Of a stretch of DNA of 64,000 nucleotides, positions 1-64,000 are shown piece by piece (position 1 is the first letter of the stretch; every line of letters starts with the position of its first letter). The position numbers and the translations under genes are program-made. The notes under the pieces are model-generated. The model worked only from the letters and a program-made list of their open reading frames with translations, made no database searches and had not been told where the DNA came from. The stretch is from Nanobdellota archaeon (GTDB lineage Archaea > Aenigmatarchaeota > Aenigmatarchaeia > Aenigmatarchaeales > Aenigmatarchaeaceae): NCBI GenBank assembly GCA_018901755.1, contig JAHIDZ010000001.1:1-64000 (forward strand), given 5' to 3'.

Positions 1-948
1 GATGATTATACAATCAGTTTCACTAAACGCGCAACAGTTATTGGAGACGGTGGTGGTTTCGATATTCAACCAATTACAATTATACCAGAAACAAGACCAG
101 TACCTAATCCGTCAGATACGGGAACAGAAACATCTATAGCAGACATTCCATTAAATAGACCTTATCAAATTCCATCTGGTGGATTGTGTATGAAAGTAGC
201 AGAAGGATTGTGCATTTCTGTTTTCGGAGACAGTGTAACAGTTCATAATGTCACAAAGATAGATCCAAATCAATTTAAAGTATTATTATGTAATCAAACA
301 TATCTTGAGGCGTTTGAAATAAACGTGACAGCCGATAACGTTTACCTATGTTTCGATACAACTACTGTTGATACAAAAGCAGTTTCAATTTATTCGTTCA
401 ACGGAGACTGGAATCAGTTAACAAATATAACACAGATTGGAAATCAAATCTGCGGACGTATCACATCGACGCCATACATGGTAGCTGGATTTAAGTCGTC
501 AGATTTACAGCAGTTAGCATTAGACGCGATCGCAGATTCAGAGAAAAGGTTATTAACAAATTCAGACTCAGAATTAGAAAATATTTTGAATCAAGCTAAA
601 GACGCGTATTATAATTGTGATTATCAAAACGCGTATGATTTATCGCAGAAAATATTCTGGTCATCAACTATTAGCGGGATACAACTACCGCTGATAACAA
701 CATTCGGCCCGGCAAATACAATTTTAGAAATGATGATTTATTCGTTAGTCGCAAAACTATTAGGATATGAGACGGTTTACATAGATTTGTTACCAATATT
801 TGATTTATCTAATCCAGGAAAATTAGATTTCAGATATATTACGCCTGTGATTGGTGTAGTTCCATCTGGTACAGGAAATTTATACGAAGAAATTGAAAGC
901 GATGAAATAGTTAATCCAGATATATACAAAGATAGACAAGATGTTTAG
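1..948 (+). CDS. C-terminal part of a secreted/surface protein, truncated by the left window edge
   Basis: Frame +1 is open from base 1 (DDYTISFTKRATVIGDGGGFDIQPITIIPET...) into the listed ORF 184..948, so the real start lies upstream; N-glycosylation-like sequons and a Thr/Ser-rich composition. Confidence 0.65.
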   Translation, partial: DDYTISFTKRATVIGDGGGFDIQPITIIPETRPVPNPSDTGTETSIADIPLNRPYQIPSGGLCMKVAEGLCISVFGDSVTVHNVTKIDPNQFKVLLCNQTYLEAFEINVTADNVYLCFDTTTVDTKAVSIYSFNGDWNQLTNITQIGNQICGRITSTPYMVAGFKSSDLQQLALDAIADSEKRLLTNSDSELENILNQAKDAYYNCDYQNAYDLSQKIFWSSTISGIQLPLITTFGPANTILEMMIYSLVAKLLGYETVYIDLLPIFDLSNPGKLDFRYITPVIGVVPSGTGNLYEEIESDEIVNPDIYKDRQDV

Positions 949-1024
949 ATAATTTATAGAAACCTAATTTAATTAGAGTGAAACAATTAGAACATCCGTA
1001 ATCCTTATAAATTATAATACCGTT

Positions 1025-2110
1025 ATGTTTCTAATGAATTACAGGACGTTATTTTCACTATTTGTTGTATTAACATTACTATTATCTATAACACCAGTTT
1101 TTGCAGCAAATGATGTAGATATGTATTTCTTTATAGTTCCTGGTTGCCCACATTGTGAAAATCTTAGAGATTGGATTTCTACAATTGAATCAAATCATCC
1201 AACATTAAATGTAATAGAAGTTAATGGCGCGCAAGATCAACAAATGTTTAAAGAATTCTTATCAAACTATAGTGTTCCTATAAATACATGGGGGCAGGTT
1301 CCAAGAGTATTTATAGGAAATTATACTTGCTTAGGCGATTCGCCTTGTATCGAAACACTAGAAGAAAAAATAACTTATTGCGAAAATAATGTATGCGAAT
1401 CACCAGTAGCAGTTGAAGAGAAAATTGATTTATCCAAATTAATTGGTTTAGCAGTAGCTGATTCAGTTAGCCCTTGTGAATTAGCAGTTATGACTTTATT
1501 ATTAACAGTTTTATTTTTAAAAGAACCAGAGAAGAAGTATAAAGTTCTTTTAGGAGGATTTGCTTTCGCTTTAGGAATATATTTAACTTATTTCACATTT
1601 GGTTTAGCGATAATTTTTGGATTTAAATCATTTGTTGATTTAGCTAGTTTTGATAAATCGTTCCTATATTCATTGCTTGCTATCTTTGCAATAATAATAG
1701 GTTTAATTAATTTCAGAGATTTCCTGAAACCAAACGATCCAATGGGTGAAGTTCCAAAAGCTTGGAGACCGAAAATGAACGATTTCATAAAGAAAACAAC
1801 TAGCGTTCCTGGCGCTTTCTTAGTTGGTATAATTGTATCACTTTTCTTAACACCTTGTACAATAGGTCCGTACTTTGTAGCAGGCGGAATACTTGCCGGC
1901 GTGCCATGGTCTAGCGCATTGCCTTGGTTGGTATTATATGATTTCATATTTATTTTACCTATGATAATATTGACATTCATTTTATACTTTGGTTTATCTG
2001 GAGTAGAAAAAGCAACCGAATGGAGAAATAAAAAAGCTAAATATTTACATCTGCTTTCAGCCATCATATTGATTGGGCTAGGAATATCAATGTTAATGGG
2101 TTGGATATAA
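1025..2110 (+). CDS. Thioredoxin-like domain (CPHC) fused to a CcdA/DsbD-like membrane domain
   Basis: Signal peptide, VPGCPHCENL motif, then multiple TM helices with DSVSPCELAV and LTPCTIGPYF cysteine motifs; TATA-like ccttataaattata upstream. Confidence 0.85.
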   Translation: MFLMNYRTLFSLFVVLTLLLSITPVFAANDVDMYFFIVPGCPHCENLRDWISTIESNHPTLNVIEVNGAQDQQMFKEFLSNYSVPINTWGQVPRVFIGNYTCLGDSPCIETLEEKITYCENNVCESPVAVEEKIDLSKLIGLAVADSVSPCELAVMTLLLTVLFLKEPEKKYKVLLGGFAFALGIYLTYFTFGLAIIFGFKSFVDLASFDKSFLYSLLAIFAIIIGLINFRDFLKPNDPMGEVPKAWRPKMNDFIKKTTSVPGAFLVGIIVSLFLTPCTIGPYFVAGGILAGVPWSSALPWLVLYDFIFILPMIILTFILYFGLSGVEKATEWRNKKAKYLHLLSAIILIGLGISMLMGWI

Positions 2111-2141
2111 TCTTTATTATCTCGGTTAACTTATTCTTTTT

Positions 2142-2891
2142 ATGAAACACAACGAGAGAATAGTGCTTGCAGAATATATTCTAAAAAAACTAAAAAAGAA
2201 ACATGGTAAGAAAATATTAATAGCTGGAGCATATGGTTCTGTTGCAAGAAATAAAGATAGTGAAAAATCCGATTTAGACATGTTAATAATTACTAGAAAT
2301 GGTGTGGGTTGGATTTCAGATAAATTTCTTTTCAACGGCATTCCAGTAGATTATTGGTCTAAATCAATTAAAGATGTTGAAAATATAATTAAATATCCAA
2401 ATTTTTATGATTGGCCATGGGCACTTAATACTTATTTAAATTTTAAATTTATTGTAGGTGATAAAAAAATACAAAAGAAATTAAAAGATTGTTACGAAAA
2501 CGTATCCTTGCCCAAATGTTATAAAGCGGTAGAAGAATATATGCCATCATTATATGAGTGGAATACAAAGATACAAAAAAGTTATGCTAAAAAAGACAAT
2601 GGGAATTTAATATTTGCAATATGGGATACTATGAATGGTATTCTTGGGTGTGTCGCGTTGATTAATAAAAAATATTTTATAGGAAATGGTTATGATAGAT
2701 TCAGAGAAAGTTTTAAATTTAAATTAAAGCCTAAAAATTATAAAAAATTGGTAGAAATTGCTTATATTTCAAAGAACCCTGAAAAATCATATCATGCATA
2801 TATGAAGCTATTCAATAATTTTGAAAAACTTCTATTAAGTAAAGGAATTGCCGTAAAGAACTATAGGAGAAAGGAAGACATTATTACATAA
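2142..2891 (+). CDS. Nucleotidyltransferase-domain protein with helical C-terminus
   Basis: GAYGSVARNKDSEKSDLDMLII matches the MNT/pol-beta GS...D.D signature. Confidence 0.8.
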   Translation: MKHNERIVLAEYILKKLKKKHGKKILIAGAYGSVARNKDSEKSDLDMLIITRNGVGWISDKFLFNGIPVDYWSKSIKDVENIIKYPNFYDWPWALNTYLNFKFIVGDKKIQKKLKDCYENVSLPKCYKAVEEYMPSLYEWNTKIQKSYAKKDNGNLIFAIWDTMNGILGCVALINKKYFIGNGYDRFRESFKFKLKPKNYKKLVEIAYISKNPEKSYHAYMKLFNNFEKLLLSKGIAVKNYRRKEDIIT

Positions 2892-2948
2892 TTTTTCAGA
2901 AGATACCATTAGATAAGCTTTTTATTCTTAATTAAACTATAATTAACT

Positions 2949-3710
2949 ATGACAAGGATAGTTACAGTTATTTCTGGGAAGGGCGGAGTTGGTAAAACAA
3001 CCACTGTTACTAACCTAGGAATGTCTCTAATGAAACAAGGATTAAATGTAATTATTATTGATGCAAATGTAACTACACCAAATTTATCATTACATCTAGG
3101 AATTCCATTTTATCCAGTTACACTTCACGATGTTTTGAAAGGTGATGCTGATCCAAATCAGGCAATTTACGAACATCCATCTGGATTAAGAATTATACCA
3201 GCGTCACTTAGAACAGAAGAATTAGCAGAAACAAATATTGGAAAACTTAATCGTGTTTTATTTAACTTGTTAGGAAAATCAGATATAATTATAATTGACG
3301 CAGCAGCAGGATTGGGTAAGGAAGCTCTTGCGGCTGTAAACGTAGCAGATGAATTGATAATTGTAACAAATCCAGAACTACCTGCTGTCACAGACGCATT
3401 GAAAACCGTAAAGGTAGCAGAACAGTTTGGTACAAAAATTCTTGGTGTAGTTCTAAATAGATATCGTGGATTGAAACACGAAATGGTTATAGAAGATATA
3501 CAACACATGTTAGAAGTTCCAATACTAAGCATAATTCCTGAAGACATAGCTGTACCGAGATCAATAGCAAGTAAGATACCAGTTGTTCATTTCAGTCCAA
3601 CTTCTAAATCAGCAAGAGCATTTAACAAATTAGCAGCAAACATATCCGGAACCGAGTTTGTTGAGAAACAGGGAAACATAATTGAAAGATTATTTGGTTG
3701 GATGATTTAA
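2949..3710 (+). CDS. minD: MinD/ParA-family ATPase
   Basis: N-terminal ISGKGGVGKTTTVTNLG deviant Walker A; IIIDAAAGLGKEAL. Confidence 0.9.
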   Translation: MTRIVTVISGKGGVGKTTTVTNLGMSLMKQGLNVIIIDANVTTPNLSLHLGIPFYPVTLHDVLKGDADPNQAIYEHPSGLRIIPASLRTEELAETNIGKLNRVLFNLLGKSDIIIIDAAAGLGKEALAAVNVADELIIVTNPELPAVTDALKTVKVAEQFGTKILGVVLNRYRGLKHEMVIEDIQHMLEVPILSIIPEDIAVPRSIASKIPVVHFSPTSKSARAFNKLAANISGTEFVEKQGNIIERLFGWMI

Positions 3711-3711
3711 T

Positions 3712-4398
3712 ATGGGCAATGATAACAAATTAGCCGATGCACTGAAAAAATATAAAAAGGAAAATTTGTATATTCGCAGTTGGGAAGAATATTCAAAAGA
3801 ATTAAATACACTAACAGAAAAAGTTATCGAATATATAAAAAATAAGGAAATTATTATTGATGCCGTAATACCAATTGAACGTGGTGGGAACTTTCCAGGA
3901 AGTTGGCTTGCGTATAAACTTAATGTTTTGCGAATTATACCAGTTCAATATAAATATTTCTTTCTTGGCGAAACAGCCGAACTCAGACAACTCTTAGGTG
4001 TTCCAGATAATATTTTTTCTAAAGATGATAGTCCAACATTTTTACTTGTAGAAGGAAATCACTGTTATGGTAATATGGCGAATGTAGCTGCAAAAGACTT
4101 AAAGAATAAATTTCCTAAGTGCAGAATAATTTATGCCGCAAGTAATATGGATTATAATTATCAAAATGCGGTGGAAGACGCCGAAATATCTTTTCACGGA
4201 AGACTTCAAAATGATTGTAAGGAATTAAGTGAAGAAGAGTGTATAAAAAATGGCATCGATCCAACTAAAACAATTCTATTTCCTTGGGAAAGCTTGGAAG
4301 AAGAATGGCAAACTATACAGTTGAAACAATATTCTTTTGGTAAAGTTGAAGAAATAAGAAAAAAATCTAGATTAGTTCAGACAATAAAATTAGAATAA
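3712..4398 (+). CDS. Phosphoribosyltransferase-like protein
   Basis: IPIERGGNFPGSWLAYKL and FLLVEGNHCYGNMANVAAKDLK resemble PRTase core motifs; starts 1 nt after the minD stop. Confidence 0.5.
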   Translation: MGNDNKLADALKKYKKENLYIRSWEEYSKELNTLTEKVIEYIKNKEIIIDAVIPIERGGNFPGSWLAYKLNVLRIIPVQYKYFFLGETAELRQLLGVPDNIFSKDDSPTFLLVEGNHCYGNMANVAAKDLKNKFPKCRIIYAASNMDYNYQNAVEDAEISFHGRLQNDCKELSEEECIKNGIDPTKTILFPWESLEEEWQTIQLKQYSFGKVEEIRKKSRLVQTIKLE

Positions 4399-4413
4399 TT
4401 TCAATTTGATGAT

Positions 4414-4986
4414 TTAAGAATATTTATAATAATTTCTAGGTTTCTTACTTCTTAGATCTTTTAATGCTCGTCTAAAATTTTCATGTTTTTTTTCCATGTT
4501 AGAAATTATATCATCTAGATACATACATGGTAGAACGATTAATAAAAAGTATAATGCTATCCCTACGCCTAAAGATGAAACTAACATTCCTTCATAACTT
4601 TGACCCATTGTTATATTTGTCCATATTAGAGGTATGTTAAAGTTTATTGCATATATTACAGTTGATAGTGGATAGAATAGTGCAACACCGCCAGTAAATA
4701 AATCTAGGAACAGATGGCTGGATAGGAAAATAAATATTAGTATTGCTAATCCTTTTTCTTGATAGAACTTTTTCCTATGGAAGGTATATGCTACAAATAA
4801 TAGTGGTATTAGAACGAGAACAAAAATATTATGAAATGTTCCGCGGGTGAATCCTACGAGATGATCTACATCAACTAGTACTGTAAGTGTAGCAGCAATT
4901 AAAATATTTCTAATAGGATGTCTAATATGCACTTTAGCTGCTATTGCCGCGATTATTGGAAATATAAAATGAAATAGTATATCCAT
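4414..4986 (-). CDS. Membrane-bound metal-dependent hydrolase, YbcI/DUF457-like
   Basis: VDVDHLVGF and SSHLFLDLFTGGVALFYPL His/Asp motifs in a multi-TM protein. Confidence 0.7.
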   Translation of the reverse strand: MDILFHFIFPIIAAIAAKVHIRHPIRNILIAATLTVLVDVDHLVGFTRGTFHNIFVLVLIPLLFVAYTFHRKKFYQEKGLAILIFIFLSSHLFLDLFTGGVALFYPLSTVIYAINFNIPLIWTNITMGQSYEGMLVSSLGVGIALYFLLIVLPCMYLDDIISNMEKKHENFRRALKDLRSKKPRNYYKYS

Positions 4987-4990
4987 GAAA

Positions 4991-6583
4991 TCACTCTGTT
5001 AATCCCTCTAGGTTTATCTCAAATACTATTACTGGTTTCTCTATTTTAAATGCTTCCAAGACCATAGGATGTATTTCTCCGAAAAATCCTATGCTTACGT
5101 TGTTTGTAAATATTTCCCCGCATCGTGTGTCTATGAAGCTAGGATGATTGAATGATTTAATATCATATTTTATTCCGATTTCTCTAAGAACTGATTCTGC
5201 AACTGATTTGATTTCAGTTAAGTTAGCGTTATCATGAGATATTGCGCCCGCTATTCTACGTACCATTGTTGTGTCAGCAAGAAGAGTGTCACCAATTTCA
5301 AATATCTTTTGAGGGTATTCAACGTGTTGGTTTGTGATTAAAGATTTTAATAAACTTGGTGTTAACCATGTTCTAAGTATAGAAAATTCAGATGAAACCG
5401 GATTTAATATTTCTATACAATCTCCGTTTGTATTCATCTTGTAAAAATTATTATCTCGGTTGGTTAGAACAAAGTTAAGAAATTCTTGGAATCCTTCACC
5501 AATCATTACTTCTCTAACCTTTCGCGTGAATGTTTCTTTTTCCGAAAGAGATCCGACTGTTGCTAGTTCTGGAATAATTGGTTTTATGTTTCCATATCCA
5601 TATCCAATAGCCACATCTTCGATTATGTCAACGTCGTGAAGTATGTCTACTCGATACACTGGTATTTTTACAGTTATCTTGCTTCCCTTTACAGAAGTTG
5701 TATAAAGCATTTTATCTAAACATTCTTTGATTTTAACTTCATCAAATTCTAATCCAATTATTTTATTTACTTCATCTTTTTCTATTGTTTTAGATTTCTC
5801 TTCAAATTTAGGATGTTTTTCACGATTTATTCTTACTGTTCTTATTTGCCCCATTCTTTCAGTTATGTTACAAAGTAGAATGTTTAATCCTTGTTCAACC
5901 GCTTTCTGGTCTGTACCAGTTATATCTATGAATAAATTACGAGTAGTATCAGTCACTTTAGTTCGTTCTGAATTAATTATTGGTGGGAAACTTATTGGCC
6001 CTTCTTTATCAAAGAACACTGGATATTTATCTCCAGATAATAAATGAGCGTAATCTTTTCCTTTAGGATGGTCAGTGAGTATTTGATTTAGACTCATTTC
6101 TCTTGTGTCTTGTAATGGAACAAATTTTGTTTCTTCAGCAGACGCGTCTCTATATTCTATCGAACCTTTTATTTTATCTAAATCATGAACACCGATAGCA
6201 ACTTTCGCTCGATTACGACCAAGCGTTGCGTGAAGTTTTTCTTGTATTTGCATTAAGCTTTTTACAAGTTCATCTTTCATTTCAACACCATCTATAACAG
6301 CTGCTAAAAAGAAAGGTCGAATCGACGATTCTCCAGATATTGTAACTTTAGAATCTCCTATTTCATATTTTTTTAAAGGAAGTCCGAGATAACCTCTTAT
6401 TGCTCGAGCAATCCCTTCAACAGATACCATGTCTAAACGATCTGGATTAATTTCACAAACAATATCATTATCTTTAATTGTTGATTCGCATTTCAAACTA
6501 AATAGAACTTCTTCTATTTCTGTGTCTGATAAATCTTTTCCAACCAATTTCAATAAATCCTTTTTTTCAATTTCAATGTTCAA
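4991..6583 (-). CDS. pheT: Phenylalanine--tRNA ligase beta subunit
   Basis: Archaeal PheT-like length and motifs (EINPDRLDMVSVEGIARAIRGYLG, HDVDIIEDVAIGYGY, EILNPVSSEFSILRTWLTPSLL). Confidence 0.95.
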   Translation of the reverse strand: MNIEIEKKDLLKLVGKDLSDTEIEEVLFSLKCESTIKDNDIVCEINPDRLDMVSVEGIARAIRGYLGLPLKKYEIGDSKVTISGESSIRPFFLAAVIDGVEMKDELVKSLMQIQEKLHATLGRNRAKVAIGVHDLDKIKGSIEYRDASAEETKFVPLQDTREMSLNQILTDHPKGKDYAHLLSGDKYPVFFDKEGPISFPPIINSERTKVTDTTRNLFIDITGTDQKAVEQGLNILLCNITERMGQIRTVRINREKHPKFEEKSKTIEKDEVNKIIGLEFDEVKIKECLDKMLYTTSVKGSKITVKIPVYRVDILHDVDIIEDVAIGYGYGNIKPIIPELATVGSLSEKETFTRKVREVMIGEGFQEFLNFVLTNRDNNFYKMNTNGDCIEILNPVSSEFSILRTWLTPSLLKSLITNQHVEYPQKIFEIGDTLLADTTMVRRIAGAISHDNANLTEIKSVAESVLREIGIKYDIKSFNHPSFIDTRCGEIFTNNVSIGFFGEIHPMVLEAFKIEKPVIVFEINLEGLTE

Positions 6584-6588
6584 TCATT

Positions 6589-7023
6589 TCACCTAAACCA
6601 ATAATTATACCAAGGATTTTTATCTTTCTCGAAACCAGCTCTTTGATATAGTAATTGTGCCTTTTTATTACGTCGATTCGTTGTAACATGAACAGCACTA
6701 ACTTTCAATTTTTTGAATTCATTTAAAGTCTTCTGCACTAGGGTTCTTCCAATTTTTTTATTTCTAAACTCTTTATCAACATACAGCTCTTCGATGTATC
6801 CAAAACTTTCCATACCATAATCAATAAAATTAGCCAAAATAAAACCAACTGTTTTTTTATCTACCTTAGCTGAAAATATAATGCGCCTTGTTCTAAATTT
6901 ACCAATTCTCTTTTTCTTATCTTTATAATTAAATTCATTATACAATCTTAATATTTCTTTTCCAGGTTTTGTTATTTTTTGTAATTTCATCTTCATTTTA
7001 TCACAGGTAATTCTCTCATCCAT
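6589..7023 (-). CDS. GNAT-family N-acetyltransferase
   Basis: IEELYVDKEFRNKKIGRTLVQKTL and ALLYQRAGFEK-type motifs. Confidence 0.85.
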   Translation of the reverse strand: MDERITCDKMKMKLQKITKPGKEILRLYNEFNYKDKKKRIGKFRTRRIIFSAKVDKKTVGFILANFIDYGMESFGYIEELYVDKEFRNKKIGRTLVQKTLNEFKKLKVSAVHVTTNRRNKKAQLLYQRAGFEKDKNPWYNYWFR

Positions 7024-8306
7024 TTTAAATCTTCTGAATATAATTGACGAATATCATTTATTCCCGCTTTGAACATAGCTAAGCGTCCAATACCAAGCCC
7101 CCATGCTAAGACTTGGCACTTTTCAATTCCTAATGGTTTCAATACTTCAGGTCTCATTATTCCAGCGCCACCAAGTTCAATCCATCCAAACTTTTCAAAG
7201 TAAACATACATTTCTACACTAGGTTCTGTGAATGGGAAATAGCTTGGTTTGAATTTTACCTTCTCAGCGCCAATCATATCAGCAAATTCTTGAAGATATC
7301 CTAATAGATTTTGTAATGTTAAATTTTCACCAATAACAATTCCTTCACATTGGTCAAATTCATCTAAGTGTCTAGAATCAATAACATCATAACGGAATGT
7401 TCTATCAATTGTAAAATATTTACCAGGTTTGTCACCGTGTTCATATAATTTTCTGGCAGATACGGCCGTAGTTTGTGATCGCATCATAAGTTTTGAAGCT
7501 ACTTTAGGAGACCAAGTTCCACCCCAACCAGTGCTTCCAGTTACCCATCCGCCTTCGTGTGTTGCTTTAACTTTTGAAATTAGATTTTGATCGGGAAGTA
7601 TTCCTTGACTAGGTTTCTTAACAATAAGTACATCGTGAACTCCTCGAGCTGGATGATCCTGTGGCATAAACAATGCATCACAGTTCCAGAAACTTGTTTC
7701 AACCATTGGTCCAGTCATTTCTTCGAAACCAAGTCCAATTAACTTATCTTTAATTTCTTCCATAAATTGAACGTAGTGCTGTCTTTTTCCAGGATATACT
7801 TTTGGAGCAGGTGAATAGATATCATAATTTCTAAACGGCACAGATTTCCATAAACCAGAACGAATCATTTCAGGAGTTAATTGTGCAATCTCTGTTATTT
7901 CAGTTTTTTGTTCTACTGCGGTTTCTTTCTTTTTAAATAATTTTTGGAAAAATGATATGATCGGATTAATTTGTTTAATAGGTTCTAACGGCTTAGCAGT
8001 TTCTTCCTCAATAAGTTTTCTAGATAAAAGCATTTTAGATAAATTTGAATTTCCTTTGTCATTAATTTCATGTAATGCATTTTCAATTTCATTCTTTTCT
8101 TTCAGTGCCTGTATGCCTTCATCGGTTGTGTCAATTACACCGTTTGCGATTTTTATCCAATTGTTTTTCTTTGCCCAACCAATAGATATAGCTGCGTTAG
8201 GTTGTTTAGAAACATCAGACATGCTTTTTGGAAGTATCTTTAATAGATTTTTTTCTGGCAATCCTTCTTTTAGATATTTTTTACCTTCTTCAGTAAGTTG
8301 GTACAT
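6993..8306 (-). CDS. pheS: Phenylalanine--tRNA ligase alpha subunit
   Basis: GFEEMTGPMVETSFWNCDALFMPQDHPARGVHD, FRYDVIDSRHLDEFDQCEG, GLGIGRLAM. Confidence 0.95.
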   Translation of the reverse strand: MYQLTEEGKKYLKEGLPEKNLLKILPKSMSDVSKQPNAAISIGWAKKNNWIKIANGVIDTTDEGIQALKEKNEIENALHEINDKGNSNLSKMLLSRKLIEEETAKPLEPIKQINPIISFFQKLFKKKETAVEQKTEITEIAQLTPEMIRSGLWKSVPFRNYDIYSPAPKVYPGKRQHYVQFMEEIKDKLIGLGFEEMTGPMVETSFWNCDALFMPQDHPARGVHDVLIVKKPSQGILPDQNLISKVKATHEGGWVTGSTGWGGTWSPKVASKLMMRSQTTAVSARKLYEHGDKPGKYFTIDRTFRYDVIDSRHLDEFDQCEGIVIGENLTLQNLLGYLQEFADMIGAEKVKFKPSYFPFTEPSVEMYVYFEKFGWIELGGAGIMRPEVLKPLGIEKCQVLAWGLGIGRLAMFKAGINDIRQLYSEDLKWMRELPVIK

Positions 8307-8318
8307 ACAATCACTTAA

Positions 8319-8990
8319 TTAGATTTTAGTCTTTATACCTTTATTAAATAAGTATATGTTTCCGTGAAATTTTAATTTACCGTTATTATATTCTATTGCA
8401 GATCTTTCAGGTATCGCATATATTTTTTTATTGTGTTTCTTTGAGAAATTCTTAAGTTCGATGTCAGGATTTTCACCCGCCAACATCGGATTTTTAGATC
8501 CATAGTGCACAGAAATCATTATGTCTGTAAGACCAATACCTGATCGGGGTTTAGTGATTTTTCTATCAGGTTCAGGTTTTTTAATAGCAATATATTTTTT
8601 GCATTGAACAAGCGCTCCAGCACTTCCTCCGAATATTATTCCATTAAAGTTCTTGAGATTTTTAATTATATTCTTTTTCATTATATTTTGATAAAGCAAT
8701 TTCGTTTTTCCACCTGGGAGATATATTAGATTTGAATTATTGATCTTCTCTAAAATATCTGCACGAGAATTTGAATGATTAGCAAACTGGATTTTCTTAA
8801 TTCCTATAGATTTAAAATATTTGCTGAGCAGTTTTCCATATTTAATATTTTTCTTCTTATCATTTGAAGATAACTGCAACATTAGCAAAGAAGGATTTTT
8901 TACAGTTTTAACAATTTTTTTCATTACTTTAACTTTACCTTCTTGTAAATTTGCGCCACCTTCAAGAAACAATCTTGGCATACTAGTCAC
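8319..8990 (-). CDS. Peptidase S51 (dipeptidase E/cyanophycinase-like)
   Basis: IYLPGGKTKLL, GIIFGGSAGALVQCK nucleophile elbow, AIPERSAIEY. Confidence 0.75.
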   Translation of the reverse strand: MTSMPRLFLEGGANLQEGKVKVMKKIVKTVKNPSLLMLQLSSNDKKKNIKYGKLLSKYFKSIGIKKIQFANHSNSRADILEKINNSNLIYLPGGKTKLLYQNIMKKNIIKNLKNFNGIIFGGSAGALVQCKKYIAIKKPEPDRKITKPRSGIGLTDIMISVHYGSKNPMLAGENPDIELKNFSKKHNKKIYAIPERSAIEYNNGKLKFHGNIYLFNKGIKTKI

Positions 8991-10096
8991 TTTAGAAACT
9001 TATTAATAGATTTCTTAGCATCTTCTCTTTTCTTCTGGTGTTCTCTTAGGAACAATTTCATCTTATCTATCAATATTTGTTTTAATTCACCTGTTAATAA
9101 TTTTCCAGATTTATAATCATCATATATTTTTTTCAGTTTCTTATCATCGTCTTCAAAGATGTATTTTAGATATTGGAATGAAACGTCAACATCAGGATTA
9201 CCACCAAGTTTTCTATGTTCTTCAAGTGTTTCGCGCCCACCAGAGAAAGCATATTTTTTTATTTTATTATCAATATCTCCTGGTAAATCTGATAGTGCTA
9301 TGTATGAAGTTGGATCAGAAGATGACATCTTATCACCTTTCAATCCAGGTATGAATTTTTGATAAGTAGAACTCAATTGTATAAGTTTGTATTCTTTAGT
9401 TCGTTGGCAAATATCTCTAGCTAATCGTATGTGTGGATCTTGGTCAGCGCCAACTGGAACTAAGACTGGTATTGGTTTTTCAAATTCTTTTAATTGTGGG
9501 TGGAACATGTCTGCTGCCTGAAGTAAAGAAGATACCATTTTTCCAGGAGTTATCTCTCCATACACAGCTTTGAATTCATTGAATGTTGCGTGTTTGGCAA
9601 GAATGTTTTGTAATCTATAATAAGCATTTGATTTCTTTGGATCGTCAGACCGGTTACTCTGGAAATATATTTCACAGTTTTTAGGTTTCAGACCAAGCGC
9701 GATGTAATTAGTAATATATTCGTTTATAGCAATCTGCCTACTTTCTTCCAAAGTTTGTCCGCGTGCATGGAATGCTTCAATATCAGCAACTGCTATGTAG
9801 ATTTTAGCGCCAAGACTCTGATAGAATATAATTTGTTGAGCAAGCATCATGTGGCCAATATGGAATTTACCAGTAGGCATTAAGCCTGTCATCATTGCGA
9901 AAGGTTTTTTATTTTTAATACATTCTAAAATTCTATCTATATCTCTATGGGCGAAAACAACACCTCTTCTGAATAGAATATTTTTTTGGAAAACCGTAGG
10001 TAAGTCTTCTATCGGAGTCAGACCAAATTCCTTAATAAGTTTATCATAGTCTATATCTCCTTTCACTTCCCACGGTGTAACAGTCATTTCAGCCAT
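8987..10096 (-). CDS. trpS: Tryptophan--tRNA ligase
   Basis: TGLMPTGKFHIGHMMLAQQI (HIGH) and KMSSSDP (KMSKS). Confidence 0.95.
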   Translation of the reverse strand: MAEMTVTPWEVKGDIDYDKLIKEFGLTPIEDLPTVFQKNILFRRGVVFAHRDIDRILECIKNKKPFAMMTGLMPTGKFHIGHMMLAQQIIFYQSLGAKIYIAVADIEAFHARGQTLEESRQIAINEYITNYIALGLKPKNCEIYFQSNRSDDPKKSNAYYRLQNILAKHATFNEFKAVYGEITPGKMVSSLLQAADMFHPQLKEFEKPIPVLVPVGADQDPHIRLARDICQRTKEYKLIQLSSTYQKFIPGLKGDKMSSSDPTSYIALSDLPGDIDNKIKKYAFSGGRETLEEHRKLGGNPDVDVSFQYLKYIFEDDDKKLKKIYDDYKSGKLLTGELKQILIDKMKLFLREHQKKREDAKKSINKFLK

Positions 10097-10102
10097 TTTT
10101 AT

Positions 10103-10765
10103 CTACCCATTATTCGTTTTACTTGTTTTTATAATTCTCTTTAATGCACTTTTAGCTAAAATATCAAGACTATTAAAAATAGGAATATCAACATCTTTCT
10201 CATCCACAATTAAAGGAAGTTCAGTACATCCAAGAATGATACCATCTGCTTCAGAATTGTTTATAGTGTTAATAACAAATCTTTTATCCTGTGCAGTATT
10301 TTCACCGGCAATAATTTTTTTAATTATATGAGACATTTCAATGCCAGGTAATCCATATAGATTATTTTCAATAGTCGTTTTAGAACCAAGAACAATGATA
10401 TTTTTATCATTTTCAGTTTCTTTCAAAGTCTCTTCGATAATACTTACTATGGGAACGTTTACACATTTTCTTAATTCATTAATAAATATATGAACAGTAT
10501 TGCATGGAATAACAATGAAATTTACACCAGAAGATTCTAATTTTCTTAATCCATCTTTAATCATTTCTAATGTTAGATCTTTGTTTTTTTGATCATTTAT
10601 TATATCAGGTGCGGGTAAATTGTAAATTAAAATATGAGGATAATGGTGATTATCTTTAAGACCAGATTTTTGACATTTTTCTATGATAGTTTGATAAAAC
10701 CGTATTGTTGCCGATGGTCCCATTCCACCTAAAACTCCTATAATTTTTTTATTAGAATATTTCAT
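10103..10765 (-). CDS. Aspartate/glutamate racemase family protein
   Basis: IGVLGGMGPSATIRFYQTI, VIPCNTVHIF, GIILGCTELPLIV; start moved to MKYSNKK because the longer ORF runs into the tRNA. Confidence 0.88.
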   Translation of the reverse strand: MKYSNKKIIGVLGGMGPSATIRFYQTIIEKCQKSGLKDNHHYPHILIYNLPAPDIINDQKNKDLTLEMIKDGLRKLESSGVNFIVIPCNTVHIFINELRKCVNVPIVSIIEETLKETENDKNIIVLGSKTTIENNLYGLPGIEMSHIIKKIIAGENTAQDKRFVINTINNSEADGIILGCTELPLIVDEKDVDIPIFNSLDILAKSALKRIIKTSKTNNG

Positions 10766-11087
10766 ATTTTGACACCATTTTATTTTTGGTGGGAGCAGAG
10801 GGAATTGCACCCCCATCAGTAGTTTTGGAGACTACTATCCTGCTGTTAGACGATACTCCCTCTAGAATCTGATAGATTTCGTTGCCAAATTGTGTATATG
10901 ATAATGGGAATCCATTTTCGTATTGGATTAGATTTTTTCCAGTTAATTTTCTCAGAATATACTTAACAGTACTCTCTGGATATTTTCTAGAGAACAGTCT
11001 TACTATCTGTGAAAATGTTTGGTTTTTAGAATTTTTTAAATCAAGAAATATTGCTGCTTCTTTTTTAGATAGTGATTGCTCTAGCAA
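10752..11087 (-). CDS. Winged-helix-like ORF with no stop before the tRNA-Trp gene
   Basis: FSQIVRLFSRKYPESTVKYILRKLTGKNLIQYENGFPLSYTQFG looks like a real wHTH; residues after ILE are the tRNA-Trp sequence read in frame. Confidence 0.45.
   Translation of the reverse strand: MLEQSLSKKEAAIFLDLKNSKNQTFSQIVRLFSRKYPESTVKYILRKLTGKNLIQYENGFPLSYTQFGNEIYQILEGVSSNSRIVVSKTTDGGAIPSAPTKNKMVSKYEIF
10787..10860 (-). tRNA. tRNA-Trp(CCA), encoded 3' CCA
   Basis: Minus strand GGGAGTA-TC-GTCT/GGAT D-arm, GTAGT-CTCCAAA-ACTAC anticodon arm, GGGGG-TGCAATT-CCCTC T-arm, TGCTCCC-A-CCA. Confidence 0.8.
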
Positions 11088-11233
11088 AGTCTTCAGTTCG
11101 TTTTTGCCAAAGTTTTATTACCATTTAATCACTTAACAATAGTTAGTCTATAAACTATATAAATATACTGGATAAAAATATTGCCCATGTATTTATAATA
11201 TAAGAAATGAAATGATATTATAAAGTGATTTTA

Positions 11234-12697
11234 ATGCCAACAATAGATGAGATTGCAACATTCGCTAAGAAGAAAGGATTTGTGTTTCCAAGCGCAGAGA
11301 TATATGGAGGTATGGCAGGATTTTATGATTATGGCCCACTTGGTTCAGAAATGGTTATGAAGATTAAGAATCTGTGGTGGAAGTCAATTGTTCATGATAG
11401 AGAAAATGTAGTTGGAATTAACGGTTCTATAATTGGGTCAGAAGCTGTCTGGAATGCTTCAGGTCATGTTGCGAACTTTATAGACGTCGTTGCTTTCTGT
11501 AAGAAATGTAAATTGAAGATAAAAGTAGACAAACATGAAATCGGAAAGGCAAAATGTGATTGTGGTGCGTTATATGAAAATCTTGGAGAATTTAATCCGA
11601 TGTTTTCAACAGAAGTCGGTGTGATTAAAAGTGAAGCTGTTAAAGCTTACCTGCGGCCAGAAACAGCACAAACTATTTTTATAAATTTCAAGAATGTTTT
11701 AGATACTTCTCGTGTTAAATTACCATTCGGAATTGCGCAAATTGGTAAAGCGTTTAGAAATGAGATTTCACCAAGAAATTTCTTATTTAGGATGAGAGAA
11801 TTTGAGCAAATGGAATTGGAATTCTTTACACATCCAGATAAGAAAAATGACTGTCCGATATTTGAAGAAGTTGAAAAAGTTAAAGTTAATGTTTTAACAG
11901 CTAAAGAACAAGCCGGAACAGGAAAAATGGAAAGCATGACAATGGGAGATTTGTTAAAGAAGAAAATAATTAAAACCAAATGGCATGCTTACTGGATTGG
12001 TTATAGATATAATTGGTATTTAGATTTAGGAGTAAATCCAGAAAAATTAAGATTAAGAGAACATGTACCAGAAGAATTAAGCCACTACTCAGCAGCGACG
12101 TGGGATATAGATTATGAATATCCAATTGGTTGGAAAGAACTTGAAGGAAATGCAGATAGAACAGATTACGATCTTCAACAGCATACAAAATCTTCTAAAG
12201 TAGATTTGTCATACTATGATGAAGATACAAAGGAAAGAGTAATTCCTCACGTTGTTTCAGAACCATCTGCTGGAGTAGATAGAGTATTTTTAACATTGCT
12301 AATGGACGCATATCATGAAGAAGAAGTTAAAGGAGAGACGAGAATTGTATTAAAGTTACATCCAGACGTTGCGCCATTCAAAGTAGCCATACTCCCATTG
12401 GTTAAGAAAGATGGATTGTCTGAAAAAGGTAAAGAAGTATTTAATAATTTAAAACAAAAGTTCAATTCATTTTATGATGAGTCTGGTTCAATCGGGCGTC
12501 GCTATAGAAGAATGGATGAAATAGGAACGCCATTTTGTATAACAGTAGATCATGAAAGTTTGGAACAAGATGACTGCACACTCAGAGAGCGAGATTCTAT
12601 GCGTCAGATTAGAATCAAAATCAAAGATTTGTCCGATATTATCAAAAAGCTTTCAGAAGGAGAGAAACTAGAAACGTTTGGTAAATTTATTAATTAA
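11234..12697 (+). CDS. glyS: Glycine--tRNA ligase (archaeal/eukaryotic type)
   Basis: GFVFPSAEIYGGMAGFYDYGPLG, LRPETAQTIFINFKNVL, FREISPRNFLFR-type motif. Confidence 0.95.
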   Translation: MPTIDEIATFAKKKGFVFPSAEIYGGMAGFYDYGPLGSEMVMKIKNLWWKSIVHDRENVVGINGSIIGSEAVWNASGHVANFIDVVAFCKKCKLKIKVDKHEIGKAKCDCGALYENLGEFNPMFSTEVGVIKSEAVKAYLRPETAQTIFINFKNVLDTSRVKLPFGIAQIGKAFRNEISPRNFLFRMREFEQMELEFFTHPDKKNDCPIFEEVEKVKVNVLTAKEQAGTGKMESMTMGDLLKKKIIKTKWHAYWIGYRYNWYLDLGVNPEKLRLREHVPEELSHYSAATWDIDYEYPIGWKELEGNADRTDYDLQQHTKSSKVDLSYYDEDTKERVIPHVVSEPSAGVDRVFLTLLMDAYHEEEVKGETRIVLKLHPDVAPFKVAILPLVKKDGLSEKGKEVFNNLKQKFNSFYDESGSIGRRYRRMDEIGTPFCITVDHESLEQDDCTLRERDSMRQIRIKIKDLSDIIKKLSEGEKLETFGKFIN

Positions 12698-12886
12698 TTT
12701 TTCACCCTTTTTAGTTATTAAAAATTCAAATGGTCGGCCAGTTTTTCTAATCCTATTTCCTATTAAATATTCATTTCTTTCAGAATCACACTTAACAGAT
12801 ATTGCTGTTGATAAAATTGATGCCTGTAAAACCAAGCGGGATAAAAGATCCGAATTATTAAAATATTCAACCAACTTACAAACCAT
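12668..12886 (-). CDS. Small basic winged-helix-like hypothetical protein
   Basis: VCKLVEYFNNSDLLSRLVLQASILS...GRPFEFLITKKGEKLI; convergent with the glyS 3' end; an alternative ORF exists on +. Confidence 0.35.
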   Translation of the reverse strand: MVCKLVEYFNNSDLLSRLVLQASILSTAISVKCDSERNEYLIGNRIRKTGRPFEFLITKKGEKLINKFTKRF

Positions 12887-12924
12887 ACGACAATACTTTT
12901 ATGATCATAAACTTCCAAGATAAT

Positions 12925-13047
12925 TTAGATTTCAAATTCTGTACTACAATCTGTACAAAAACATTTCTGTGGATAAAAATTATCTAGTTTAGAATGGCCA
13001 CCAATAACCTGAACGTTTTCGCCATTACAAGAACAACAACGTACCAT
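12925..13047 (-). CDS. 40-aa zinc-ribbon miniprotein
   Basis: Below the ORF track threshold; MVRCCSCNGENVQVIGGHSKLDNFYPQKCFCTDCSTEFEI with two CxxC knuckles. Confidence 0.55.
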   Translation of the reverse strand: MVRCCSCNGENVQVIGGHSKLDNFYPQKCFCTDCSTEFEI

Positions 13048-13113
13048 AATAATTCTTTTGATACGCACATATTTAAAACATCTGGAAAACAAATATGAAT
13101 CGGCGATTGACTA

Positions 13114-14097
13114 ATGAACGACATAATCAGAGTGAATAATTTAAGCAAACACTATAAAATTTTGCAGCGAGGAGAAGGCAGATTTGAGATAATTAAAACT
13201 TTCTTTAGTCGAAAATATAAAACTGTTAAAGCTTTAGATAAAGTTAGTTTTACTATTGGAGAAGGAGATTTTGTAGGAATAATCGGACCGAACGGAGCAG
13301 GCAAATCTACACTAATTAAGATACTTACAGGAATACTTACACCAACTTCAGGAGAAGCGGTGGTGACTGGCTTTGTTCCATACAAACAGAGAAAGAAATA
13401 TGTTCAGAATATTGGAGTTGTATTTGGGCAGCGAACACAGTTGTGGTGGGATCTTCCTGTTAGAGATTCTTTCGATATGTTAAAATACATTTACAAAGTT
13501 CCAGAAAAACAATTCAAAACAAATATGAAGAAATTCGCAGAAATACTTGAGATTAATGATTATATGTTAAAACCAGTTAGAAAGTTATCTCTCGGTGAGC
13601 GTATGCGTTGCGACATGGCAGCATCCCTATTACATAATCCGAAAATAATATTTTTAGATGAACCGACAATTGGTCTAGACGTAGAAGCAAAATATAAACT
13701 AAGAGAATTTTTGAAAGAGGTAAACAAATTAGGAGTTACAATTATACTTACAACACATGACATGGGAGACATTGAAGAATTATGCCCAAGAACTATTATG
13801 GTAGATCATGGCAAAATTGTTATAGATGCGCCAACAAAAGATATAAAAAATAAAATTTCTAGTCAAAGAACATTGTTAATAGATTTCAAGGGGGCTCCTC
13901 CGAAATTGAAAAATAAAAAAGGAATGAAAATTGTAAGTAAGGAAGGAGACAGAATAATGATAACCATAGATACACGAAAACATTCAGTATCTTCTGTAAT
14001 GAAAATGATTCTAAAAAAATATGAAGTAGATGATATAACTATTTCAGAACCATCTATTGAAGAAAATGTTAGAAAGATTTACAGAGGAGAATTATAA
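13114..14097 (+). CDS. ABC-2 type transporter ATP-binding protein
   Basis: GIIGPNGAGKSTLIKILTGIL, LSLGERMRCDMAASLLHNPKIIFLDEPTIGLD. Confidence 0.93.
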   Translation: MNDIIRVNNLSKHYKILQRGEGRFEIIKTFFSRKYKTVKALDKVSFTIGEGDFVGIIGPNGAGKSTLIKILTGILTPTSGEAVVTGFVPYKQRKKYVQNIGVVFGQRTQLWWDLPVRDSFDMLKYIYKVPEKQFKTNMKKFAEILEINDYMLKPVRKLSLGERMRCDMAASLLHNPKIIFLDEPTIGLDVEAKYKLREFLKEVNKLGVTIILTTHDMGDIEELCPRTIMVDHGKIVIDAPTKDIKNKISSQRTLLIDFKGAPPKLKNKKGMKIVSKEGDRIMITIDTRKHSVSSVMKMILKKYEVDDITISEPSIEENVRKIYRGEL

Positions 14098-14885
14098 TGT
14101 TTTCAAGATATTATGGAGTTCTATTAATAAAATTTAGAGAAGCATTCGCTTATAGATTTAATTATTTTGTGAAAATTGCCTCAAATTTTATTAGTCTTCT
14201 TATTATCTGGTTTATTTGGAAAGCAATATTTGCAGCATCAACAGGCGTAATGGCAGGGTTTACATTTGATAGCATGATGATATACATGTCATTAATAATT
14301 GTACTCAATTGGTTGTTTTCTTCTTTCGAAGAGCATACTATGGAATTTGAGGTAAGAAGTGGAGCCATTGCGATGTATTTAATTAAACCAATATCTTATC
14401 CAATTACTTGTTTTTTCAGAGGCATCGGATCAAGAATTTCTACTTTGATATTGCAAATTTCTCCATTTTTACTAACTGCAATCTTTTTAGTAAAATTAAC
14501 ATGGCCTGTTTCCTGGTGGTTTTTCCCAAGCGTTTTACTTAGCTATTTGATAAGTTTCAATTTAATATTTATGACAGGATTATGGGCGTTTTATTCAAGT
14601 GGTCATATTTGGGGGATAAGACTTTCGAGACAACTAATGCAAAATATATTTTCAGGTGCTCTGATACCATTAGCATTTTTCCCATTATGGCTTATGGATA
14701 TAGCAAATGTGCTTCCATTCATAGCAATAATTCACATACCAGTTTCAATATATCTTGGTGCAATTTCCGGAACAACAATACTACCATCAGTCGGATTACA
14801 AATATTTTGGGTGTTGGTAATGTCTGGACTTTCATACTTATTATGGGCTAAAACAAGAAAAAAGATATTCGTGCAGGGTGGTTAA
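14097..14885 (+). CDS. ABC-2 family transporter permease
   Basis: Six-TM protein, 1-nt overlap with the ATPase ORF, followed by a second permease. Confidence 0.8.
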   Translation: MFSRYYGVLLIKFREAFAYRFNYFVKIASNFISLLIIWFIWKAIFAASTGVMAGFTFDSMMIYMSLIIVLNWLFSSFEEHTMEFEVRSGAIAMYLIKPISYPITCFFRGIGSRISTLILQISPFLLTAIFLVKLTWPVSWWFFPSVLLSYLISFNLIFMTGLWAFYSSGHIWGIRLSRQLMQNIFSGALIPLAFFPLWLMDIANVLPFIAIIHIPVSIYLGAISGTTILPSVGLQIFWVLVMSGLSYLLWAKTRKKIFVQGG

Positions 14886-15680
14886 ATGAGTAAACTAAAA
14901 TTAATATGGAAATTTTTCATGATAAACGTGCGGCAGAATTTAGAATATAGATTAAATGCAACAATCGGGACGATAGCAATAGCTCTTACAAACATACCAT
15001 CGATAATATTTTTTTGGATAATCTTTTCAAATATACCAACACTTAATGGTTGGGGGATTGGTGAAATATTATTTATGGTGGGAATAGGAGCACTTGCACA
15101 CGGAACATTTCACACATTTTTCTCAGGTGTATCTGGATGGCAAATCGAACAATTAATCAGACAAGGTAATATGGATAGAATACTTCTAAAACCATTAAGT
15201 GTTATACCGCATTTAGCAATGGAAGGATCATTTGATGTAGATGGACTTGGAGATATTATTTCCGGTTTGATTATAATATTTATTACATCGAACATGCTAG
15301 GACTACAATGGAATATATTTAATTCATCATTGTTAGTATTGTTTGTTTTAAGTTCAGCTGTTATAATAGCGTCATTTCATTTGATAATAGGAACACTTTC
15401 TTTTTGGGTTACAAGATCAGGCGCATTGATAGATTTATTTTATACAGTGATGAGATTTGGGGAATATCCGTTAGATATCTATAATCTATCTACGAAAATT
15501 ATGCTAACTGTAATTATTCCTGTAGGATTTATTAATTATTATCCAGCGCAAATATTTTTAGGAAAAGGATTATGGGTGCCAGCAGCATATCTTACTCCAG
15601 TAGTTGCAATAATAATGTATGCAATCGCCCATAGGTTTTGGGACTATGGGCTAAAGCATTACACTTCTACAGGTAGCTAG
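14886..15680 (+). CDS. ABC-2 family transporter permease (second subunit)
   Basis: Multi-TM, adjacent to 14097..14885, ABC-2-like topology. Confidence 0.8.
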   Translation: MSKLKLIWKFFMINVRQNLEYRLNATIGTIAIALTNIPSIIFFWIIFSNIPTLNGWGIGEILFMVGIGALAHGTFHTFFSGVSGWQIEQLIRQGNMDRILLKPLSVIPHLAMEGSFDVDGLGDIISGLIIIFITSNMLGLQWNIFNSSLLVLFVLSSAVIIASFHLIIGTLSFWVTRSGALIDLFYTVMRFGEYPLDIYNLSTKIMLTVIIPVGFINYYPAQIFLGKGLWVPAAYLTPVVAIIMYAIAHRFWDYGLKHYTSTGS

Positions 15681-16113
15681 GTACAGCTTCTACTTTAAAC
15701 GAATATTCACCTAGATTTGCAGCTGGACTAAATTCATGTTTTATGTAAATATATGCATCACTTGGCTGAACGACTATTGGGTTTGTTAATGTTGTATTCT
15801 TTCCATCATTTACTACAGATAGTACTACATCTTCAGAAGTTCCACCACTTATTATTGTTGCCGTAATGTTTAGATTTACTGGAACATTTGCTGAGTTAAC
15901 TAATTTTATTTCTGGAGAATATTTACTTTCTCCTTGTTTTGCAGATATCGTATAGTTGATATCAATTGATGAACCCATTATGTCCATTTTCATTGCTTGA
16001 TCAACTGTCGCATATCCTGTTACTGTTCCGTATGAATTCAATACAGCTAGTCCTATTCCTGTTCCAAACAATGTGACTAGCACACCGGCCACTATGAAGA
16101 TTTTATTTTTCAT
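15667..16113 (-). CDS. Secreted/membrane-anchored beta-rich protein
   Basis: N-terminal TM helix, NXT sequons, beta-rich ectodomain; 3' end overlaps the permease by 14 nt. Confidence 0.6.
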   Translation of the reverse strand: MKNKIFIVAGVLVTLFGTGIGLAVLNSYGTVTGYATVDQAMKMDIMGSSIDINYTISAKQGESKYSPEIKLVNSANVPVNLNITATIISGGTSEDVVLSVVNDGKNTTLTNPIVVQPSDAYIYIKHEFSPAANLGEYSFKVEAVPSYL

Positions 16114-16168
16114 ATTTAGAAAGAAAGAGTAAGTTTAGAATAAAGACTGTTTACCCATGATGGTAGAA

Positions 16169-17524
16169 CTATTTTTTAGCAATCTTACTGTAATCTAATA
16201 GAACTTTCATTGATCTAATAGCACGTTCAGGTGTTGGATAAACTGGTAGACCAAGTTTTTCAAGTTTTTTAGTTCTTTCTTGTGTATAAGCTCCACCCAT
16301 TGCACAAACTACAATTGGCTTACCATGTATTTTTGTATCTCTAAGAACATCAAGAATTTCATCATTCATTGTTGGTAGTTGTAATAATGTTATAATAACA
16401 AGTCCAGCTATTGATTTATCTTTAAGTACTGCAGCGATTGCTTTCTGATATCGTTCTGTTGTCGCATCACCAGTTAGGTCAACTGGGTTAGTAAATGACG
16501 CGTATTTAGGTAAAAACTTCTTTAATGCATTCTCAGCATCTTTAGAAAGATTAACTACGTCAAATCCATTTTTAATGGCATAATCAGTGGCGATGACTCC
16601 AAATCCACCACCGTTTGTGATTATTCCTATTTTGTTACTCTTTAAGCCTGGTTGTGACGATAAAATCTTTGCATAATCTAAAATATCCTCTGTTGTCTCT
16701 GCTTCTATGATTCCGCACTGCTTAAATGCCGCAGAATACACTTCTTCAGGACCTGCTAGTGCGCCAGTATGTGACGTTACAGCAACGCTTCCTTTATGAG
16801 TCTTTCCAGATTTGAAAGCAATGATTGGCTTGCTAGATACGATTTTTTTAGCCTTGCTTATTAATTCGGCACCTTTTTGTGTCGATTCTAAGTATAATAC
16901 AATACAACGAGTCTCTACATCCTTTCCAAGGTATTCTAATAGCTCGATTTCATCTACATCTATCTTGTTTCCAATAGACGCAAACTTACTTACACCAACG
17001 CCTTCTGAAGACGCTAAGTCGAGTAAACAAGCTCCAACAGCTCCAGACTGTGTAATAATACCTATTGAACCATCTGAAGGTCTTTTAAGCCTTTTTCGGT
17101 CTAAAAACATTGTGTCTAGCTTATTTGGTGTAAATGTACCTATACAATTAGGTCCTATCATTCTAATCTTGTTTTTTAGCTTTTCAAGGCTTAATTCTTT
17201 CGCTTTTTCACCAATCTCGCTGAAACCAGCTGATATAATAATAACACCCTTTACTTTCTTTTTAATACACTCTTCAACTGATGATTTAACTAGATCGGCA
17301 GGAACAGCGATTACAGCTAGGTCTATCGGTTCCTCAATCTCTTTTAAGTCAGGAAAGACCTCTAAACCAAGTATTTCATTAGTATTAGGGTTTATAGGGT
17401 ATATTTTACAATTATAAGAACTTTTAACATTCTCTAAGATAACATGACCAACTTTGCCAGGAGTTCTGCTAGCGCCTATTACTGCAATAGATTTTGGATT
17501 AAAGAATACATCAAGGTTTGCCAT
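16169..17524 (-). CDS. acdA: Acetate--CoA ligase (ADP-forming) alpha subunit
   Basis: PKSIAVIGASRTPGKVGHVILEN, GPNCIGTFTP, IGIITQSGAVGACLLD, SHTGALAG. Confidence 0.93.
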   Translation of the reverse strand: MANLDVFFNPKSIAVIGASRTPGKVGHVILENVKSSYNCKIYPINPNTNEILGLEVFPDLKEIEEPIDLAVIAVPADLVKSSVEECIKKKVKGVIIISAGFSEIGEKAKELSLEKLKNKIRMIGPNCIGTFTPNKLDTMFLDRKRLKRPSDGSIGIITQSGAVGACLLDLASSEGVGVSKFASIGNKIDVDEIELLEYLGKDVETRCIVLYLESTQKGAELISKAKKIVSSKPIIAFKSGKTHKGSVAVTSHTGALAGPEEVYSAAFKQCGIIEAETTEDILDYAKILSSQPGLKSNKIGIITNGGGFGVIATDYAIKNGFDVVNLSKDAENALKKFLPKYASFTNPVDLTGDATTERYQKAIAAVLKDKSIAGLVIITLLQLPTMNDEILDVLRDTKIHGKPIVVCAMGGAYTQERTKKLEKLGLPVYPTPERAIRSMKVLLDYSKIAKK

Positions 17525-17554
17525 TCATCTTATATAGCATACCTTCTATTTAAA

Positions 17555-17809
17555 TTATGCCGTAAGCTTGAAGACTTGTGCACCTTCTTTAACCGGATGT
17601 GATATTTTCATACCAACATCCATTCCAACTTTAGCAACTGGTATGTTTTTATGTTCAACTTGCATTGATTCTACAATCTGTTCAAATGCTTCTCCATCTT
17701 TTTCAATAGAGATCTTATCTCCAGTTTTTAATTCTGCAGAAAGTTGAACTACTGCCACGTTTATTTTTGGAAAGAAGTGCGTTATTTTTCCTACAAGTAT
17801 TTTATTCAT
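17555..17809 (-). CDS. Translation elongation factor-like (EF-Tu domain 2-like) protein
   Basis: VGKITHFFPKINVAVVQLSAELKTGDKISIEK...VGMKISHPVKEGAQVFKL. Confidence 0.75.
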   Translation of the reverse strand: MNKILVGKITHFFPKINVAVVQLSAELKTGDKISIEKDGEAFEQIVESMQVEHKNIPVAKVGMDVGMKISHPVKEGAQVFKLTA

Positions 17810-17855
17810 AGATACACCTAATAATTATGCGCTTTAGAAAGTTAAAAGTTTATCT

Positions 17856-18296
17856 ATGAGTGGTATTTATATACTTTTCGGTAGTAATATATTTATGACA
17901 AAATTCGGATTGAAACAAGCAAAAAAGTTTCTCGGAGAATTGCAAATAGAAAAAGCTAGACCTTCATATGATTTGATGAAAGTAACTCATAAAGAAATAG
18001 ATATGCTTGTGGACGAATATGCTAGTTTACTACTTAGTTCAATAGCACTTCCCAAAATAAAAGAGAAAATAGAACTGCGAATAAATAGTTATGATATTCC
18101 TATGAATGATCCAGTTCTAATTGCTCCAATTAAAGCGTTGGAGGCATGTTTAGGTCCAACAGAAGATGATACAATGATTGTTGACATGGTAGGAAAGTAT
18201 GCGACTGAAGCTAATCTTACTGTTAAAGAAGAAACAAAAATACAAACAATCGCAGGAAAATTCGGATATAAACTTGAAAATTGGATAACACTATAA
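17856..18296 (+). CDS. Hypothetical helical protein (start may be 17895)
   Basis: Clean ORF with coding-like composition; MTKFGLKQAKKFLGE is a plausible internal start. Confidence 0.55.
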   Translation: MSGIYILFGSNIFMTKFGLKQAKKFLGELQIEKARPSYDLMKVTHKEIDMLVDEYASLLLSSIALPKIKEKIELRINSYDIPMNDPVLIAPIKALEACLGPTEDDTMIVDMVGKYATEANLTVKEETKIQTIAGKFGYKLENWITL

Positions 18297-18396
18297 ATAA
18301 AAACATAGTATTCTAATTTCTACAAAACAATTAAAGTTCAAATTCAAATAAAGTCTTTATATGCTCTGGTAGATAACTAAATTCAGGTGATAAATT

Positions 18397-18618
18397 ATGG
18401 CAGCAAGAAAACGAACAGTAAAAGCACAAGCAACAAATTCATGTAATTGTGTAGGTATGAGTCACCATCATTGTGGGTTCATGCCAATATTGCTAGGTAT
18501 TGCAATGTTGTTAGCAGTGTTCTTGAGATACATGGGATACAGTTACAAAATGATTGTAGCAGTATTTGGCGTTCTATTGATTCTTAAGGGAATCATGAAA
18601 ATGACAATGCACAAATAA
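18397..18618 (+). CDS. Small membrane protein with Cys/His-rich N-terminus
   Basis: RBS-like aggtgat upstream; CNCVGMSHHHCG then two TM helices. Confidence 0.6.
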   Translation: MAARKRTVKAQATNSCNCVGMSHHHCGFMPILLGIAMLLAVFLRYMGYSYKMIVAVFGVLLILKGIMKMTMHK

Positions 18619-18711
18619 GAAAAATCTTTTTTTATTTTCTTTTATATATTTTCAATCATTTAGCATAGGCTATCCAAATTCCCTTATATCTCATTTCATA
18701 ATTGTTAGTTT

Positions 18712-19293
18712 ATGTATGTTACAATCAGCGGCGTGCACGGGATTGGGAAATCTTCTATCTGTAACCTTCTAGTTAAAAGAAATAAATGGGAATTGCTTCC
18801 AGAGATTCTTGATGTTTTAGTGTCGCCGCCGGTCTTTGGGCCGAAATCAGATAATAAATTATTATCAGAACTTTGGTTTATGCGTCAAATGATTGTAAGA
18901 GAAAATAAGATAAGAAGTTCGCCCGGACCAATAATACTCTGCGATAGAGGTTGGCATGACGTGTTAATTTATTCTAAAGTTCTTCTTAGCGAAAATGAAT
19001 TTAATGTATTTCAGAGTGTTATATCAGCGATACCTAAGAAGTTTCCAGATCTAGAAATAGTACTTTGGGCTGAAAATAAAAAGGTTATGGAGAGAATAAA
19101 TAGCAGAAACAGAAACAATCTTGGTTCCTGGGGCGAAGATGATTTAGAATATTTAAAAAGTGTTAACGAATTATATAAGAAATATCATGATGATTTTAAA
19201 GATGTTAAAAATATTGTTTTAGTTGATGCATCTGGTTCATTAGAAGATACATATTCTCAAGTTAGAGCAACAATTGATAATTTTTTGCGTTGA
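18712..19293 (+). CDS. P-loop nucleoside/nucleotide kinase-like protein
   Basis: ISGVHGIGKSSICNLL Walker A; PIILCDRGWHDVLIYSK. Confidence 0.75.
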   Translation: MYVTISGVHGIGKSSICNLLVKRNKWELLPEILDVLVSPPVFGPKSDNKLLSELWFMRQMIVRENKIRSSPGPIILCDRGWHDVLIYSKVLLSENEFNVFQSVISAIPKKFPDLEIVLWAENKKVMERINSRNRNNLGSWGEDDLEYLKSVNELYKKYHDDFKDVKNIVLVDASGSLEDTYSQVRATIDNFLR

Positions 19294-19371
19294 TAGTTTT
19301 TTAATCACTTACTGAAAATAAATTTTATGCCAAAAATCAAGCATAAATACTTTACTTCACCAGTTTAAACT

Positions 19372-19563
19372 ATGATAACGAGTTCTCTTGATGAAAATAT
19401 TCTTAAAAGTTCAAAATTAATCATGTCGCACGAAGCTATGATGGCAACTGAAGTCATTTTAGAAGATGAAGAAATGATTTGTAGTAGTTGCGATATAGAT
19501 ACGTCTTTAGATATGTCTGAATTTGCGCAAGATTTCATATGGCATCCTGCGAAGAAATATTAA
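19372..19563 (+). CDS. 63-aa acidic hypothetical protein
   Basis: ORF preceded by a TATA-like taaatacttt; EMICSSCDIDT. Confidence 0.4.
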   Translation: MITSSLDENILKSSKLIMSHEAMMATEVILEDEEMICSSCDIDTSLDMSEFAQDFIWHPAKKY

Positions 19564-19568
19564 ATTTC

Positions 19569-19616
19569 TTATTTCTTTCTCTTAGTTGCTATTTTCTTTC
19601 TCTTTTTTACTGCCAT
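19569..19616 (-). CDS. 15-aa lysine/arginine-rich micro-ORF (MAVKKRKKIATKRKK)
   Basis: GTGAT RBS-like motif just upstream of ATG, 10 nt after the acdB stop; too short for the ORF track. Confidence 0.3.
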   Translation of the reverse strand: MAVKKRKKIATKRKK

Positions 19617-19626
19617 TGTATCACAA

Positions 19627-20415
19627 TTATTCTATAATTCGAATGTCGGCTATGTGGCATCCTTTATCATCACAAAATACTGGATTCATGTCCATTTCGT
19701 TTATTCCGTTTTTCAAAGCGAAGTTTCCAACCCTTACTAAAAGATCATAAAGTGAATTAAAATTAATTGGAGGTTTACCACGTGCGCCAGCAAGCATTTC
19801 ATAGCCAGCCAATTCTTTAACCATTGCTTCAGCATCACTAACAGCAATAGGACAAACTCTAAATTTAACATCTTTGAACACTTCTACATAGATTCCTCCA
19901 AGTCCGACAGAAACAACACAACCGAATTGTGGATCTGATTTAGCACCAATAATAAGTTCAATACCGTCTTTGAATTCCTGGGCTAAAACTTTTTCAGCAC
20001 CTTTAATTTTCATTAATTTTTTAAATGCTTCATCTGCTTCTTCAGGAGTATTTACTTTGATAATTCCATCTACTTCTGTTTTGTGTACAATTTTTGTACT
20101 AGAAACTTTAAACATGCAAGGAAATCCTATAGCTTTTAATGAAGGTATGTCTTTCTCAGTTTTTAAGAAAATAGTTTTTAGAGTAGGTAATTTAGCAGAC
20201 TTAACCATATCGTATGCTTTATTATCATCTAGCTTTTCTATTATTGGTAGTTTGATAGCTGATTTATGTTTAGATTTGGTCACTGGTTTACGTACAGGTT
20301 TAGAAACCCTTTTTACGACTTTTTTATGAATAATAGCCTTTTTTACAGTCTTTGGCTTAGGTTTAGAATGTTTTACAACTTTTTTTACAGGTTTCTTAAA
20401 AAGAGTGAATGCCAT
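19627..20415 (-). CDS. acdB: Acetate--CoA ligase (ADP-forming) beta subunit with lysine-rich N-terminal tail
   Basis: IGFPCMFKVSSTKIVHKTEVDGI, GIELIIGAKSDPQFGCVVSVGLGGIYVE, MDMNPVFCDDKG; first ~50 aa are K/V/P-rich. Confidence 0.9.
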   Translation of the reverse strand: MAFTLFKKPVKKVVKHSKPKPKTVKKAIIHKKVVKRVSKPVRKPVTKSKHKSAIKLPIIEKLDDNKAYDMVKSAKLPTLKTIFLKTEKDIPSLKAIGFPCMFKVSSTKIVHKTEVDGIIKVNTPEEADEAFKKLMKIKGAEKVLAQEFKDGIELIIGAKSDPQFGCVVSVGLGGIYVEVFKDVKFRVCPIAVSDAEAMVKELAGYEMLAGARGKPPINFNSLYDLLVRVGNFALKNGINEMDMNPVFCDDKGCHIADIRIIE

Positions 20416-20451
20416 GTATCATTATGTGGTTAACTTTTATTTAAATGTTCT

Positions 20452-21192
20452 ATGAGTATTGATATTATGGATTTCACACTGATAGGTTTACCATACGATG
20501 AAACACAGACATTTCGTAAAGGGGCAAGCAAAGCACCAGATATGATTAGAAGTATTTTTCCTAAACTAGAGACGTTTGTTAATGGCGTTGATTTAACAGA
20601 ACATTTTATTGAAGATCTCGGCAATCTGACTAAAGAGCAACTATCTACTGCGAATATTACAAAGTTTCCTATTTTTATCGGTGGTGAACACACGGTTACG
20701 GAGTGGGCTGTCGATAAACTGAAACCTAAAAATGTTGTTATCTTTGATGCGCATCCTGACTGTGAAGATAGTGGTAAGCACGATGGAGTTACAAAACGCC
20801 TTGCTGGGAAGGGATATAATACCTATATTATAGCATATGGGCTGAGAACTATATCTAAAAAAGAACAAGAATACTTGAATAGTGGAAAAGTTAAAGTTAT
20901 TGACGCAAGTGAACTTGCTACACTGAAAGGTGATACGTTTGTTTCTTTTGATTTAGATATTTTAGATCCAGCAGTATTACCAGCTGTAGGTAATCCAGAA
21001 CCAAGTGGTTTGTCTTTTGGAGAATTAATTGCGATATTCAATATGCTTGAAAATGCAAATATTGTTGGTGTTGATTTTGTTGAATACACACCGACTGAGA
21101 AGGATAATGATATTTATTTATCTATAGCTGGAAAATTAATATATTCTATAATGAGTGAAATTATAAGAAAAAAAGAAAATAAAATTGCCTAA
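20452..21192 (+). CDS. Arginase/agmatinase-family ureohydrolase
   Basis: GLPYDETQTFRKGASKAPDMIR, IGGEHTVTEWAV, IFDAHPDCED, SFDLDILDPAVLPAVGNPEPSGL. Confidence 0.88.
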   Translation: MSIDIMDFTLIGLPYDETQTFRKGASKAPDMIRSIFPKLETFVNGVDLTEHFIEDLGNLTKEQLSTANITKFPIFIGGEHTVTEWAVDKLKPKNVVIFDAHPDCEDSGKHDGVTKRLAGKGYNTYIIAYGLRTISKKEQEYLNSGKVKVIDASELATLKGDTFVSFDLDILDPAVLPAVGNPEPSGLSFGELIAIFNMLENANIVGVDFVEYTPTEKDNDIYLSIAGKLIYSIMSEIIRKKENKIA

Positions 21193-21193
21193 T

Positions 21194-21502
21194 TTAGAAT
21201 CCCATTATTCCAGTCTGTTCTTCGCTAGAAGATGCAGGTTCTTCAGGCATTGTTGGTGTTATGTGTTTTATGATTACAACATCACTTACATTATCTACAA
21301 GTCTGTAAGGTATGATTACTCCTTTTTTACCACCAACTACGTTAGCTAAAAATGAACCTCTAGATGCTTCTATTACCAACGAATCTACTCTGAATTTAGT
21401 CAGATCTACAGAAAGGTCTACAACTTTCCCACAAAAACTACCCTTATTGGTAAATACATCCTTACCCATCATTTCTGTTGCGTTTTTTACAGTTATTCCC
21501 AT
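21194..21502 (-). CDS. PRC-barrel domain protein
   Basis: MMGKDVFTNKGSFCGKVVDLSVDLTKFRVDSLVIE. Confidence 0.8.
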   Translation of the reverse strand: MGITVKNATEMMGKDVFTNKGSFCGKVVDLSVDLTKFRVDSLVIEASRGSFLANVVGGKKGVIIPYRLVDNVSDVVIIKHITPTMPEEPASSSEEQTGIMGF

Positions 21503-21595
21503 GTTTTTTACCTCCTAAAATAATACAATCGTATTAAATAACTACGAGTGTCTAATAAATAAATAACTGCGTTGATATATAAAGTTTATAGGAAT

Positions 21596-21684
21596 GCTGG
21601 GGTCGCGCAGCTTGGTAACGCGCAGGCCTGCTAAGTCTGTTTCCCTTTCGGGATTCGTGGGTTCAAATCCCACCTCCAGCGCCA
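21596..21684 (+). tRNA. tRNA-Ser(GCT), encoded CCA
   Basis: GCTGGGG/CTCCAGC acceptor, CAGGC-CTGCTAA-GTCTG anticodon arm, long variable arm TCCC-TTTC-GGGA, GTGGG-TTCAAAT-CCCAC T-arm, G + CCA. Confidence 0.95.
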
Positions 21685-21697
21685 TTATGCTGATTTT

Positions 21698-22291
21698 ATG
21701 AAAATTACAAATAATATCATAAAAGAGATTAAACAAAATATTCATTCAACTGTAAAAGACAAGAAAAAATTGCAGAAATTAATAGATTCTTATTTCCCTG
21801 GTGGAAAGGCTTACGGAGCAAGAAATCCAGAAGTTAGAAAAATAGCTAAAAAATATTTAAAAGAATTGAAAAAAGATAAAAAAATTTTACTTAAAGTTTC
21901 TAAAGAACTTTGGAAAGACGGCCACATTGAACCAAGAATAATTGCTTCTATTTTTATTGGTTCAATTATATATGAAAAAGAGTCTATCGTATTAATTAAG
22001 AAATGGGTGCCAACTTTAGATAATTGGGCAAACGCAGATTTACTGATGGGTGAAACGAAAAGATACTGGATTGAACATTCTAAAGAAACTTTAGTATATT
22101 CTAAAAAATTAATCAAATCTAAAAATCCATGGGATAGAAGATTTGGTTTAATAATTCTAATATTTCCAATTCGACGACATAAAATAACTAAAAAACAAGC
22201 AACTGATATTGCCAACAGATTAAAAGATGATAGAGAAAAATATGTAAGAAAAGGATATATCTGGCTAATGGACCAAATATCTAAATCATAG
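21698..22291 (+). CDS. DNA alkylation repair (AlkD-like HEAT) protein
   Basis: GGKAYGARNPEVRKIAKKY, ELWKDGHIEPRIIASIFIG, NWANADLLMGE, NPWDRRFGLI. Confidence 0.85.
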   Translation: MKITNNIIKEIKQNIHSTVKDKKKLQKLIDSYFPGGKAYGARNPEVRKIAKKYLKELKKDKKILLKVSKELWKDGHIEPRIIASIFIGSIIYEKESIVLIKKWVPTLDNWANADLLMGETKRYWIEHSKETLVYSKKLIKSKNPWDRRFGLIILIFPIRRHKITKKQATDIANRLKDDREKYVRKGYIWLMDQISKS

Positions 22292-22335
22292 AAATAGTGC
22301 TTCAACTCGATTCAATATTCAAATTTTTAATAAAA

Positions 22336-22358
22336 AATAAAGATATAAATATTCTAAA
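22336..22358 (+). repeat. 23-bp exact repeat copy 1, promoter-like (AATAAAGATATAAATATTCTAAA)
   Basis: Identical to 24361..24383; contains TATA-like ATATAAATA ~26 nt upstream of the 22371 start codon. Confidence 0.85.
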
Positions 22359-22370
22359 CCTATCTTATTT

Positions 22371-22934
22371 ATGAAATTAATAATTGTAAGACATGGTGAT
22401 ATAGGTACTGTAAAAAATACCTTTACAGGTAAAACTGATAAGCTTCTAACAGAAAACGGTAAAGAAGAAGCTAAGAAGCTTGCTCAAGAACTTTCTAAAT
22501 TTAAAATTGATAAAATATATTCTAGTCCATATATTAGAGCAGTTCAAACTGCAGAGGAAATATCAAAAATTGTAAAAAGAAATGTTATAATAACTAATGC
22601 TCTCAAGGAAGTAGATTTTGGTATTTTTGATGGGCTTACATCTGAAGAAGCACTTGAAAAATATCCAAATCTATTTGAAAACCGATTAAAAGATAAATGG
22701 AACTATAAAATATTAGATGGGGAAAGTTATTCTGGTGCTTCAGCAAGAGTTATAAATTTTATTAATTCAATTGTTTCAGAAACTGAAGATAATATTATTC
22801 TTGTTACACACGCAACACTGATAAAGATAATAATGGTTTCTATCTTGAATAAAAAACTTGAAGATGTCGAAAAGGATTATATAAAAACAGCTTCATATCG
22901 AATAATAGAATTTAAAGATGGAAAATTTAACTAG
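22371..22934 (+). CDS. Histidine phosphatase (phosphoglycerate mutase-like)
   Basis: LIIVRHGDIGTVKNTFTGKTDKLLTENGKEEAKKLA, IYSSPYIRAVQTAE, LVTHATLIK. Confidence 0.9.
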   Translation: MKLIIVRHGDIGTVKNTFTGKTDKLLTENGKEEAKKLAQELSKFKIDKIYSSPYIRAVQTAEEISKIVKRNVIITNALKEVDFGIFDGLTSEEALEKYPNLFENRLKDKWNYKILDGESYSGASARVINFINSIVSETEDNIILVTHATLIKIIMVSILNKKLEDVEKDYIKTASYRIIEFKDGKFN

Positions 22935-24309
22935 ATTTCTTTTGATGCTCGAAGAAATATGGTTTTGTTATATTATGTTGTTTTAATTCTGATTCTATAA
23001 AATTGTCAATTTCGCGAGTATTGCTACCACATATAAGTTCTCTATTAATATTAAATGTTTTTTGAGCTCCCCATACTCTCTCTTGTGTATCCTGTATAAT
23101 GGATGCATCAAGCATGGTTAATATTTTTGGGGCAATGAAATCGGGTATATGTTCAATAAATTCTAAAAAATTGAATTCGTTTTTTTCAGCTTCAGCGTGT
23201 AGATTATTTTTATCGAAGTGATATATGAGCCCGTATAAATTTTTGTTAGCTGCCGTATAAAAGCAATGTGAATGAAGTTTTAAGACCGGTAAGTTCAACA
23301 GAATATCATATTCTTTTAAATTGGCTATTCTAAAATTAGTATTATTATATGAGCACTGTTTAAAACTGAAATCATACATACTTACGATATCTGTTTTATG
23401 TTCTTCTGCAACGGTTTTCAATTTTAATCCATTAATAATTTGTTTAGAACGTTCTTCTATTTGTTTGTCGGCCAACATAGCCGATAGAAATCCAGCAATA
23501 TATGAATCGCCAGCGCCTACATGATTTATTTGTTCTGTTTCAAATGGAGCAATTTGTATATTTTTCCCCTTATTTTTTATTACTGATCCATTTTTTCCAA
23601 GTGTTACTACCACAATGTCTGAAAAGCCATTAAGGTATTCTGTTGCGCTATCAACGTTTTCCGTTCCAGAAATTTTTTTAGCTTCAGATTCGTTTGAAAA
23701 TATAATATTAGCTTTCCGTATTACTTTTTCTAATAATCTGTTGTCCATTATTTTAGTTCCGCTAAGATTTAGTGCAATAATAGAGAAATTTGAGGCATAA
23801 TCAACTATTTCTAACATATTTTCGTACGAATTTCCAATAAAAGAATATATGCTCGTGTTAAATATGTCGCATTTTTCTATTAACGTTTTGGTATCTTCAT
23901 CAAAAACAAGATCATCGGATGATCCATAGTTGCATACATTTGTAACATCATTTTTTACTTTGAAATTAAAAATATATGGCGTACATTTGTGCGAGTGTTG
24001 AAAATGGCATTCTACACCGTTTTCTTTTAAAATCTCTTCATATTCTTTACCATTTTCATCTGTACCAACACATGCTACTAGCTGGGAGTTGGCCCCTAAA
24101 ATAGACATCAAAGAGGCGGTATTTCCTTCACTTCCACCATAGTACTTTCTTGGTTTATATGGCTTGAGCATTTTTAATATTTCTTCTGGCTTTTGCTTCA
24201 AATAATTTACTTTTCCAATTTCATAGTTATTTTCATGTAGGAATATATTATCTTTTAATTCGATAAAATAGTCTATCATGGGTCTTCCGATAGCCAAGAA
24301 TGATGACAT
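22927..24309 (-). CDS. PfkB-family sugar kinase with C-terminal DUF362-like segment
   Basis: GGSEGNTASLMSILGA and NHVGAGDSYIAGFLSAML (PfkB); C-terminal DILLNLPVLKLHSHCFYTAANKNLYGLIYHFDK resembles the DUF362 core. Confidence 0.8.
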   Translation of the reverse strand: MSSFLAIGRPMIDYFIELKDNIFLHENNYEIGKVNYLKQKPEEILKMLKPYKPRKYYGGSEGNTASLMSILGANSQLVACVGTDENGKEYEEILKENGVECHFQHSHKCTPYIFNFKVKNDVTNVCNYGSSDDLVFDEDTKTLIEKCDIFNTSIYSFIGNSYENMLEIVDYASNFSIIALNLSGTKIMDNRLLEKVIRKANIIFSNESEAKKISGTENVDSATEYLNGFSDIVVVTLGKNGSVIKNKGKNIQIAPFETEQINHVGAGDSYIAGFLSAMLADKQIEERSKQIINGLKLKTVAEEHKTDIVSMYDFSFKQCSYNNTNFRIANLKEYDILLNLPVLKLHSHCFYTAANKNLYGLIYHFDKNNLHAEAEKNEFNFLEFIEHIPDFIAPKILTMLDASIIQDTQERVWGAQKTFNINRELICGSNTREIDNFIESELKQHNITKPYFFEHQKKSS

Positions 24310-24360
24310 AATTTAATAATATATAGTAAACTATAAATATTGATATTTTAAATGACATAC

Positions 24361-24383
24361 AATAAAGATATAAATATTCTAAA
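24361..24383 (+). promoter_or_regulatory. 23-bp exact repeat copy 2, tRNA-Glu promoter (TATA region)
   Basis: Identical to 22336..22358, ~20 nt upstream of the mature tRNA-Glu 5' end. Confidence 0.7.
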
Positions 24384-24442
24384 TACAACTAGTTATTACG
24401 ATGCTCCCATCGTCTAGTCCGGTCAAGGATCCGAGCCTTTCG

Positions 24443-24491
24443 AATTCTATTCGAAAGGATTGAGCCTGTTGGCTATGAATAGGATAAAGAC
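24443..24491 (+). other. tRNA-Glu canonical intron (37/38), 49 nt
   Basis: Complete hBHBh': exon helix CGAGC/GCTCG, 3' bulge AC|A, central helix CTTT/AAAG, 5' bulge CG|A, intron helix ATTCTATTC/GAATAGGAT. Confidence 0.92.
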
Positions 24492-24499
24492 AGCTCGTG

Positions 24500-24527
24500 A
24501 TGACACGAATTTTTGGTGTCACGAGAA
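24500..24527 (+). other. tRNA-Glu noncanonical intron in the variable loop, 28 nt
   Basis: Central helix CTCG/CGAG, 5' bulge TG|A, intron helix TGACAC/GTGTCA, 3' bulge AA|A; splicing yields a 4-nt variable loop TGAC. Confidence 0.85.
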
Positions 24528-24629
24528 ACTTGGGTTCAAATCCCAGTGGGAGCACCATGATTCTATTACCCCTTACGGATACGTGGAACGAATCGTAATA
24601 AGGATACTTCTATAAGTAAAAATTAAAGG

Positions 24630-25452
24630 GTGATAGAAGTGGATATCCACCAAACCGAGCAGAGATTAAAAACACTTTGGATCAGGACAGAAAAATATTG
24701 CGTTAAAGATATTGATAACATTAGAAAATTCCAGGATGAAATGTTTGCAAACGGACTTTCAAACAACAGAGCTTTGCTGTATCTGAATGCGATTTATTCT
24801 ATTTCCAAGATCACTGAAAAGAAACTTGCTGATTTGACTAAAGACGAAATAAAAGAAATTGTCGCTGAAATAGAACGAAGCAATAAAGCTGAATGGACTA
24901 AAGTAAAATACAAACTAACCTTAAAGAAGTTCTATCAATTTGTGGAAAAACTTGAATGGTACTCCAAAGAATATCCTGACCGGGTTAAATGGATAAACTC
25001 AGGAGCTAGAAAATCTAAACTTTTAAGACCAATTATTCTGACTGAAGACGAAGTTAAAAGATTGTTTAAAGCAGCTGAACGAGGAAGAGAAAAAGCAATG
25101 TGCTCGTTTATGTACGAGAGCGGTTGCAGATGCCCGGACGAATTGTTTCATATGAAAGTTGGAGATGTTGAATTTGATGAGTATGGAGCTAAAGTTAAAC
25201 TGACTTCAGGAAAAGTAGGAACGAGAAATATAAGAATTATTTCAAGCGTGCCGTATATGAAAATATGGATAAATGAGGATCATCCTTAAGGAATTGGCTA
25301 AAACAGAGCTGATCAAGATAGTGCCAAATCGCGGAATCAGAATCCTGGACACAGATAAAACAAAAGAAATTATGGCCAGTCAGTTGCCTGAATGGTACAC
25401 TGAACTGATGGAAAAGTATGTAAAAGAGATGAAACAAACAATAAAAGTTTAG
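24630..25452 (+). pseudogene. Tyrosine recombinase/integrase remnant (C-terminal catalytic residues missing)
   Basis: SAM-like N-domain, YESGCRCPDELFHMKVGDV (catalytic Arg region), LTSGKVGTRNIRI (Lys hairpin), then stop at NEDHP; a shifted frame 25273-25452 follows (MRIILKELAKTELIKIVPNRG...). Confidence 0.8.
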
Positions 25453-25460
25453 AGCTATTG

Positions 25461-25499
25461 GGTGACTACGTTTTCTTATTTTGTAGTCACCTATTTTTC
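25461..25499. terminator. Stem-loop terminator between convergent units
   Basis: Perfect 9-bp stem GGTGACTAC/GTAGTCACC, 13-nt loop, followed by TATTTTTC. Confidence 0.6.
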
Positions 25500-25518
25500 T
25501 ATAAGTTAACTATAATTA

Positions 25519-26031
25519 TTATTTCTCTATAATTACTTTAGTCTTATCTAAGATCTTCTTAGCTAAATCTAAAAGTTCACTTAATATTTTATCTTCTAAT
25601 GATAATTTTGTAGTGTACTGATACATTTCTCTTATATTAACAGCTGTAGGTTCTTCGTGTCTTTCTTCTATATCAAGAATAGTTATTTTATCCATATCTT
25701 CTTTCTCAATATCAATAGAACCGTCTTCAATTAAACTCTCTATTAGAGCAAATGTGCATTCCTGATTTCTGCTCTCATATCCAAATTTTGCGATAATAGA
25801 CAGAAAGCAATGATACATTGTATAAAATAAAGTGCTTGAGCACCAGTCTGTATATCCTCCTTTTTGCAGATATAAAGTTGCTTTAAGATTATGTTCAGCT
25901 TTCATTATATGCTCTCTTGCTTTATTTATGTCAGGTTCTGTTTTAAGCAGACCTCTATGTGTTTTGCCTTCTTTTATTTCTTTTTCTGCTTTGCTTAAGC
26001 ACCATTTTATCTTATTCTCTGCATGACTCAT
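25519..26031 (-). CDS. HEPN-domain protein (MNT/HEPN module 1)
   Basis: Four-helix pattern AREHIMKAEHNLKATLYLQKGGYTDWCSSTLFYTMYHCFLSIIAKFG; overlaps the upstream NTase gene by 20 nt. Confidence 0.75.
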   Translation of the reverse strand: MSHAENKIKWCLSKAEKEIKEGKTHRGLLKTEPDINKAREHIMKAEHNLKATLYLQKGGYTDWCSSTLFYTMYHCFLSIIAKFGYESRNQECTFALIESLIEDGSIDIEKEDMDKITILDIEERHEEPTAVNIREMYQYTTKLSLEDKILSELLDLAKKILDKTKVIIEK

Positions 26032-26614
26032 TGTAAATCTCCAAAAACTTTTCTTCTCCAAATACAATAATGCCACTTATTGCATTTAAAACGACCTTAT
26101 CTCTTTTTTTAATATTGCTAATCATGTCTTCAGGCGACTGATAAACAGGATGTATTTTTTTGACATTTATATCATTTAGTTCTTTTATTTCTTTTTTCAG
26201 GTTTTCAAATTTCTTCTGATCTGTCACAAACAAGACGTCGATGTCGTTAGGTTCCTTATCTTTTAACACAGAACCGAATAAAATTGATATGTCAGAACTT
26301 TTTATTTTCTTTATTTCATTTACCCATCTTTTAATTATCCCGACAGAGCTTGTAGATTCTCTGGATAATAGGAGTTTGATATAATTTCTTGAATAATTAT
26401 TTTTAGTGTCTATTCTATAGATAGTTGATCTTCCAATTTTCTTTGGTATTAATATTGATTCCTTTTCCAGCTTTTTTAGTATCTTTAATGCTCCCATTGA
26501 ACTTATCCCTGAAATCTTCGAAATGCTATTTGCATTGTACATGATATGCGGATTTTTTATAATGCTCAATACGATTTTCATTTCATTTTCAGTTATATCC
26601 TTATATAAACTCAT
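26012..26614 (-). CDS. HTH-fused minimal nucleotidyltransferase (MNT/HEPN module 1)
   Basis: N-terminal wHTH (ISKISGISSMGALKILKKLEKESILI) then ISILFGSVLKDKEPNDIDVLFV. Confidence 0.85.
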   Translation of the reverse strand: MSLYKDITENEMKIVLSIIKNPHIMYNANSISKISGISSMGALKILKKLEKESILIPKKIGRSTIYRIDTKNNYSRNYIKLLLSRESTSSVGIIKRWVNEIKKIKSSDISILFGSVLKDKEPNDIDVLFVTDQKKFENLKKEIKELNDINVKKIHPVYQSPEDMISNIKKRDKVVLNAISGIIVFGEEKFLEIYNESCRE

Positions 26615-26641
26615 AGTTTATATATATAAACCCGTAGTTTA
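26602..26641. promoter_or_regulatory. Tandem palindromic operator-like element
   Basis: TATAAAC-TCATA-GTTTATA-TA-TATAAAC-CCGTA-GTTTATA: two 19-bp palindromes at 21-bp period, overlapping the MNT start codon. Confidence 0.75.
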
Positions 26642-26676
26642 TAAAGCTATTACTTTGTTTATTTTTCTCTAAAATC

Positions 26677-26763
26677 ATGAAAGAAGAAATTTCAAAAATA
26701 AGAGTTGGATATAAATTACTTGCTATTACAATAATGTTTATTGGAGTATTCCTAATATTATAA
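26677..26763 (+). CDS. 28-aa single-TM peptide or gene fragment
   Basis: MKEEISKIRVGYKLLAITIMFIGVFLIL; below the ORF track threshold. Confidence 0.3.
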   Translation: MKEEISKIRVGYKLLAITIMFIGVFLIL

Positions 26764-26773
26764 TGGTGTTTGA

Positions 26774-27169
26774 ATGAAAGAAAATAGAGTATCAATTGAA
26801 ATCAATTGTTCAGCTTCAAAGATTTTCAAGTTTACCATAAATCCTGCTAACACACATTTATGGATTGATAGTATTGTTCGTGAGGAAACTAATGAATCCC
26901 CCACAAAAATTGGAACCGAATACAAAAATCTTAATAAGCAAGGCAAATGGGCAGCCTATACAATTGTTCAGTTCGAGCCGAATAAGATGTTTGAACTGAA
27001 GAAGAAGAATAGCTTCTATCATGTTCGTTACATATTTGAACCAGTTTCTGACCACAAAACAAAATTTACTTATTTTGAGTGGGTCGAAAAAGGCGAATTG
27101 GAAGAACCATTTTCTCTAACTGTCTTGGAAAAACTCAGAGAAATTGTTGAAACGGATAAAGGTGAATAG
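26774..27169 (+). CDS. SRPBCC/START-like domain protein
   Basis: VSIEINCSASKIFKFTINPANTHLWIDSI...KFTYFEWVEKGELEEPF. Confidence 0.75.
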   Translation: MKENRVSIEINCSASKIFKFTINPANTHLWIDSIVREETNESPTKIGTEYKNLNKQGKWAAYTIVQFEPNKMFELKKKNSFYHVRYIFEPVSDHKTKFTYFEWVEKGELEEPFSLTVLEKLREIVETDKGE

Positions 27170-27478
27170 ATGAGTTTCATACTTTGTTATATTACAAATT
27201 CAAGCGAAGAAGAAGCATTGAAGATAATTAATTATTTAACTGAAAAGAGAATAGTTGCTTGTGGAAACGCATTTCCAATTAAAAGTGCTTTTTGGTGGAA
27301 AGGAAAGATTGATAACACAAATGAATGGGTAGCTATTATTAAGACTAAGGAAGAAAATTGGGAGAAAGTAAAAGAAGAGGTTAAGAAAATACATTCATAT
27401 GAAATTCCATGTATTATTAAGATTAAAGTTGAAGCAAATGAAGATTATGAAAAGTGGTTGAATGAAGAGGTAAGGTAA
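27170..27478 (+). CDS. cutA: Divalent-cation tolerance protein CutA
   Basis: ILCYITNSSEEEALKIINYLTEKRIVACGNAFPIKSAFWWKGKI; HSYEIPCIIKI. Confidence 0.9.
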   Translation: MSFILCYITNSSEEEALKIINYLTEKRIVACGNAFPIKSAFWWKGKIDNTNEWVAIIKTKEENWEKVKEEVKKIHSYEIPCIIKIKVEANEDYEKWLNEEVR

Positions 27479-27715
27479 ATGATTGAATTAAAACCAGGTA
27501 TTTACAAACATTTCAAAGGAAATATGTATGAAGCAATAGGTGTAGCCAGACATTCGGAAACATTAGAAGAACTTGTTGTTTACAAAGCACTTTATGACCA
27601 TCCAAAATATGGAACAGATTCAATTTGGGTTAGACCATTAAAGATGTTTATTGAGAACGTTATGGTCGAAGGTAAGGAAGTTCCGAGGTTTAAGTTTGTT
27701 GAAGAGGTGAAATAA
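27479..27715 (+). CDS. DUF1653-family protein
   Basis: [36 protein letters not shown]...IWVRPLKMF. Confidence 0.85.
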
Positions 27716-27716
27716 C

Positions 27717-28292
27717 ATGAAAAAAATATATAATTTTATCTCGTTTATACTTGCCGCGCCAATTGTAGCAATTTATGTTTCAATTATATTTGCATTTTTT
27801 GGTCCAGAACAATTTGTTAATATGAATAGAATAGTTGCTGCTTTTTTAGGATCATTATTTCTGGGTGTAATACCCCTAACAACAACAGTCATGTTGTATA
27901 AATTTAAGGCCATAAATGATGTTGCACCAAAAAAAGAAGACCGCCCAATGGGTTATGTGGTTGGTATAATGAGTTTCATATTTGCTCTCATACTGTTTTA
28001 TTATTTCGATTCACGTGTGATGTTTTTAATATCATTGGCATATATTGTTGTTAGTTCAGTTTCATTGTTAGTAAATAAATTTTCAAAGCTAAGCGTGCAC
28101 GTAGCAGGTGTGATTGGTCCAATTACGGCACTTGTTTATGTGTTTGGATTAGGTTTAATTCCACTGTATGTCTTAGTTCTTCCTGTTGCCTATGCAAGAA
28201 TAAAGTTAAAGGCGCATAGTTTAATGGAAGTACTGTTGGGTGTTATTGTAGGATTCAGTGTTACATATTTGACCTATTTTATAATGTGGTAA
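27717..28292 (+). CDS. PAP2-superfamily-like membrane protein
   Basis: Multi-TM with LSVHVAGVIGP and RIKLKAHSLMEVLLGVIVG. Confidence 0.6.
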   Translation: MKKIYNFISFILAAPIVAIYVSIIFAFFGPEQFVNMNRIVAAFLGSLFLGVIPLTTTVMLYKFKAINDVAPKKEDRPMGYVVGIMSFIFALILFYYFDSRVMFLISLAYIVVSSVSLLVNKFSKLSVHVAGVIGPITALVYVFGLGLIPLYVLVLPVAYARIKLKAHSLMEVLLGVIVGFSVTYLTYFIMW

Positions 28293-28339
28293 ACGCGTCT
28301 TTGAGAAGCATTTAAATCCTTTTCTATTCTATTATAATT

Positions 28340-28891
28340 ATGAATAAAGTTGACGGTATCAGAAGCAAACCATCATATGATATTATTGAGAGTATGCCGG
28401 ATGGTTCAATAAAAAAATACTTTAATAAACACTGGAGCAGAACCCATTCTTTAGCTAATATAATTCATGATTGTGAACAGGACGGTTATAATTTTGATAA
28501 AGAAGCGGGAATGTTATTTAAACCGAGAAAAATCGCAGAAGAGGAACTTAACAAAACATGTTTAGACATTGTATTTTTAAGACCGAGTACACTTCATTAT
28601 CATCCAGACGTTATAGAATTGGTAAAATATAAAAGCGGTGCAGGACAGTTGCATGAGTTTGGTTACAATTACTCTTCTGATAGTATTCTTGAAAATATGA
28701 TAAATGGAAAAGTTCATAAAATTCATCAATTTTCACCTCGAAGATCGGAAAATTCATCTGCAATAGGTATTGATATAACACATGGATTTAAACCAAGTCC
28801 AAAACCCGGTTATTTAGAAATAGAGTTGGTTTGTTCTGGGATTTTAGATATGAATCAAGAAGTTACTATAAAGCCATTTAATGAGTGGTAG
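28340..28891 (+). CDS. Cupin-like hypothetical protein
   Basis: LHYHPDVIELVKYKSGAGQLHEFG resembles a cupin metal motif. Confidence 0.45.
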   Translation: MNKVDGIRSKPSYDIIESMPDGSIKKYFNKHWSRTHSLANIIHDCEQDGYNFDKEAGMLFKPRKIAEEELNKTCLDIVFLRPSTLHYHPDVIELVKYKSGAGQLHEFGYNYSSDSILENMINGKVHKIHQFSPRRSENSSAIGIDITHGFKPSPKPGYLEIELVCSGILDMNQEVTIKPFNEW

Positions 28892-28918
28892 ACCATTTCT
28901 TAAAATAGTTTAATTTTA

Positions 28919-28951
28919 TGGGTCCGCTCAGCCAAATGACAACCGTTATAT
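28919..28951 (+). repeat. 33-bp imperfect direct repeat copy 1
   Basis: TGGGTCCgctcagCCAAATGACAAccgTTATAT; 26/33 identical to 35400-35432. Confidence 0.6.
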
Positions 28952-28967
28952 GGGTTTTAATAAGCAG

Positions 28968-29009
28968 ATGTTAACTATTTATATACAAGTGTTAACAATC
29001 TATTAACAT
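28968..29009. promoter_or_regulatory. GTTAAC operator-like repeats around the TATA box of module 2
   Basis: GTTAAC at 28970 and 28991 (21-bp spacing), ATTAAC at 29002; TATA-like tatttatata between them; ATG at 29008. Confidence 0.6.
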
Positions 29010-29586
29010 GTTAGAAGAGCTATTTTCATCAAAGGCAAGGGTAAAGATACTGGAGTTATTAATATTCAAACAGGAGCAGCTCCATATAAGAGAAATAGCG
29101 AGAAGAATAGACGTTTCTGCACCTTACGTGATCAAAGAATTAAATAAACTAAAAAAACTGAATTTGGTGGCAGAATCAAGAATAGCCAACATGAAACTTT
29201 ATCGAATCAATAAAGCATCCCCCATTTACGAACCATTAAAGATAATATTCATGAGAACAGAAAATTTGGGGAAACACCTCAATGAGACTCTTAAAAACAA
29301 AAATATGAAATATGCTTTAATATATGGATCGTTCGCATCTGGCAGAGAAACTGAAAAAAGCGACATAGATTTATTAATCATTGGGTCCATAAAACAATCA
29401 GACATAATTGATGCGATAAGCGGTTTTGAAAGAAAGATGCTTAGGGAAGTAAATTATATCATATGGACTGAAAAGGAACTTGAAAAAAGAATTAAAGAAA
29501 AACATCATCTTTTAGTCGATATCGCTAAAAATCCTGTAATAATGATAATCGGGGATGAAGATGAATTCAGAAGAGCTGTTAAGTAA
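29008..29586 (+). CDS. HTH-fused minimal nucleotidyltransferase (MNT/HEPN module 2)
   Basis: HIREIARRIDVSAPYVIKELNKLKKLNLV (wHTH) and ALIYGSFASGRETEKSDIDLLII. Confidence 0.88.
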   Translation: MLEELFSSKARVKILELLIFKQEQLHIREIARRIDVSAPYVIKELNKLKKLNLVAESRIANMKLYRINKASPIYEPLKIIFMRTENLGKHLNETLKNKNMKYALIYGSFASGRETEKSDIDLLIIGSIKQSDIIDAISGFERKMLREVNYIIWTEKELEKRIKEKHHLLVDIAKNPVIMIIGDEDEFRRAVK

Positions 29587-29995
29587 AGGCATGATAGAGG
29601 CATTGGACATAGACAGCAATCTAATCAAAAAGACGCTAACGCGCGGAGAAAAGAATCTAAAAAGTTCTAAGAAAATATTCAAAAGCGAAGAATATGACTG
29701 GACTTTGGCTGTCGCTTATAGCGCCATGCTCCAGGCTGGAAGAGCTCTGATGTTTTCTAAAGGCTATCGGCCAAAAGGTGAATTCAAGCATCTATCAGTC
29801 ATAGAATTTGTTCATTCTGAATTCGGAGACAAGATTTCAAGCAAAATGATCAGATTATTTGATAATTACAGAAAAAAGAGAAACAAGATAGTATATGAAG
29901 AATATGACATTGTTTCAGAAGACGAGGCTGAAGAAGCTATTAAATTTGCAGATGAATTTTTGAATATGGTCAAGAAGATTTTAAAAGTAGCATAA
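29561..29995 (+). CDS. HEPN-domain protein (MNT/HEPN module 2)
   Basis: MNSEELLSKGMIEA...LKSSKKIFKSEEYDWTLAVAYSAMLQAGRALMFSKGYRP...RKKRNKIVYEEYDIVSEDEAEEAIKFADEFL; overlaps the MNT gene. Confidence 0.88.
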   Translation: MNSEELLSKGMIEALDIDSNLIKKTLTRGEKNLKSSKKIFKSEEYDWTLAVAYSAMLQAGRALMFSKGYRPKGEFKHLSVIEFVHSEFGDKISSKMIRLFDNYRKKRNKIVYEEYDIVSEDEAEEAIKFADEFLNMVKKILKVA

Positions 29996-30006
29996 CGGTG
30001 AAATAA

Positions 30007-30192
30007 ATGAAAAGAAAACTTATTATAGTTTGTTCGGAATGCAGGAAACCCTATGCTTTTAGGAAAAAAGGTTCAAATGAAATAGGAAGAGTTCCTTGCA
30101 AATGTGGTGCATCAATCTTAGTTATTACCAAACCTACTAAAGAAAAGATCAGGCGAAAAATGCTCAGAAAAATATTAAAACGTAAATTGTAA
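30007..30192 (+). CDS. Small zinc-ribbon, C-terminally basic protein
   Basis: IIVCSECRKPYAF...PCKCGASI...KIRRKMLRKILKRKL; GGTGA RBS upstream. Confidence 0.6.
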   Translation: MKRKLIIVCSECRKPYAFRKKGSNEIGRVPCKCGASILVITKPTKEKIRRKMLRKILKRKL

Positions 30193-30216
30193 AGCTTCCA
30201 AACATTTAAATAATTA

Positions 30217-31113
30217 TTAACTAACCATAATGAACGTTCCAATAAGTAAGAGCACTATTGCAATAATCTTTGTCCAAAGTACGCGTCCTTCAAATTCTTC
30301 TTTCATTATTTTGGGTCTAAACTTGCCTATAACAAATGCAAATAAACATACGAACAAAATGTTCAAAGATTTTAATGATGTTATCAATGATATTGGCCCA
30401 ATTAGTGTGGCATATGAAACTAAAAGGAAAGCTATAAGGGCAAATGATTCTGATAGTAGCACCAGTTTTAGATTTCTGAAAATTTTATAATTGGTTGAAA
30501 AATTATGTCTGAGTTTTTTACTAAACCAAAGAGGAATTGTTCCAAGGAAAAATCCAAAGAACCCGCAAAATAGATAAATTGTATAGTCTAAGCCATTTGA
30601 AAGAACGAATTTCACCATCACTGTAGCTATTGCAAAAATGATGTTTGATAATATCACAAGCTCAAGAGATTTTATCTTTTTTGGAAGCCCTGCTTCAAAT
30701 TTAAAAGATAATAAGAAAGAGCCAACAAACATTACAATTATTGCGAAATATATGAGTGGAGTGAATGTTTCATTTATTAAGAATGCTGCAAATATCGCAA
30801 CGAAAATAGGGGTTGTGGCCATCAGTGGTATCACCCTCGAAACCTCATCATGTTTTATGGAATGTAAAATTAGTATAGCTGATAGAGCTCCCAATACACC
30901 AGAAGTTATGCCGAGAGCAAGATTCAGTAAAGAAGCAGAAAAATTAGGTATAATTAATAGGGTTGCTGTGGCATATATCAAATTCATAAGACATATGAGC
31001 ATGACATAGGTAAGAGATCCGAAATCCCCCCTTAACACGTATTTTTGAATAATACTTGAGGCCGCATATAAGACAGCTACAAGCATGGTGATAATAACCC
31101 ACAGCGGAATCAT
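30217..31113 (-). CDS. EamA/DMT-family transporter
   Basis: Ten-TM pattern; VIPLMATTPIFVAIFAAFLINETFTP. Confidence 0.85.
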   Translation of the reverse strand: MIPLWVIITMLVAVLYAASSIIQKYVLRGDFGSLTYVMLICLMNLIYATATLLIIPNFSASLLNLALGITSGVLGALSAILILHSIKHDEVSRVIPLMATTPIFVAIFAAFLINETFTPLIYFAIIVMFVGSFLLSFKFEAGLPKKIKSLELVILSNIIFAIATVMVKFVLSNGLDYTIYLFCGFFGFFLGTIPLWFSKKLRHNFSTNYKIFRNLKLVLLSESFALIAFLLVSYATLIGPISLITSLKSLNILFVCLFAFVIGKFRPKIMKEEFEGRVLWTKIIAIVLLLIGTFIMVS

Positions 31114-31178
31114 AGAAATATATTCAACTGTTTAACTTATTAAATTTTCTATCAATAAAGTATATTGGAGATGTATAG

Positions 31179-32150
31179 ATGAAGATAATATTGAATATGA
31201 AAAAATCACTGGTAATAGAACCAAAACCGCCGTACAATTTTGATGCTACGATTTTCAAGCCATCTCACTATCCAGATCCACTGAGTAAATATGAGGCTGG
31301 GAAATACTGGTTTCCAATGAGATTCAAGAACAAGGTATATGGAATAAAAATGGAAAATCTCGGAATAGTAAACAGGCCAAAAATCAAGATTAGTATCTTC
31401 TATAAATCGAATTTATCAAAGAACGAAATGAAGGAAATTGTAGATGAACTGGATTATAGGCTTGAGTTTAATCGTGATATTTCAGAGTTCTTTAGAAGAT
31501 TCAAAAACGATAAAGTGCTTTCGCCGTTCATAGCGAAATGGTATGGAATGCATGGAAGTTGCACCCATGATTTATACGGTCTTTTAATGGTGGGGATATT
31601 CCTGCAAAATGCTACTGTTAGGAGAACTGTTCAGATGACAGAAGCTATGCTAAAGAAATATGGTACTAAGGTTATATTTGATGGGAAGGAGGTCTATGAA
31701 TTTTGGAAACCTGAGAAAATAATAAAGGTATCTGAAACAGATCTTAGAGCGCTGAAGGTAGGATACCGGGCTAAGCTGTTCATAAAACTCTCCGAGACGT
31801 TTGTTAAAGAGTACATTGATGAATTTGAACTGAGAAAAATGTCGGTAGAAAACGCTAAGAAAAAACTGATAAAATTATATGGTGTCGGACCAGAAACCGC
31901 ACGCATTCTATTGCATGAGGCTTTGCACCATTACGATATATTTGAACATGTCTCGCCTTGGCAACAAAAGATATACTCAAAACTCCTATTTGGTAAGAAA
32001 CTGGTTCCAGTTGAAAAGATAATTGGATATGTGAATAGTCACTGGGGCGAATGGTCGGTTCTTGCCACAAACTATATCTGGGAAGATATCTTTTGGAGAA
32101 GGAAACATGGAGAAAATATCCCTTGGCTGGAAAAGGAGATAAGGTTATAA
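31179..32150 (+). CDS. HhH-GPD superfamily DNA glycosylase-like protein
   Basis: KLIKLYGVGPETARILLHEALHHYDIFEHVSPWQQKIYSKLLFG. Confidence 0.75.
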   Translation: MKIILNMKKSLVIEPKPPYNFDATIFKPSHYPDPLSKYEAGKYWFPMRFKNKVYGIKMENLGIVNRPKIKISIFYKSNLSKNEMKEIVDELDYRLEFNRDISEFFRRFKNDKVLSPFIAKWYGMHGSCTHDLYGLLMVGIFLQNATVRRTVQMTEAMLKKYGTKVIFDGKEVYEFWKPEKIIKVSETDLRALKVGYRAKLFIKLSETFVKEYIDEFELRKMSVENAKKKLIKLYGVGPETARILLHEALHHYDIFEHVSPWQQKIYSKLLFGKKLVPVEKIIGYVNSHWGEWSVLATNYIWEDIFWRRKHGENIPWLEKEIRL

Positions 32151-32184
32151 GAATTGCTTCTAAATAATGTTTAAGGTGAAATAG

Positions 32185-32874
32185 GTGGAAAAAATAACTA
32201 AACCTTTAGATGCTAAAGATAAAGCAGGAATATTCACTGAAGGAATAAATTATTTCGTTACTGGTGAAAATTCTATATGGGGTAAAGGAGATAAAGAAAC
32301 TTTAGAATTTTTAGATAAAGAAGAAATTAAAGGCAAATGGTTGAATTTAGCTTCAGGTGATGGGAGATACAATTTAAATTTATTGAAGAAAGCCAATTTT
32401 GTAGTAGCTTCTGATATTGATGAAAGTGCTTTAAGTAAATTATGGCACACCACTCCGGAAGAATATAGAAATAAATTAGAAACTAAAGTATTTGATATAG
32501 TTAAACCATTTCCGTTTGAAGGCAATTCGTTTGATGGTATTTTCTGTGCAGGAACTCTACATCTGTTCCCAGTAGAAGTTTTCAAGAAAATAATTAAAGA
32601 AATAGATAGAATACTTAAACCGGGGGGAAAGATTATAATTGATTTCGCAACTGATATTAAAAGAATTTCTTCAGAAGGCAAATTAATCACATTTGGGGAT
32701 GAACCACTTTATACTTTGGAAGAAGCTAAAATATTATTAAAAGAACTTTTCAAAGATTACAAAACTATGATTAATGAGTTATCGGTGTTTGAAGAAGATT
32801 TTAAGGCATGCAATCCGCCATATAAATTTACTTGTAGAGGTGTTTTATTGGTAGCTGAAAAGGTGAATAGATGA
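32185..32874 (+). CDS. Class I SAM-dependent methyltransferase (GTG start)
   Basis: LNLASGDGRYNLNLLKKANFVVASDID; FDGIFCAGTLHLFP. Confidence 0.85.
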   Translation: MEKITKPLDAKDKAGIFTEGINYFVTGENSIWGKGDKETLEFLDKEEIKGKWLNLASGDGRYNLNLLKKANFVVASDIDESALSKLWHTTPEEYRNKLETKVFDIVKPFPFEGNSFDGIFCAGTLHLFPVEVFKKIIKEIDRILKPGGKIIIDFATDIKRISSEGKLITFGDEPLYTLEEAKILLKELFKDYKTMINELSVFEEDFKACNPPYKFTCRGVLLVAEKVNR

Positions 32875-33524
32875 AGTTAGCTGATATGACTTGGAAAGAA
32901 GCAACAGAAAAATGCAAAGATAAGATTATTCTTATTCCACATGGTTCAACAGAACAACACGGATATCATTTGCCATTAAAGACAGATGCCTTTATTGCTG
33001 AAAAGGTTTGTGAGATATTTTATGATTCTAAAGATGTTGTAGTTGCTCCGGTAATGAATTATACAGGTGTTAGGGCCGGAAAATTTAAACTTGGAACAGT
33101 TGGACCAAATGCCGATGAATATGAAGAGTGGCTAAAAGTAATTATTTCTGATTTTATGAAACTTAAACCAGGGAAAGTATTTTTCTTTTTAGGTCATGAT
33201 GGAAAAACACAGAGATTGGTTTTGAATAAATTAATTGAAGTATATGGTGATAAGTTAGGTTATCTTGGTGCAGGAGATTGTGATATAAATGATATTACTG
33301 AAACAGGGGGTCATGCAGGTGAAGGAGAAACTTCATTGATGTTATATTTAGATCCTAAAAATGTTCAAATGGATAAAGCTGTCGACGAACCATGGCCTGA
33401 AGATACAACTAATGGTATAAGCGAAAGTGGTTCTGACGGATTTCCAACTAAGGCAACTGCTGAAAAAGGAAAACTTCTATTAGAGCTTTTTAGAAAAACG
33501 CTTAAAGAAAAGGTGTTTGGATGA
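32871..33524 (+). CDS. Creatininase-family amidohydrolase
   Basis: LIPHGSTEQHGYHLPLKTDAFIAEKV; GGHAGEGETSLML. Confidence 0.88.
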   Translation: MKLADMTWKEATEKCKDKIILIPHGSTEQHGYHLPLKTDAFIAEKVCEIFYDSKDVVVAPVMNYTGVRAGKFKLGTVGPNADEYEEWLKVIISDFMKLKPGKVFFFLGHDGKTQRLVLNKLIEVYGDKLGYLGAGDCDINDITETGGHAGEGETSLMLYLDPKNVQMDKAVDEPWPEDTTNGISESGSDGFPTKATAEKGKLLLELFRKTLKEKVFG

Positions 33525-34075
33525 CGGAATTGTTTGATATATTAGATGAAAATGGAAATAAAACAGGTAAAACTGAAAATAAGAAAATAATACATGAAAA
33601 AGGTTTATGGCATTCAGCTGTTCATATTTGGATATATAATTCAAAAGGAGAGATATTGCTACAAAAAAGAGCTATGAATAAAGATTATTGGCCAGGTAGA
33701 TGGGACATTTCGTCTGCCGGACATATTTCTGCAGGAGAAACGCCTGAACATAGTGTTGTTAGAGAACTTGAAGAAGAGCTTGGAATTAAGGTTATGCTAT
33801 CAAATTTGAAAAAAATTAAAATTAGAAAATCGACAAATAGTGTTCCCGAAATAAACTACTATAATAATGAATTTGATCATGTATTTCTTTTTAGATTTGA
33901 CGGCGATATATCAGAGTTAAAGTTTGAAGATGGCGAAGTTGAAAAAGTAAAGTTTATTTCAGCTGAGCGATTCGAGAAAGAGCTTAACGATAAAGAGCTT
34001 TTGAAAACATATGTCCCTCATAGACAGTATTATTTTGATATAATTGAAGCTGTGAAAAAAGAGCTGATCAAATGA
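33521..34075 (+). CDS. NUDIX hydrolase (isopentenyl-diphosphate isomerase-like subgroup)
   Basis: GHISAGETPEHSVVRELEEELGI Nudix box; LFDILDENGNKTGKTENKKIIHEKGLWHSAVHIWIY. Confidence 0.9.
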   Translation: MTELFDILDENGNKTGKTENKKIIHEKGLWHSAVHIWIYNSKGEILLQKRAMNKDYWPGRWDISSAGHISAGETPEHSVVRELEEELGIKVMLSNLKKIKIRKSTNSVPEINYYNNEFDHVFLFRFDGDISELKFEDGEVEKVKFISAERFEKELNDKELLKTYVPHRQYYFDIIEAVKKELIK

Positions 34076-34395
34076 AAATAATAATAAAGAGTCAAAGAAA
34101 TAGTAGATTTCTATATCAACTTTCATCAATTTGTGTCTTAATTGGTGTTTTCATGTTTACTGCTTCATTATCATACATACAAAGTGGTTTATCTTTAGGC
34201 AATTCTTCTGATGGTACTGTAGGAATTTTATTTGGATTTGCAAACTATTTTATAAATTTTGGTGGTTATGTTGTTTTACTTGGCATTTTCTTTGCGTTTT
34301 TAGGATTTGGAATAGATTATGATGAAAACGAAAAGAGAAAAACTTTGAAAACAAATGATCCAGTTGGAAGATTTTTTAAATGGTGTAATAGATGA
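34072..34395 (+). CDS. Small membrane protein
   Basis: Two TM segments; 4-nt overlap with the NUDIX gene. Confidence 0.55.
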   Translation: MKIIIKSQRNSRFLYQLSSICVLIGVFMFTASLSYIQSGLSLGNSSDGTVGILFGFANYFINFGGYVVLLGIFFAFLGFGIDYDENEKRKTLKTNDPVGRFFKWCNR

Positions 34396-34619
34396 TACAA
34401 GTTATAGTATATCTAAAAGCTATATTTACAGTTATATTAAAAAGGGCATCACTTGGTCTATTAATATTTTTAATTTATTCTGGTATTGCCAATTTCATTT
34501 TAAATTTTATGCAATTTGGCTATATTATACCAATAAACTCTAATTTGACTACAGCAATTATATTTGGAAGTATTGTAGGTTTTATTCAACATACTGTTTT
34601 ACAAATAAGGAATAAGTGA
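34392..34619 (+). CDS. Small membrane protein
   Basis: 4-nt overlap with the previous ORF; hydrophobic. Confidence 0.5.
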   Translation: MIQVIVYLKAIFTVILKRASLGLLIFLIYSGIANFILNFMQFGYIIPINSNLTTAIIFGSIVGFIQHTVLQIRNK

Positions 34620-34752
34620 AATTAATGTTATGAGGGGTTAAACACTTTTGATATGCGTACTCTGAGTTCGCTATTAAAATTTTAAAGAAACCCAATAGCA
34701 AAATCTTAGACCAATATCTAAAACTTATTAAGACATAATTTCATTTAATAAT

Positions 34753-35388
34753 ATGGTTACTCGTATACTTTGTTTCGGTGATTCGCATGTATGGGGATAT
34801 ATTCCTAATACGGACCATGAGAGATTTTCTGATAAAGAAAGGTTCCCAAAAATATTACAGAAATTATTAGGGTCGAAATATGAAATTATTGAAGAGGGAT
34901 TAAATAGTAGGACATTAGTTTCTGAAGATACAAGACCTAATAAAGAGGGTAGAAGTGGGAGCACTTATTTGATTCCATGTTTAGATTCACACGACCCTAT
35001 AGATTTAGTCATTCTTATGCTTGGTGCAAATGAATTAAAGCACAACTTCAATAATTCGTCTGAACAGATTGGAAACCTTTTAGAAAAACACTTTGTAAAG
35101 GTAATCTTAAAAAGAAAATCTCAATTTAGAAACACTTATCCTAAGTTAATAATTGTTTCTCCTCCAATAATAAATGAAGAAACAGAATATGCTCAAAAAA
35201 GATATATTGGAGGAACTGAGAAATCAAAACAATTAAGTAAAGTTTATGCGAAAATTGCTAAGAGAAATAATTGTGAATTTGTTGATACAAGTCAATTAAA
35301 AGTTGGTTCTGATGGGGTTCACATGACTAAAGAAAGTCATACTAAACTCGCAGAAATTATCATGAGTAAAATAACTCAATCTATGTAG
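34753..35388 (+). CDS. SGNH/GDSL-family hydrolase
   Basis: ILCFGDSHVWGYIP; LVILMLGANELK; VGSDGVHMTKESH. Confidence 0.9.
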   Translation: MVTRILCFGDSHVWGYIPNTDHERFSDKERFPKILQKLLGSKYEIIEEGLNSRTLVSEDTRPNKEGRSGSTYLIPCLDSHDPIDLVILMLGANELKHNFNNSSEQIGNLLEKHFVKVILKRKSQFRNTYPKLIIVSPPIINEETEYAQKRYIGGTEKSKQLSKVYAKIAKRNNCEFVDTSQLKVGSDGVHMTKESHTKLAEIIMSKITQSM

Positions 35389-35399
35389 GACGATTCTCG

Positions 35400-35432
35400 T
35401 GGGTCCACCACACCAAATGACAATCTTTATAT
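35400..35432 (+). repeat. 33-bp imperfect direct repeat copy 2
   Basis: TGGGTCCaccacaCCAAATGACAAtctTTATAT; pairs with 28919-28951. Confidence 0.6.
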
Positions 35433-35495
35433 TACCCCGAAAGCACATACAAATCACTACAGAAGCGCCTGAAAAGGTAATAGAAGCCCCTAACT

Positions 35496-35509
35496 CAGTG
35501 GGAGCACCA
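35496..35509 (+). repeat. att-like 14-bp copy of the tRNA-Glu 3' end
   Basis: CAGTGGGAGCACCA identical to 24544-24557. Confidence 0.75.
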
Positions 35510-35590
35510 ACTATTTTTTCTTATTTTATTACATATTGTAACCAATCAATATTTTTATATACTATAAATTCCATTAGAGAATAGATTGAT

Positions 35591-35875
35591 ATGAATTATA
35601 ATTATCATCATAGAAAAATAATAAAGAAATTTGAAGGAAAAACAGACGAATTTACAAAATTATTTTCTGATAGTGAGATAAAGATATTATTATTATGGGC
35701 AATAATTGGACCATTCTGCGCATTAGGTTATATTGTTTGGTTGAAATATCCTAAACTAAGATTATTATCATTGATATTCTTTTTAGCCAATATGATATAT
35801 TTCGTAGGACAGTTAGGCGGTATTTTATATATCCTACCAAAGGCTAATATTATACTAAGTAGACTATTCGTATAA
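35591..35875 (+). CDS. Small membrane protein
   Basis: Two TM helices. Confidence 0.5.
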   Translation: MNYNYHHRKIIKKFEGKTDEFTKLFSDSEIKILLLWAIIGPFCALGYIVWLKYPKLRLLSLIFFLANMIYFVGQLGGILYILPKANIILSRLFV

Positions 35876-35896
35876 TGAAAATTGAGGTGAAATAAA

Positions 35897-36058
35897 ATGG
35901 CATTAGTTGTAAAAAACGCAGTAAAGAAATCTACAAAATTGAGAACATCTGGAGATTTTATCAAAGCATTAGATAAACATGTTGCAGAAATTATGAAAAC
36001 AGCAGAAGTAAGATGCAAAGCAAACGGAAGAGCAACAATAAGACCTTGCGATTTATAG
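35897..36058 (+). CDS. 53-aa histone-fold-like protein (missed by the ORF track)
   Basis: gaggtgaaataaaATG; MALVVKNAVKKSTKLRTSGDFIKALDKHVAEIMKTAEVRCKANGRATIRPCDL resembles short DUF1931/histone-like archaeal proteins. Confidence 0.7.
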   Translation: MALVVKNAVKKSTKLRTSGDFIKALDKHVAEIMKTAEVRCKANGRATIRPCDL

Positions 36059-36089
36059 GGAACTAGGTTCCCTCCTATTTTTCTTTTTC
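36058..36089 (+). terminator. Stem-loop terminator
   Basis: GGGAAC-TAG-GTTCCC followed by tcctatttttcttttt. Confidence 0.6.
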
Positions 36090-36119
36090 AGTTAATTTTA
36101 TAACAACATAATATTATTC

Positions 36120-36872
36120 TTGTTTATGGATCCATTATCATTTTTAGCAGTATTTGCTATAGGAATTATAGCTGCATTTATGGGTAATTTTGCAGGCGGA
36201 GGAGGAGGATTACTCTCGATACCGTTATTGATATTTTTAGGATTGCCGCCAGCTATAGCAGTTGCAACGAATAAATTCGGGGCGCTAGGTGTCTGCGGTT
36301 CAGCGGTGTATAAATTCTCTAAAGCAAAAAAAATTGATTTCAAAAATGCCGCGCCGTTTATAATAATATCTGTAATTGGGGCAGCAATCGGCGCAAATGT
36401 GCTTCTAACGTTAGATCAGGCGTTACTTATGAAAATCATAGGCGTGATAATTCTTTTACTGCTCCCGGCGATATTTCTGAAAAAAGATTTTGGACTAAAG
36501 AGGAACCGTGTTGCTAAGAAAGGCAGAACATTGGGTTACATGATATATTTCTGTATTGCCATTTACAATGGATTTATGGGCGCGGCTGCCGGGTTATTTT
36601 CAATATTTTCACTTACTAGATTATTTGGATATACTCTCATAGAATCAATTGCGCTGGATAAGTTTGTTTTATTATTCAATACAATAATAGCTGTTATAAT
36701 TTTCGCATCAGCAGGAATAATAAATTATGAGTTTGGTATTGCTATACTTTTAGGAATGACAGTCGGCGGGTATTTTGGCGCGAAGACCGCGATAGACAAA
36801 GGAAACAAGTATGTTAAAATTGCGTTCGGATTGGTCGTATTCGCATCTGCTATAAAACTATTATTCTTTTAA
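36120..36872 (+). CDS. TauE/SafE-family permease
   Basis: IAAFMGNFAGGGGGLLSIPLLIFLGLPPAIAVATNKFGAL; second repeat GFMGAAAGLFSIF. Confidence 0.9.
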   Translation: MFMDPLSFLAVFAIGIIAAFMGNFAGGGGGLLSIPLLIFLGLPPAIAVATNKFGALGVCGSAVYKFSKAKKIDFKNAAPFIIISVIGAAIGANVLLTLDQALLMKIIGVIILLLLPAIFLKKDFGLKRNRVAKKGRTLGYMIYFCIAIYNGFMGAAAGLFSIFSLTRLFGYTLIESIALDKFVLLFNTIIAVIIFASAGIINYEFGIAILLGMTVGGYFGAKTAIDKGNKYVKIAFGLVVFASAIKLLFF

Positions 36873-36923
36873 ATATTTTAGAAATCCATTAAAATTAATG
36901 CGGGAGTCGCCCAGCTAGGTCAA

Positions 36924-36942
36924 ATGGATGAATCCAGACCAA
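36924..36942 (+). other. tRNA-Leu D-loop intron, 19 nt
   Basis: Central helix GGTC/GACC, bulges AA|A and AA|A, intron helix TGGA-TGAA-TCCA; removal restores a normal Leu D-loop GGTCAAAGGC. Confidence 0.85.
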
Positions 36943-36951
36943 AGGCGCAAG

Positions 36952-36986
36952 CGTCATTTTGAGTAATGATTCAATATGATTGCGAA
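36952..36986 (+). other. tRNA-Leu anticodon-stem intron (30/31), 35 nt
   Basis: Central helix CGCA/TGCG, bulges AG|C and AA|A, intron helix GTCATTTTG/CAATATGAT (one mismatch). Confidence 0.82.
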
Positions 36987-37073
36987 ACTCAAGATCTTGT
37001 CGCTTAGTGCGTTCGCAAGTTCAAATCTTGCCTCCCGCACCATTTAAATCTCTTTGTTATTATATAGTTTTTT

Positions 37074-37445
37074 ATGGTAAGTGAAGTAATTAACGGAGAC
37101 GAATTTGTTCAAAAAGACATGCTTAGCAGAACAAAGCCATTCACAATAAATGAAATGGTGGAAAAACACAATCGCGGAAGCATATCAATAAATAACACAG
37201 CTGATTATCTTGTAAAATTTAAGAATGTATTCTATCAGACAATCGGATCAAAAAAACACTACATTAATAGAGATCATGTAAACCCAGAAGAAATTGCAAA
37301 AATTAGACTGAGTGATGGTTGCGCATATACTAGCAATGATGAAATTTTAAAAACAATATGTGAAGAGTTTTGCTCACGCCTTAATAGAAGAATACAATCT
37401 AATAACAGATGTAATGCATATTATTTTAAATTTATTAAGAAATAA
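37074..37445 (+). CDS. Hypothetical protein
   Basis: Single clean ORF. Confidence 0.5.
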   Translation: MVSEVINGDEFVQKDMLSRTKPFTINEMVEKHNRGSISINNTADYLVKFKNVFYQTIGSKKHYINRDHVNPEEIAKIRLSDGCAYTSNDEILKTICEEFCSRLNRRIQSNNRCNAYYFKFIKK

Positions 37446-37643
37446 TTAAATTGCTCTAGCGTTTTTACCGACAACTCTTACGATATAGCCACACATTTTA
37501 TTTTTAATGATTTTATCGTGAACAAGATTCATCTCGTTTATACTTTTTTTATTTTTATCAAAATCAGTGCTAAATTTATCAGGACATTGACTAACTAACT
37601 CTTCTGCCATACTTTTAATCCATCTTGTTTTTACTCTTCCCAT
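37446..37643 (-). CDS. rps17e: 30S ribosomal protein S17e
   Basis: MGRVKTRWIKSMAEELVSQCPDKFSTDFDKNKKSINEMNLVHDKIIKNKMCGYIVRVV. Confidence 0.85.
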   Translation of the reverse strand: MGRVKTRWIKSMAEELVSQCPDKFSTDFDKNKKSINEMNLVHDKIIKNKMCGYIVRVVGKNARAI

Positions 37644-37708
37644 ATACACAACCTGTTAAATCTTTATCAACTCTCATATATAAATAGGTTATTGTAGGTG
37701 GATTAGTT

Positions 37709-38683
37709 ATGGCTAAGTACATATCAGCATGCATCTTAGGCGTATTCGTTATAGAAGATGATGTTATTATAGATAAAGTGTTATTCAAAAAAGACGCAGA
37801 AGAAATAGCTAAAAAATTAGTTGATATCGAAAATACTGAAGAATTCGCTAAAATGAAGAAAAAGTATGGCGGAGAATATAGACCATCTGATTTCTTAACT
37901 AATAATATTGCAAAGATTGCAGCTGAAACTAGATTTGTAAGAGATAGAGCAGAGTTAAATGAACTTATGTCTAAAATTAGCGTTGCTCAGACAAAGACAA
38001 AAATATCTAAATTGGAAAGAAGAGATAAATTGATTATTCAAACAGTTTCTGCATTAAATGATTTGGATAGGATTCTTAATTATATGTCCGAGCGTTTAAG
38101 AGAATGGTACGGATTGCACTATCCAGAGATTAGAGCTAAAGATTATGAAAAATTTGCAGACGAGTTAGCTAACTGTGGACGAAGAGAGAATTTCAAAGAT
38201 TTTACAACTTCAATGGGTATGGAATTAACTGATGATGATGTTAAGTTATTACAAAATTATGCACGGCAAACTAAGCAAATGTATGAACTGAAAAAACATA
38301 TAGTTAATTATCTTGAACGAGCAGTTCCAATTGAAGTGCCAAATATCAATGCTCTTTTAGGAAGTATACTTGCAGCAAGATTACTTGCTAATGCTGGTTC
38401 ACTTGAAAAGTTAGCAAAGATGCCTTCAAGCAAGATACAATTAATTGGCGCAGAGAAAGCATTGTTCAAATATCTTAAAGGACAGCAATCATCATCTCCT
38501 CGTTTTGGTATAATTTTTACTCATCCAGCAGTAAGTTCAGCGGCTAAAGAAAATCAGGGAAAAATAGCAAGACTATTATCATCTAAGTTAACATTGGCTG
38601 CAAAATGTGACTTCTATACTAAACGAGATATATCTAAAGAATTAAAGAAAGATTTTGAGGACAAAGTAAAAGAGGTTGTCTAA
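37709..38683 (+). CDS. nop5: Nop5/Nop56-58 C/D box RNP protein
   Basis: Nop domain: MPSSKIQLIGAEKALFKYLKG...RFGIIFTHPAVSSAAKENQGKIARLLSSKLTLAAKCDFY. Confidence 0.93.
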   Translation: MAKYISACILGVFVIEDDVIIDKVLFKKDAEEIAKKLVDIENTEEFAKMKKKYGGEYRPSDFLTNNIAKIAAETRFVRDRAELNELMSKISVAQTKTKISKLERRDKLIIQTVSALNDLDRILNYMSERLREWYGLHYPEIRAKDYEKFADELANCGRRENFKDFTTSMGMELTDDDVKLLQNYARQTKQMYELKKHIVNYLERAVPIEVPNINALLGSILAARLLANAGSLEKLAKMPSSKIQLIGAEKALFKYLKGQQSSSPRFGIIFTHPAVSSAAKENQGKIARLLSSKLTLAAKCDFYTKRDISKELKKDFEDKVKEVV

Positions 38684-39567
38684 TGTTTAAGCTAAGAATC
38701 ACTCCGGAATTTTCCGAGTGGTTTGGTGCATGGATCGGTGACGGTGACCATTCTAGTATAAGACGATTGGCACTTTCAAACCAAGTAGTAGAATTATTGC
38801 ATCTTCATATTAAGATTCTGACAGAATATTTTAACTTTCCTAGAGAAAGAATACTCGCAGAAGTTACGACAAGTAGTTTGGATGATAATCAAATTATAAG
38901 AGATCGATGGTCTAAATTACTTTTATTACCGCTTCAAAATATCAGGACTATAAACAGAAACCCAATCGCCAGAAAAGAATGCGCGAGAGTAATGGCAAAT
39001 AACGTTGAAATAACTAAATTTGTTAGAAACAATATATCTACAATAAGAAAAAGAATACTAAATTCTAATAATGAAATCATGTGTGCATATTTAATGGGAA
39101 TATTTGCGGCAGAAGGAAATGTTAGAACCGAAAAGCACCAAAAGCATGTTAGATTAGGTATGAAAACAATTGAAGATATAGATTTCGCAAAGCTTTTACT
39201 TGAGAAGATTGGAATAGAAACTAAATTGGCGATTAATACCAGTAATGACTGTTATGAACTTTCAATTTTCGGATATGAAAACTTATTGAAGTTTAGAGAT
39301 TTCGGCGGATTTGGAAAGCATGAGTCAAAAAATATTATCCTAAACAGACAGCTTTCTACATATGGAAAGTTTCCTTGGTCTTATAGATACCAATGTCTTG
39401 AAGCAGTTCTAAGAAATGTCAATACAATTACAAATTATGACGCAGTTAATATATTTGATATGAATTATCATAATGCAAAGTTGATGTTATCTAGATTCAG
39501 CAAACAGGGTAAGTTAAGTGTTGATAAAACAAATAAAACTTATACCTATAAATTAAAGGAGATTTGA
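38683..39567 (+). CDS. LAGLIDADG-type endonuclease/maturase-like protein with C-terminal HTH
   Basis: WFGAWIGDGDHSS and LMGIFAAEGNVR two-motif pattern; TAATG overlap with nop5. Confidence 0.8.
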   Translation: MFKLRITPEFSEWFGAWIGDGDHSSIRRLALSNQVVELLHLHIKILTEYFNFPRERILAEVTTSSLDDNQIIRDRWSKLLLLPLQNIRTINRNPIARKECARVMANNVEITKFVRNNISTIRKRILNSNNEIMCAYLMGIFAAEGNVRTEKHQKHVRLGMKTIEDIDFAKLLLEKIGIETKLAINTSNDCYELSIFGYENLLKFRDFGGFGKHESKNIILNRQLSTYGKFPWSYRYQCLEAVLRNVNTITNYDAVNIFDMNYHNAKLMLSRFSKQGKLSVDKTNKTYTYKLKEI

Positions 39568-40352
39568 TGTCTGATCAACAGATTAAAAAAGAATTAATTA
39601 TCATTGCAAAAGATATTGCTAATAAATTAAGAAGACTACCGGAAATAAAAGCGATTGCCATTTATGGCGGAGTAGCAGAAGGTTATGCAGACAATTATTC
39701 TGATATCGATATAATTTGTTATTGTACTAAAACACCAAGTATTCGAAAAAGAAAAGAAGTTCTAGGTGTCATAGATATTAGACAACTTCCGGGTCATCCA
39801 GACACCGACGAGTTTCAATATAAGAACAAATATCCTAACATATTTTATTGTGAATATGTTCCATGGCTTGGAAGATTAATTGAAGATGCGTGTCGAAGTA
39901 GAAAATTGCACGATTCGTTTCTTATTAGTCATCTTCTTAATACGGTATCTCTATACGATCCAAATAAACTTTTAACTGGATGGAAATCTAAACTTCAACC
40001 GATTCTAAAAACACACTTATCATCTATCAAAGAGGGTTCATTTTCAAAATTAAAACATGAGTTATTGCAAATTGATATTTCAATTAAAAGAAAAAATATG
40101 ATTCATATAAATCAAGAAATTTCAAAGATGATAGATTTATTTTTAATAGCTTTATATGCTTTGAATAATCAGCCATTCATGAGTTCCAAATGGAGTAAAG
40201 AAAGGATAAAAGTTTTTAAAATGAAACCAAAGAATTGTGTAAAGCATTTAGAGCAAATATCTTTACTTGGAAACAATACTAAAGATTTAAATAAAAAATT
40301 AAAATTATTAAAGAGTCTTATAAAAGACACGGACCCACTAATAACTAGGTAA
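39567..40352 (+). CDS. Nucleotidyltransferase-domain protein
   Basis: AIAIYGGVAEGYADNYSDIDIICYC; TGATG overlap with the LAGLIDADG gene. Confidence 0.78.
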   Translation: MSDQQIKKELIIIAKDIANKLRRLPEIKAIAIYGGVAEGYADNYSDIDIICYCTKTPSIRKRKEVLGVIDIRQLPGHPDTDEFQYKNKYPNIFYCEYVPWLGRLIEDACRSRKLHDSFLISHLLNTVSLYDPNKLLTGWKSKLQPILKTHLSSIKEGSFSKLKHELLQIDISIKRKNMIHINQEISKMIDLFLIALYALNNQPFMSSKWSKERIKVFKMKPKNCVKHLEQISLLGNNTKDLNKKLKLLKSLIKDTDPLITR

Positions 40353-40357
40353 ATGAT

Positions 40358-41020
40358 ATGAAAGAAATATTTCAAGGAATTTATAATATAAATCAAAAGA
40401 TTGCAACATTAAATTCTGCTCCAGGAACAAAACCATTCAATGAGATTCTTGTCACTATCGATGGTAAAGAATATAGACAGTGGGATCCGAATAGATCAAA
40501 AGCATCAGCAGCAATCGCTAAAGGAATTAAGCAATTTCCAATCGGAGAGGGCTGTGTTATACTTTATCTTGGTATTGCTCATGGGTTTACAGCTAGTTAC
40601 TTCTCAGATATAATCGGCCCAAATGGCGTGATTTATGGTGTTGAGTTTTCAGATCGTTGTTTCAACGAATTATTGAGTATAGTTTCCAGCAGAAGAAATA
40701 TAATTCCTATTCTAGCTGACGCAAGAAAGCCAGAAGATTTTGTAGAAAAAGTAATAGAGAAGGTTGACGTTGTTTATGTAGACATTGCTCAGCCAGATGC
40801 TACTGAGGTAGCGATAAGAAACTGTAAAAAATTCTTAAAACCACGAGGTTATTTAATGTTTACAATTAAGACACAATCAGTCGACGTAACTCAGTCTGTT
40901 AAATTGACAGTTAAACTTGAAATAGAAAAGATAGCTCAGGCCGGTTTTGAGATAATTGACTGGAAGATGCTTGATCCGTTTGAAGAATGCCACGGATTTG
41001 TTTTAGCTAGATTGAAGTAA
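40358..41020 (+). CDS. flpA: Fibrillarin-like rRNA/tRNA 2'-O-methyltransferase
   Basis: YRQWDPNRSKASAAIAKGI, VLYLGIAHGFTASYFSDIIGPNGVIYGVEFSDR, VDVVYVDIAQPDATEVAIRN. Confidence 0.93.
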   Translation: MKEIFQGIYNINQKIATLNSAPGTKPFNEILVTIDGKEYRQWDPNRSKASAAIAKGIKQFPIGEGCVILYLGIAHGFTASYFSDIIGPNGVIYGVEFSDRCFNELLSIVSSRRNIIPILADARKPEDFVEKVIEKVDVVYVDIAQPDATEVAIRNCKKFLKPRGYLMFTIKTQSVDVTQSVKLTVKLEIEKIAQAGFEIIDWKMLDPFEECHGFVLARLK

Positions 41021-41929
41021 TTTCAAAACTTTTTCTTTAAATATAATAAAATCTTTAACATGCGCCCCGCCAGCTTTAACATGTCCACCACCTACTCCAA
41101 TTCCTTCAGCGGCTTTTTTGAAAGTAGCGCCAACATCAAATTTGGTCGATCGTCCACTGACGCGATACCAATCATCTTTCTCGCGATAAATTATAATTGT
41201 CTTATCTGGATATTTTTCAAATAGCGCGTTCGATAGAACAGAGATAATACCATAGCGGCTTTTTATTTCATGGAAGTTTACCTCCTTCACACCGTGCATT
41301 TCAAATCTGATTACTTCATTTTCAATTTCTTTTCTTAATCGATCCATATAATCTCGATATTCGCTGTAAACAAAGTCCTCAACATTGTAACATCCTAGCA
41401 TAAATCTAACAAGCTCTGGAAGTTTCTTAGCTTTCTTGAAAGTCTTGAAACCTTCAATCATCATTACTGCGTCTTTTTCGTTCTTCGTTCCTTTTAGTGC
41501 GGCATCACCAACTGCTCCAACTCGCATAATCCAATCAGTATCTTCTACACCAAGTTTAGTAACTATTTTATGAACAACCTGTGAGCAAGAAATATATTTA
41601 TTTGGTTCTTTGAATCTAGGATTAATATGAACGAAACCAATTTTGTTTAAATCGTTTGCAATCGGATGGTGATCTATTACCATAACATCTTTTCCCTTAA
41701 GTCTTTCAAACCATTCTAGATATTGATCAACTGGATAATCAACAAATATTATTCTATCAAAATCATTTCCTAAATTTTTAAACACATCGTCACTTACGTC
41801 ACCAGACATAAGCTCAGTGTCTTTGATGTATTTCATCATCATTGCTGCTGAGGCACATCCATCGGTGTCATTGTGAAAGAATATGACAGTTTTGCCAGAG
41901 GTGTTCTCTAAGAACTCTTCAGCTCTCAT
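41003..41929 (-). CDS. DHH/RecJ-like phosphoesterase
   Basis: FHNDTDGCASAAMM, VMVIDHHPI, GGGHVKAGGAHV. Confidence 0.88.
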   Translation of the reverse strand: MRAEEFLENTSGKTVIFFHNDTDGCASAAMMMKYIKDTELMSGDVSDDVFKNLGNDFDRIIFVDYPVDQYLEWFERLKGKDVMVIDHHPIANDLNKIGFVHINPRFKEPNKYISCSQVVHKIVTKLGVEDTDWIMRVGAVGDAALKGTKNEKDAVMMIEGFKTFKKAKKLPELVRFMLGCYNVEDFVYSEYRDYMDRLRKEIENEVIRFEMHGVKEVNFHEIKSRYGIISVLSNALFEKYPDKTIIIYREKDDWYRVSGRSTKFDVGATFKKAAEGIGVGGGHVKAGGAHVKDFIIFKEKVLKLLQSS

Positions 41930-44868
41930 TTGCTTACACCAAATTCATATTTTTCTCCTTCAAATTCAAATGAATATTTTTCGCCTTTAATTGTACCAAA
42001 TGTTATTGTACTTCCAGTGCTTTCTTTAATCATTTTTTCAGAACTTTTAAATTCATTTGGTAAATATAATTTTACTTTATCACCGACATTAAGTCCGAGT
42101 TTCTTTCTAGCGTCTTGTACAGCTCGTATTAACTCACGAAGTAACCATTCTTTTTTTAGCGCTTCCGTTACAGTCGTGTCTAGAATAATCCGTCCACCGT
42201 CAAATTCTTTACCTTTACCTTTTTCAGCCGTAAATATTAAATCATCTTTTGTTAATGTGAATCCAGCAACCTTTCTAATCTTTTCTTTTAATTTAGTTGC
42301 ATCTTCTTTTACCAATGCGTCGGCTATTTGTTTAATATCTTTTCCAAACTTCTTTCCAGCTACAGCATAATTTAGTTTAACAGAATATTGTTCTTTTTTA
42401 GTTGAAAATTCGACGTCTTTAACATTTGCAGATTTCTTAACTAATTCTTTCATATCTTTAATTGTTTTCTTAACTTCATCATTTCCAGAAACAATTAGTT
42501 TAGGTAAGACATATTTTAATTTGATATTCTTTTCCTGTCTGTCAAAGTTAGAAGCTTCAACTATATTTTTAACAATCTTCATTTGTTTTTCTAATTTAGT
42601 ATCTACCATTTTATTATCACATGCAGGCCAGTCTTCTAGATGTACAGATTCTTTTGATTTGAAGAATTTCTGATAAATATATTCCGTAGCAAACGGACAA
42701 ACTGGAGCTAAAACTTTTGTTAATTTTTCTAAAACGTAATATAATACGCCACCTACTTCATCTGTTCTATTTCTAATATATTTGATGTATGATCTGCTTA
42801 GATCGTTTAAAATAAAATCATCAATAAGAGATAGGGCTTCATTATGTTTCATTTCCTTTACTTTTTTATCAAATTCTGGTATGATACTATTTACTCTAGA
42901 TAATATCCATTTGTCTTCAACTGTTAGTTTTTTTATTGGTGTTTTCTTGCAATATGTTTCCATGAAATTAACTACATTCATTAATGTAGTAAGTGTACGA
43001 GATTCTGTCGCGATTTTATCCCAATCAAAGTTGAAATCCATAGTTGTATCTTCAATTAAGTAAAAGAATCTTAAAACATCAAGACCGTATTTTTCTGAAA
43101 ATTCTGATGGACTTATTCCACCTTTAGATTTTGACAGTTTGTTTTTACTGTGCGCATCTAATACAAATCCATGCATTAATACATTCGTAAATGGTTTTTT
43201 ATCAAAAGTAATGATACTTGCAATTATCTGAGAATTCCACCATCCTCTGAATTGGTCAGATCCCTCCATTATTAAATCAGCTGGCCACATTTCTTTGAAT
43301 AGTTTCTTATCTTTAGGATATCCTATTGATGCCCATGAGCAAACACCAGAATCAAACCAAACGTCAAGTATATCTGGTATTCTTTTCATCATTGCGCCGC
43401 ATTTACATTTTAATTCAATTTTGTCAATATACGGTCTGTGGATATCTGGAATTTTCTGAGGAAGTTCATCTGTCGAACCCAAAACTTTAATCTCATTACA
43501 TTTATCACATGTCCATATTGGTAATGGTATTCCCCAATAACGTTGTCTAGATATTGGCCAGTCATCTAAAGATTGTAACCAGTTGTCAAATCTTTTTCCA
43601 GCCCAATCAGGACTCCATGTTACAGTATTATTTTCTTTAATTAATTTGTCACGGATCGCACTAATTTTGAAAAACCATTGCGGAACTGAAACAAATAGTA
43701 AAGGCGATTCGCATCTCCAGCAGTGTGGATATTCGTGTTCAATCTTTTCCGAATATACAAAAAGATTTTTATCTTGTAAATCTTCTATGACTATCTGATC
43801 TGCATCTTTAACAAATATTCCTTTATACTTTCCGGTTTCTTCTTTATATCTTCCTTCCATATTTACTGGAGATAAAACAGATAATCCAGCCTCTCGTCCA
43901 GCTTTATAATCTTCTAGACCGTGCCCAGGTGCAGTATGAACCAATCCAGTACCAGTCTCTAATGTTACAAACTGAGCCGAGTTAATTACTTTAGGTTTAA
44001 CATTTTTCTGAAGAGGAAGTTCGCTAAAAGGACATTCGTATCTTAAATCTTTCAGGTCAGAACCTTTAACAGTTTTAATTATTTTATAATCTTTACCAAT
44101 CTTTTTCATAAGAGTGTCAGTAAGTTCTTTAGCCATAATCCAAGTTTCACCATCAACATTGACATAAGCATAATCAAATTTAGGATTAACCATTACACCG
44201 GTATTGGCTAAAAGCGTCCACGGAGTCGTGGACCATATAATTAGATATTCGTTGTCTTTAATTTTGAATTTAACATAAATTGAAGTATCAGACACGTTCT
44301 TGTGTTCTATTTCATTATATGCGACAGCTGTCTCACATTTTGGACAAATATGAATCGGATAAATACCTTTGTATAATAAACCTTTCTCATAGGCAACCTT
44401 GAAAGTATACCAGGCACCATTCATGTATTCTTGATCTAAAGTTAGATAAGGGTGTTTCCAATCCATCCACACGCCAAGTTTGTTAAATTCATCACCCATT
44501 ACTCCTACATATTTAGTTGCATATTCTGAGCATTTTTTAATGAATTTTTCAATACCAATTTCTTCAATTTCTTGTTTCGTTTTAAGATTAAGTTCTTTTT
44601 GAACTTTATTTTCTATAGGCATTCCATGACAATCATAACCAGGTTGACACCATACATTAAATCCGTTCATTCTGTAGTATCGAATGTAAAAATCTTTTAG
44701 AATTTTATTTAGCGCAGTTCCTACGTGTATAGATCCTGACGCATAAGGCGGTCCATCTAGGAAAAAGAACCTTTTCTTACCTTCTCTGGATTTTAAAGTC
44801 TTTTCAGGTATATTCTTATCTTTCCACAGTTTACTTACTTCTTTGTCTACTTCTCTTAGGTCTATCAT
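41926..44868 (-). CDS. ileS: Isoleucine--tRNA ligase
   Basis: PPYASGSIHVGTALNKILKDFYIRYYRMNGF, CQPGYDCHGMPIE, KLSKSKGG. Confidence 0.96.
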   Translation of the reverse strand: MIDLREVDKEVSKLWKDKNIPEKTLKSREGKKRFFFLDGPPYASGSIHVGTALNKILKDFYIRYYRMNGFNVWCQPGYDCHGMPIENKVQKELNLKTKQEIEEIGIEKFIKKCSEYATKYVGVMGDEFNKLGVWMDWKHPYLTLDQEYMNGAWYTFKVAYEKGLLYKGIYPIHICPKCETAVAYNEIEHKNVSDTSIYVKFKIKDNEYLIIWSTTPWTLLANTGVMVNPKFDYAYVNVDGETWIMAKELTDTLMKKIGKDYKIIKTVKGSDLKDLRYECPFSELPLQKNVKPKVINSAQFVTLETGTGLVHTAPGHGLEDYKAGREAGLSVLSPVNMEGRYKEETGKYKGIFVKDADQIVIEDLQDKNLFVYSEKIEHEYPHCWRCESPLLFVSVPQWFFKISAIRDKLIKENNTVTWSPDWAGKRFDNWLQSLDDWPISRQRYWGIPLPIWTCDKCNEIKVLGSTDELPQKIPDIHRPYIDKIELKCKCGAMMKRIPDILDVWFDSGVCSWASIGYPKDKKLFKEMWPADLIMEGSDQFRGWWNSQIIASIITFDKKPFTNVLMHGFVLDAHSKNKLSKSKGGISPSEFSEKYGLDVLRFFYLIEDTTMDFNFDWDKIATESRTLTTLMNVVNFMETYCKKTPIKKLTVEDKWILSRVNSIIPEFDKKVKEMKHNEALSLIDDFILNDLSRSYIKYIRNRTDEVGGVLYYVLEKLTKVLAPVCPFATEYIYQKFFKSKESVHLEDWPACDNKMVDTKLEKQMKIVKNIVEASNFDRQEKNIKLKYVLPKLIVSGNDEVKKTIKDMKELVKKSANVKDVEFSTKKEQYSVKLNYAVAGKKFGKDIKQIADALVKEDATKLKEKIRKVAGFTLTKDDLIFTAEKGKGKEFDGGRIILDTTVTEALKKEWLLRELIRAVQDARKKLGLNVGDKVKLYLPNEFKSSEKMIKESTGSTITFGTIKGEKYSFEFEGEKYEFGVSK

Positions 44869-44921
44869 AAAATCACTATTACAAACCTAAATTTATATAG
44901 ATTATGCTTTAGATAATAGTT

Positions 44922-45344
44922 ATGGAATGTTGTATATGTGGTAAGAAAGCTGTCACACGGGCTAATGTTGATGGTGTAGTTCTTGACGTATGTTCAGACT
45001 GTGTTAAGTTTGGTAAAGCAGCACCAAAAGTAATTATGCCCAATAAACAGAAACAGTCGTTTCTTCCGGAAATGGAAATTAGTATAAAGTTTGATATTTC
45101 TAAGATAGTTAAAAGCGAGCGAGAAAAAATGAATTTGACAAGAGAGCAGCTTGGAATTAAGCTCGGTGAAAAAGAGTCAGTAATACGTAAAATAGAAGAA
45201 GGATGGATGCCGCCATTTAATACTGTTAATAAATTAGAAAAATTCTTTAAAGTTACGTTAAAAGAAACAACTCCAGACATTAAAATAAAAAAACACGTTA
45301 AAGAAGAATTAACCATTGGCGATATGCTAAAGATAGAAGATTAA
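44922..45344 (+). CDS. Multiprotein bridging factor 1-like (zinc ribbon + HTH)
   Basis: MECCICGKKA...CSDCVKFG; MNLTREQLGIKLGEKESVIRKIEEGWMPP. Confidence 0.88.
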   Translation: MECCICGKKAVTRANVDGVVLDVCSDCVKFGKAAPKVIMPNKQKQSFLPEMEISIKFDISKIVKSEREKMNLTREQLGIKLGEKESVIRKIEEGWMPPFNTVNKLEKFFKVTLKETTPDIKIKKHVKEELTIGDMLKIED

Positions 45345-45550
45345 TTAAATGAAATTAGCGTAATATCATAATGCGTGCATATATAATATGGTTTTGTTTC
45401 TTCAGTAAAATTATGAGTAGATGTCGGTGAAAACCCACCACGACCCGAATATTCGCATGAATCTCTTATATCACAATAGCTGCAAACATTTTTTCGTTCA
45501 TTCTTGCTACCATGACCGAACTTAAGTTTCTTATTACGAAATTTGCCCAT
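45341..45550 (-). CDS. Small Cys-rich hypothetical protein
   Basis: MGKFRNKKLKFGHGSKNERKNVCSYCDIRDSCEYSGRGGF. Confidence 0.5.
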   Translation of the reverse strand: MGKFRNKKLKFGHGSKNERKNVCSYCDIRDSCEYSGRGGFSPTSTHNFTEETKPYYICTHYDITLISFN

Positions 45551-45642
45551 ATAATAAAATACCTAGAAAAGCTTAAATCCTTTCATATGTCAAAAATTAT
45601 GCGAAAAATAATCATTTTATAGTATAACTCTTAATTATTCTT

Positions 45643-46848
45643 ATGTTTCAAGTACCAAAAGGAACGCGCGATCTAGCGCCTAAGGAAGCTAGAAAGTATT
45701 ATTTTGTAATAGATGTACTTAGAGGAGTATTTGAGAAGTATGGATTTGGCCCATTGATTACACCTGCTTTTGAAGATTACGGACTTCTATCAGCAAAGAG
45801 TGGACCTGCAATTAAAAATGAAATATATTATTTTAAAGATAAGTCTAATCGTGAATTAGGATTAAGATTTGAATTTACTGCATCATTAGCTCGTTTCATG
45901 TCTAATAATCCAAATTTAGTTAAACCTTTCAAACGATATCAGGTAGGTACAGTATGGCGTTATGATAATCCACAGGCTATGCGTTTTCGTGAGTTCACTC
46001 AAGCGGACGTAGATATAATTGGTTCAACGTCTGTGTTAGCTGATTTCGAAGTATTGTCTTGTTTCTGTTCATGCATGGATGCGTTAGGTTTCAAAGATTA
46101 TTATATTCGAATTAATTCACGTAAACTTTTAGAAGAAAAATTAACCATACTTGGTAAAGTGACAAATGTTAATGATGTGTTTAGAATAATTGACAAAACA
46201 GATAAGATCGGCGAGTCTGCTGTCAAAGAAGAATTAAAACGAAGAGGTTTTGATCCAGTTAAAATAATGAAAATAGTAAAATCGTTAAAACCTGAAGGCG
46301 AGATTAAAGAATTATTAAAATATGCTAAAGATAACGGAATTGAAAAGAAACTTAAATTCGACGCATCATTAGTTCGTGGCTTAGAATATTATACTGGTTT
46401 AGTGTTTGAAGTTTATGCTGGTAAAGGATTAAGCTGTGGCGGCGGAGGACGTTATGATAATTTAATTAAACAATTAGGCGGACCAGAATTGTCTGCTACA
46501 GGAATTTCTTTCGGAGTTGATAGATTAATCGGATTAATGAATGAATTAAAATTATTTAAGCCGTTGGAAGAAGGCGTGTTCATAATAACTGCTAATGAAA
46601 AATTAATGGATAACACTATTGAACTTTGCAAAGATCTTCGCGCGCAAGGAATTAAATGTGATTATGATTTAATGAATAGAAAGTTTTCTAAACAATTAGA
46701 GTACGCATCGTCGATAGAAGTTCCCTATGTAATAATTGTTGGTGAAAAAGAATTAAAACAAGGAAAAATTCTTCTGAAAGATATGAAAACAGGTAAAGAA
46801 GAATTAATTAATTCTGAAGATGTTTGTAAATTAATAACAAGTTCCTAA
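45643..46848 (+). CDS. hisS: Histidine--tRNA ligase
   Basis: GTRDLAPKEARKYYFVIDVL, RYDNPQAMRFREFTQADVDIIG, VRGLEYYTGLVFEVY, GGGGRYDNLI. Confidence 0.95.
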   Translation: MFQVPKGTRDLAPKEARKYYFVIDVLRGVFEKYGFGPLITPAFEDYGLLSAKSGPAIKNEIYYFKDKSNRELGLRFEFTASLARFMSNNPNLVKPFKRYQVGTVWRYDNPQAMRFREFTQADVDIIGSTSVLADFEVLSCFCSCMDALGFKDYYIRINSRKLLEEKLTILGKVTNVNDVFRIIDKTDKIGESAVKEELKRRGFDPVKIMKIVKSLKPEGEIKELLKYAKDNGIEKKLKFDASLVRGLEYYTGLVFEVYAGKGLSCGGGGRYDNLIKQLGGPELSATGISFGVDRLIGLMNELKLFKPLEEGVFIITANEKLMDNTIELCKDLRAQGIKCDYDLMNRKFSKQLEYASSIEVPYVIIVGEKELKQGKILLKDMKTGKEELINSEDVCKLITSS

Positions 46849-47391
46849 ATTAGCTACAACTGGGTCTGGATAGAATGTGCAACTATAAACTGCTTCTACT
46901 CTTCCTGTAACATATACTTTTATTCCAAATGGTTTTATTAATGTTCCTTCTTTCTTCATAATCGTTTCTGGTACAGCTACTTTGGTTGTAAACCCACCAT
47001 TAGCATCTGTTCTAAACATACCACTTTTATAATTTCCATTAGCAACATTTACGACTAATTTAGCTTCTGAATCAGCCACAACTCCACCAGTATCATAATA
47101 AACAGTTCCGCTTACAGTAACATAATGAGGCACTTCAAACAGTCCAGTGCAAAATATCCCTAAACATAATTTATAGTTAGTTGTATCTGTTTTATCTAAA
47201 AAAGATTTTATAATAGGTTGCATTAGTGCAAAATGCATAGTATAAGGAGTTTCTGTATAAATTCCTGTTATGCTTTTTCCACCGTTAGATATAATTGCAT
47301 TTATTTTGTAATTTGGACCGCTCATTACAAAAGCAAAAGAACTCATAGAAAATATTATAATTAAAAGCAACGCTATTGCTACTAACTTCAT
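46831..47391 (-). CDS. Secreted protein with carboxypeptidase-regulatory-like beta domain
   Basis: Signal peptide; VSGTVYYDTGGVVADSEAKLVVNVANGNYKSGMFRTDANGGFTTKVAVPE. Confidence 0.6.
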   Translation of the reverse strand: MKLVAIALLLIIIFSMSSFAFVMSGPNYKINAIISNGGKSITGIYTETPYTMHFALMQPIIKSFLDKTDTTNYKLCLGIFCTGLFEVPHYVTVSGTVYYDTGGVVADSEAKLVVNVANGNYKSGMFRTDANGGFTTKVAVPETIMKKEGTLIKPFGIKVYVTGRVEAVYSCTFYPDPVVANLGTCY

Positions 47392-47762
47392 TGACTCACG
47401 TCCGCAACCAATTCAAATGATTTAAGTATTTTTCCTTCACTGTCGTCGTAAAGGACTAAATAATTTTTTTCTCCCTGTATCTGAGCGCGATATATTCCTT
47501 TATTTATGTTACTATATACTTCTGGATACTGCGCTGCTAATTCTGTAACTTGTCCGATTGTTAGATATTCCATTGAAACATCGTATCCTTGTTTGAATTC
47601 TTGCATTTCTTCTAAAGCCATCAAACGATCTAATGGAGTCTCGGTATATAGTTTATTTATTATCATTTGATTTTGAGCGATGACAATAATAAAACCTATT
47701 ACAATTATTGCTATCATCGCCTGATTAATTATTTTTTGATTCATAATTATCATTTTACACAA
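47388..47762 (-). CDS. Single-TM hypothetical protein
   Basis: N-terminal TM; overlaps both neighbours (operon). Confidence 0.55.
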   Translation of the reverse strand: MCKMIIMNQKIINQAMIAIIVIGFIIVIAQNQMIINKLYTETPLDRLMALEEMQEFKQGYDVSMEYLTIGQVTELAAQYPEVYSNINKGIYRAQIQGEKNYLVLYDDSEGKILKSFELVADVSQ

Positions 47763-50488
47763 TGTATATATATTGTTTTACTCGCAGCAGAAGACGTGTC
47801 ACATCTCCATCCAGTAATTGCCGGAGAATTACTCCAAGTGGTTGTAACGCTATTTGGTGCATTATATGATAAACCTGTACCGACACACCCACCAGATATC
47901 ATATATCCATCATTACACCATGCTGTAACACTAGTACTTGAACAAGCTACATCTATCAAAGTTATAGCTCCACCACCACCACTTTTTACACTACTAGCAC
48001 TACATATAGCAAACCCACCAATATACTCTGAATAAACACCAGGTATATTTTCACCACCTGCTGTTATTGTTCCATCTACATCCAATTTCGTTGCAGGATC
48101 GGTTTTCCCAATCCCAACATTTCCACCGACTATTCTCATCACTTCTCCAGCAGTAGCAGCAGGATACTTAGTAATAAAGCTAATGTAACTATTGTCAGTT
48201 CCAGTAGGTCCATAACCACCTATTATATTAGATAATTCCGCACCACCAGCACCATAAAAATTTATTTGCCCTCCATTATATCCGTTTGCTGTTGTACCTA
48301 TTCCCACTTTTACAATTTCGTTAGTGGCAGAGCGAATATCTAATTTATTAATAGGCGTGCTCGTTCCAATTCCAACATTGCCAGTGTTTGCTTTTATTGT
48401 CAATCTTGTTCCATCATTATCACCAGTTGAATATTGACCAAAAATTAAATCACTACCACTTGTTGTCATTCTATATTCAACAACATTAGTTTTAAAAATT
48501 GAAAATCCATTATCAGCATTACCAACACTTTTAGTTTTTATGAAAGCATTATCTCCATACACCATTAATTTAGTATCAGGACTCGTTGTCCCAATCCCAA
48601 CATTTCCGCCACTTGATATTCTTACTTTTTCCGAATAAGTTCCTCCACCAGTATAAAGTGCCATTCCAACCGAATTAGCCCAATCTGATTCAGATACTGC
48701 ATAAAGACCAGTCGCTTTGTTCGTATTTGCGCTATCATATATTTTCAATCCAACTCTACCTCCAGTAGAAGATTCCGAAGAGCCAGTCTTTACTATATGA
48801 ATTACATCATTCGCATCATCAGATGTCCACGAATCAGAACTACTGGCTTTTATATTGCCAATTACATCTAATTTCTGCGTCGGAATACTTATCCCAATCC
48901 CAACATTCCCCTTTACTATTAAGTCATTTTTTCCAGGATTTGCATAAGCATAAGTATCAGAAACTAAAATACCGCCAGCTTTAAGCCCCGAAGCAGTAGT
49001 CAACAATGGGGAATTAAGTAACATAACATATCTGTTTAATTCGATGTTACCTGTTCCGGTGAAGAATTCTGGACTTTGTTCTTGTTCCAAAATAAAATTT
49101 CCACGCACATCTAATTTCGCACCAGGATCTATCGTCCCAATCCCAACATTCCCTCCATTTGGCTGAAGAATAATATAACCTTTTGTAGTAGCACTTGTAC
49201 TTTCTAAAGTTAAACTATTAGAATTAGCTGTTCCACCTTTTAATGTTTGTCCACCAGATCTACCGGTAAGATTTGCATATTGTGTATGATCATCGTCACC
49301 TAAACCTCCCAATAAACCATGATCACTTATTACTGCTTCCCATATAGCATTTCCACTTCCATCAGAAGTTAGAACATATCCATCTGTAGTAGTTCCACCA
49401 GTTACTTGTAATGTAGTAGTTTTTGTTTTACCAGAAACATCAAGTGTTGTAGTAGGCGCATTGTTTCCAATACCTAATCTATTATTTCCTACATCCCAGA
49501 ATAATTTAGTATTAGCATATGTTAAAGAATTTGCATCAGACCAGTATGCAATATATCCACTAGATCCAGCGCCATCTGTAAGAGTCGTTCCCCAAACTCT
49601 AGAATCAGGAGCTCGTTGCTTTACAACATTTCCATCATTAACTAATGTGTTGGTTGCCGTAGTAGATAGGTCTATTGTATTAATTTTTAAATCATCATTA
49701 ATAGTTACTTCACTATCTGGATCAGAAATACTACCAGCAGTTAAAATATTACCACGAGAATATATTCCACCATTAGGAATAGCTGTTTTATAATCAGCAT
49801 AAGCCTCCCCGCTTTTTACAGCTAATATTCCGCCAGTGTGTATTATTTGCGCTGTCCAATCATCAGTTGCTGGATTTTCATCATCTCCAAAAAATCCAAA
49901 TGGCGCAGACGATCTTATTGCGTCGCCAGAAATAGTTACGTATCCGTTGCCACCGACATAAATATTACCAATAACATCAAGTTTTTCAGAAGGATTATTT
50001 ATTCCTAAACCAGTTTTCCCATCAACTTGTAAATCGCTTTTTAATGTAGTTTTACCACCAACAGTGGCTGTTCCACGAACATTAAAATCATTTGCAGCGC
50101 TTGCAGTGAATGCATAACCAGATGATGTAATTTGCGCAGTCGGTTTTAGAGTCTGATAACTTTCATCTAAAGGCCCTTTTACTTTTACTTGAACATAAAG
50201 AGCTTGATCAAAATTAATTTTAGAAGTATCAATAGGCACTAGAATGCTGAATATTCCATTGTAGACAGAAAAATCTTCTTTAGTATAAATGTACGGTGGA
50301 CTTGAACCATCAGCATTTGGAGTGAAATCAAATTCAAAATCATAATTACCATCAGTAACTGGATCATCGGTTGCGTCAGTTAATTTACCTTGTATTGTAA
50401 TAACTTTTGGAATTTCTTCCCATACAGCAAAAGCAAAAGAACTCATTACTAATAAAAATATAATCAAAATTGGAATTATTTTATTCAT
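47750..50488 (-). CDS. Large secreted surface protein with phage-tail-fibre-like repeats
   Basis: Signal peptide; seven G(N)xGIGxxxPxxKLDVxG-type repeats; Cys-rich C-terminus. Confidence 0.85.
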   Translation of the reverse strand: MNKIIPILIIFLLVMSSFAFAVWEEIPKVITIQGKLTDATDDPVTDGNYDFEFDFTPNADGSSPPYIYTKEDFSVYNGIFSILVPIDTSKINFDQALYVQVKVKGPLDESYQTLKPTAQITSSGYAFTASAANDFNVRGTATVGGKTTLKSDLQVDGKTGLGINNPSEKLDVIGNIYVGGNGYVTISGDAIRSSAPFGFFGDDENPATDDWTAQIIHTGGILAVKSGEAYADYKTAIPNGGIYSRGNILTAGSISDPDSEVTINDDLKINTIDLSTTATNTLVNDGNVVKQRAPDSRVWGTTLTDGAGSSGYIAYWSDANSLTYANTKLFWDVGNNRLGIGNNAPTTTLDVSGKTKTTTLQVTGGTTTDGYVLTSDGSGNAIWEAVISDHGLLGGLGDDDHTQYANLTGRSGGQTLKGGTANSNSLTLESTSATTKGYIILQPNGGNVGIGTIDPGAKLDVRGNFILEQEQSPEFFTGTGNIELNRYVMLLNSPLLTTASGLKAGGILVSDTYAYANPGKNDLIVKGNVGIGISIPTQKLDVIGNIKASSSDSWTSDDANDVIHIVKTGSSESSTGGRVGLKIYDSANTNKATGLYAVSESDWANSVGMALYTGGGTYSEKVRISSGGNVGIGTTSPDTKLMVYGDNAFIKTKSVGNADNGFSIFKTNVVEYRMTTSGSDLIFGQYSTGDNDGTRLTIKANTGNVGIGTSTPINKLDIRSATNEIVKVGIGTTANGYNGGQINFYGAGGAELSNIIGGYGPTGTDNSYISFITKYPAATAGEVMRIVGGNVGIGKTDPATKLDVDGTITAGGENIPGVYSEYIGGFAICSASSVKSGGGGAITLIDVACSSTSVTAWCNDGYMISGGCVGTGLSYNAPNSVTTTWSNSPAITGWRCDTSSAASKTIYIHCVK

Positions 50489-50497
50489 TCATACACC

Positions 50498-51097
50498 TCA
50501 ATTTATTTTAACTGAAAGCACTGCGCTATCTTTTGTTAGTGCTTTTCTGCTTATTTCAACTATTTTACCAGCTTCACCTGGCGTGTAATCAAATTCAACT
50601 ATAACAGTTACAGTTCTGAACGTTACACTGGTATCAAATTCTATATTATATTTGACATCGTCCCTTTTTAATACTTCTCCTGTGAAGTCTTTACCCTCGA
50701 TTTTAACATTGCTAGGCCATCTCCATCTCATTGTGTATGTTCTAGCCGTACCGAGATCATCGCACATAGATTCAAGATGACGTTCTAAATCAACTTCAAC
50801 CCAATCATGCTCATCGCATATTGGTGCTTTAGATAAAAGATTATAATAAATCCCATCTGTTAATGCTGAAACTTTTCCACGGTTAGCAGAAAATACACAA
50901 CGGTTTGATGTTCCAGTGCGCGCTGTTTCTATTAGTTTATCATTGCATAATACCATCTGATCTCTTATCACACCCATTTCAGAAGTATCCATTGTTTTTT
51001 GTAAAGTGTTATATGCCCACGGCGCAGCTGCCGCGGCAAGAGAAGTGGCGATAGCAAATAATAATACTACTTGTAAGATTGTTGCTGCTCCTTTCAT
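50498..51097 (-). CDS. Pilin-like/type IV-signal secreted protein
   Basis: MKGAATILQVVLLFAIATSLAAAAAPWAYNTLQ short basic N-terminus plus hydrophobic helix. Confidence 0.6.
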   Translation of the reverse strand: MKGAATILQVVLLFAIATSLAAAAAPWAYNTLQKTMDTSEMGVIRDQMVLCNDKLIETARTGTSNRCVFSANRGKVSALTDGIYYNLLSKAPICDEHDWVEVDLERHLESMCDDLGTARTYTMRWRWPSNVKIEGKDFTGEVLKRDDVKYNIEFDTSVTFRTVTVIVEFDYTPGEAGKIVEISRKALTKDSAVLSVKIN

Positions 51098-51163
51098 AAG
51101 AAAATAATCAGTTTTTCTCCATATAAAATTGAGCCCTAAGTCTAATAGAAACTAAAGTAGACT

Positions 51164-51268
51164 TTAATTGCATAACACTTCATCATCTACTACGAAACCA
51201 CAGCCTTTGCATGTCGTTTCTTTTATCTGCTTTTTCAAACTTTTTGATCCACATTCTGGACAATTCAT
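51164..51268 (-). CDS. 34-aa zinc-ribbon miniprotein
   Basis: MNCPECGSKSLKKQIKETTCKGCGFVVDDEVLCN; below the ORF track threshold. Confidence 0.55.
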   Translation of the reverse strand: MNCPECGSKSLKKQIKETTCKGCGFVVDDEVLCN

Positions 51269-51406
51269 CTTGCTCACAAATAATAATTGGAAAATAATTT
51301 ATTTAAAGACTTATGGACCTCTGGTATATACGACAAGAAATATATTACACGCTTTTAAGAGTAAAAGAAAGTTTATAAATAGTTTATATAGTTTGGAAAT
51401 AAGAAA

Positions 51407-53251
51407 ATGTATATGCGAAGAATAATAAAGAAACCAGACGAAAAAAACATTAGTCTAAAAAAAGTCGTTGCAGACACAAGTGCAATAATTAGCGGTAATC
51501 TTACCAGATTAATTGAACAAGGAAAAATGAAAAATTCTGAAATAATAATTCCAGAAATTGTAATGGGAGAATTGCAAGCACAAACTTCTCGTATGAAAGA
51601 ATCAGGATTCTTAGGTTTAGCAGAAATAAAAAAAATAAGAGAGCTTTCAAAGAAAAATAAAATAACAATTAAATTCGTAGGAGAGCGACCGTCATATGAA
51701 GACATCTTATTATCAAAATCAGGACGTGTAGATGCTTTAATACAAGATATTGCAAAACAGAATAAGGCAGTTCTTATTACTTGTGATTTGCCACAAGCAT
51801 TAGTAGCTGAAGCAGAAGGAATAGATGTAAAATATTTCGAATCATATGAAAAGAAATTAGAATTAAAGATTGAAAAATATCTAACAAAAGACACATTGTC
51901 CGTACATCTAAAGGATAAAGCAATACCTCTTGCTAAAAGAGGAAAACCTGGAAAAATACAACTAGTAAAATTAAAAGATACGCCATCAACGCTTGAAGAA
52001 TTAGAAGAGATTTCGAAAGAAATATTTGAAGCAGCTCGTTTTGAAGATAATTCATTTTTAGAAATTGGAGAACGTAATGCATCTGTAATCCAATTGAAAG
52101 ATATGAGAATTGCAATAGCAAGACCACCATTTTCAGACGGATTAGAAATAACTGTAGTGAGACCAATTATAAAATTAAATCTTGATGATTACAAATTATC
52201 TAATAAATTAAAAGAAAGAATAGAAACTAAAGTAGAAGGAATGCTTATTGCAGGTCCGCCTGGATCTGGAAAATCTACTCTAGCAGCATCAATAGCCGAA
52301 TTTTTAATGAATAGATCAAATGCAATAGTAAAAACAATGGAATCACCACGAGACTTACAATTGCCGCCAGAAATAACTCAGTACGCTCCATTAGATGGTT
52401 CATTTGTAAAAACAGCAGACATTCTTCTTTTAGTTCGTCCAGACTATACTATTTTTGATGAAATAAGAAAAACTAAAGATTTTGAAATATTTTCAGACAT
52501 GCGTTTAGCAGGAATAGGAATGATTGGTGTTGTTCACTCGACTGATGCAATAAGCTCTGTACAAAGATTCATCGGACGCACAGAACTCGGAATGATACCG
52601 CACATAGTTGATACAATTATATTTGTTAAAGACGGAGAGATAAAAAAAGTTTATTCTTTGTCATTAACGGTTCGAGTTCCGCATGGAATGTGCGAAGCAG
52701 ATTTAGCAAGACCAATCGTAGATGTTAATGATTTTGAAACAGGAAAATTAGAATATGAAATTTATACTTACGGTGAACAAACGGTAGTAATGCCAATAAA
52801 AGAAGAAAAGAAATCAGCAGTAGAAAAGCTAGCTCTAGAAAAAATAAAAACAGAAATATCTAAATTTGATCATAATGCTAAAATAGAATTTGTTAATGCT
52901 AACAGAATTTCAGTTCGTGTTCGAAACGACGCAATACCATATATAATTGGTAAAGAAGGAAAGACAATTAAAAATTTAGAAGATAGATTGGGAATTTCCA
53001 TCGACATCGAACCAGTCGTTGAATCATTAGGGAATGAAATAGACCACCATATATCAGATACTGGAGGATATGTAATATTAGAGTTTACAAATGCAACTGG
53101 AAAAAACATTAACATCTATATTGATAATGAATATCTTTTCACAGCAACCGTAGGTCGTTCTGATCAAATTAGAGTAAATAAAAAATCTGATTTAGGAAGA
53201 CAAATAATAAAAGCACTTACAAGAAAAAGCACAATAAAAACATTCGTATGA
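51407..53251 (+). CDS. PIN domain + ATPase + KH protein (PINA-like)
   Basis: VVADTSAIISGNL (PIN), IAGPPGSGKSTLAASIAEFL (Walker A), IPYIIGKEGKTIKNLEDRLGISIDI (KH). Confidence 0.92.
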   Translation: MYMRRIIKKPDEKNISLKKVVADTSAIISGNLTRLIEQGKMKNSEIIIPEIVMGELQAQTSRMKESGFLGLAEIKKIRELSKKNKITIKFVGERPSYEDILLSKSGRVDALIQDIAKQNKAVLITCDLPQALVAEAEGIDVKYFESYEKKLELKIEKYLTKDTLSVHLKDKAIPLAKRGKPGKIQLVKLKDTPSTLEELEEISKEIFEAARFEDNSFLEIGERNASVIQLKDMRIAIARPPFSDGLEITVVRPIIKLNLDDYKLSNKLKERIETKVEGMLIAGPPGSGKSTLAASIAEFLMNRSNAIVKTMESPRDLQLPPEITQYAPLDGSFVKTADILLLVRPDYTIFDEIRKTKDFEIFSDMRLAGIGMIGVVHSTDAISSVQRFIGRTELGMIPHIVDTIIFVKDGEIKKVYSLSLTVRVPHGMCEADLARPIVDVNDFETGKLEYEIYTYGEQTVVMPIKEEKKSAVEKLALEKIKTEISKFDHNAKIEFVNANRISVRVRNDAIPYIIGKEGKTIKNLEDRLGISIDIEPVVESLGNEIDHHISDTGGYVILEFTNATGKNINIYIDNEYLFTATVGRSDQIRVNKKSDLGRQIIKALTRKSTIKTFV

Positions 53252-54120
53252 TTAATATGAAAAAAATATTATTAGTTTTAATGTTGGTAATTATATCTAC
53301 TTCGGTTTTTGCTGTTCCTATTGCGCAAGATAAGTACGTTAATGATTATGCAAATATTTTTAGTTCTGCACAAATATCAGAACTTCGAGCAATTTTTACA
53401 GGAGTAGATTCTACTACAACAGCAGAAATGACTTTACTAACAGTTGACACGGTTGCACCATTAGATATGTTTTCATATGCTCAGGAAGTTGCAGAAAACT
53501 GGAAGATAGGAAAAGCTGACAAAGACAATGGTTTGTTAATTCTTTATGCAAAGCAGGAAAACAAAATATGGGTTTCTACCGGCTACGGTCTTGAAGGAAT
53601 ACTTCCAGACTCTAAATTGGGTAGAATACTTGATGAAATGTATGTACCGGCTCGAGACACGAATAATACAGCAGAAGGAATAATACTTGTTGCAAGAGAA
53701 TATGCCAATGTTATAAATCAAAATGCAGATGATGTGCGTTCTGGTCAAGCAACACCTGCACACAATGTAGATTTCATTTTCATGCTATTTGTTATCATGA
53801 TATTTTTCATGTTCCCATTAATCGGATTTATTGGGAACATCATATTCACTCCAAAATGTAAGAAATGTAATTGTAGAATGAAGCTAGTTAGTACAAAATA
53901 TATTACTGAAAAAGAAAAAGGAACATTTGGGATTGACCATAATGTTCATTATACAATTAGAATATATAGATGCTCAAAATGTGACTGTGAAGTTGTTAAG
54001 AAAACTAAATCACAACGTGGCGGATTTATACCAATTTTCATTGGTGGTTCGCGCGGAGGCGGATTTTCAGGTGGCGGTTTTGGCGGAGGAGGCTTCGGCG
54101 GTGGCGGAGCAGGAAGGTAA
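53248..54120 (+). CDS. TPM-domain (YgcG-like) protein with Gly-rich tail
   Basis: YVNDYANIFSSAQISELRAIF, GKADKDNGLLILYAKQENKIWVSTGYGLEGILPDSKLGRILDE; GGSRGGGFSGGGFGGGGFGGGGAGR. Confidence 0.9.
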   Translation: MINMKKILLVLMLVIISTSVFAVPIAQDKYVNDYANIFSSAQISELRAIFTGVDSTTTAEMTLLTVDTVAPLDMFSYAQEVAENWKIGKADKDNGLLILYAKQENKIWVSTGYGLEGILPDSKLGRILDEMYVPARDTNNTAEGIILVAREYANVINQNADDVRSGQATPAHNVDFIFMLFVIMIFFMFPLIGFIGNIIFTPKCKKCNCRMKLVSTKYITEKEKGTFGIDHNVHYTIRIYRCSKCDCEVVKKTKSQRGGFIPIFIGGSRGGGFSGGGFGGGGFGGGGAGR

Positions 54121-54149
54121 TTTTATATCTTGCTTAATATAATATCTAT

Positions 54150-55283
54150 ATGATGATAACTGCTGACATAGAAACAGGAAGCATAAGAATTACAGCATTT
54201 GGAGAAGATGCTTTCATTGTACGAAAGAGTAGAAAAATAAAAATAACTTCTGAAGAAAAACTTAAAGACGGCGATACAATAGCCTGCGGATCAAAAACCG
54301 TTATAAGCATTGACGTTAGTTATAACAAAGGAAAAGATAAACCAATTGATGATTATAAATCTAGAGAATCTAAAACTGTTTACATGGGGCCAAATAGTGA
54401 ATTGCAGGTCAGCGGTTTTGAAGAATGGGATAAGACAGACAAGGAAGGACAAAGACATCATGGCGAGCTTATAAGAAACATAGAATTAAAAAAAGGATTT
54501 TTCCACGTGTCATATTCACACTGTGAAAATGTACTTAAAACTTCAGTCGCTTCTATAAAATTTATTTTTAGCGGAGGCGGATTTTTTGACGTATGCAACG
54601 ATTCAGTTTATAGCAGCACTATACCATCAACTTCTGTCGGCGCAGGCGGAATTGAATATACAAACAAATTAACCAGAAGAACATTTATTGCAAAGTCATC
54701 TATTGGCGAGGAAATAATAGTTACCAGAGACGGAATCTACAAGAAACCTATAACGAAAATGGATGACATCTTTCAAAATTCAATACAATTATTAGGCTAC
54801 TTTACAGGAAAAATGCACCAAGCGTTGCCAACAATGGATCCAAAGAAAATGGCAGAGCAGTATAAAAACATGCCAAAACAAATGGAAGAGGGACTTGGCG
54901 GGATTGAAATGATGAAAAATATGTCTCCTAAAGATATAGAGAGAATGATGAAGATGGCAGAGTCTCACGGAGCCAAGCTTAGTGCCGAACAGATGAAAAT
55001 GATGAAAGAGCTTCCTGAAAAACTTAAAGCACTGGAAAAAAGCGGCAAAATGACGCAGATGAAAAAAGGAATGGCTATGAGTAAAGGAATGCTGGAAGGA
55101 TTGGGAGACAAAGGAACAGATAGATTTGCAAAAATGCAAACAGAGGGAATGGAGAAGATGAAAAAAATGTCCGGTTTACCAGTTAAAATCACTACATCTG
55201 ATGGCAAGACTACAGATATTGAAACACTTCTTGAATCTCCGAGAAGATATAAGCCATTAACAGACGCGAAGAAGGTTGCATAG
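54150..55283 (+). CDS. FecR-like domain protein with Met-rich helical C-terminus
   Basis: PNSELQVSGFEEW...IELKKGFFHVSY; C-terminal MMKNMSPKDIERMMKMAESHGAKLSAEQMKMMKELPEK. Confidence 0.55.
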   Translation: MMITADIETGSIRITAFGEDAFIVRKSRKIKITSEEKLKDGDTIACGSKTVISIDVSYNKGKDKPIDDYKSRESKTVYMGPNSELQVSGFEEWDKTDKEGQRHHGELIRNIELKKGFFHVSYSHCENVLKTSVASIKFIFSGGGFFDVCNDSVYSSTIPSTSVGAGGIEYTNKLTRRTFIAKSSIGEEIIVTRDGIYKKPITKMDDIFQNSIQLLGYFTGKMHQALPTMDPKKMAEQYKNMPKQMEEGLGGIEMMKNMSPKDIERMMKMAESHGAKLSAEQMKMMKELPEKLKALEKSGKMTQMKKGMAMSKGMLEGLGDKGTDRFAKMQTEGMEKMKKMSGLPVKITTSDGKTTDIETLLESPRRYKPLTDAKKVA

Positions 55284-56830
55284 TGTTTAAAATGGCTACT
55301 AAAAAATCTAAAGAAATAAAGGAGAGCGACGAAGAATTTCTTAAAATTTTATTCAAAAAGAAAGAAGAATCAGCTAAAAAAATATCAGAAGAAATAAATG
55401 CATATTCAGAAGTAGGAGAATTCAGAGAAAAAGGAAAGCAGATTGGAAAAGATCTTGATGAAAGAGAAGAATGTAAAAAAATAGTTGAAGAATTTAAAAT
55501 TTCTCCCCCGATTATGGAATCTGTACATATTAATGACGTATCATTTGATTTTTCATGCAAAAACAGCAACGTTGTAAAGAAAATTGAATTGCTTAAGAAA
55601 CACGGATTTCCTTTTATCACTGCCATAAAGAGCGCATCAACATATCCTGTAAATTTCAAAACATATGGTAAAACATATCTCAAGCGTGGCATGCAGAAAA
55701 TTTATCTTCCAGAAACTTCAAAACCTCCAATAATGCCTGATAGCAATATGGGAATGGGGAGCGGAATAGCTTTAGATCCAAAGAATCAGGGAGTCATACT
55801 TCAGGACGGGGATGTTCTAGGAACAGAACGAGATAGTTATATTTACGAGTTTATGGATACGAAACAAAACATGGATAATCATAACACTGATATTATCATC
55901 TTTCCAGAGAGCGAACTTAGAATTACTATACAGAGAGAAATAACTCATCCAGAACCAGAGTTCATGGTTCCGGAAAAAGTTCCTTCTACCATCAAACAAT
56001 TATCCACCAATACCGTCAATTCAGATGCAATTGAAGGAATAGAGTTAATTAAGGGATTATTCAAAATCAGTCTATTAAGAAAAGGAAAAAATATAAATAA
56101 ACTAATCGCAATTCCGTCTAAATATCCTCAAATAGAATTTGAGTCTACTTCAAAAATGATAATGAAAACTATAAGACAAATGGCTGAGAACGCAAGAAAA
56201 AATAGTCCAAAGGTTGCCGACCTACTTATGGCGCAGATTTCCAACGCAAGAAGCGCAAGTTCTGGAGTATGTGACGACATGGTAGCTACCATCGAGTTAA
56301 ATTATGACGGTTCTCTTGTGATATTCGGCACGCCAAATAATATTATTCATAGAGGCATTGGCAAAGAAACGAAAAGAATTGACCCAAGAAAAAAGATAAC
56401 CCTGACACAAAGCGCTCTTTATGAAACTGACTGCAGCAAGATCAAGGATCCGAGGGTCGACTTAATTGAAAAAAAGACAATGGCTGTAACAGTTTATATC
56501 GCTATGCTAGTTTCAAAAAAAGAATTTGAACAAAACATCGCCAAACCGATTGACATGGAAGCTGAAAATAAAAAGATGCGCGAAGAGGATGAGTTAATGT
56601 TAAAAAACGCAGAAGAAATTGGAGACGATGACCTGATAAACATGGCAAAACAAAAAATAAAAACAGATGAAAACTGGATTAATGCAGTTATACCAAAACA
56701 ATTAGAAGAAAACAAAAAAGAAATAGAACGGGCAAAAGATTTTATCAGGAAGAACACCGAGTTCTACAAGAGAGATTTTGAAGCAATTCTCCCCGCATAT
56801 GATTCTCCAAATGAAAGTGATAAAGTATAA
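55283..56830 (+). CDS. FecR-like domain protein, probable diverged paralogue of the upstream gene
   Basis: PESELRITIQREITH...IELIKGLFKISLLRKGKNI. Confidence 0.5.
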   Translation: MFKMATKKSKEIKESDEEFLKILFKKKEESAKKISEEINAYSEVGEFREKGKQIGKDLDEREECKKIVEEFKISPPIMESVHINDVSFDFSCKNSNVVKKIELLKKHGFPFITAIKSASTYPVNFKTYGKTYLKRGMQKIYLPETSKPPIMPDSNMGMGSGIALDPKNQGVILQDGDVLGTERDSYIYEFMDTKQNMDNHNTDIIIFPESELRITIQREITHPEPEFMVPEKVPSTIKQLSTNTVNSDAIEGIELIKGLFKISLLRKGKNINKLIAIPSKYPQIEFESTSKMIMKTIRQMAENARKNSPKVADLLMAQISNARSASSGVCDDMVATIELNYDGSLVIFGTPNNIIHRGIGKETKRIDPRKKITLTQSALYETDCSKIKDPRVDLIEKKTMAVTVYIAMLVSKKEFEQNIAKPIDMEAENKKMREEDELMLKNAEEIGDDDLINMAKQKIKTDENWINAVIPKQLEENKKEIERAKDFIRKNTEFYKRDFEAILPAYDSPNESDKV

Positions 56831-56876
56831 AAGCAAGATATTACATATAAAATTATTAAATAGAAGGTGATATGAG

Positions 56877-57149
56877 ATGGGATTCCTAGAAGATGTTGGA
56901 AACAGACTTAAAAGTGAGGCAACGTATAAAGCCAGCAGCGGAGCTTCTAACGCTATTGTAAAGGCGGGAGAAAAACTTTTCAAGAAAGGAGATAAAAATA
57001 CCAAATGTCCAAAGTGTAAAGCACCAATAACACCTGGATTGAAATTCTGTTCAAAATGCGGGGCAAAATTAATGGTTACCTGCAAGAAATGCAATGTTGA
57101 TTATTCTATTGGAACAACATTCTGTGCTCAATGTGGCGGAAAATTATAG
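56877..57149 (+). CDS. Double zinc-ribbon protein
   Basis: CPKCKAPITPGLKFCSKCGAKLMVTCKKCNVDYSIGTTFCAQCGGKL; ggtgat RBS. Confidence 0.8.
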   Translation: MGFLEDVGNRLKSEATYKASSGASNAIVKAGEKLFKKGDKNTKCPKCKAPITPGLKFCSKCGAKLMVTCKKCNVDYSIGTTFCAQCGGKL

Positions 57150-57155
57150 ATTATT

Positions 57156-57812
57156 ATGAAAAGGTTATTAGTATTACTGATACTTAGTATTGTATTGATT
57201 AGTGGATGCGTTATGGAAGATAGTTTAATTAATCTTGGGTTCGGAACAAACGCAGGTGTTGCCTCGGGTGGTATACCATTATCAGGAGAATCAGATTCAC
57301 AACCAGAAACATCGCCGTCAGAAACTTCTCCAGGAGCACCAGTTTCAAAATCACTTGATTGCAAACTTCTTGAAAACATAGACTCAGACGCATACAAATG
57401 TTCATCTGAAAAAGATTGTATAATTTATATTGATAAATGTTGTTCAATTCTTTCAAAAGCAATCAATAAGAATTATAAATCCTGTATCCCAGAAGGAGAT
57501 GTAGATTTGTTTGGCAAGCCTTGTGGAGAGGAGATTTGTCCAGGGTCTGGCACACCAATCGCAGCTCTTTGTGCTAATAATAAGTGCATGCTTGGATTTG
57601 ATAATGTAACATCAGCATACACTATTCCAACAGTAACATGTACAACAGATGATGATTGCGAACTGAGCTTATGCAATTGTCAGTGTCAAAAGAATGGAAC
57701 CGATAATGGAATATGCGCCATGATCATGCCTGCGAGCAATTGTATAGATAATGTAGGAATTTCCGGTTGTAAATGCACCAATGGGGAATGTGAAGAAACG
57801 GCTGTTAAATAA
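57156..57812 (+). CDS. Cys-rich lipoprotein
   Basis: LILSIVLISGC lipobox; 18+ Cys. Confidence 0.7.
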   Translation: MKRLLVLLILSIVLISGCVMEDSLINLGFGTNAGVASGGIPLSGESDSQPETSPSETSPGAPVSKSLDCKLLENIDSDAYKCSSEKDCIIYIDKCCSILSKAINKNYKSCIPEGDVDLFGKPCGEEICPGSGTPIAALCANNKCMLGFDNVTSAYTIPTVTCTTDDDCELSLCNCQCQKNGTDNGICAMIMPASNCIDNVGISGCKCTNGECEETAVK

Positions 57813-57857
57813 TGTTCATGTAGATAAATTTATAAGGTCTACAAGAGATGATTAATT

Positions 57858-58445
57858 ATGCCAAAGAGTTTTTTTGAAAAAAATAAGATGCTAATTATAG
57901 TTGGAATAGTTGTTCTTGTAATTTTACTTATGGTAGTCGGCATGTATAATAGTTTTGTAACTTTAGATCAAAACATAAAAGGAAAATGGTCTCTAGTTGA
58001 AAATGATTATCAGAGACAAGCAGATTTGATTCCTAATTTAATATCTACTATTTCGAGCCAAGTTGGAGTTGAAACGAAATTTGTTAAAGATGTTATTGCC
58101 TTAAGAACTGTTTATGCTTCGGCGCAAGGCCAATATCAAAAAGATTCCGCGGGCCAGCAGATGAATGGCGGCATTACAGTACTTGTTAACGCTGTAGCTG
58201 AAAATTATCCTCAATTATTGGCAAGTGAAGGTTACACCGCATTAAGAGATGAATTAGCAGGAAGTCAAAATAGAATAACTGTTGCTAGAAAAAATTATAT
58301 CGATGCATTGCAAGCATATAATACAGCAATAAAGAGATTCCCAGGAGTATTATTTGCAGGAATGTTTGGTTTTTCAGAACTAGAATATTATGAAGCACCT
58401 GCAGGAACAGAAACACCACAATTGGGTTCTGGGCAGTTACCTTAA
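57858..58445 (+). CDS. lemA: LemA family protein
   Basis: YNSFVTLDQNIKGKWSLVENDYQRQADLIPNLISTI; RKNYIDALQAYNTAIKRFPGVLFAGMFGF. Confidence 0.93.
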   Translation: MPKSFFEKNKMLIIVGIVVLVILLMVVGMYNSFVTLDQNIKGKWSLVENDYQRQADLIPNLISTISSQVGVETKFVKDVIALRTVYASAQGQYQKDSAGQQMNGGITVLVNAVAENYPQLLASEGYTALRDELAGSQNRITVARKNYIDALQAYNTAIKRFPGVLFAGMFGFSELEYYEAPAGTETPQLGSGQLP

Positions 58446-58488
58446 TTCTTTGAACGTTTAAAAGTCTCAGAAACTTCTAATTAATTAT

Positions 58489-58570
58489 GGGCATATAGCT
58501 CAGCATGGACTTTCAGAGCGGCGGCATCCTAAGCCGTAGGTCGGGGGTTCAAATCCCTCTATGCCCGCCA
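58489..58570 (+). tRNA. tRNA-Arg(CCT), encoded CCA
   Basis: GGGCATA/TATGCCC, D-stem GCTC/GAGC, GCGGC-ATCCTAA-GCCGT, GGGGG-TTCAAAT-CCCTC, G-CCA. Confidence 0.9.
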
Positions 58571-58571
58571 G

Positions 58572-59111
58572 TTATCTAATTCTTTTATTATCTTTACTGA
58601 ATATTTTTGAAGGCTTTCCAGAAAGTTTTCCATCATCTATATATAAATCGATAGACTTTCCAAACATTTTTTGTATATCTTGTATGTTGTTTGGCGTTGG
58701 TTGACCTGAAACATTTGCAGAAGTCGTAGTTATTGGTTTTCCAAACTGTTTTGCAATTTTTACACACCAATGATTTGGTATTCTAAAGCCAATATAATCT
58801 TTTGCAATAGGAAGATTTTTTTTCGATTTTAAAATAAAAGTATATTTACCAGGAAACTTTCTAATAGCAAGTTTTGAAGGGAAAGAATATTCTTTAAGCA
58901 TTTTTTTATTAGAAACAAGAGCTGATATAAAAACTTTTTTTGACCGTTTTTTTATCTTATAAATTTTTTCAATGCTTTTTCTTTTTGTAGCATCGGCGCC
59001 TATACCATAAACCGTATCTGTCGGATAAACAATTAGACCGCCTTTTTTCAAAATACGAACAGACTCTTTGATAATTATTGGCTCTTTTTTCTTTGAATAT
59101 TTTAGAAGCAT
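58572..59111 (-). CDS. Sua5/YciO/YrdC-family threonylcarbamoyl-AMP synthase
   Basis: GGLIVYPTDTVYGIGADATKRKSIEKIYKIKKRSKKVFISALV; PITTTSANVSGQPT. Confidence 0.92.
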   Translation of the reverse strand: MLLKYSKKKEPIIIKESVRILKKGGLIVYPTDTVYGIGADATKRKSIEKIYKIKKRSKKVFISALVSNKKMLKEYSFPSKLAIRKFPGKYTFILKSKKNLPIAKDYIGFRIPNHWCVKIAKQFGKPITTTSANVSGQPTPNNIQDIQKMFGKSIDLYIDDGKLSGKPSKIFSKDNKRIR

Positions 59112-59123
59112 TCTATCACAAAT

Positions 59124-59762
59124 TCAAATAAATCTTATACAAATAACATCTCGGTATACATTTTGTCCATCTCTCATTGTTACTAATTTAAAACTTTTAG
59201 TAACTCTACAGTCGAATTTTCTTTTAACAGTTTCAGAAATCGAAATTGCTGATTTTTTATTTCCAAATTTTATATCAATTCCGCCACTTACATCACTGGA
59301 ACTAAAGAATGATTTTGGATCCTTTCTTTCATCATGGAGCATTAAATCTATTATGAAATTCATTATTTTATCATTGAATTCCCCTCTTATCTGTATTGTC
59401 GCTTCATAATAATCGCAGAATTTTCTCGCGCATACTGGGCATATCATTGTTCTTACAGTAGTGTCAACTTTATGTACTTCATCTTTACCTTTGGTTGCAG
59501 TAATTTCCCAAGATTTGCCTTTTTTTATTAATTTAATTTTAACATTTTTTTCTAAATCTTTTACGTTATTCAATATAATTTGTTCTATGGATGCTTTCTT
59601 CCAATCATTTTTGATTCTATATAATTCACATTTTTTACAAGCAACAAGATTGATATTTTTAGGTACATCAACTAATTTTGTTTTTTTCTTATAACATTCT
59701 AAACAATAGCCATCTTTCAATCGTGTTCCTTTTTTACCACACAAAAAACAAAATTTTTCCAT
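59124..59762 (-). CDS. nmd3: NMD3-like protein
   Basis: MEKFCFLCGKKGTRLKDGYCLECYKKK; CKKCELYRIKNDW; MICPVCARKFCDYYEATIQIRG. Confidence 0.88.
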   Translation of the reverse strand: MEKFCFLCGKKGTRLKDGYCLECYKKKTKLVDVPKNINLVACKKCELYRIKNDWKKASIEQIILNNVKDLEKNVKIKLIKKGKSWEITATKGKDEVHKVDTTVRTMICPVCARKFCDYYEATIQIRGEFNDKIMNFIIDLMLHDERKDPKSFFSSSDVSGGIDIKFGNKKSAISISETVKRKFDCRVTKSFKLVTMRDGQNVYRDVICIRFI

Positions 59763-59763
59763 A

Positions 59764-60912
59764 CTAATACACGTACCACAAGACTAATGAAGTTTCCGCT
59801 ATCTCTGGTATATCGCAACATAGCGAATTTAACCTAGGAATTTCAATATAACCATCGCCAGGCTTTCCAAGATACCATTCTTTTGCAGAGTTTGATATAA
59901 TAGCTTTTAGAAGAGTTGAGTACTCCGAATCTTCCAATAGTTTAGAAATCCATATTGCATTTCCAAATTTAGTTACAGCGGCATTATCATTACTACCAAT
60001 TATGCTGTTCCCATCGACAATTGGTTTATCTGACCCAGCAATAGCAGTGTTGAATATAAAATCACTATCGGATATTGCAAATTGAACATTACGTGAACTT
60101 GATAGTTCAATCTTCTTAACAATTACATTTATTGATATTCCCGGTATAGATACGATAGATCTTTCCGGATATGTTGGTCTACAGCTCGGCGGAGTCGAGA
60201 TACATACTTTTTTAACATTACCTTCAATTGTAGCATTAACAATTAGTTCTTGACCACTTACATTCCAATATCCATAATAACTATTTGCTTCAGGGTCTCC
60301 TACACGTGGTGTCTGAACCGTGAATCCAAATCCAAGAAAATATTTTGAAATATCATTATATTCTGTAAAGTTCATTTTACCAGGAATATTTACAGTAGTT
60401 TCAATGTTGAAAAAAGTTTCATAATTTATACCTTCAGTACCAATACCTATTACTGTTTTTTCTTTTACAAAATCATTTAATGTTTGATTCGAATAATCAA
60501 ATGTACCATTAATTATAATTACATCATATGTGTCAAAATCATAAGCAAGAGAAGATACATTAAATTCTATTGCTCTGTTGTTAACATGTGTGCCAGTACT
60601 AAGAAGTATAGATTCGATGTAATCTTTATCATTTGTACCAACATTTATTACATTTTTAGGTATTCCTGAGAATTTCATAGTGTATCTTATGTTCGCAGCT
60701 TTCATATCATCTATTTCTTCAAAGATACTTGTTTCATTAATAGTTTTAATTATATTAGGGCCAAGAATATCCATAACATTATTTCCAATTCCTATCAAAT
60801 CGCCTTTAGTCCAATCTGAACCACTGCCTTGAGCGGCAAAGAAACTTTGAAATATTATAGTTATTAAAACTGCCGCAACAATAATTTCAACTAAATATAG
60901 GAATCCTTTCAT
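59764..60912 (-). CDS. Pilin-like secreted protein (pilus cluster)
   Basis: MKGFLYLVEIIVAAVLITIIFQSFFA N-terminus; next to pilus genes. Confidence 0.6.
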   Translation of the reverse strand: MKGFLYLVEIIVAAVLITIIFQSFFAAQGSGSDWTKGDLIGIGNNVMDILGPNIIKTINETSIFEEIDDMKAANIRYTMKFSGIPKNVINVGTNDKDYIESILLSTGTHVNNRAIEFNVSSLAYDFDTYDVIIINGTFDYSNQTLNDFVKEKTVIGIGTEGINYETFFNIETTVNIPGKMNFTEYNDISKYFLGFGFTVQTPRVGDPEANSYYGYWNVSGQELIVNATIEGNVKKVCISTPPSCRPTYPERSIVSIPGISINVIVKKIELSSSRNVQFAISDSDFIFNTAIAGSDKPIVDGNSIIGSNDNAAVTKFGNAIWISKLLEDSEYSTLLKAIISNSAKEWYLGKPGDGYIEIPRLNSLCCDIPEIAETSLVLWYVY

Positions 60913-60913
60913 T

Positions 60914-61357
60914 TTACCACATCTCTAACGTTATTGTTCCATATTTTATTGGATTTGTATTTTCTCTAATATATTCACGCATAGTCATTGTTCTTATTTG
61001 GGACAATCCAACAAATCCACAGAATAGAACTTCGTCGGTTCCATCATTTATTGCCAATCTATATCCGCTGAGGTTAAATCTATCAAGCCCAGGGCACCGT
61101 CCATCATTTTCATTTGAATAATCATTCCATTCTTGTAATTTAATCGTGCTTAATGTATTTGGACTAACTGATAGTCCTATATCTGTGTCCAATAGAATCA
61201 TATTTAACACAGAAACTGATTCAGATTTTAACATGTCAATTCTTGCATCCATATTGGCAGAATTAAACGCTGTACCTATCTGATTCCCAACATAAAGAAC
61301 AATTATAGCAAATACTACTACACCTAATATGAATTCAATTTTTACAGCGCCTTTCAT
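60914..61357 (-). CDS. Archaeal class III-signal pilin-like protein
   Basis: MKGAVKIEFILGVVVFAIIVLYVGNQIGTAFN. Confidence 0.7.
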   Translation of the reverse strand: MKGAVKIEFILGVVVFAIIVLYVGNQIGTAFNSANMDARIDMLKSESVSVLNMILLDTDIGLSVSPNTLSTIKLQEWNDYSNENDGRCPGLDRFNLSGYRLAINDGTDEVLFCGFVGLSQIRTMTMREYIRENTNPIKYGTITLEMW

Positions 61358-62305
61358 TTAAATCAATCCTGTTTGGAATAAAATCATCAATATACCGAAT
61401 CCGGAGAATGCCATTATCATGCTGTGTTTGATACCTGCAATTACAGAATTTTCACCGATTTGCCCAGCAACCAATCCGGCGAATATACCTTGCATGACAA
61501 CCATCAGTAAGAATAATGAATTATAGTAACAAGCTGATCCGCCACCAAGATTAAACATTTGGCAAGTTAGTGCGTATACTGAACATGAGATACAGTAGAT
61601 GTTTGACGATCCGATGCAAGCAATACATGGATCTTGGAAACTTAGTATTCCTCCCATTGCAGCAGCTTCACTATTCATATCTAACATTGGTATTAGTGTT
61701 TTGGAAAGACCAATTATAATTCCAATAAAAATAAAGTATATTGCATACATAACCATTACGTGCTGCAACATCATGCTTTCTCTCTCTTTTTCAGTATCTT
61801 TTATTGTACTAATGTCTCCAGCGATTGCTTCCATAGTTCTTACAATGTCACCACCAGACATGTATGCTTCATTAATTATTCTAATTACTCTTGATATTGT
61901 ACCGGATCTTCTCATTCTTCTTGCAAACATATCTAAAACTTGTTGTAGAGGAGTTCCCCAAGAAAGCTGATCATTCATTTTTTTTATTTCATCGCTTAAT
62001 TTTCCATAATCAGTTTTTGATACAATTTTTAATGCATCAGGTAATCCCATTCCAGCTTTCTGCGTTTCAGCAAGATCTAGAAGAAATACTGGAAGCTGAT
62101 CTTCAATTACTTTGATGCTCTGATATTCAAAATATGAAATAAGTATGTAAGGAATAACACCAACCAATATTGCTAATAGTAAAAAGTTTCCTATCATACC
62201 AATATTTCCCCAGAATGCAACTATTCCTATGAATACTAAAATGGCCGCAATTATAGGCGGTAGTTTTTTCAAATCTATTTTTGTTTTTATATCTTTCATA
62301 TCCAT
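61358..62305 (-). CDS. Type II/IV secretion GspF/TadC-like membrane protein
   Basis: QLPVFLLDLAETQKAGMGLPDALKIV; ISRVIRIINEAYMSGGDIVRTMEAIAGDI. Confidence 0.85.
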   Translation of the reverse strand: MDMKDIKTKIDLKKLPPIIAAILVFIGIVAFWGNIGMIGNFLLLAILVGVIPYILISYFEYQSIKVIEDQLPVFLLDLAETQKAGMGLPDALKIVSKTDYGKLSDEIKKMNDQLSWGTPLQQVLDMFARRMRRSGTISRVIRIINEAYMSGGDIVRTMEAIAGDISTIKDTEKERESMMLQHVMVMYAIYFIFIGIIIGLSKTLIPMLDMNSEAAAMGGILSFQDPCIACIGSSNIYCISCSVYALTCQMFNLGGGSACYYNSLFLLMVVMQGIFAGLVAGQIGENSVIAGIKHSMIMAFSGFGILMILFQTGLI

Positions 62306-62309
62306 ATTA

Positions 62310-63185
62310 TCACGCCGATGGAGATATTGTTTTAATTAAAAATATGAATCCAATAGATACGACTGGAAGTATCACAAATATTATCATAAATTGTATAAAT
62401 GTCATAAATAGATTATTTCCACTACCACCGAATATTGACATCAGCGCGCTCATTATGACAAAAAATATTGAACCAACAAGGATAACAGTAAGATAAACTT
62501 CTATAAGTAATGATAGTGTTTGTGAATATTGTTCAAGTCTTCTTTTATATTCAGCCATAAATCCTTTTGATTTTTCATGAAGAAAATCTGCAACATTTCC
62601 ACCAGTAGTTAAAACAGTATCTAACCCCCATAATAATTCTTTAAATTCTGGAGATGGTGTTCTTCCAGCAGTTTTTCTTATTGCACTTGTTAAATCCATT
62701 CCAAATGCTTCAACATCTCGGTTTATTTTTTCAGCTTCTCTAGAAATTTCACCATATTCTTTAAATTTGGATAATACTTTGAACATAGTTGCTGGTGGTG
62801 CTCCACTCGATGCAATCGTAGACATGTATGTTGTAGCAAAGGATATAGATGATTCTATATTCTTTTTTCTATAATTAGCTACACTTGATGGATGTGTGTA
62901 AAACAAGAAAAATATTCCAAGTTCTAAAAATATTGTTATTGTAAAAGAAAATATGAATGCCATTATCGCATCCTTGAATAGTAGTGTTGCTATTATTACT
63001 ATGAAAGGAAATTCTATTACGAAAGCTAGTAGCAGGATGAAAAACATCGCATAAACATATTCTGTAAGACTGAGAGGGATATTTGCATGTTGTAAATCAC
63101 CCTTTATGCTGTCAAAATGTTTTATGTAGGGTTCCAACGTTCTGCCGAAAAATTTAAATGATAGACGTTTAAAAGTGTTCCACAT
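62310..63185 (-). CDS. Type II/IV secretion GspF/FlaJ-like membrane protein
   Basis: SFATTYMSTIASSGAPPATMFKVLSKFKEYGEISREAEKINRDVEAFGMDLTSAI. Confidence 0.87.
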   Translation of the reverse strand: MWNTFKRLSFKFFGRTLEPYIKHFDSIKGDLQHANIPLSLTEYVYAMFFILLLAFVIEFPFIVIIATLLFKDAIMAFIFSFTITIFLELGIFFLFYTHPSSVANYRKKNIESSISFATTYMSTIASSGAPPATMFKVLSKFKEYGEISREAEKINRDVEAFGMDLTSAIRKTAGRTPSPEFKELLWGLDTVLTTGGNVADFLHEKSKGFMAEYKRRLEQYSQTLSLLIEVYLTVILVGSIFFVIMSALMSIFGGSGNNLFMTFIQFMIIFVILPVVSIGFIFLIKTISPSA

Positions 63186-63193
63186 TATTATCC

Positions 63194-64000
63194 CTAAATT
63201 GAATCTAGTAGCTCATCTGGTCGCGTGCTATATGCCTTTGTGATTCTTGCCATGTCTTTATAGTCTGTTATATTACTGTCAGTCATCCAAGTAAGTATTT
63301 TTGATCTTCGTTCCATTTCCTTTTGAAGTACAGCCGCATTTATTCCATGCTGTTCGCTTATTCTTCTTAATACTACAGAAGAATTTTTAGCATCAAATTT
63401 ATCTGTTAGTGGGTTCCATCTGAATATTTCGTTGAATATAGGCATATTTCTTTCACGATCGAATCCATTGATTTCATATACGTTAGTTATTTTTCTAACG
63501 TAAGAATTTTCATATTTTATTTTTGTTATGAATATAACTACATCCAACGCTTCAATAAGATTAGGCGGTAAACTAATTGGTGGCGTTGTTATTCTATTTA
63601 CTAATCTTTCGATAGTATCAGCATGGATTGTTGCCAATGAAGGATGTCCAGTTGCTATCTGTTGGAATAATACAAATGCTTCTTTACCTCTTACTTCTCC
63701 AACTATTAGGAAGTCCGGTCTTTGTCTTAATGATTCTCTAAGCAGATCAAATAAATCAACTTCTCCAATGTTTCTTCCACTTATTTCAGCAATTGGTTGA
63801 CGAGCTACCTGAGGTATCCAGTGTGGATGTGGTAGACGTAATTCCGGAGTATCTTCTATCGATACAATTTTTAATTCTGGTTTAATGAATAATGATAATG
63901 CATTTAACAACGATGTTTTACCAGAAGCTGTTCCTCCAGATACAAGTATTGATCTTCCATATTCAATTATTAACCACAAATATGATAGAACCTTTGCGTC
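63194..64000 (-). CDS. Type IV pilus/archaellum-family secretion ATPase, truncated by the right window edge
   Basis: ILVSGGTASGKTSLLNAL Walker A, LRQRPDFLIVGEVRGKEAF, GHPSLATIHADT; frame open to base 64000 (DAKVLSYLWLIIEYGRS). Confidence 0.93.
   Translation of the reverse strand, partial: DAKVLSYLWLIIEYGRSILVSGGTASGKTSLLNALSLFIKPELKIVSIEDTPELRLPHPHWIPQVARQPIAEISGRNIGEVDLFDLLRESLRQRPDFLIVGEVRGKEAFVLFQQIATGHPSLATIHADTIERLVNRITTPPISLPPNLIEALDVVIFITKIKYENSYVRKITNVYEINGFDRERNMPIFNEIFRWNPLTDKFDAKNSSVVLRRISEQHGINAAVLQKEMERRSKILTWMTDSNITDYKDMARITKAYSTRPDELLDSI

Follow-up and report, generated by a model that had tools for sequence, protein, structure and literature searches.

A box C/D guide carried by the intron of archaeal tRNA-Trp is reportedly described in Clouet d'Orval (2001) and Singh (2004). 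This guide (sR50) is found in haloarchaea and other euryarchaea, where it lies in the canonical intron, and intron-borne C/D guides are established for this tRNA, with C34 and U39 as the targets of its C/D and C'/D' boxes (PMC7994747, PMC11408192). A C/D-like RNA was proposed in the intron of N. equitans elongator tRNA-Met (PMC3491384), which is another tRNA in a single species; a conserved self-targeting guide is not described there. In S. acidocaldarius, Um34 of tRNA-Gln(UUG) was observed by mass spectrometry and a C/D guide was predicted for it (PMC7668247); as far as that paper states, the guide is a separate RNA and not part of the tRNA's own intron. Archaeal C/D RNAs usually have two kink-turns. 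Their guides usually measure 10-12 nt, and the D'/C' kink-turn consensus is CUGA and RUGAUGA (PMC7994747).

The splicing of several introns from one pre-tRNA has also been studied. For nested introns of archaeal tRNAs, an order-dependent removal is described in PMC3978253, which cites Sugahara 2007 and Tocchini-Valentini 2009: several BHB introns are present and one BHB is completed only once another intron has left. In M. kandleri, introns are removed sequentially, after modification, and the D-loop intron of tRNA-Glu trails the canonical one (PMC3695527).

Here, a tRNA-Glu(UUC) gene of an uncultured DPANN archaeon, a member of Candidatus Aenigmatarchaeota, is analyzed. Like the tRNA-Trp intron, its canonical intron holds a box C/D-like element predicted to target the wobble base of its own tRNA. 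Unlike it, only one box pair is present, the predicted target is U34, the layout recurs in three tRNAs, and the introns can be as short as 28 nt. One kink-turn is seen instead of two, and the guides have 7-9 nt. No report of an intron-borne guide in tRNA-Glu, tRNA-Gln or tRNA-Lys was found in the open-licence literature, and the same held for searches on DPANN C/D sRNAs and tRNAs.

The tRNA-Glu(UUC) gene and its two introns

The gene occupies positions 24403-24557 (+) of the window (the whole stretch of DNA analyzed, 64,000 nucleotides). Three exons of 40, 8 and 30 nt can be read from it, with a 49-nt intron at 37/38 and a 28-nt intron at 45/46:

24403..24442 (+), tRNA-Glu(UUC) exon 1, positions 1-37 (sequence; kept in relatives)
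24443..24491 (+), intron 1, canonical site 37/38 (sequence and relatives; BHB pairs evaluated by folding energies)
24492..24499 (+), exon 2, positions 38-45, 8 nt (sequence)
24500..24527 (+), intron 2, site 45/46 (sequence and structure; covaries with the same-genus relative G001)
24528..24557 (+), exon 3 with encoded CCA at 24555-24557 (sequence)
24432..24440 (+), 5' side of BHB1: anticodon stem CGAGC (24432-24436) and core CTTT (24437-24440) (sequence and structure)

When joined, the exons fold into a complete tRNA-Glu(UUC) with acceptor, anticodon and T stems and the encoded CCA. Exons and introns, including the 8-nt middle exon, lie exactly where a first-pass annotation had placed them, and the normal spliced product that it described was recovered. 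ARAGORN and Rfam gathering-score scans did not detect the gene, as expected for a gene with two introns. The annotation had named an intact, intronless tRNA-Glu(UUC) elsewhere, with this copy unexpressed, as evidence against its reading; no second copy was found in this genome (an 835-kb draft, 91% complete; all genomes compared are drafts), and the only other tRNA-Glu is the intronless CUC isoacceptor (C20:130087). The same gene is present in G001 (L033), with 94% identity over 155 nt and both introns at the same sites, so the two-intron gene is not a product of chance. The named relatives in which this tRNA layout occurs belong to Candidatus Aenigmatarchaeota; among them is STD1_92, whose tRNA-Glu gene matches that of G001. 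Sequence and comparison show that 24403-24557 is a functional tRNA-Glu(UUC) gene, whose two predicted BHB introns would be removed by the tRNA splicing endonuclease.

The BHB motifs proposed for both introns were borne out by the sequence and by the evaluated structures. The motif of intron 1 is complete: 24432-24436 pairs with 24493-24497, the core 24437-24440 with 24486-24489, and the intron helix is 24444-24452/24477-24485. Intron 2 has a core (24494-24497/24522-24525), both 3-nt bulges (24498-24500 and 24526-24528) and an inner helix (24501-24506/24516-24521). This helix covaries: TGACAC/GTGTCA here corresponds to TGACAT/ATGTCA in G001, a compensatory change from C-G to T-A. In the present gene the intron-2 hairpin can also pair in a slipped register, which competes with the bulged one; the minimum-energy fold of G001 has the bulged register. 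Intron 1 recurs throughout the phylum. Because the tRNA-Glu gene of the same-family genome G002 has intron 1 and lacks intron 2, intron 1 appears old, and intron 2 looks like an ordinary BHB intron of recent origin, so far confined to the genus.

The guide-like element of intron 1 and its conservation

The exon segment CCTTTCG pairs with a second segment of intron 1 as well, which the first-pass annotation had overlooked. This segment belongs to a conserved motif of the K-turn type, with box-like elements after it:

24436..24442 (+), predicted guide target, C31-G37, with wobble U34 at 24439 (sequence)
24452..24458 (+), guide CGAAAGG, antisense to 24436-24442 (sequence comparison)
24460..24463 (+), box D'-like TTGA, one nucleotide after the guide (sequence)
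24464..24473 (+), hairpin GCC-TGTT-GGC between the boxes (folding)
24474..24478 (+), box C'-like TATGA, which is GATGA or AATGA in most relatives (sequence)

The guide is the exact reverse complement of positions 31-37, and the pairing extends to 9 bp when 24450-24451 and the first bases of the intron are included. By the N+5 rule, the fifth base from TTGA pairs with U34. The boxes here are degenerate (UUGA and UAUGA against CUGA and RUGAUGA), whereas many tRNA-Gln introns have the canonical CUGA/GAUGA. The arrangement agrees with that of an archaeal D'/C' kink-turn and its antisense element, and a tandem G-A kink-turn at the D'/C' boxes is predicted from these motifs. Because one box pair is visible in each intron instead of the two of a C/D plus C'/D' RNA, the element is classed as a half-guide that works like C'/D', and not as a standard C/D sRNA. 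The Rfam gathering scan returned no C/D family at this locus. The guide repeat was considered as a part of the BHB, but this was rejected: the AAAG of the BHB core is a distinct segment at the 3' end of the intron, and it pairs with the same exon bases as the guide does. A box-C-like GTGATGA at 24497-24503 has no matching box D nearby and is taken as a coincidence of the variable loop.

The same layout is found in two other tRNAs of this genome. It reads CTAAAGC-T-CTGA-CATAA-GATGA in tRNA-Gln(UUG) (C11:76917-77024) and TAAAAGG-A-TAGA-GCAAATGC-GATGA in tRNA-Lys(UUU) (C4:42002-42111). Each guide is antisense to positions 31-37 of its own tRNA, and the fifth base upstream of the D-type box falls on U34 in all three tRNAs. 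The register of guide, 1 nt, D-like box and C-like box is absent from the other tRNAs listed for this genome, many of which have introns. The genome's own Glu(CUC), Gln(CUG) and Lys(CUU) genes have no intron at 37/38. Its tRNA-Lys(CUU) (L235, C20:93050-93400) carries an insert close to where the D arm begins.

An exact-pattern scan of 156 genomes of the phylum recovered the layout in 27 genomes for Gln (20 genera), 25 for Glu (19 genera) and 14 for Lys; these counts are lower bounds, the patterns being strict, and one Lys match (G065) is unlikely to be a tRNA. Reversed-pattern controls in the same 156 genomes gave 0, 0 and 4 matches for Gln, Glu and Lys, respectively. Among 59 compiled distinct introns, the signature is present in 22/25 Glu, 20/22 Gln and 7/12 Lys introns, compared with shuffle means of 0.45, 0.23 and 0.2, although some loci were fetched with guide-containing patterns, which inflates these proportions. 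For loci found by BLAST alone, our own count is about 17/20 for Glu and about 13/15 for Gln, and all 12 Lys introns came from BLAST. A spacer of 1 nt between guide and box is overwhelmingly preferred in the Glu and Gln introns. The spacer between the D and C boxes varies widely: some introns have only a few nucleotides there (e.g., CTGATAAAAGATGA, or a loop of 5 nt), others a long stem that is complementary to itself (e.g., TTGAGCGTAAATTGAGTTTACGCTGTGA). Such variation would be expected if the pairing of the stem counts and its sequence does not. A chance antisense match is ruled out by the shuffles, the spacing and the reversed-pattern controls.

The guides also follow changes in their targets. 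In 61 target-guide pairs, compiled by hand from the recovered sequences, 392 of the 427 cells are Watson-Crick; exchanging guides between tRNAs lowers this to a mean of 314 and a maximum of 339. All 61 pairs have U-A at position 34, and position 36 is C-G, G-C, T-A or G-T. Covariation between target and guide is seen at positions 31, 33, 36 and 37, and two tRNA-Glu genes with C33 carry a compensating G in the guide. By this comparison, the putative guides track the anticodon of their own tRNA.

The element is restricted by wobble base. Among 43 distinct parsed U34 isoacceptor genes, 42 have the 37/38 intron and 37 the signature; among 18 parsed C34 isoacceptor genes, at least two of which are parsing errors, none has the signature in register. 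A shifted antisense element is seen in one C34 gene, tRNA-Lys(CUU) of G008 (L132), where N+5 would fall on C32. Exceptions lacking the element are an intronless Glu(UUC) gene (G024) and introns without a guide in the Glu gene of G052 and the Lys gene of G047; the guide is off register in G009, G012 and two f9 Lys genes. In the tRNA-Glu(UUC) genes of G005 (L037) and G007 (L038), an extra intron interrupts the anticodon loop near 34/35 (boundaries placed by eye), and the guide matches the joined exons of the split loop. An additional T-arm insert is present in the tRNA-Glu genes of several relatives (L041, L044, L053, L055 and L058).

A possible guide for 2'-O-methylation of U34

From these conservation patterns, the 37/38 introns of tRNA-Glu(UUC), tRNA-Gln(UUG) and tRNA-Lys(UUU) appear to be minimal C/D-type guides for Um34. 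For the present locus, it is quite probable that the functional tRNA-Glu(UUC) gene, with its two BHB introns, uses intron 1 as a minimal C'/D'-type guide for 2'-O-methylation of U34; we infer the guide role from conservation across the phylum. The intron guide would pair with C31-G37 of the same pre-tRNA, and the D'/C' pair would form a kink-turn predicted to bind L7Ae. L7Ae would then recruit Nop5 and fibrillarin, and the wobble U34 would be methylated on its ribose. Genes for both latter proteins lie in the window:

37709..38683 (+), Nop5 (PF01798), scaffold protein of the C/D RNP (profile match)
40358..41020 (+), fibrillarin (PF01269), C/D-guided 2'-O-methyltransferase (profile match)

Finally, the precursor would have to exchange the guide pairing for the BHB fold in order to be spliced. 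The guide could act in cis, or in trans after excision of the intron, which might then be circular. In the cis case methylation would naturally come before splicing, because BHB1 is incompatible with the guide fold, in which the anticodon is hidden. There is a precedent for the predicted product: Um34 is known on the same base of S. acidocaldarius tRNA-Gln(UUG).

Action in trans only, by an intron RNP that is excised and possibly circularized, is possible, although on balance we lean against it. The haloarchaeal tRNA-Trp intron works in trans (PMC7994747, PMC11408192), circular C/D RNAs and circular tRNA introns are known, and the guides of G005 and G007 fit only the joined exons of an anticodon loop that the extra intron splits. 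On the other hand, in most genes guide and target are separated by a short loop, often of 3-12 nt, within one hairpin, which favors intramolecular pairing, and very small introns (28 nt) would make poor free guides. A broader proposal is put forward tentatively, as something short of an expectation: the U34 tRNAs for Glu, Gln and Lys in Aenigmatarchaeota may retain the intron as a single-kink-turn cis guide, with mutually exclusive folds ordering methylation and splicing. In G005 and G007, cis action could follow only after the extra intron has left, giving an order of splicing, methylation and splicing.

Why archaea retain tRNA introns is a long-standing question, and a guide in intron 1 would give the canonical intron a selected function in three tRNAs across a phylum. 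Such a guide might be the smallest of the C/D type known. Guide and target would share one hairpin, and modification and splicing would compete for the same bases. Um34 would be predicted on tRNA-Glu(UUC), tRNA-Gln(UUG) and tRNA-Lys(UUU), and not, from this device, on their C34 partners.

Order of intron removal

Complete BHB1 and complete BHB2 exclude each other, as both need 24494-24497; these bases are unusable as the BHB2 core when complete BHB1 pairs them in the anticodon stem. This differs from the nested introns described in PMC3978253: here two adjacent introns need the same exon strand, and the second can already take up a stable relaxed form before the first has left. The folding check suggested in the first-pass annotation, on unspliced and intron-1-minus RNA, was carried out with hand-built structures scored in ViennaRNA at 37 C, which represent secondary structure alone, without protein, modification or tertiary contacts. 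For the unspliced RNA, complete BHB1 gives -39.4 kcal/mol versus -46.3 for the guide hairpin combined with relaxed BHB2. With intron 1 removed, complete BHB2 with its 6-bp exon helix, at the cost of the T stem, gives -25.6 kcal/mol, relaxed BHB2 with the T stem kept -29.3, and the reformed anticodon stem -32.1. The exon helix after removal of intron 1 has an ensemble probability of 3-10% over 37-65 C. The pair probability of the BHB2 core in the unspliced RNA at 37 C reaches 0.99 in this gene and 0.89 in G001.

These values divide the earlier claim that BHB2 forms only after the first splice. It holds for the complete hBHBh', given the shared bases; it is not supported for the core, which is already paired, and relaxed BHB2 already forms in the unspliced RNA. 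The exon-side helix invoked for it (TTCGAG/CTTGGG) turns out to be weak. Order-dependent splicing had also been called notable, but nested, ordered removal of archaeal tRNA introns is already on record (PMC3978253). The order claim is thus only partly supported: intron 1 may usually leave first, and the order need not be obligatory. An obligatory order would require an endonuclease that does not accept relaxed motifs.

One splicing endonuclease gene, EndA (PF01974), was found at C17:4991-5527 (L031). It encodes 178 aa and is closest to the alpha subunits of N. equitans and M. jannaschii. No second subunit was found in this genome or in the family members G001, G002, G005 and G006; G007 and several other families have two EndA genes, adjacent or fused. 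Lys156 of the M. jannaschii endonuclease has a catalytic role. In the alignment this position is Ala here, and the relatives read show RAK, RAR, RAN or RSS; the properties of Aenigmatarchaeota EndA are therefore not to be assumed. Single-subunit alpha4 endonucleases such as that of M. jannaschii are listed as narrow in specificity (PMC6379350), which, if it applied here, would favor ordered splicing.

The locus could be viewed as an ordinary multi-intron tRNA with strictly ordered splicing, in which complete BHB2 exists only across the new exon junction and intron 1 must go first. The shared 24494-24497, the known cases of nested splicing and the single detectable alpha-type EndA, which would demand complete motifs if narrow, agree with this view. 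We nevertheless regard it as unlikely: relaxed BHB2 is formed before any splicing; the weak exon helix is in competition with the T stem, and it has no covariation support, the exon sequences of G001 being identical; a second EndA subunit may be missed in a genome that is ~91% complete; and the conserved guide and boxes are left unexplained. Least probable, and by a good measure improbable, is a purely structural device in which the anticodon-intron pairing blocks or times splicing, like a eukaryotic anticodon-intron pair or an L7Ae-held switch, and guides no methylation: the guide fold is ~7 kcal/mol stabler than complete BHB1 in the unspliced RNA and excludes it, and L7Ae-type kink-turns need not recruit fibrillarin, but the constant 1-nt spacing by which U34 falls at N+5 in all three tRNAs, the restriction to U34 isoacceptors and the canonical CUGA/GAUGA in tRNA-Gln would go unexplained.

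Other features were seen in the window. A truncated tyrosine recombinase (PF00589; 24630-25289, +) starts 72 nt after the tRNA-Glu gene. Use of the gene as an integration site was considered and rejected, as the 3' end of the tRNA occurs only once in the window, although the recombinase follows the gene. A tRNA-like gene at 36900-37041 (+), with GCGGGAG...CTCCCGC-ACCA, was missed by ARAGORN and the Rfam gathering scan; it resembles a tRNA-Leu that has one insert in the D loop and another close to the anticodon. Between Nop5 and fibrillarin (38683-40352, +) lie two ORFs, one of LAGLIDADG_3 type that directly adjoins the stop codon of Nop5 and one for a nucleotidyltransferase.
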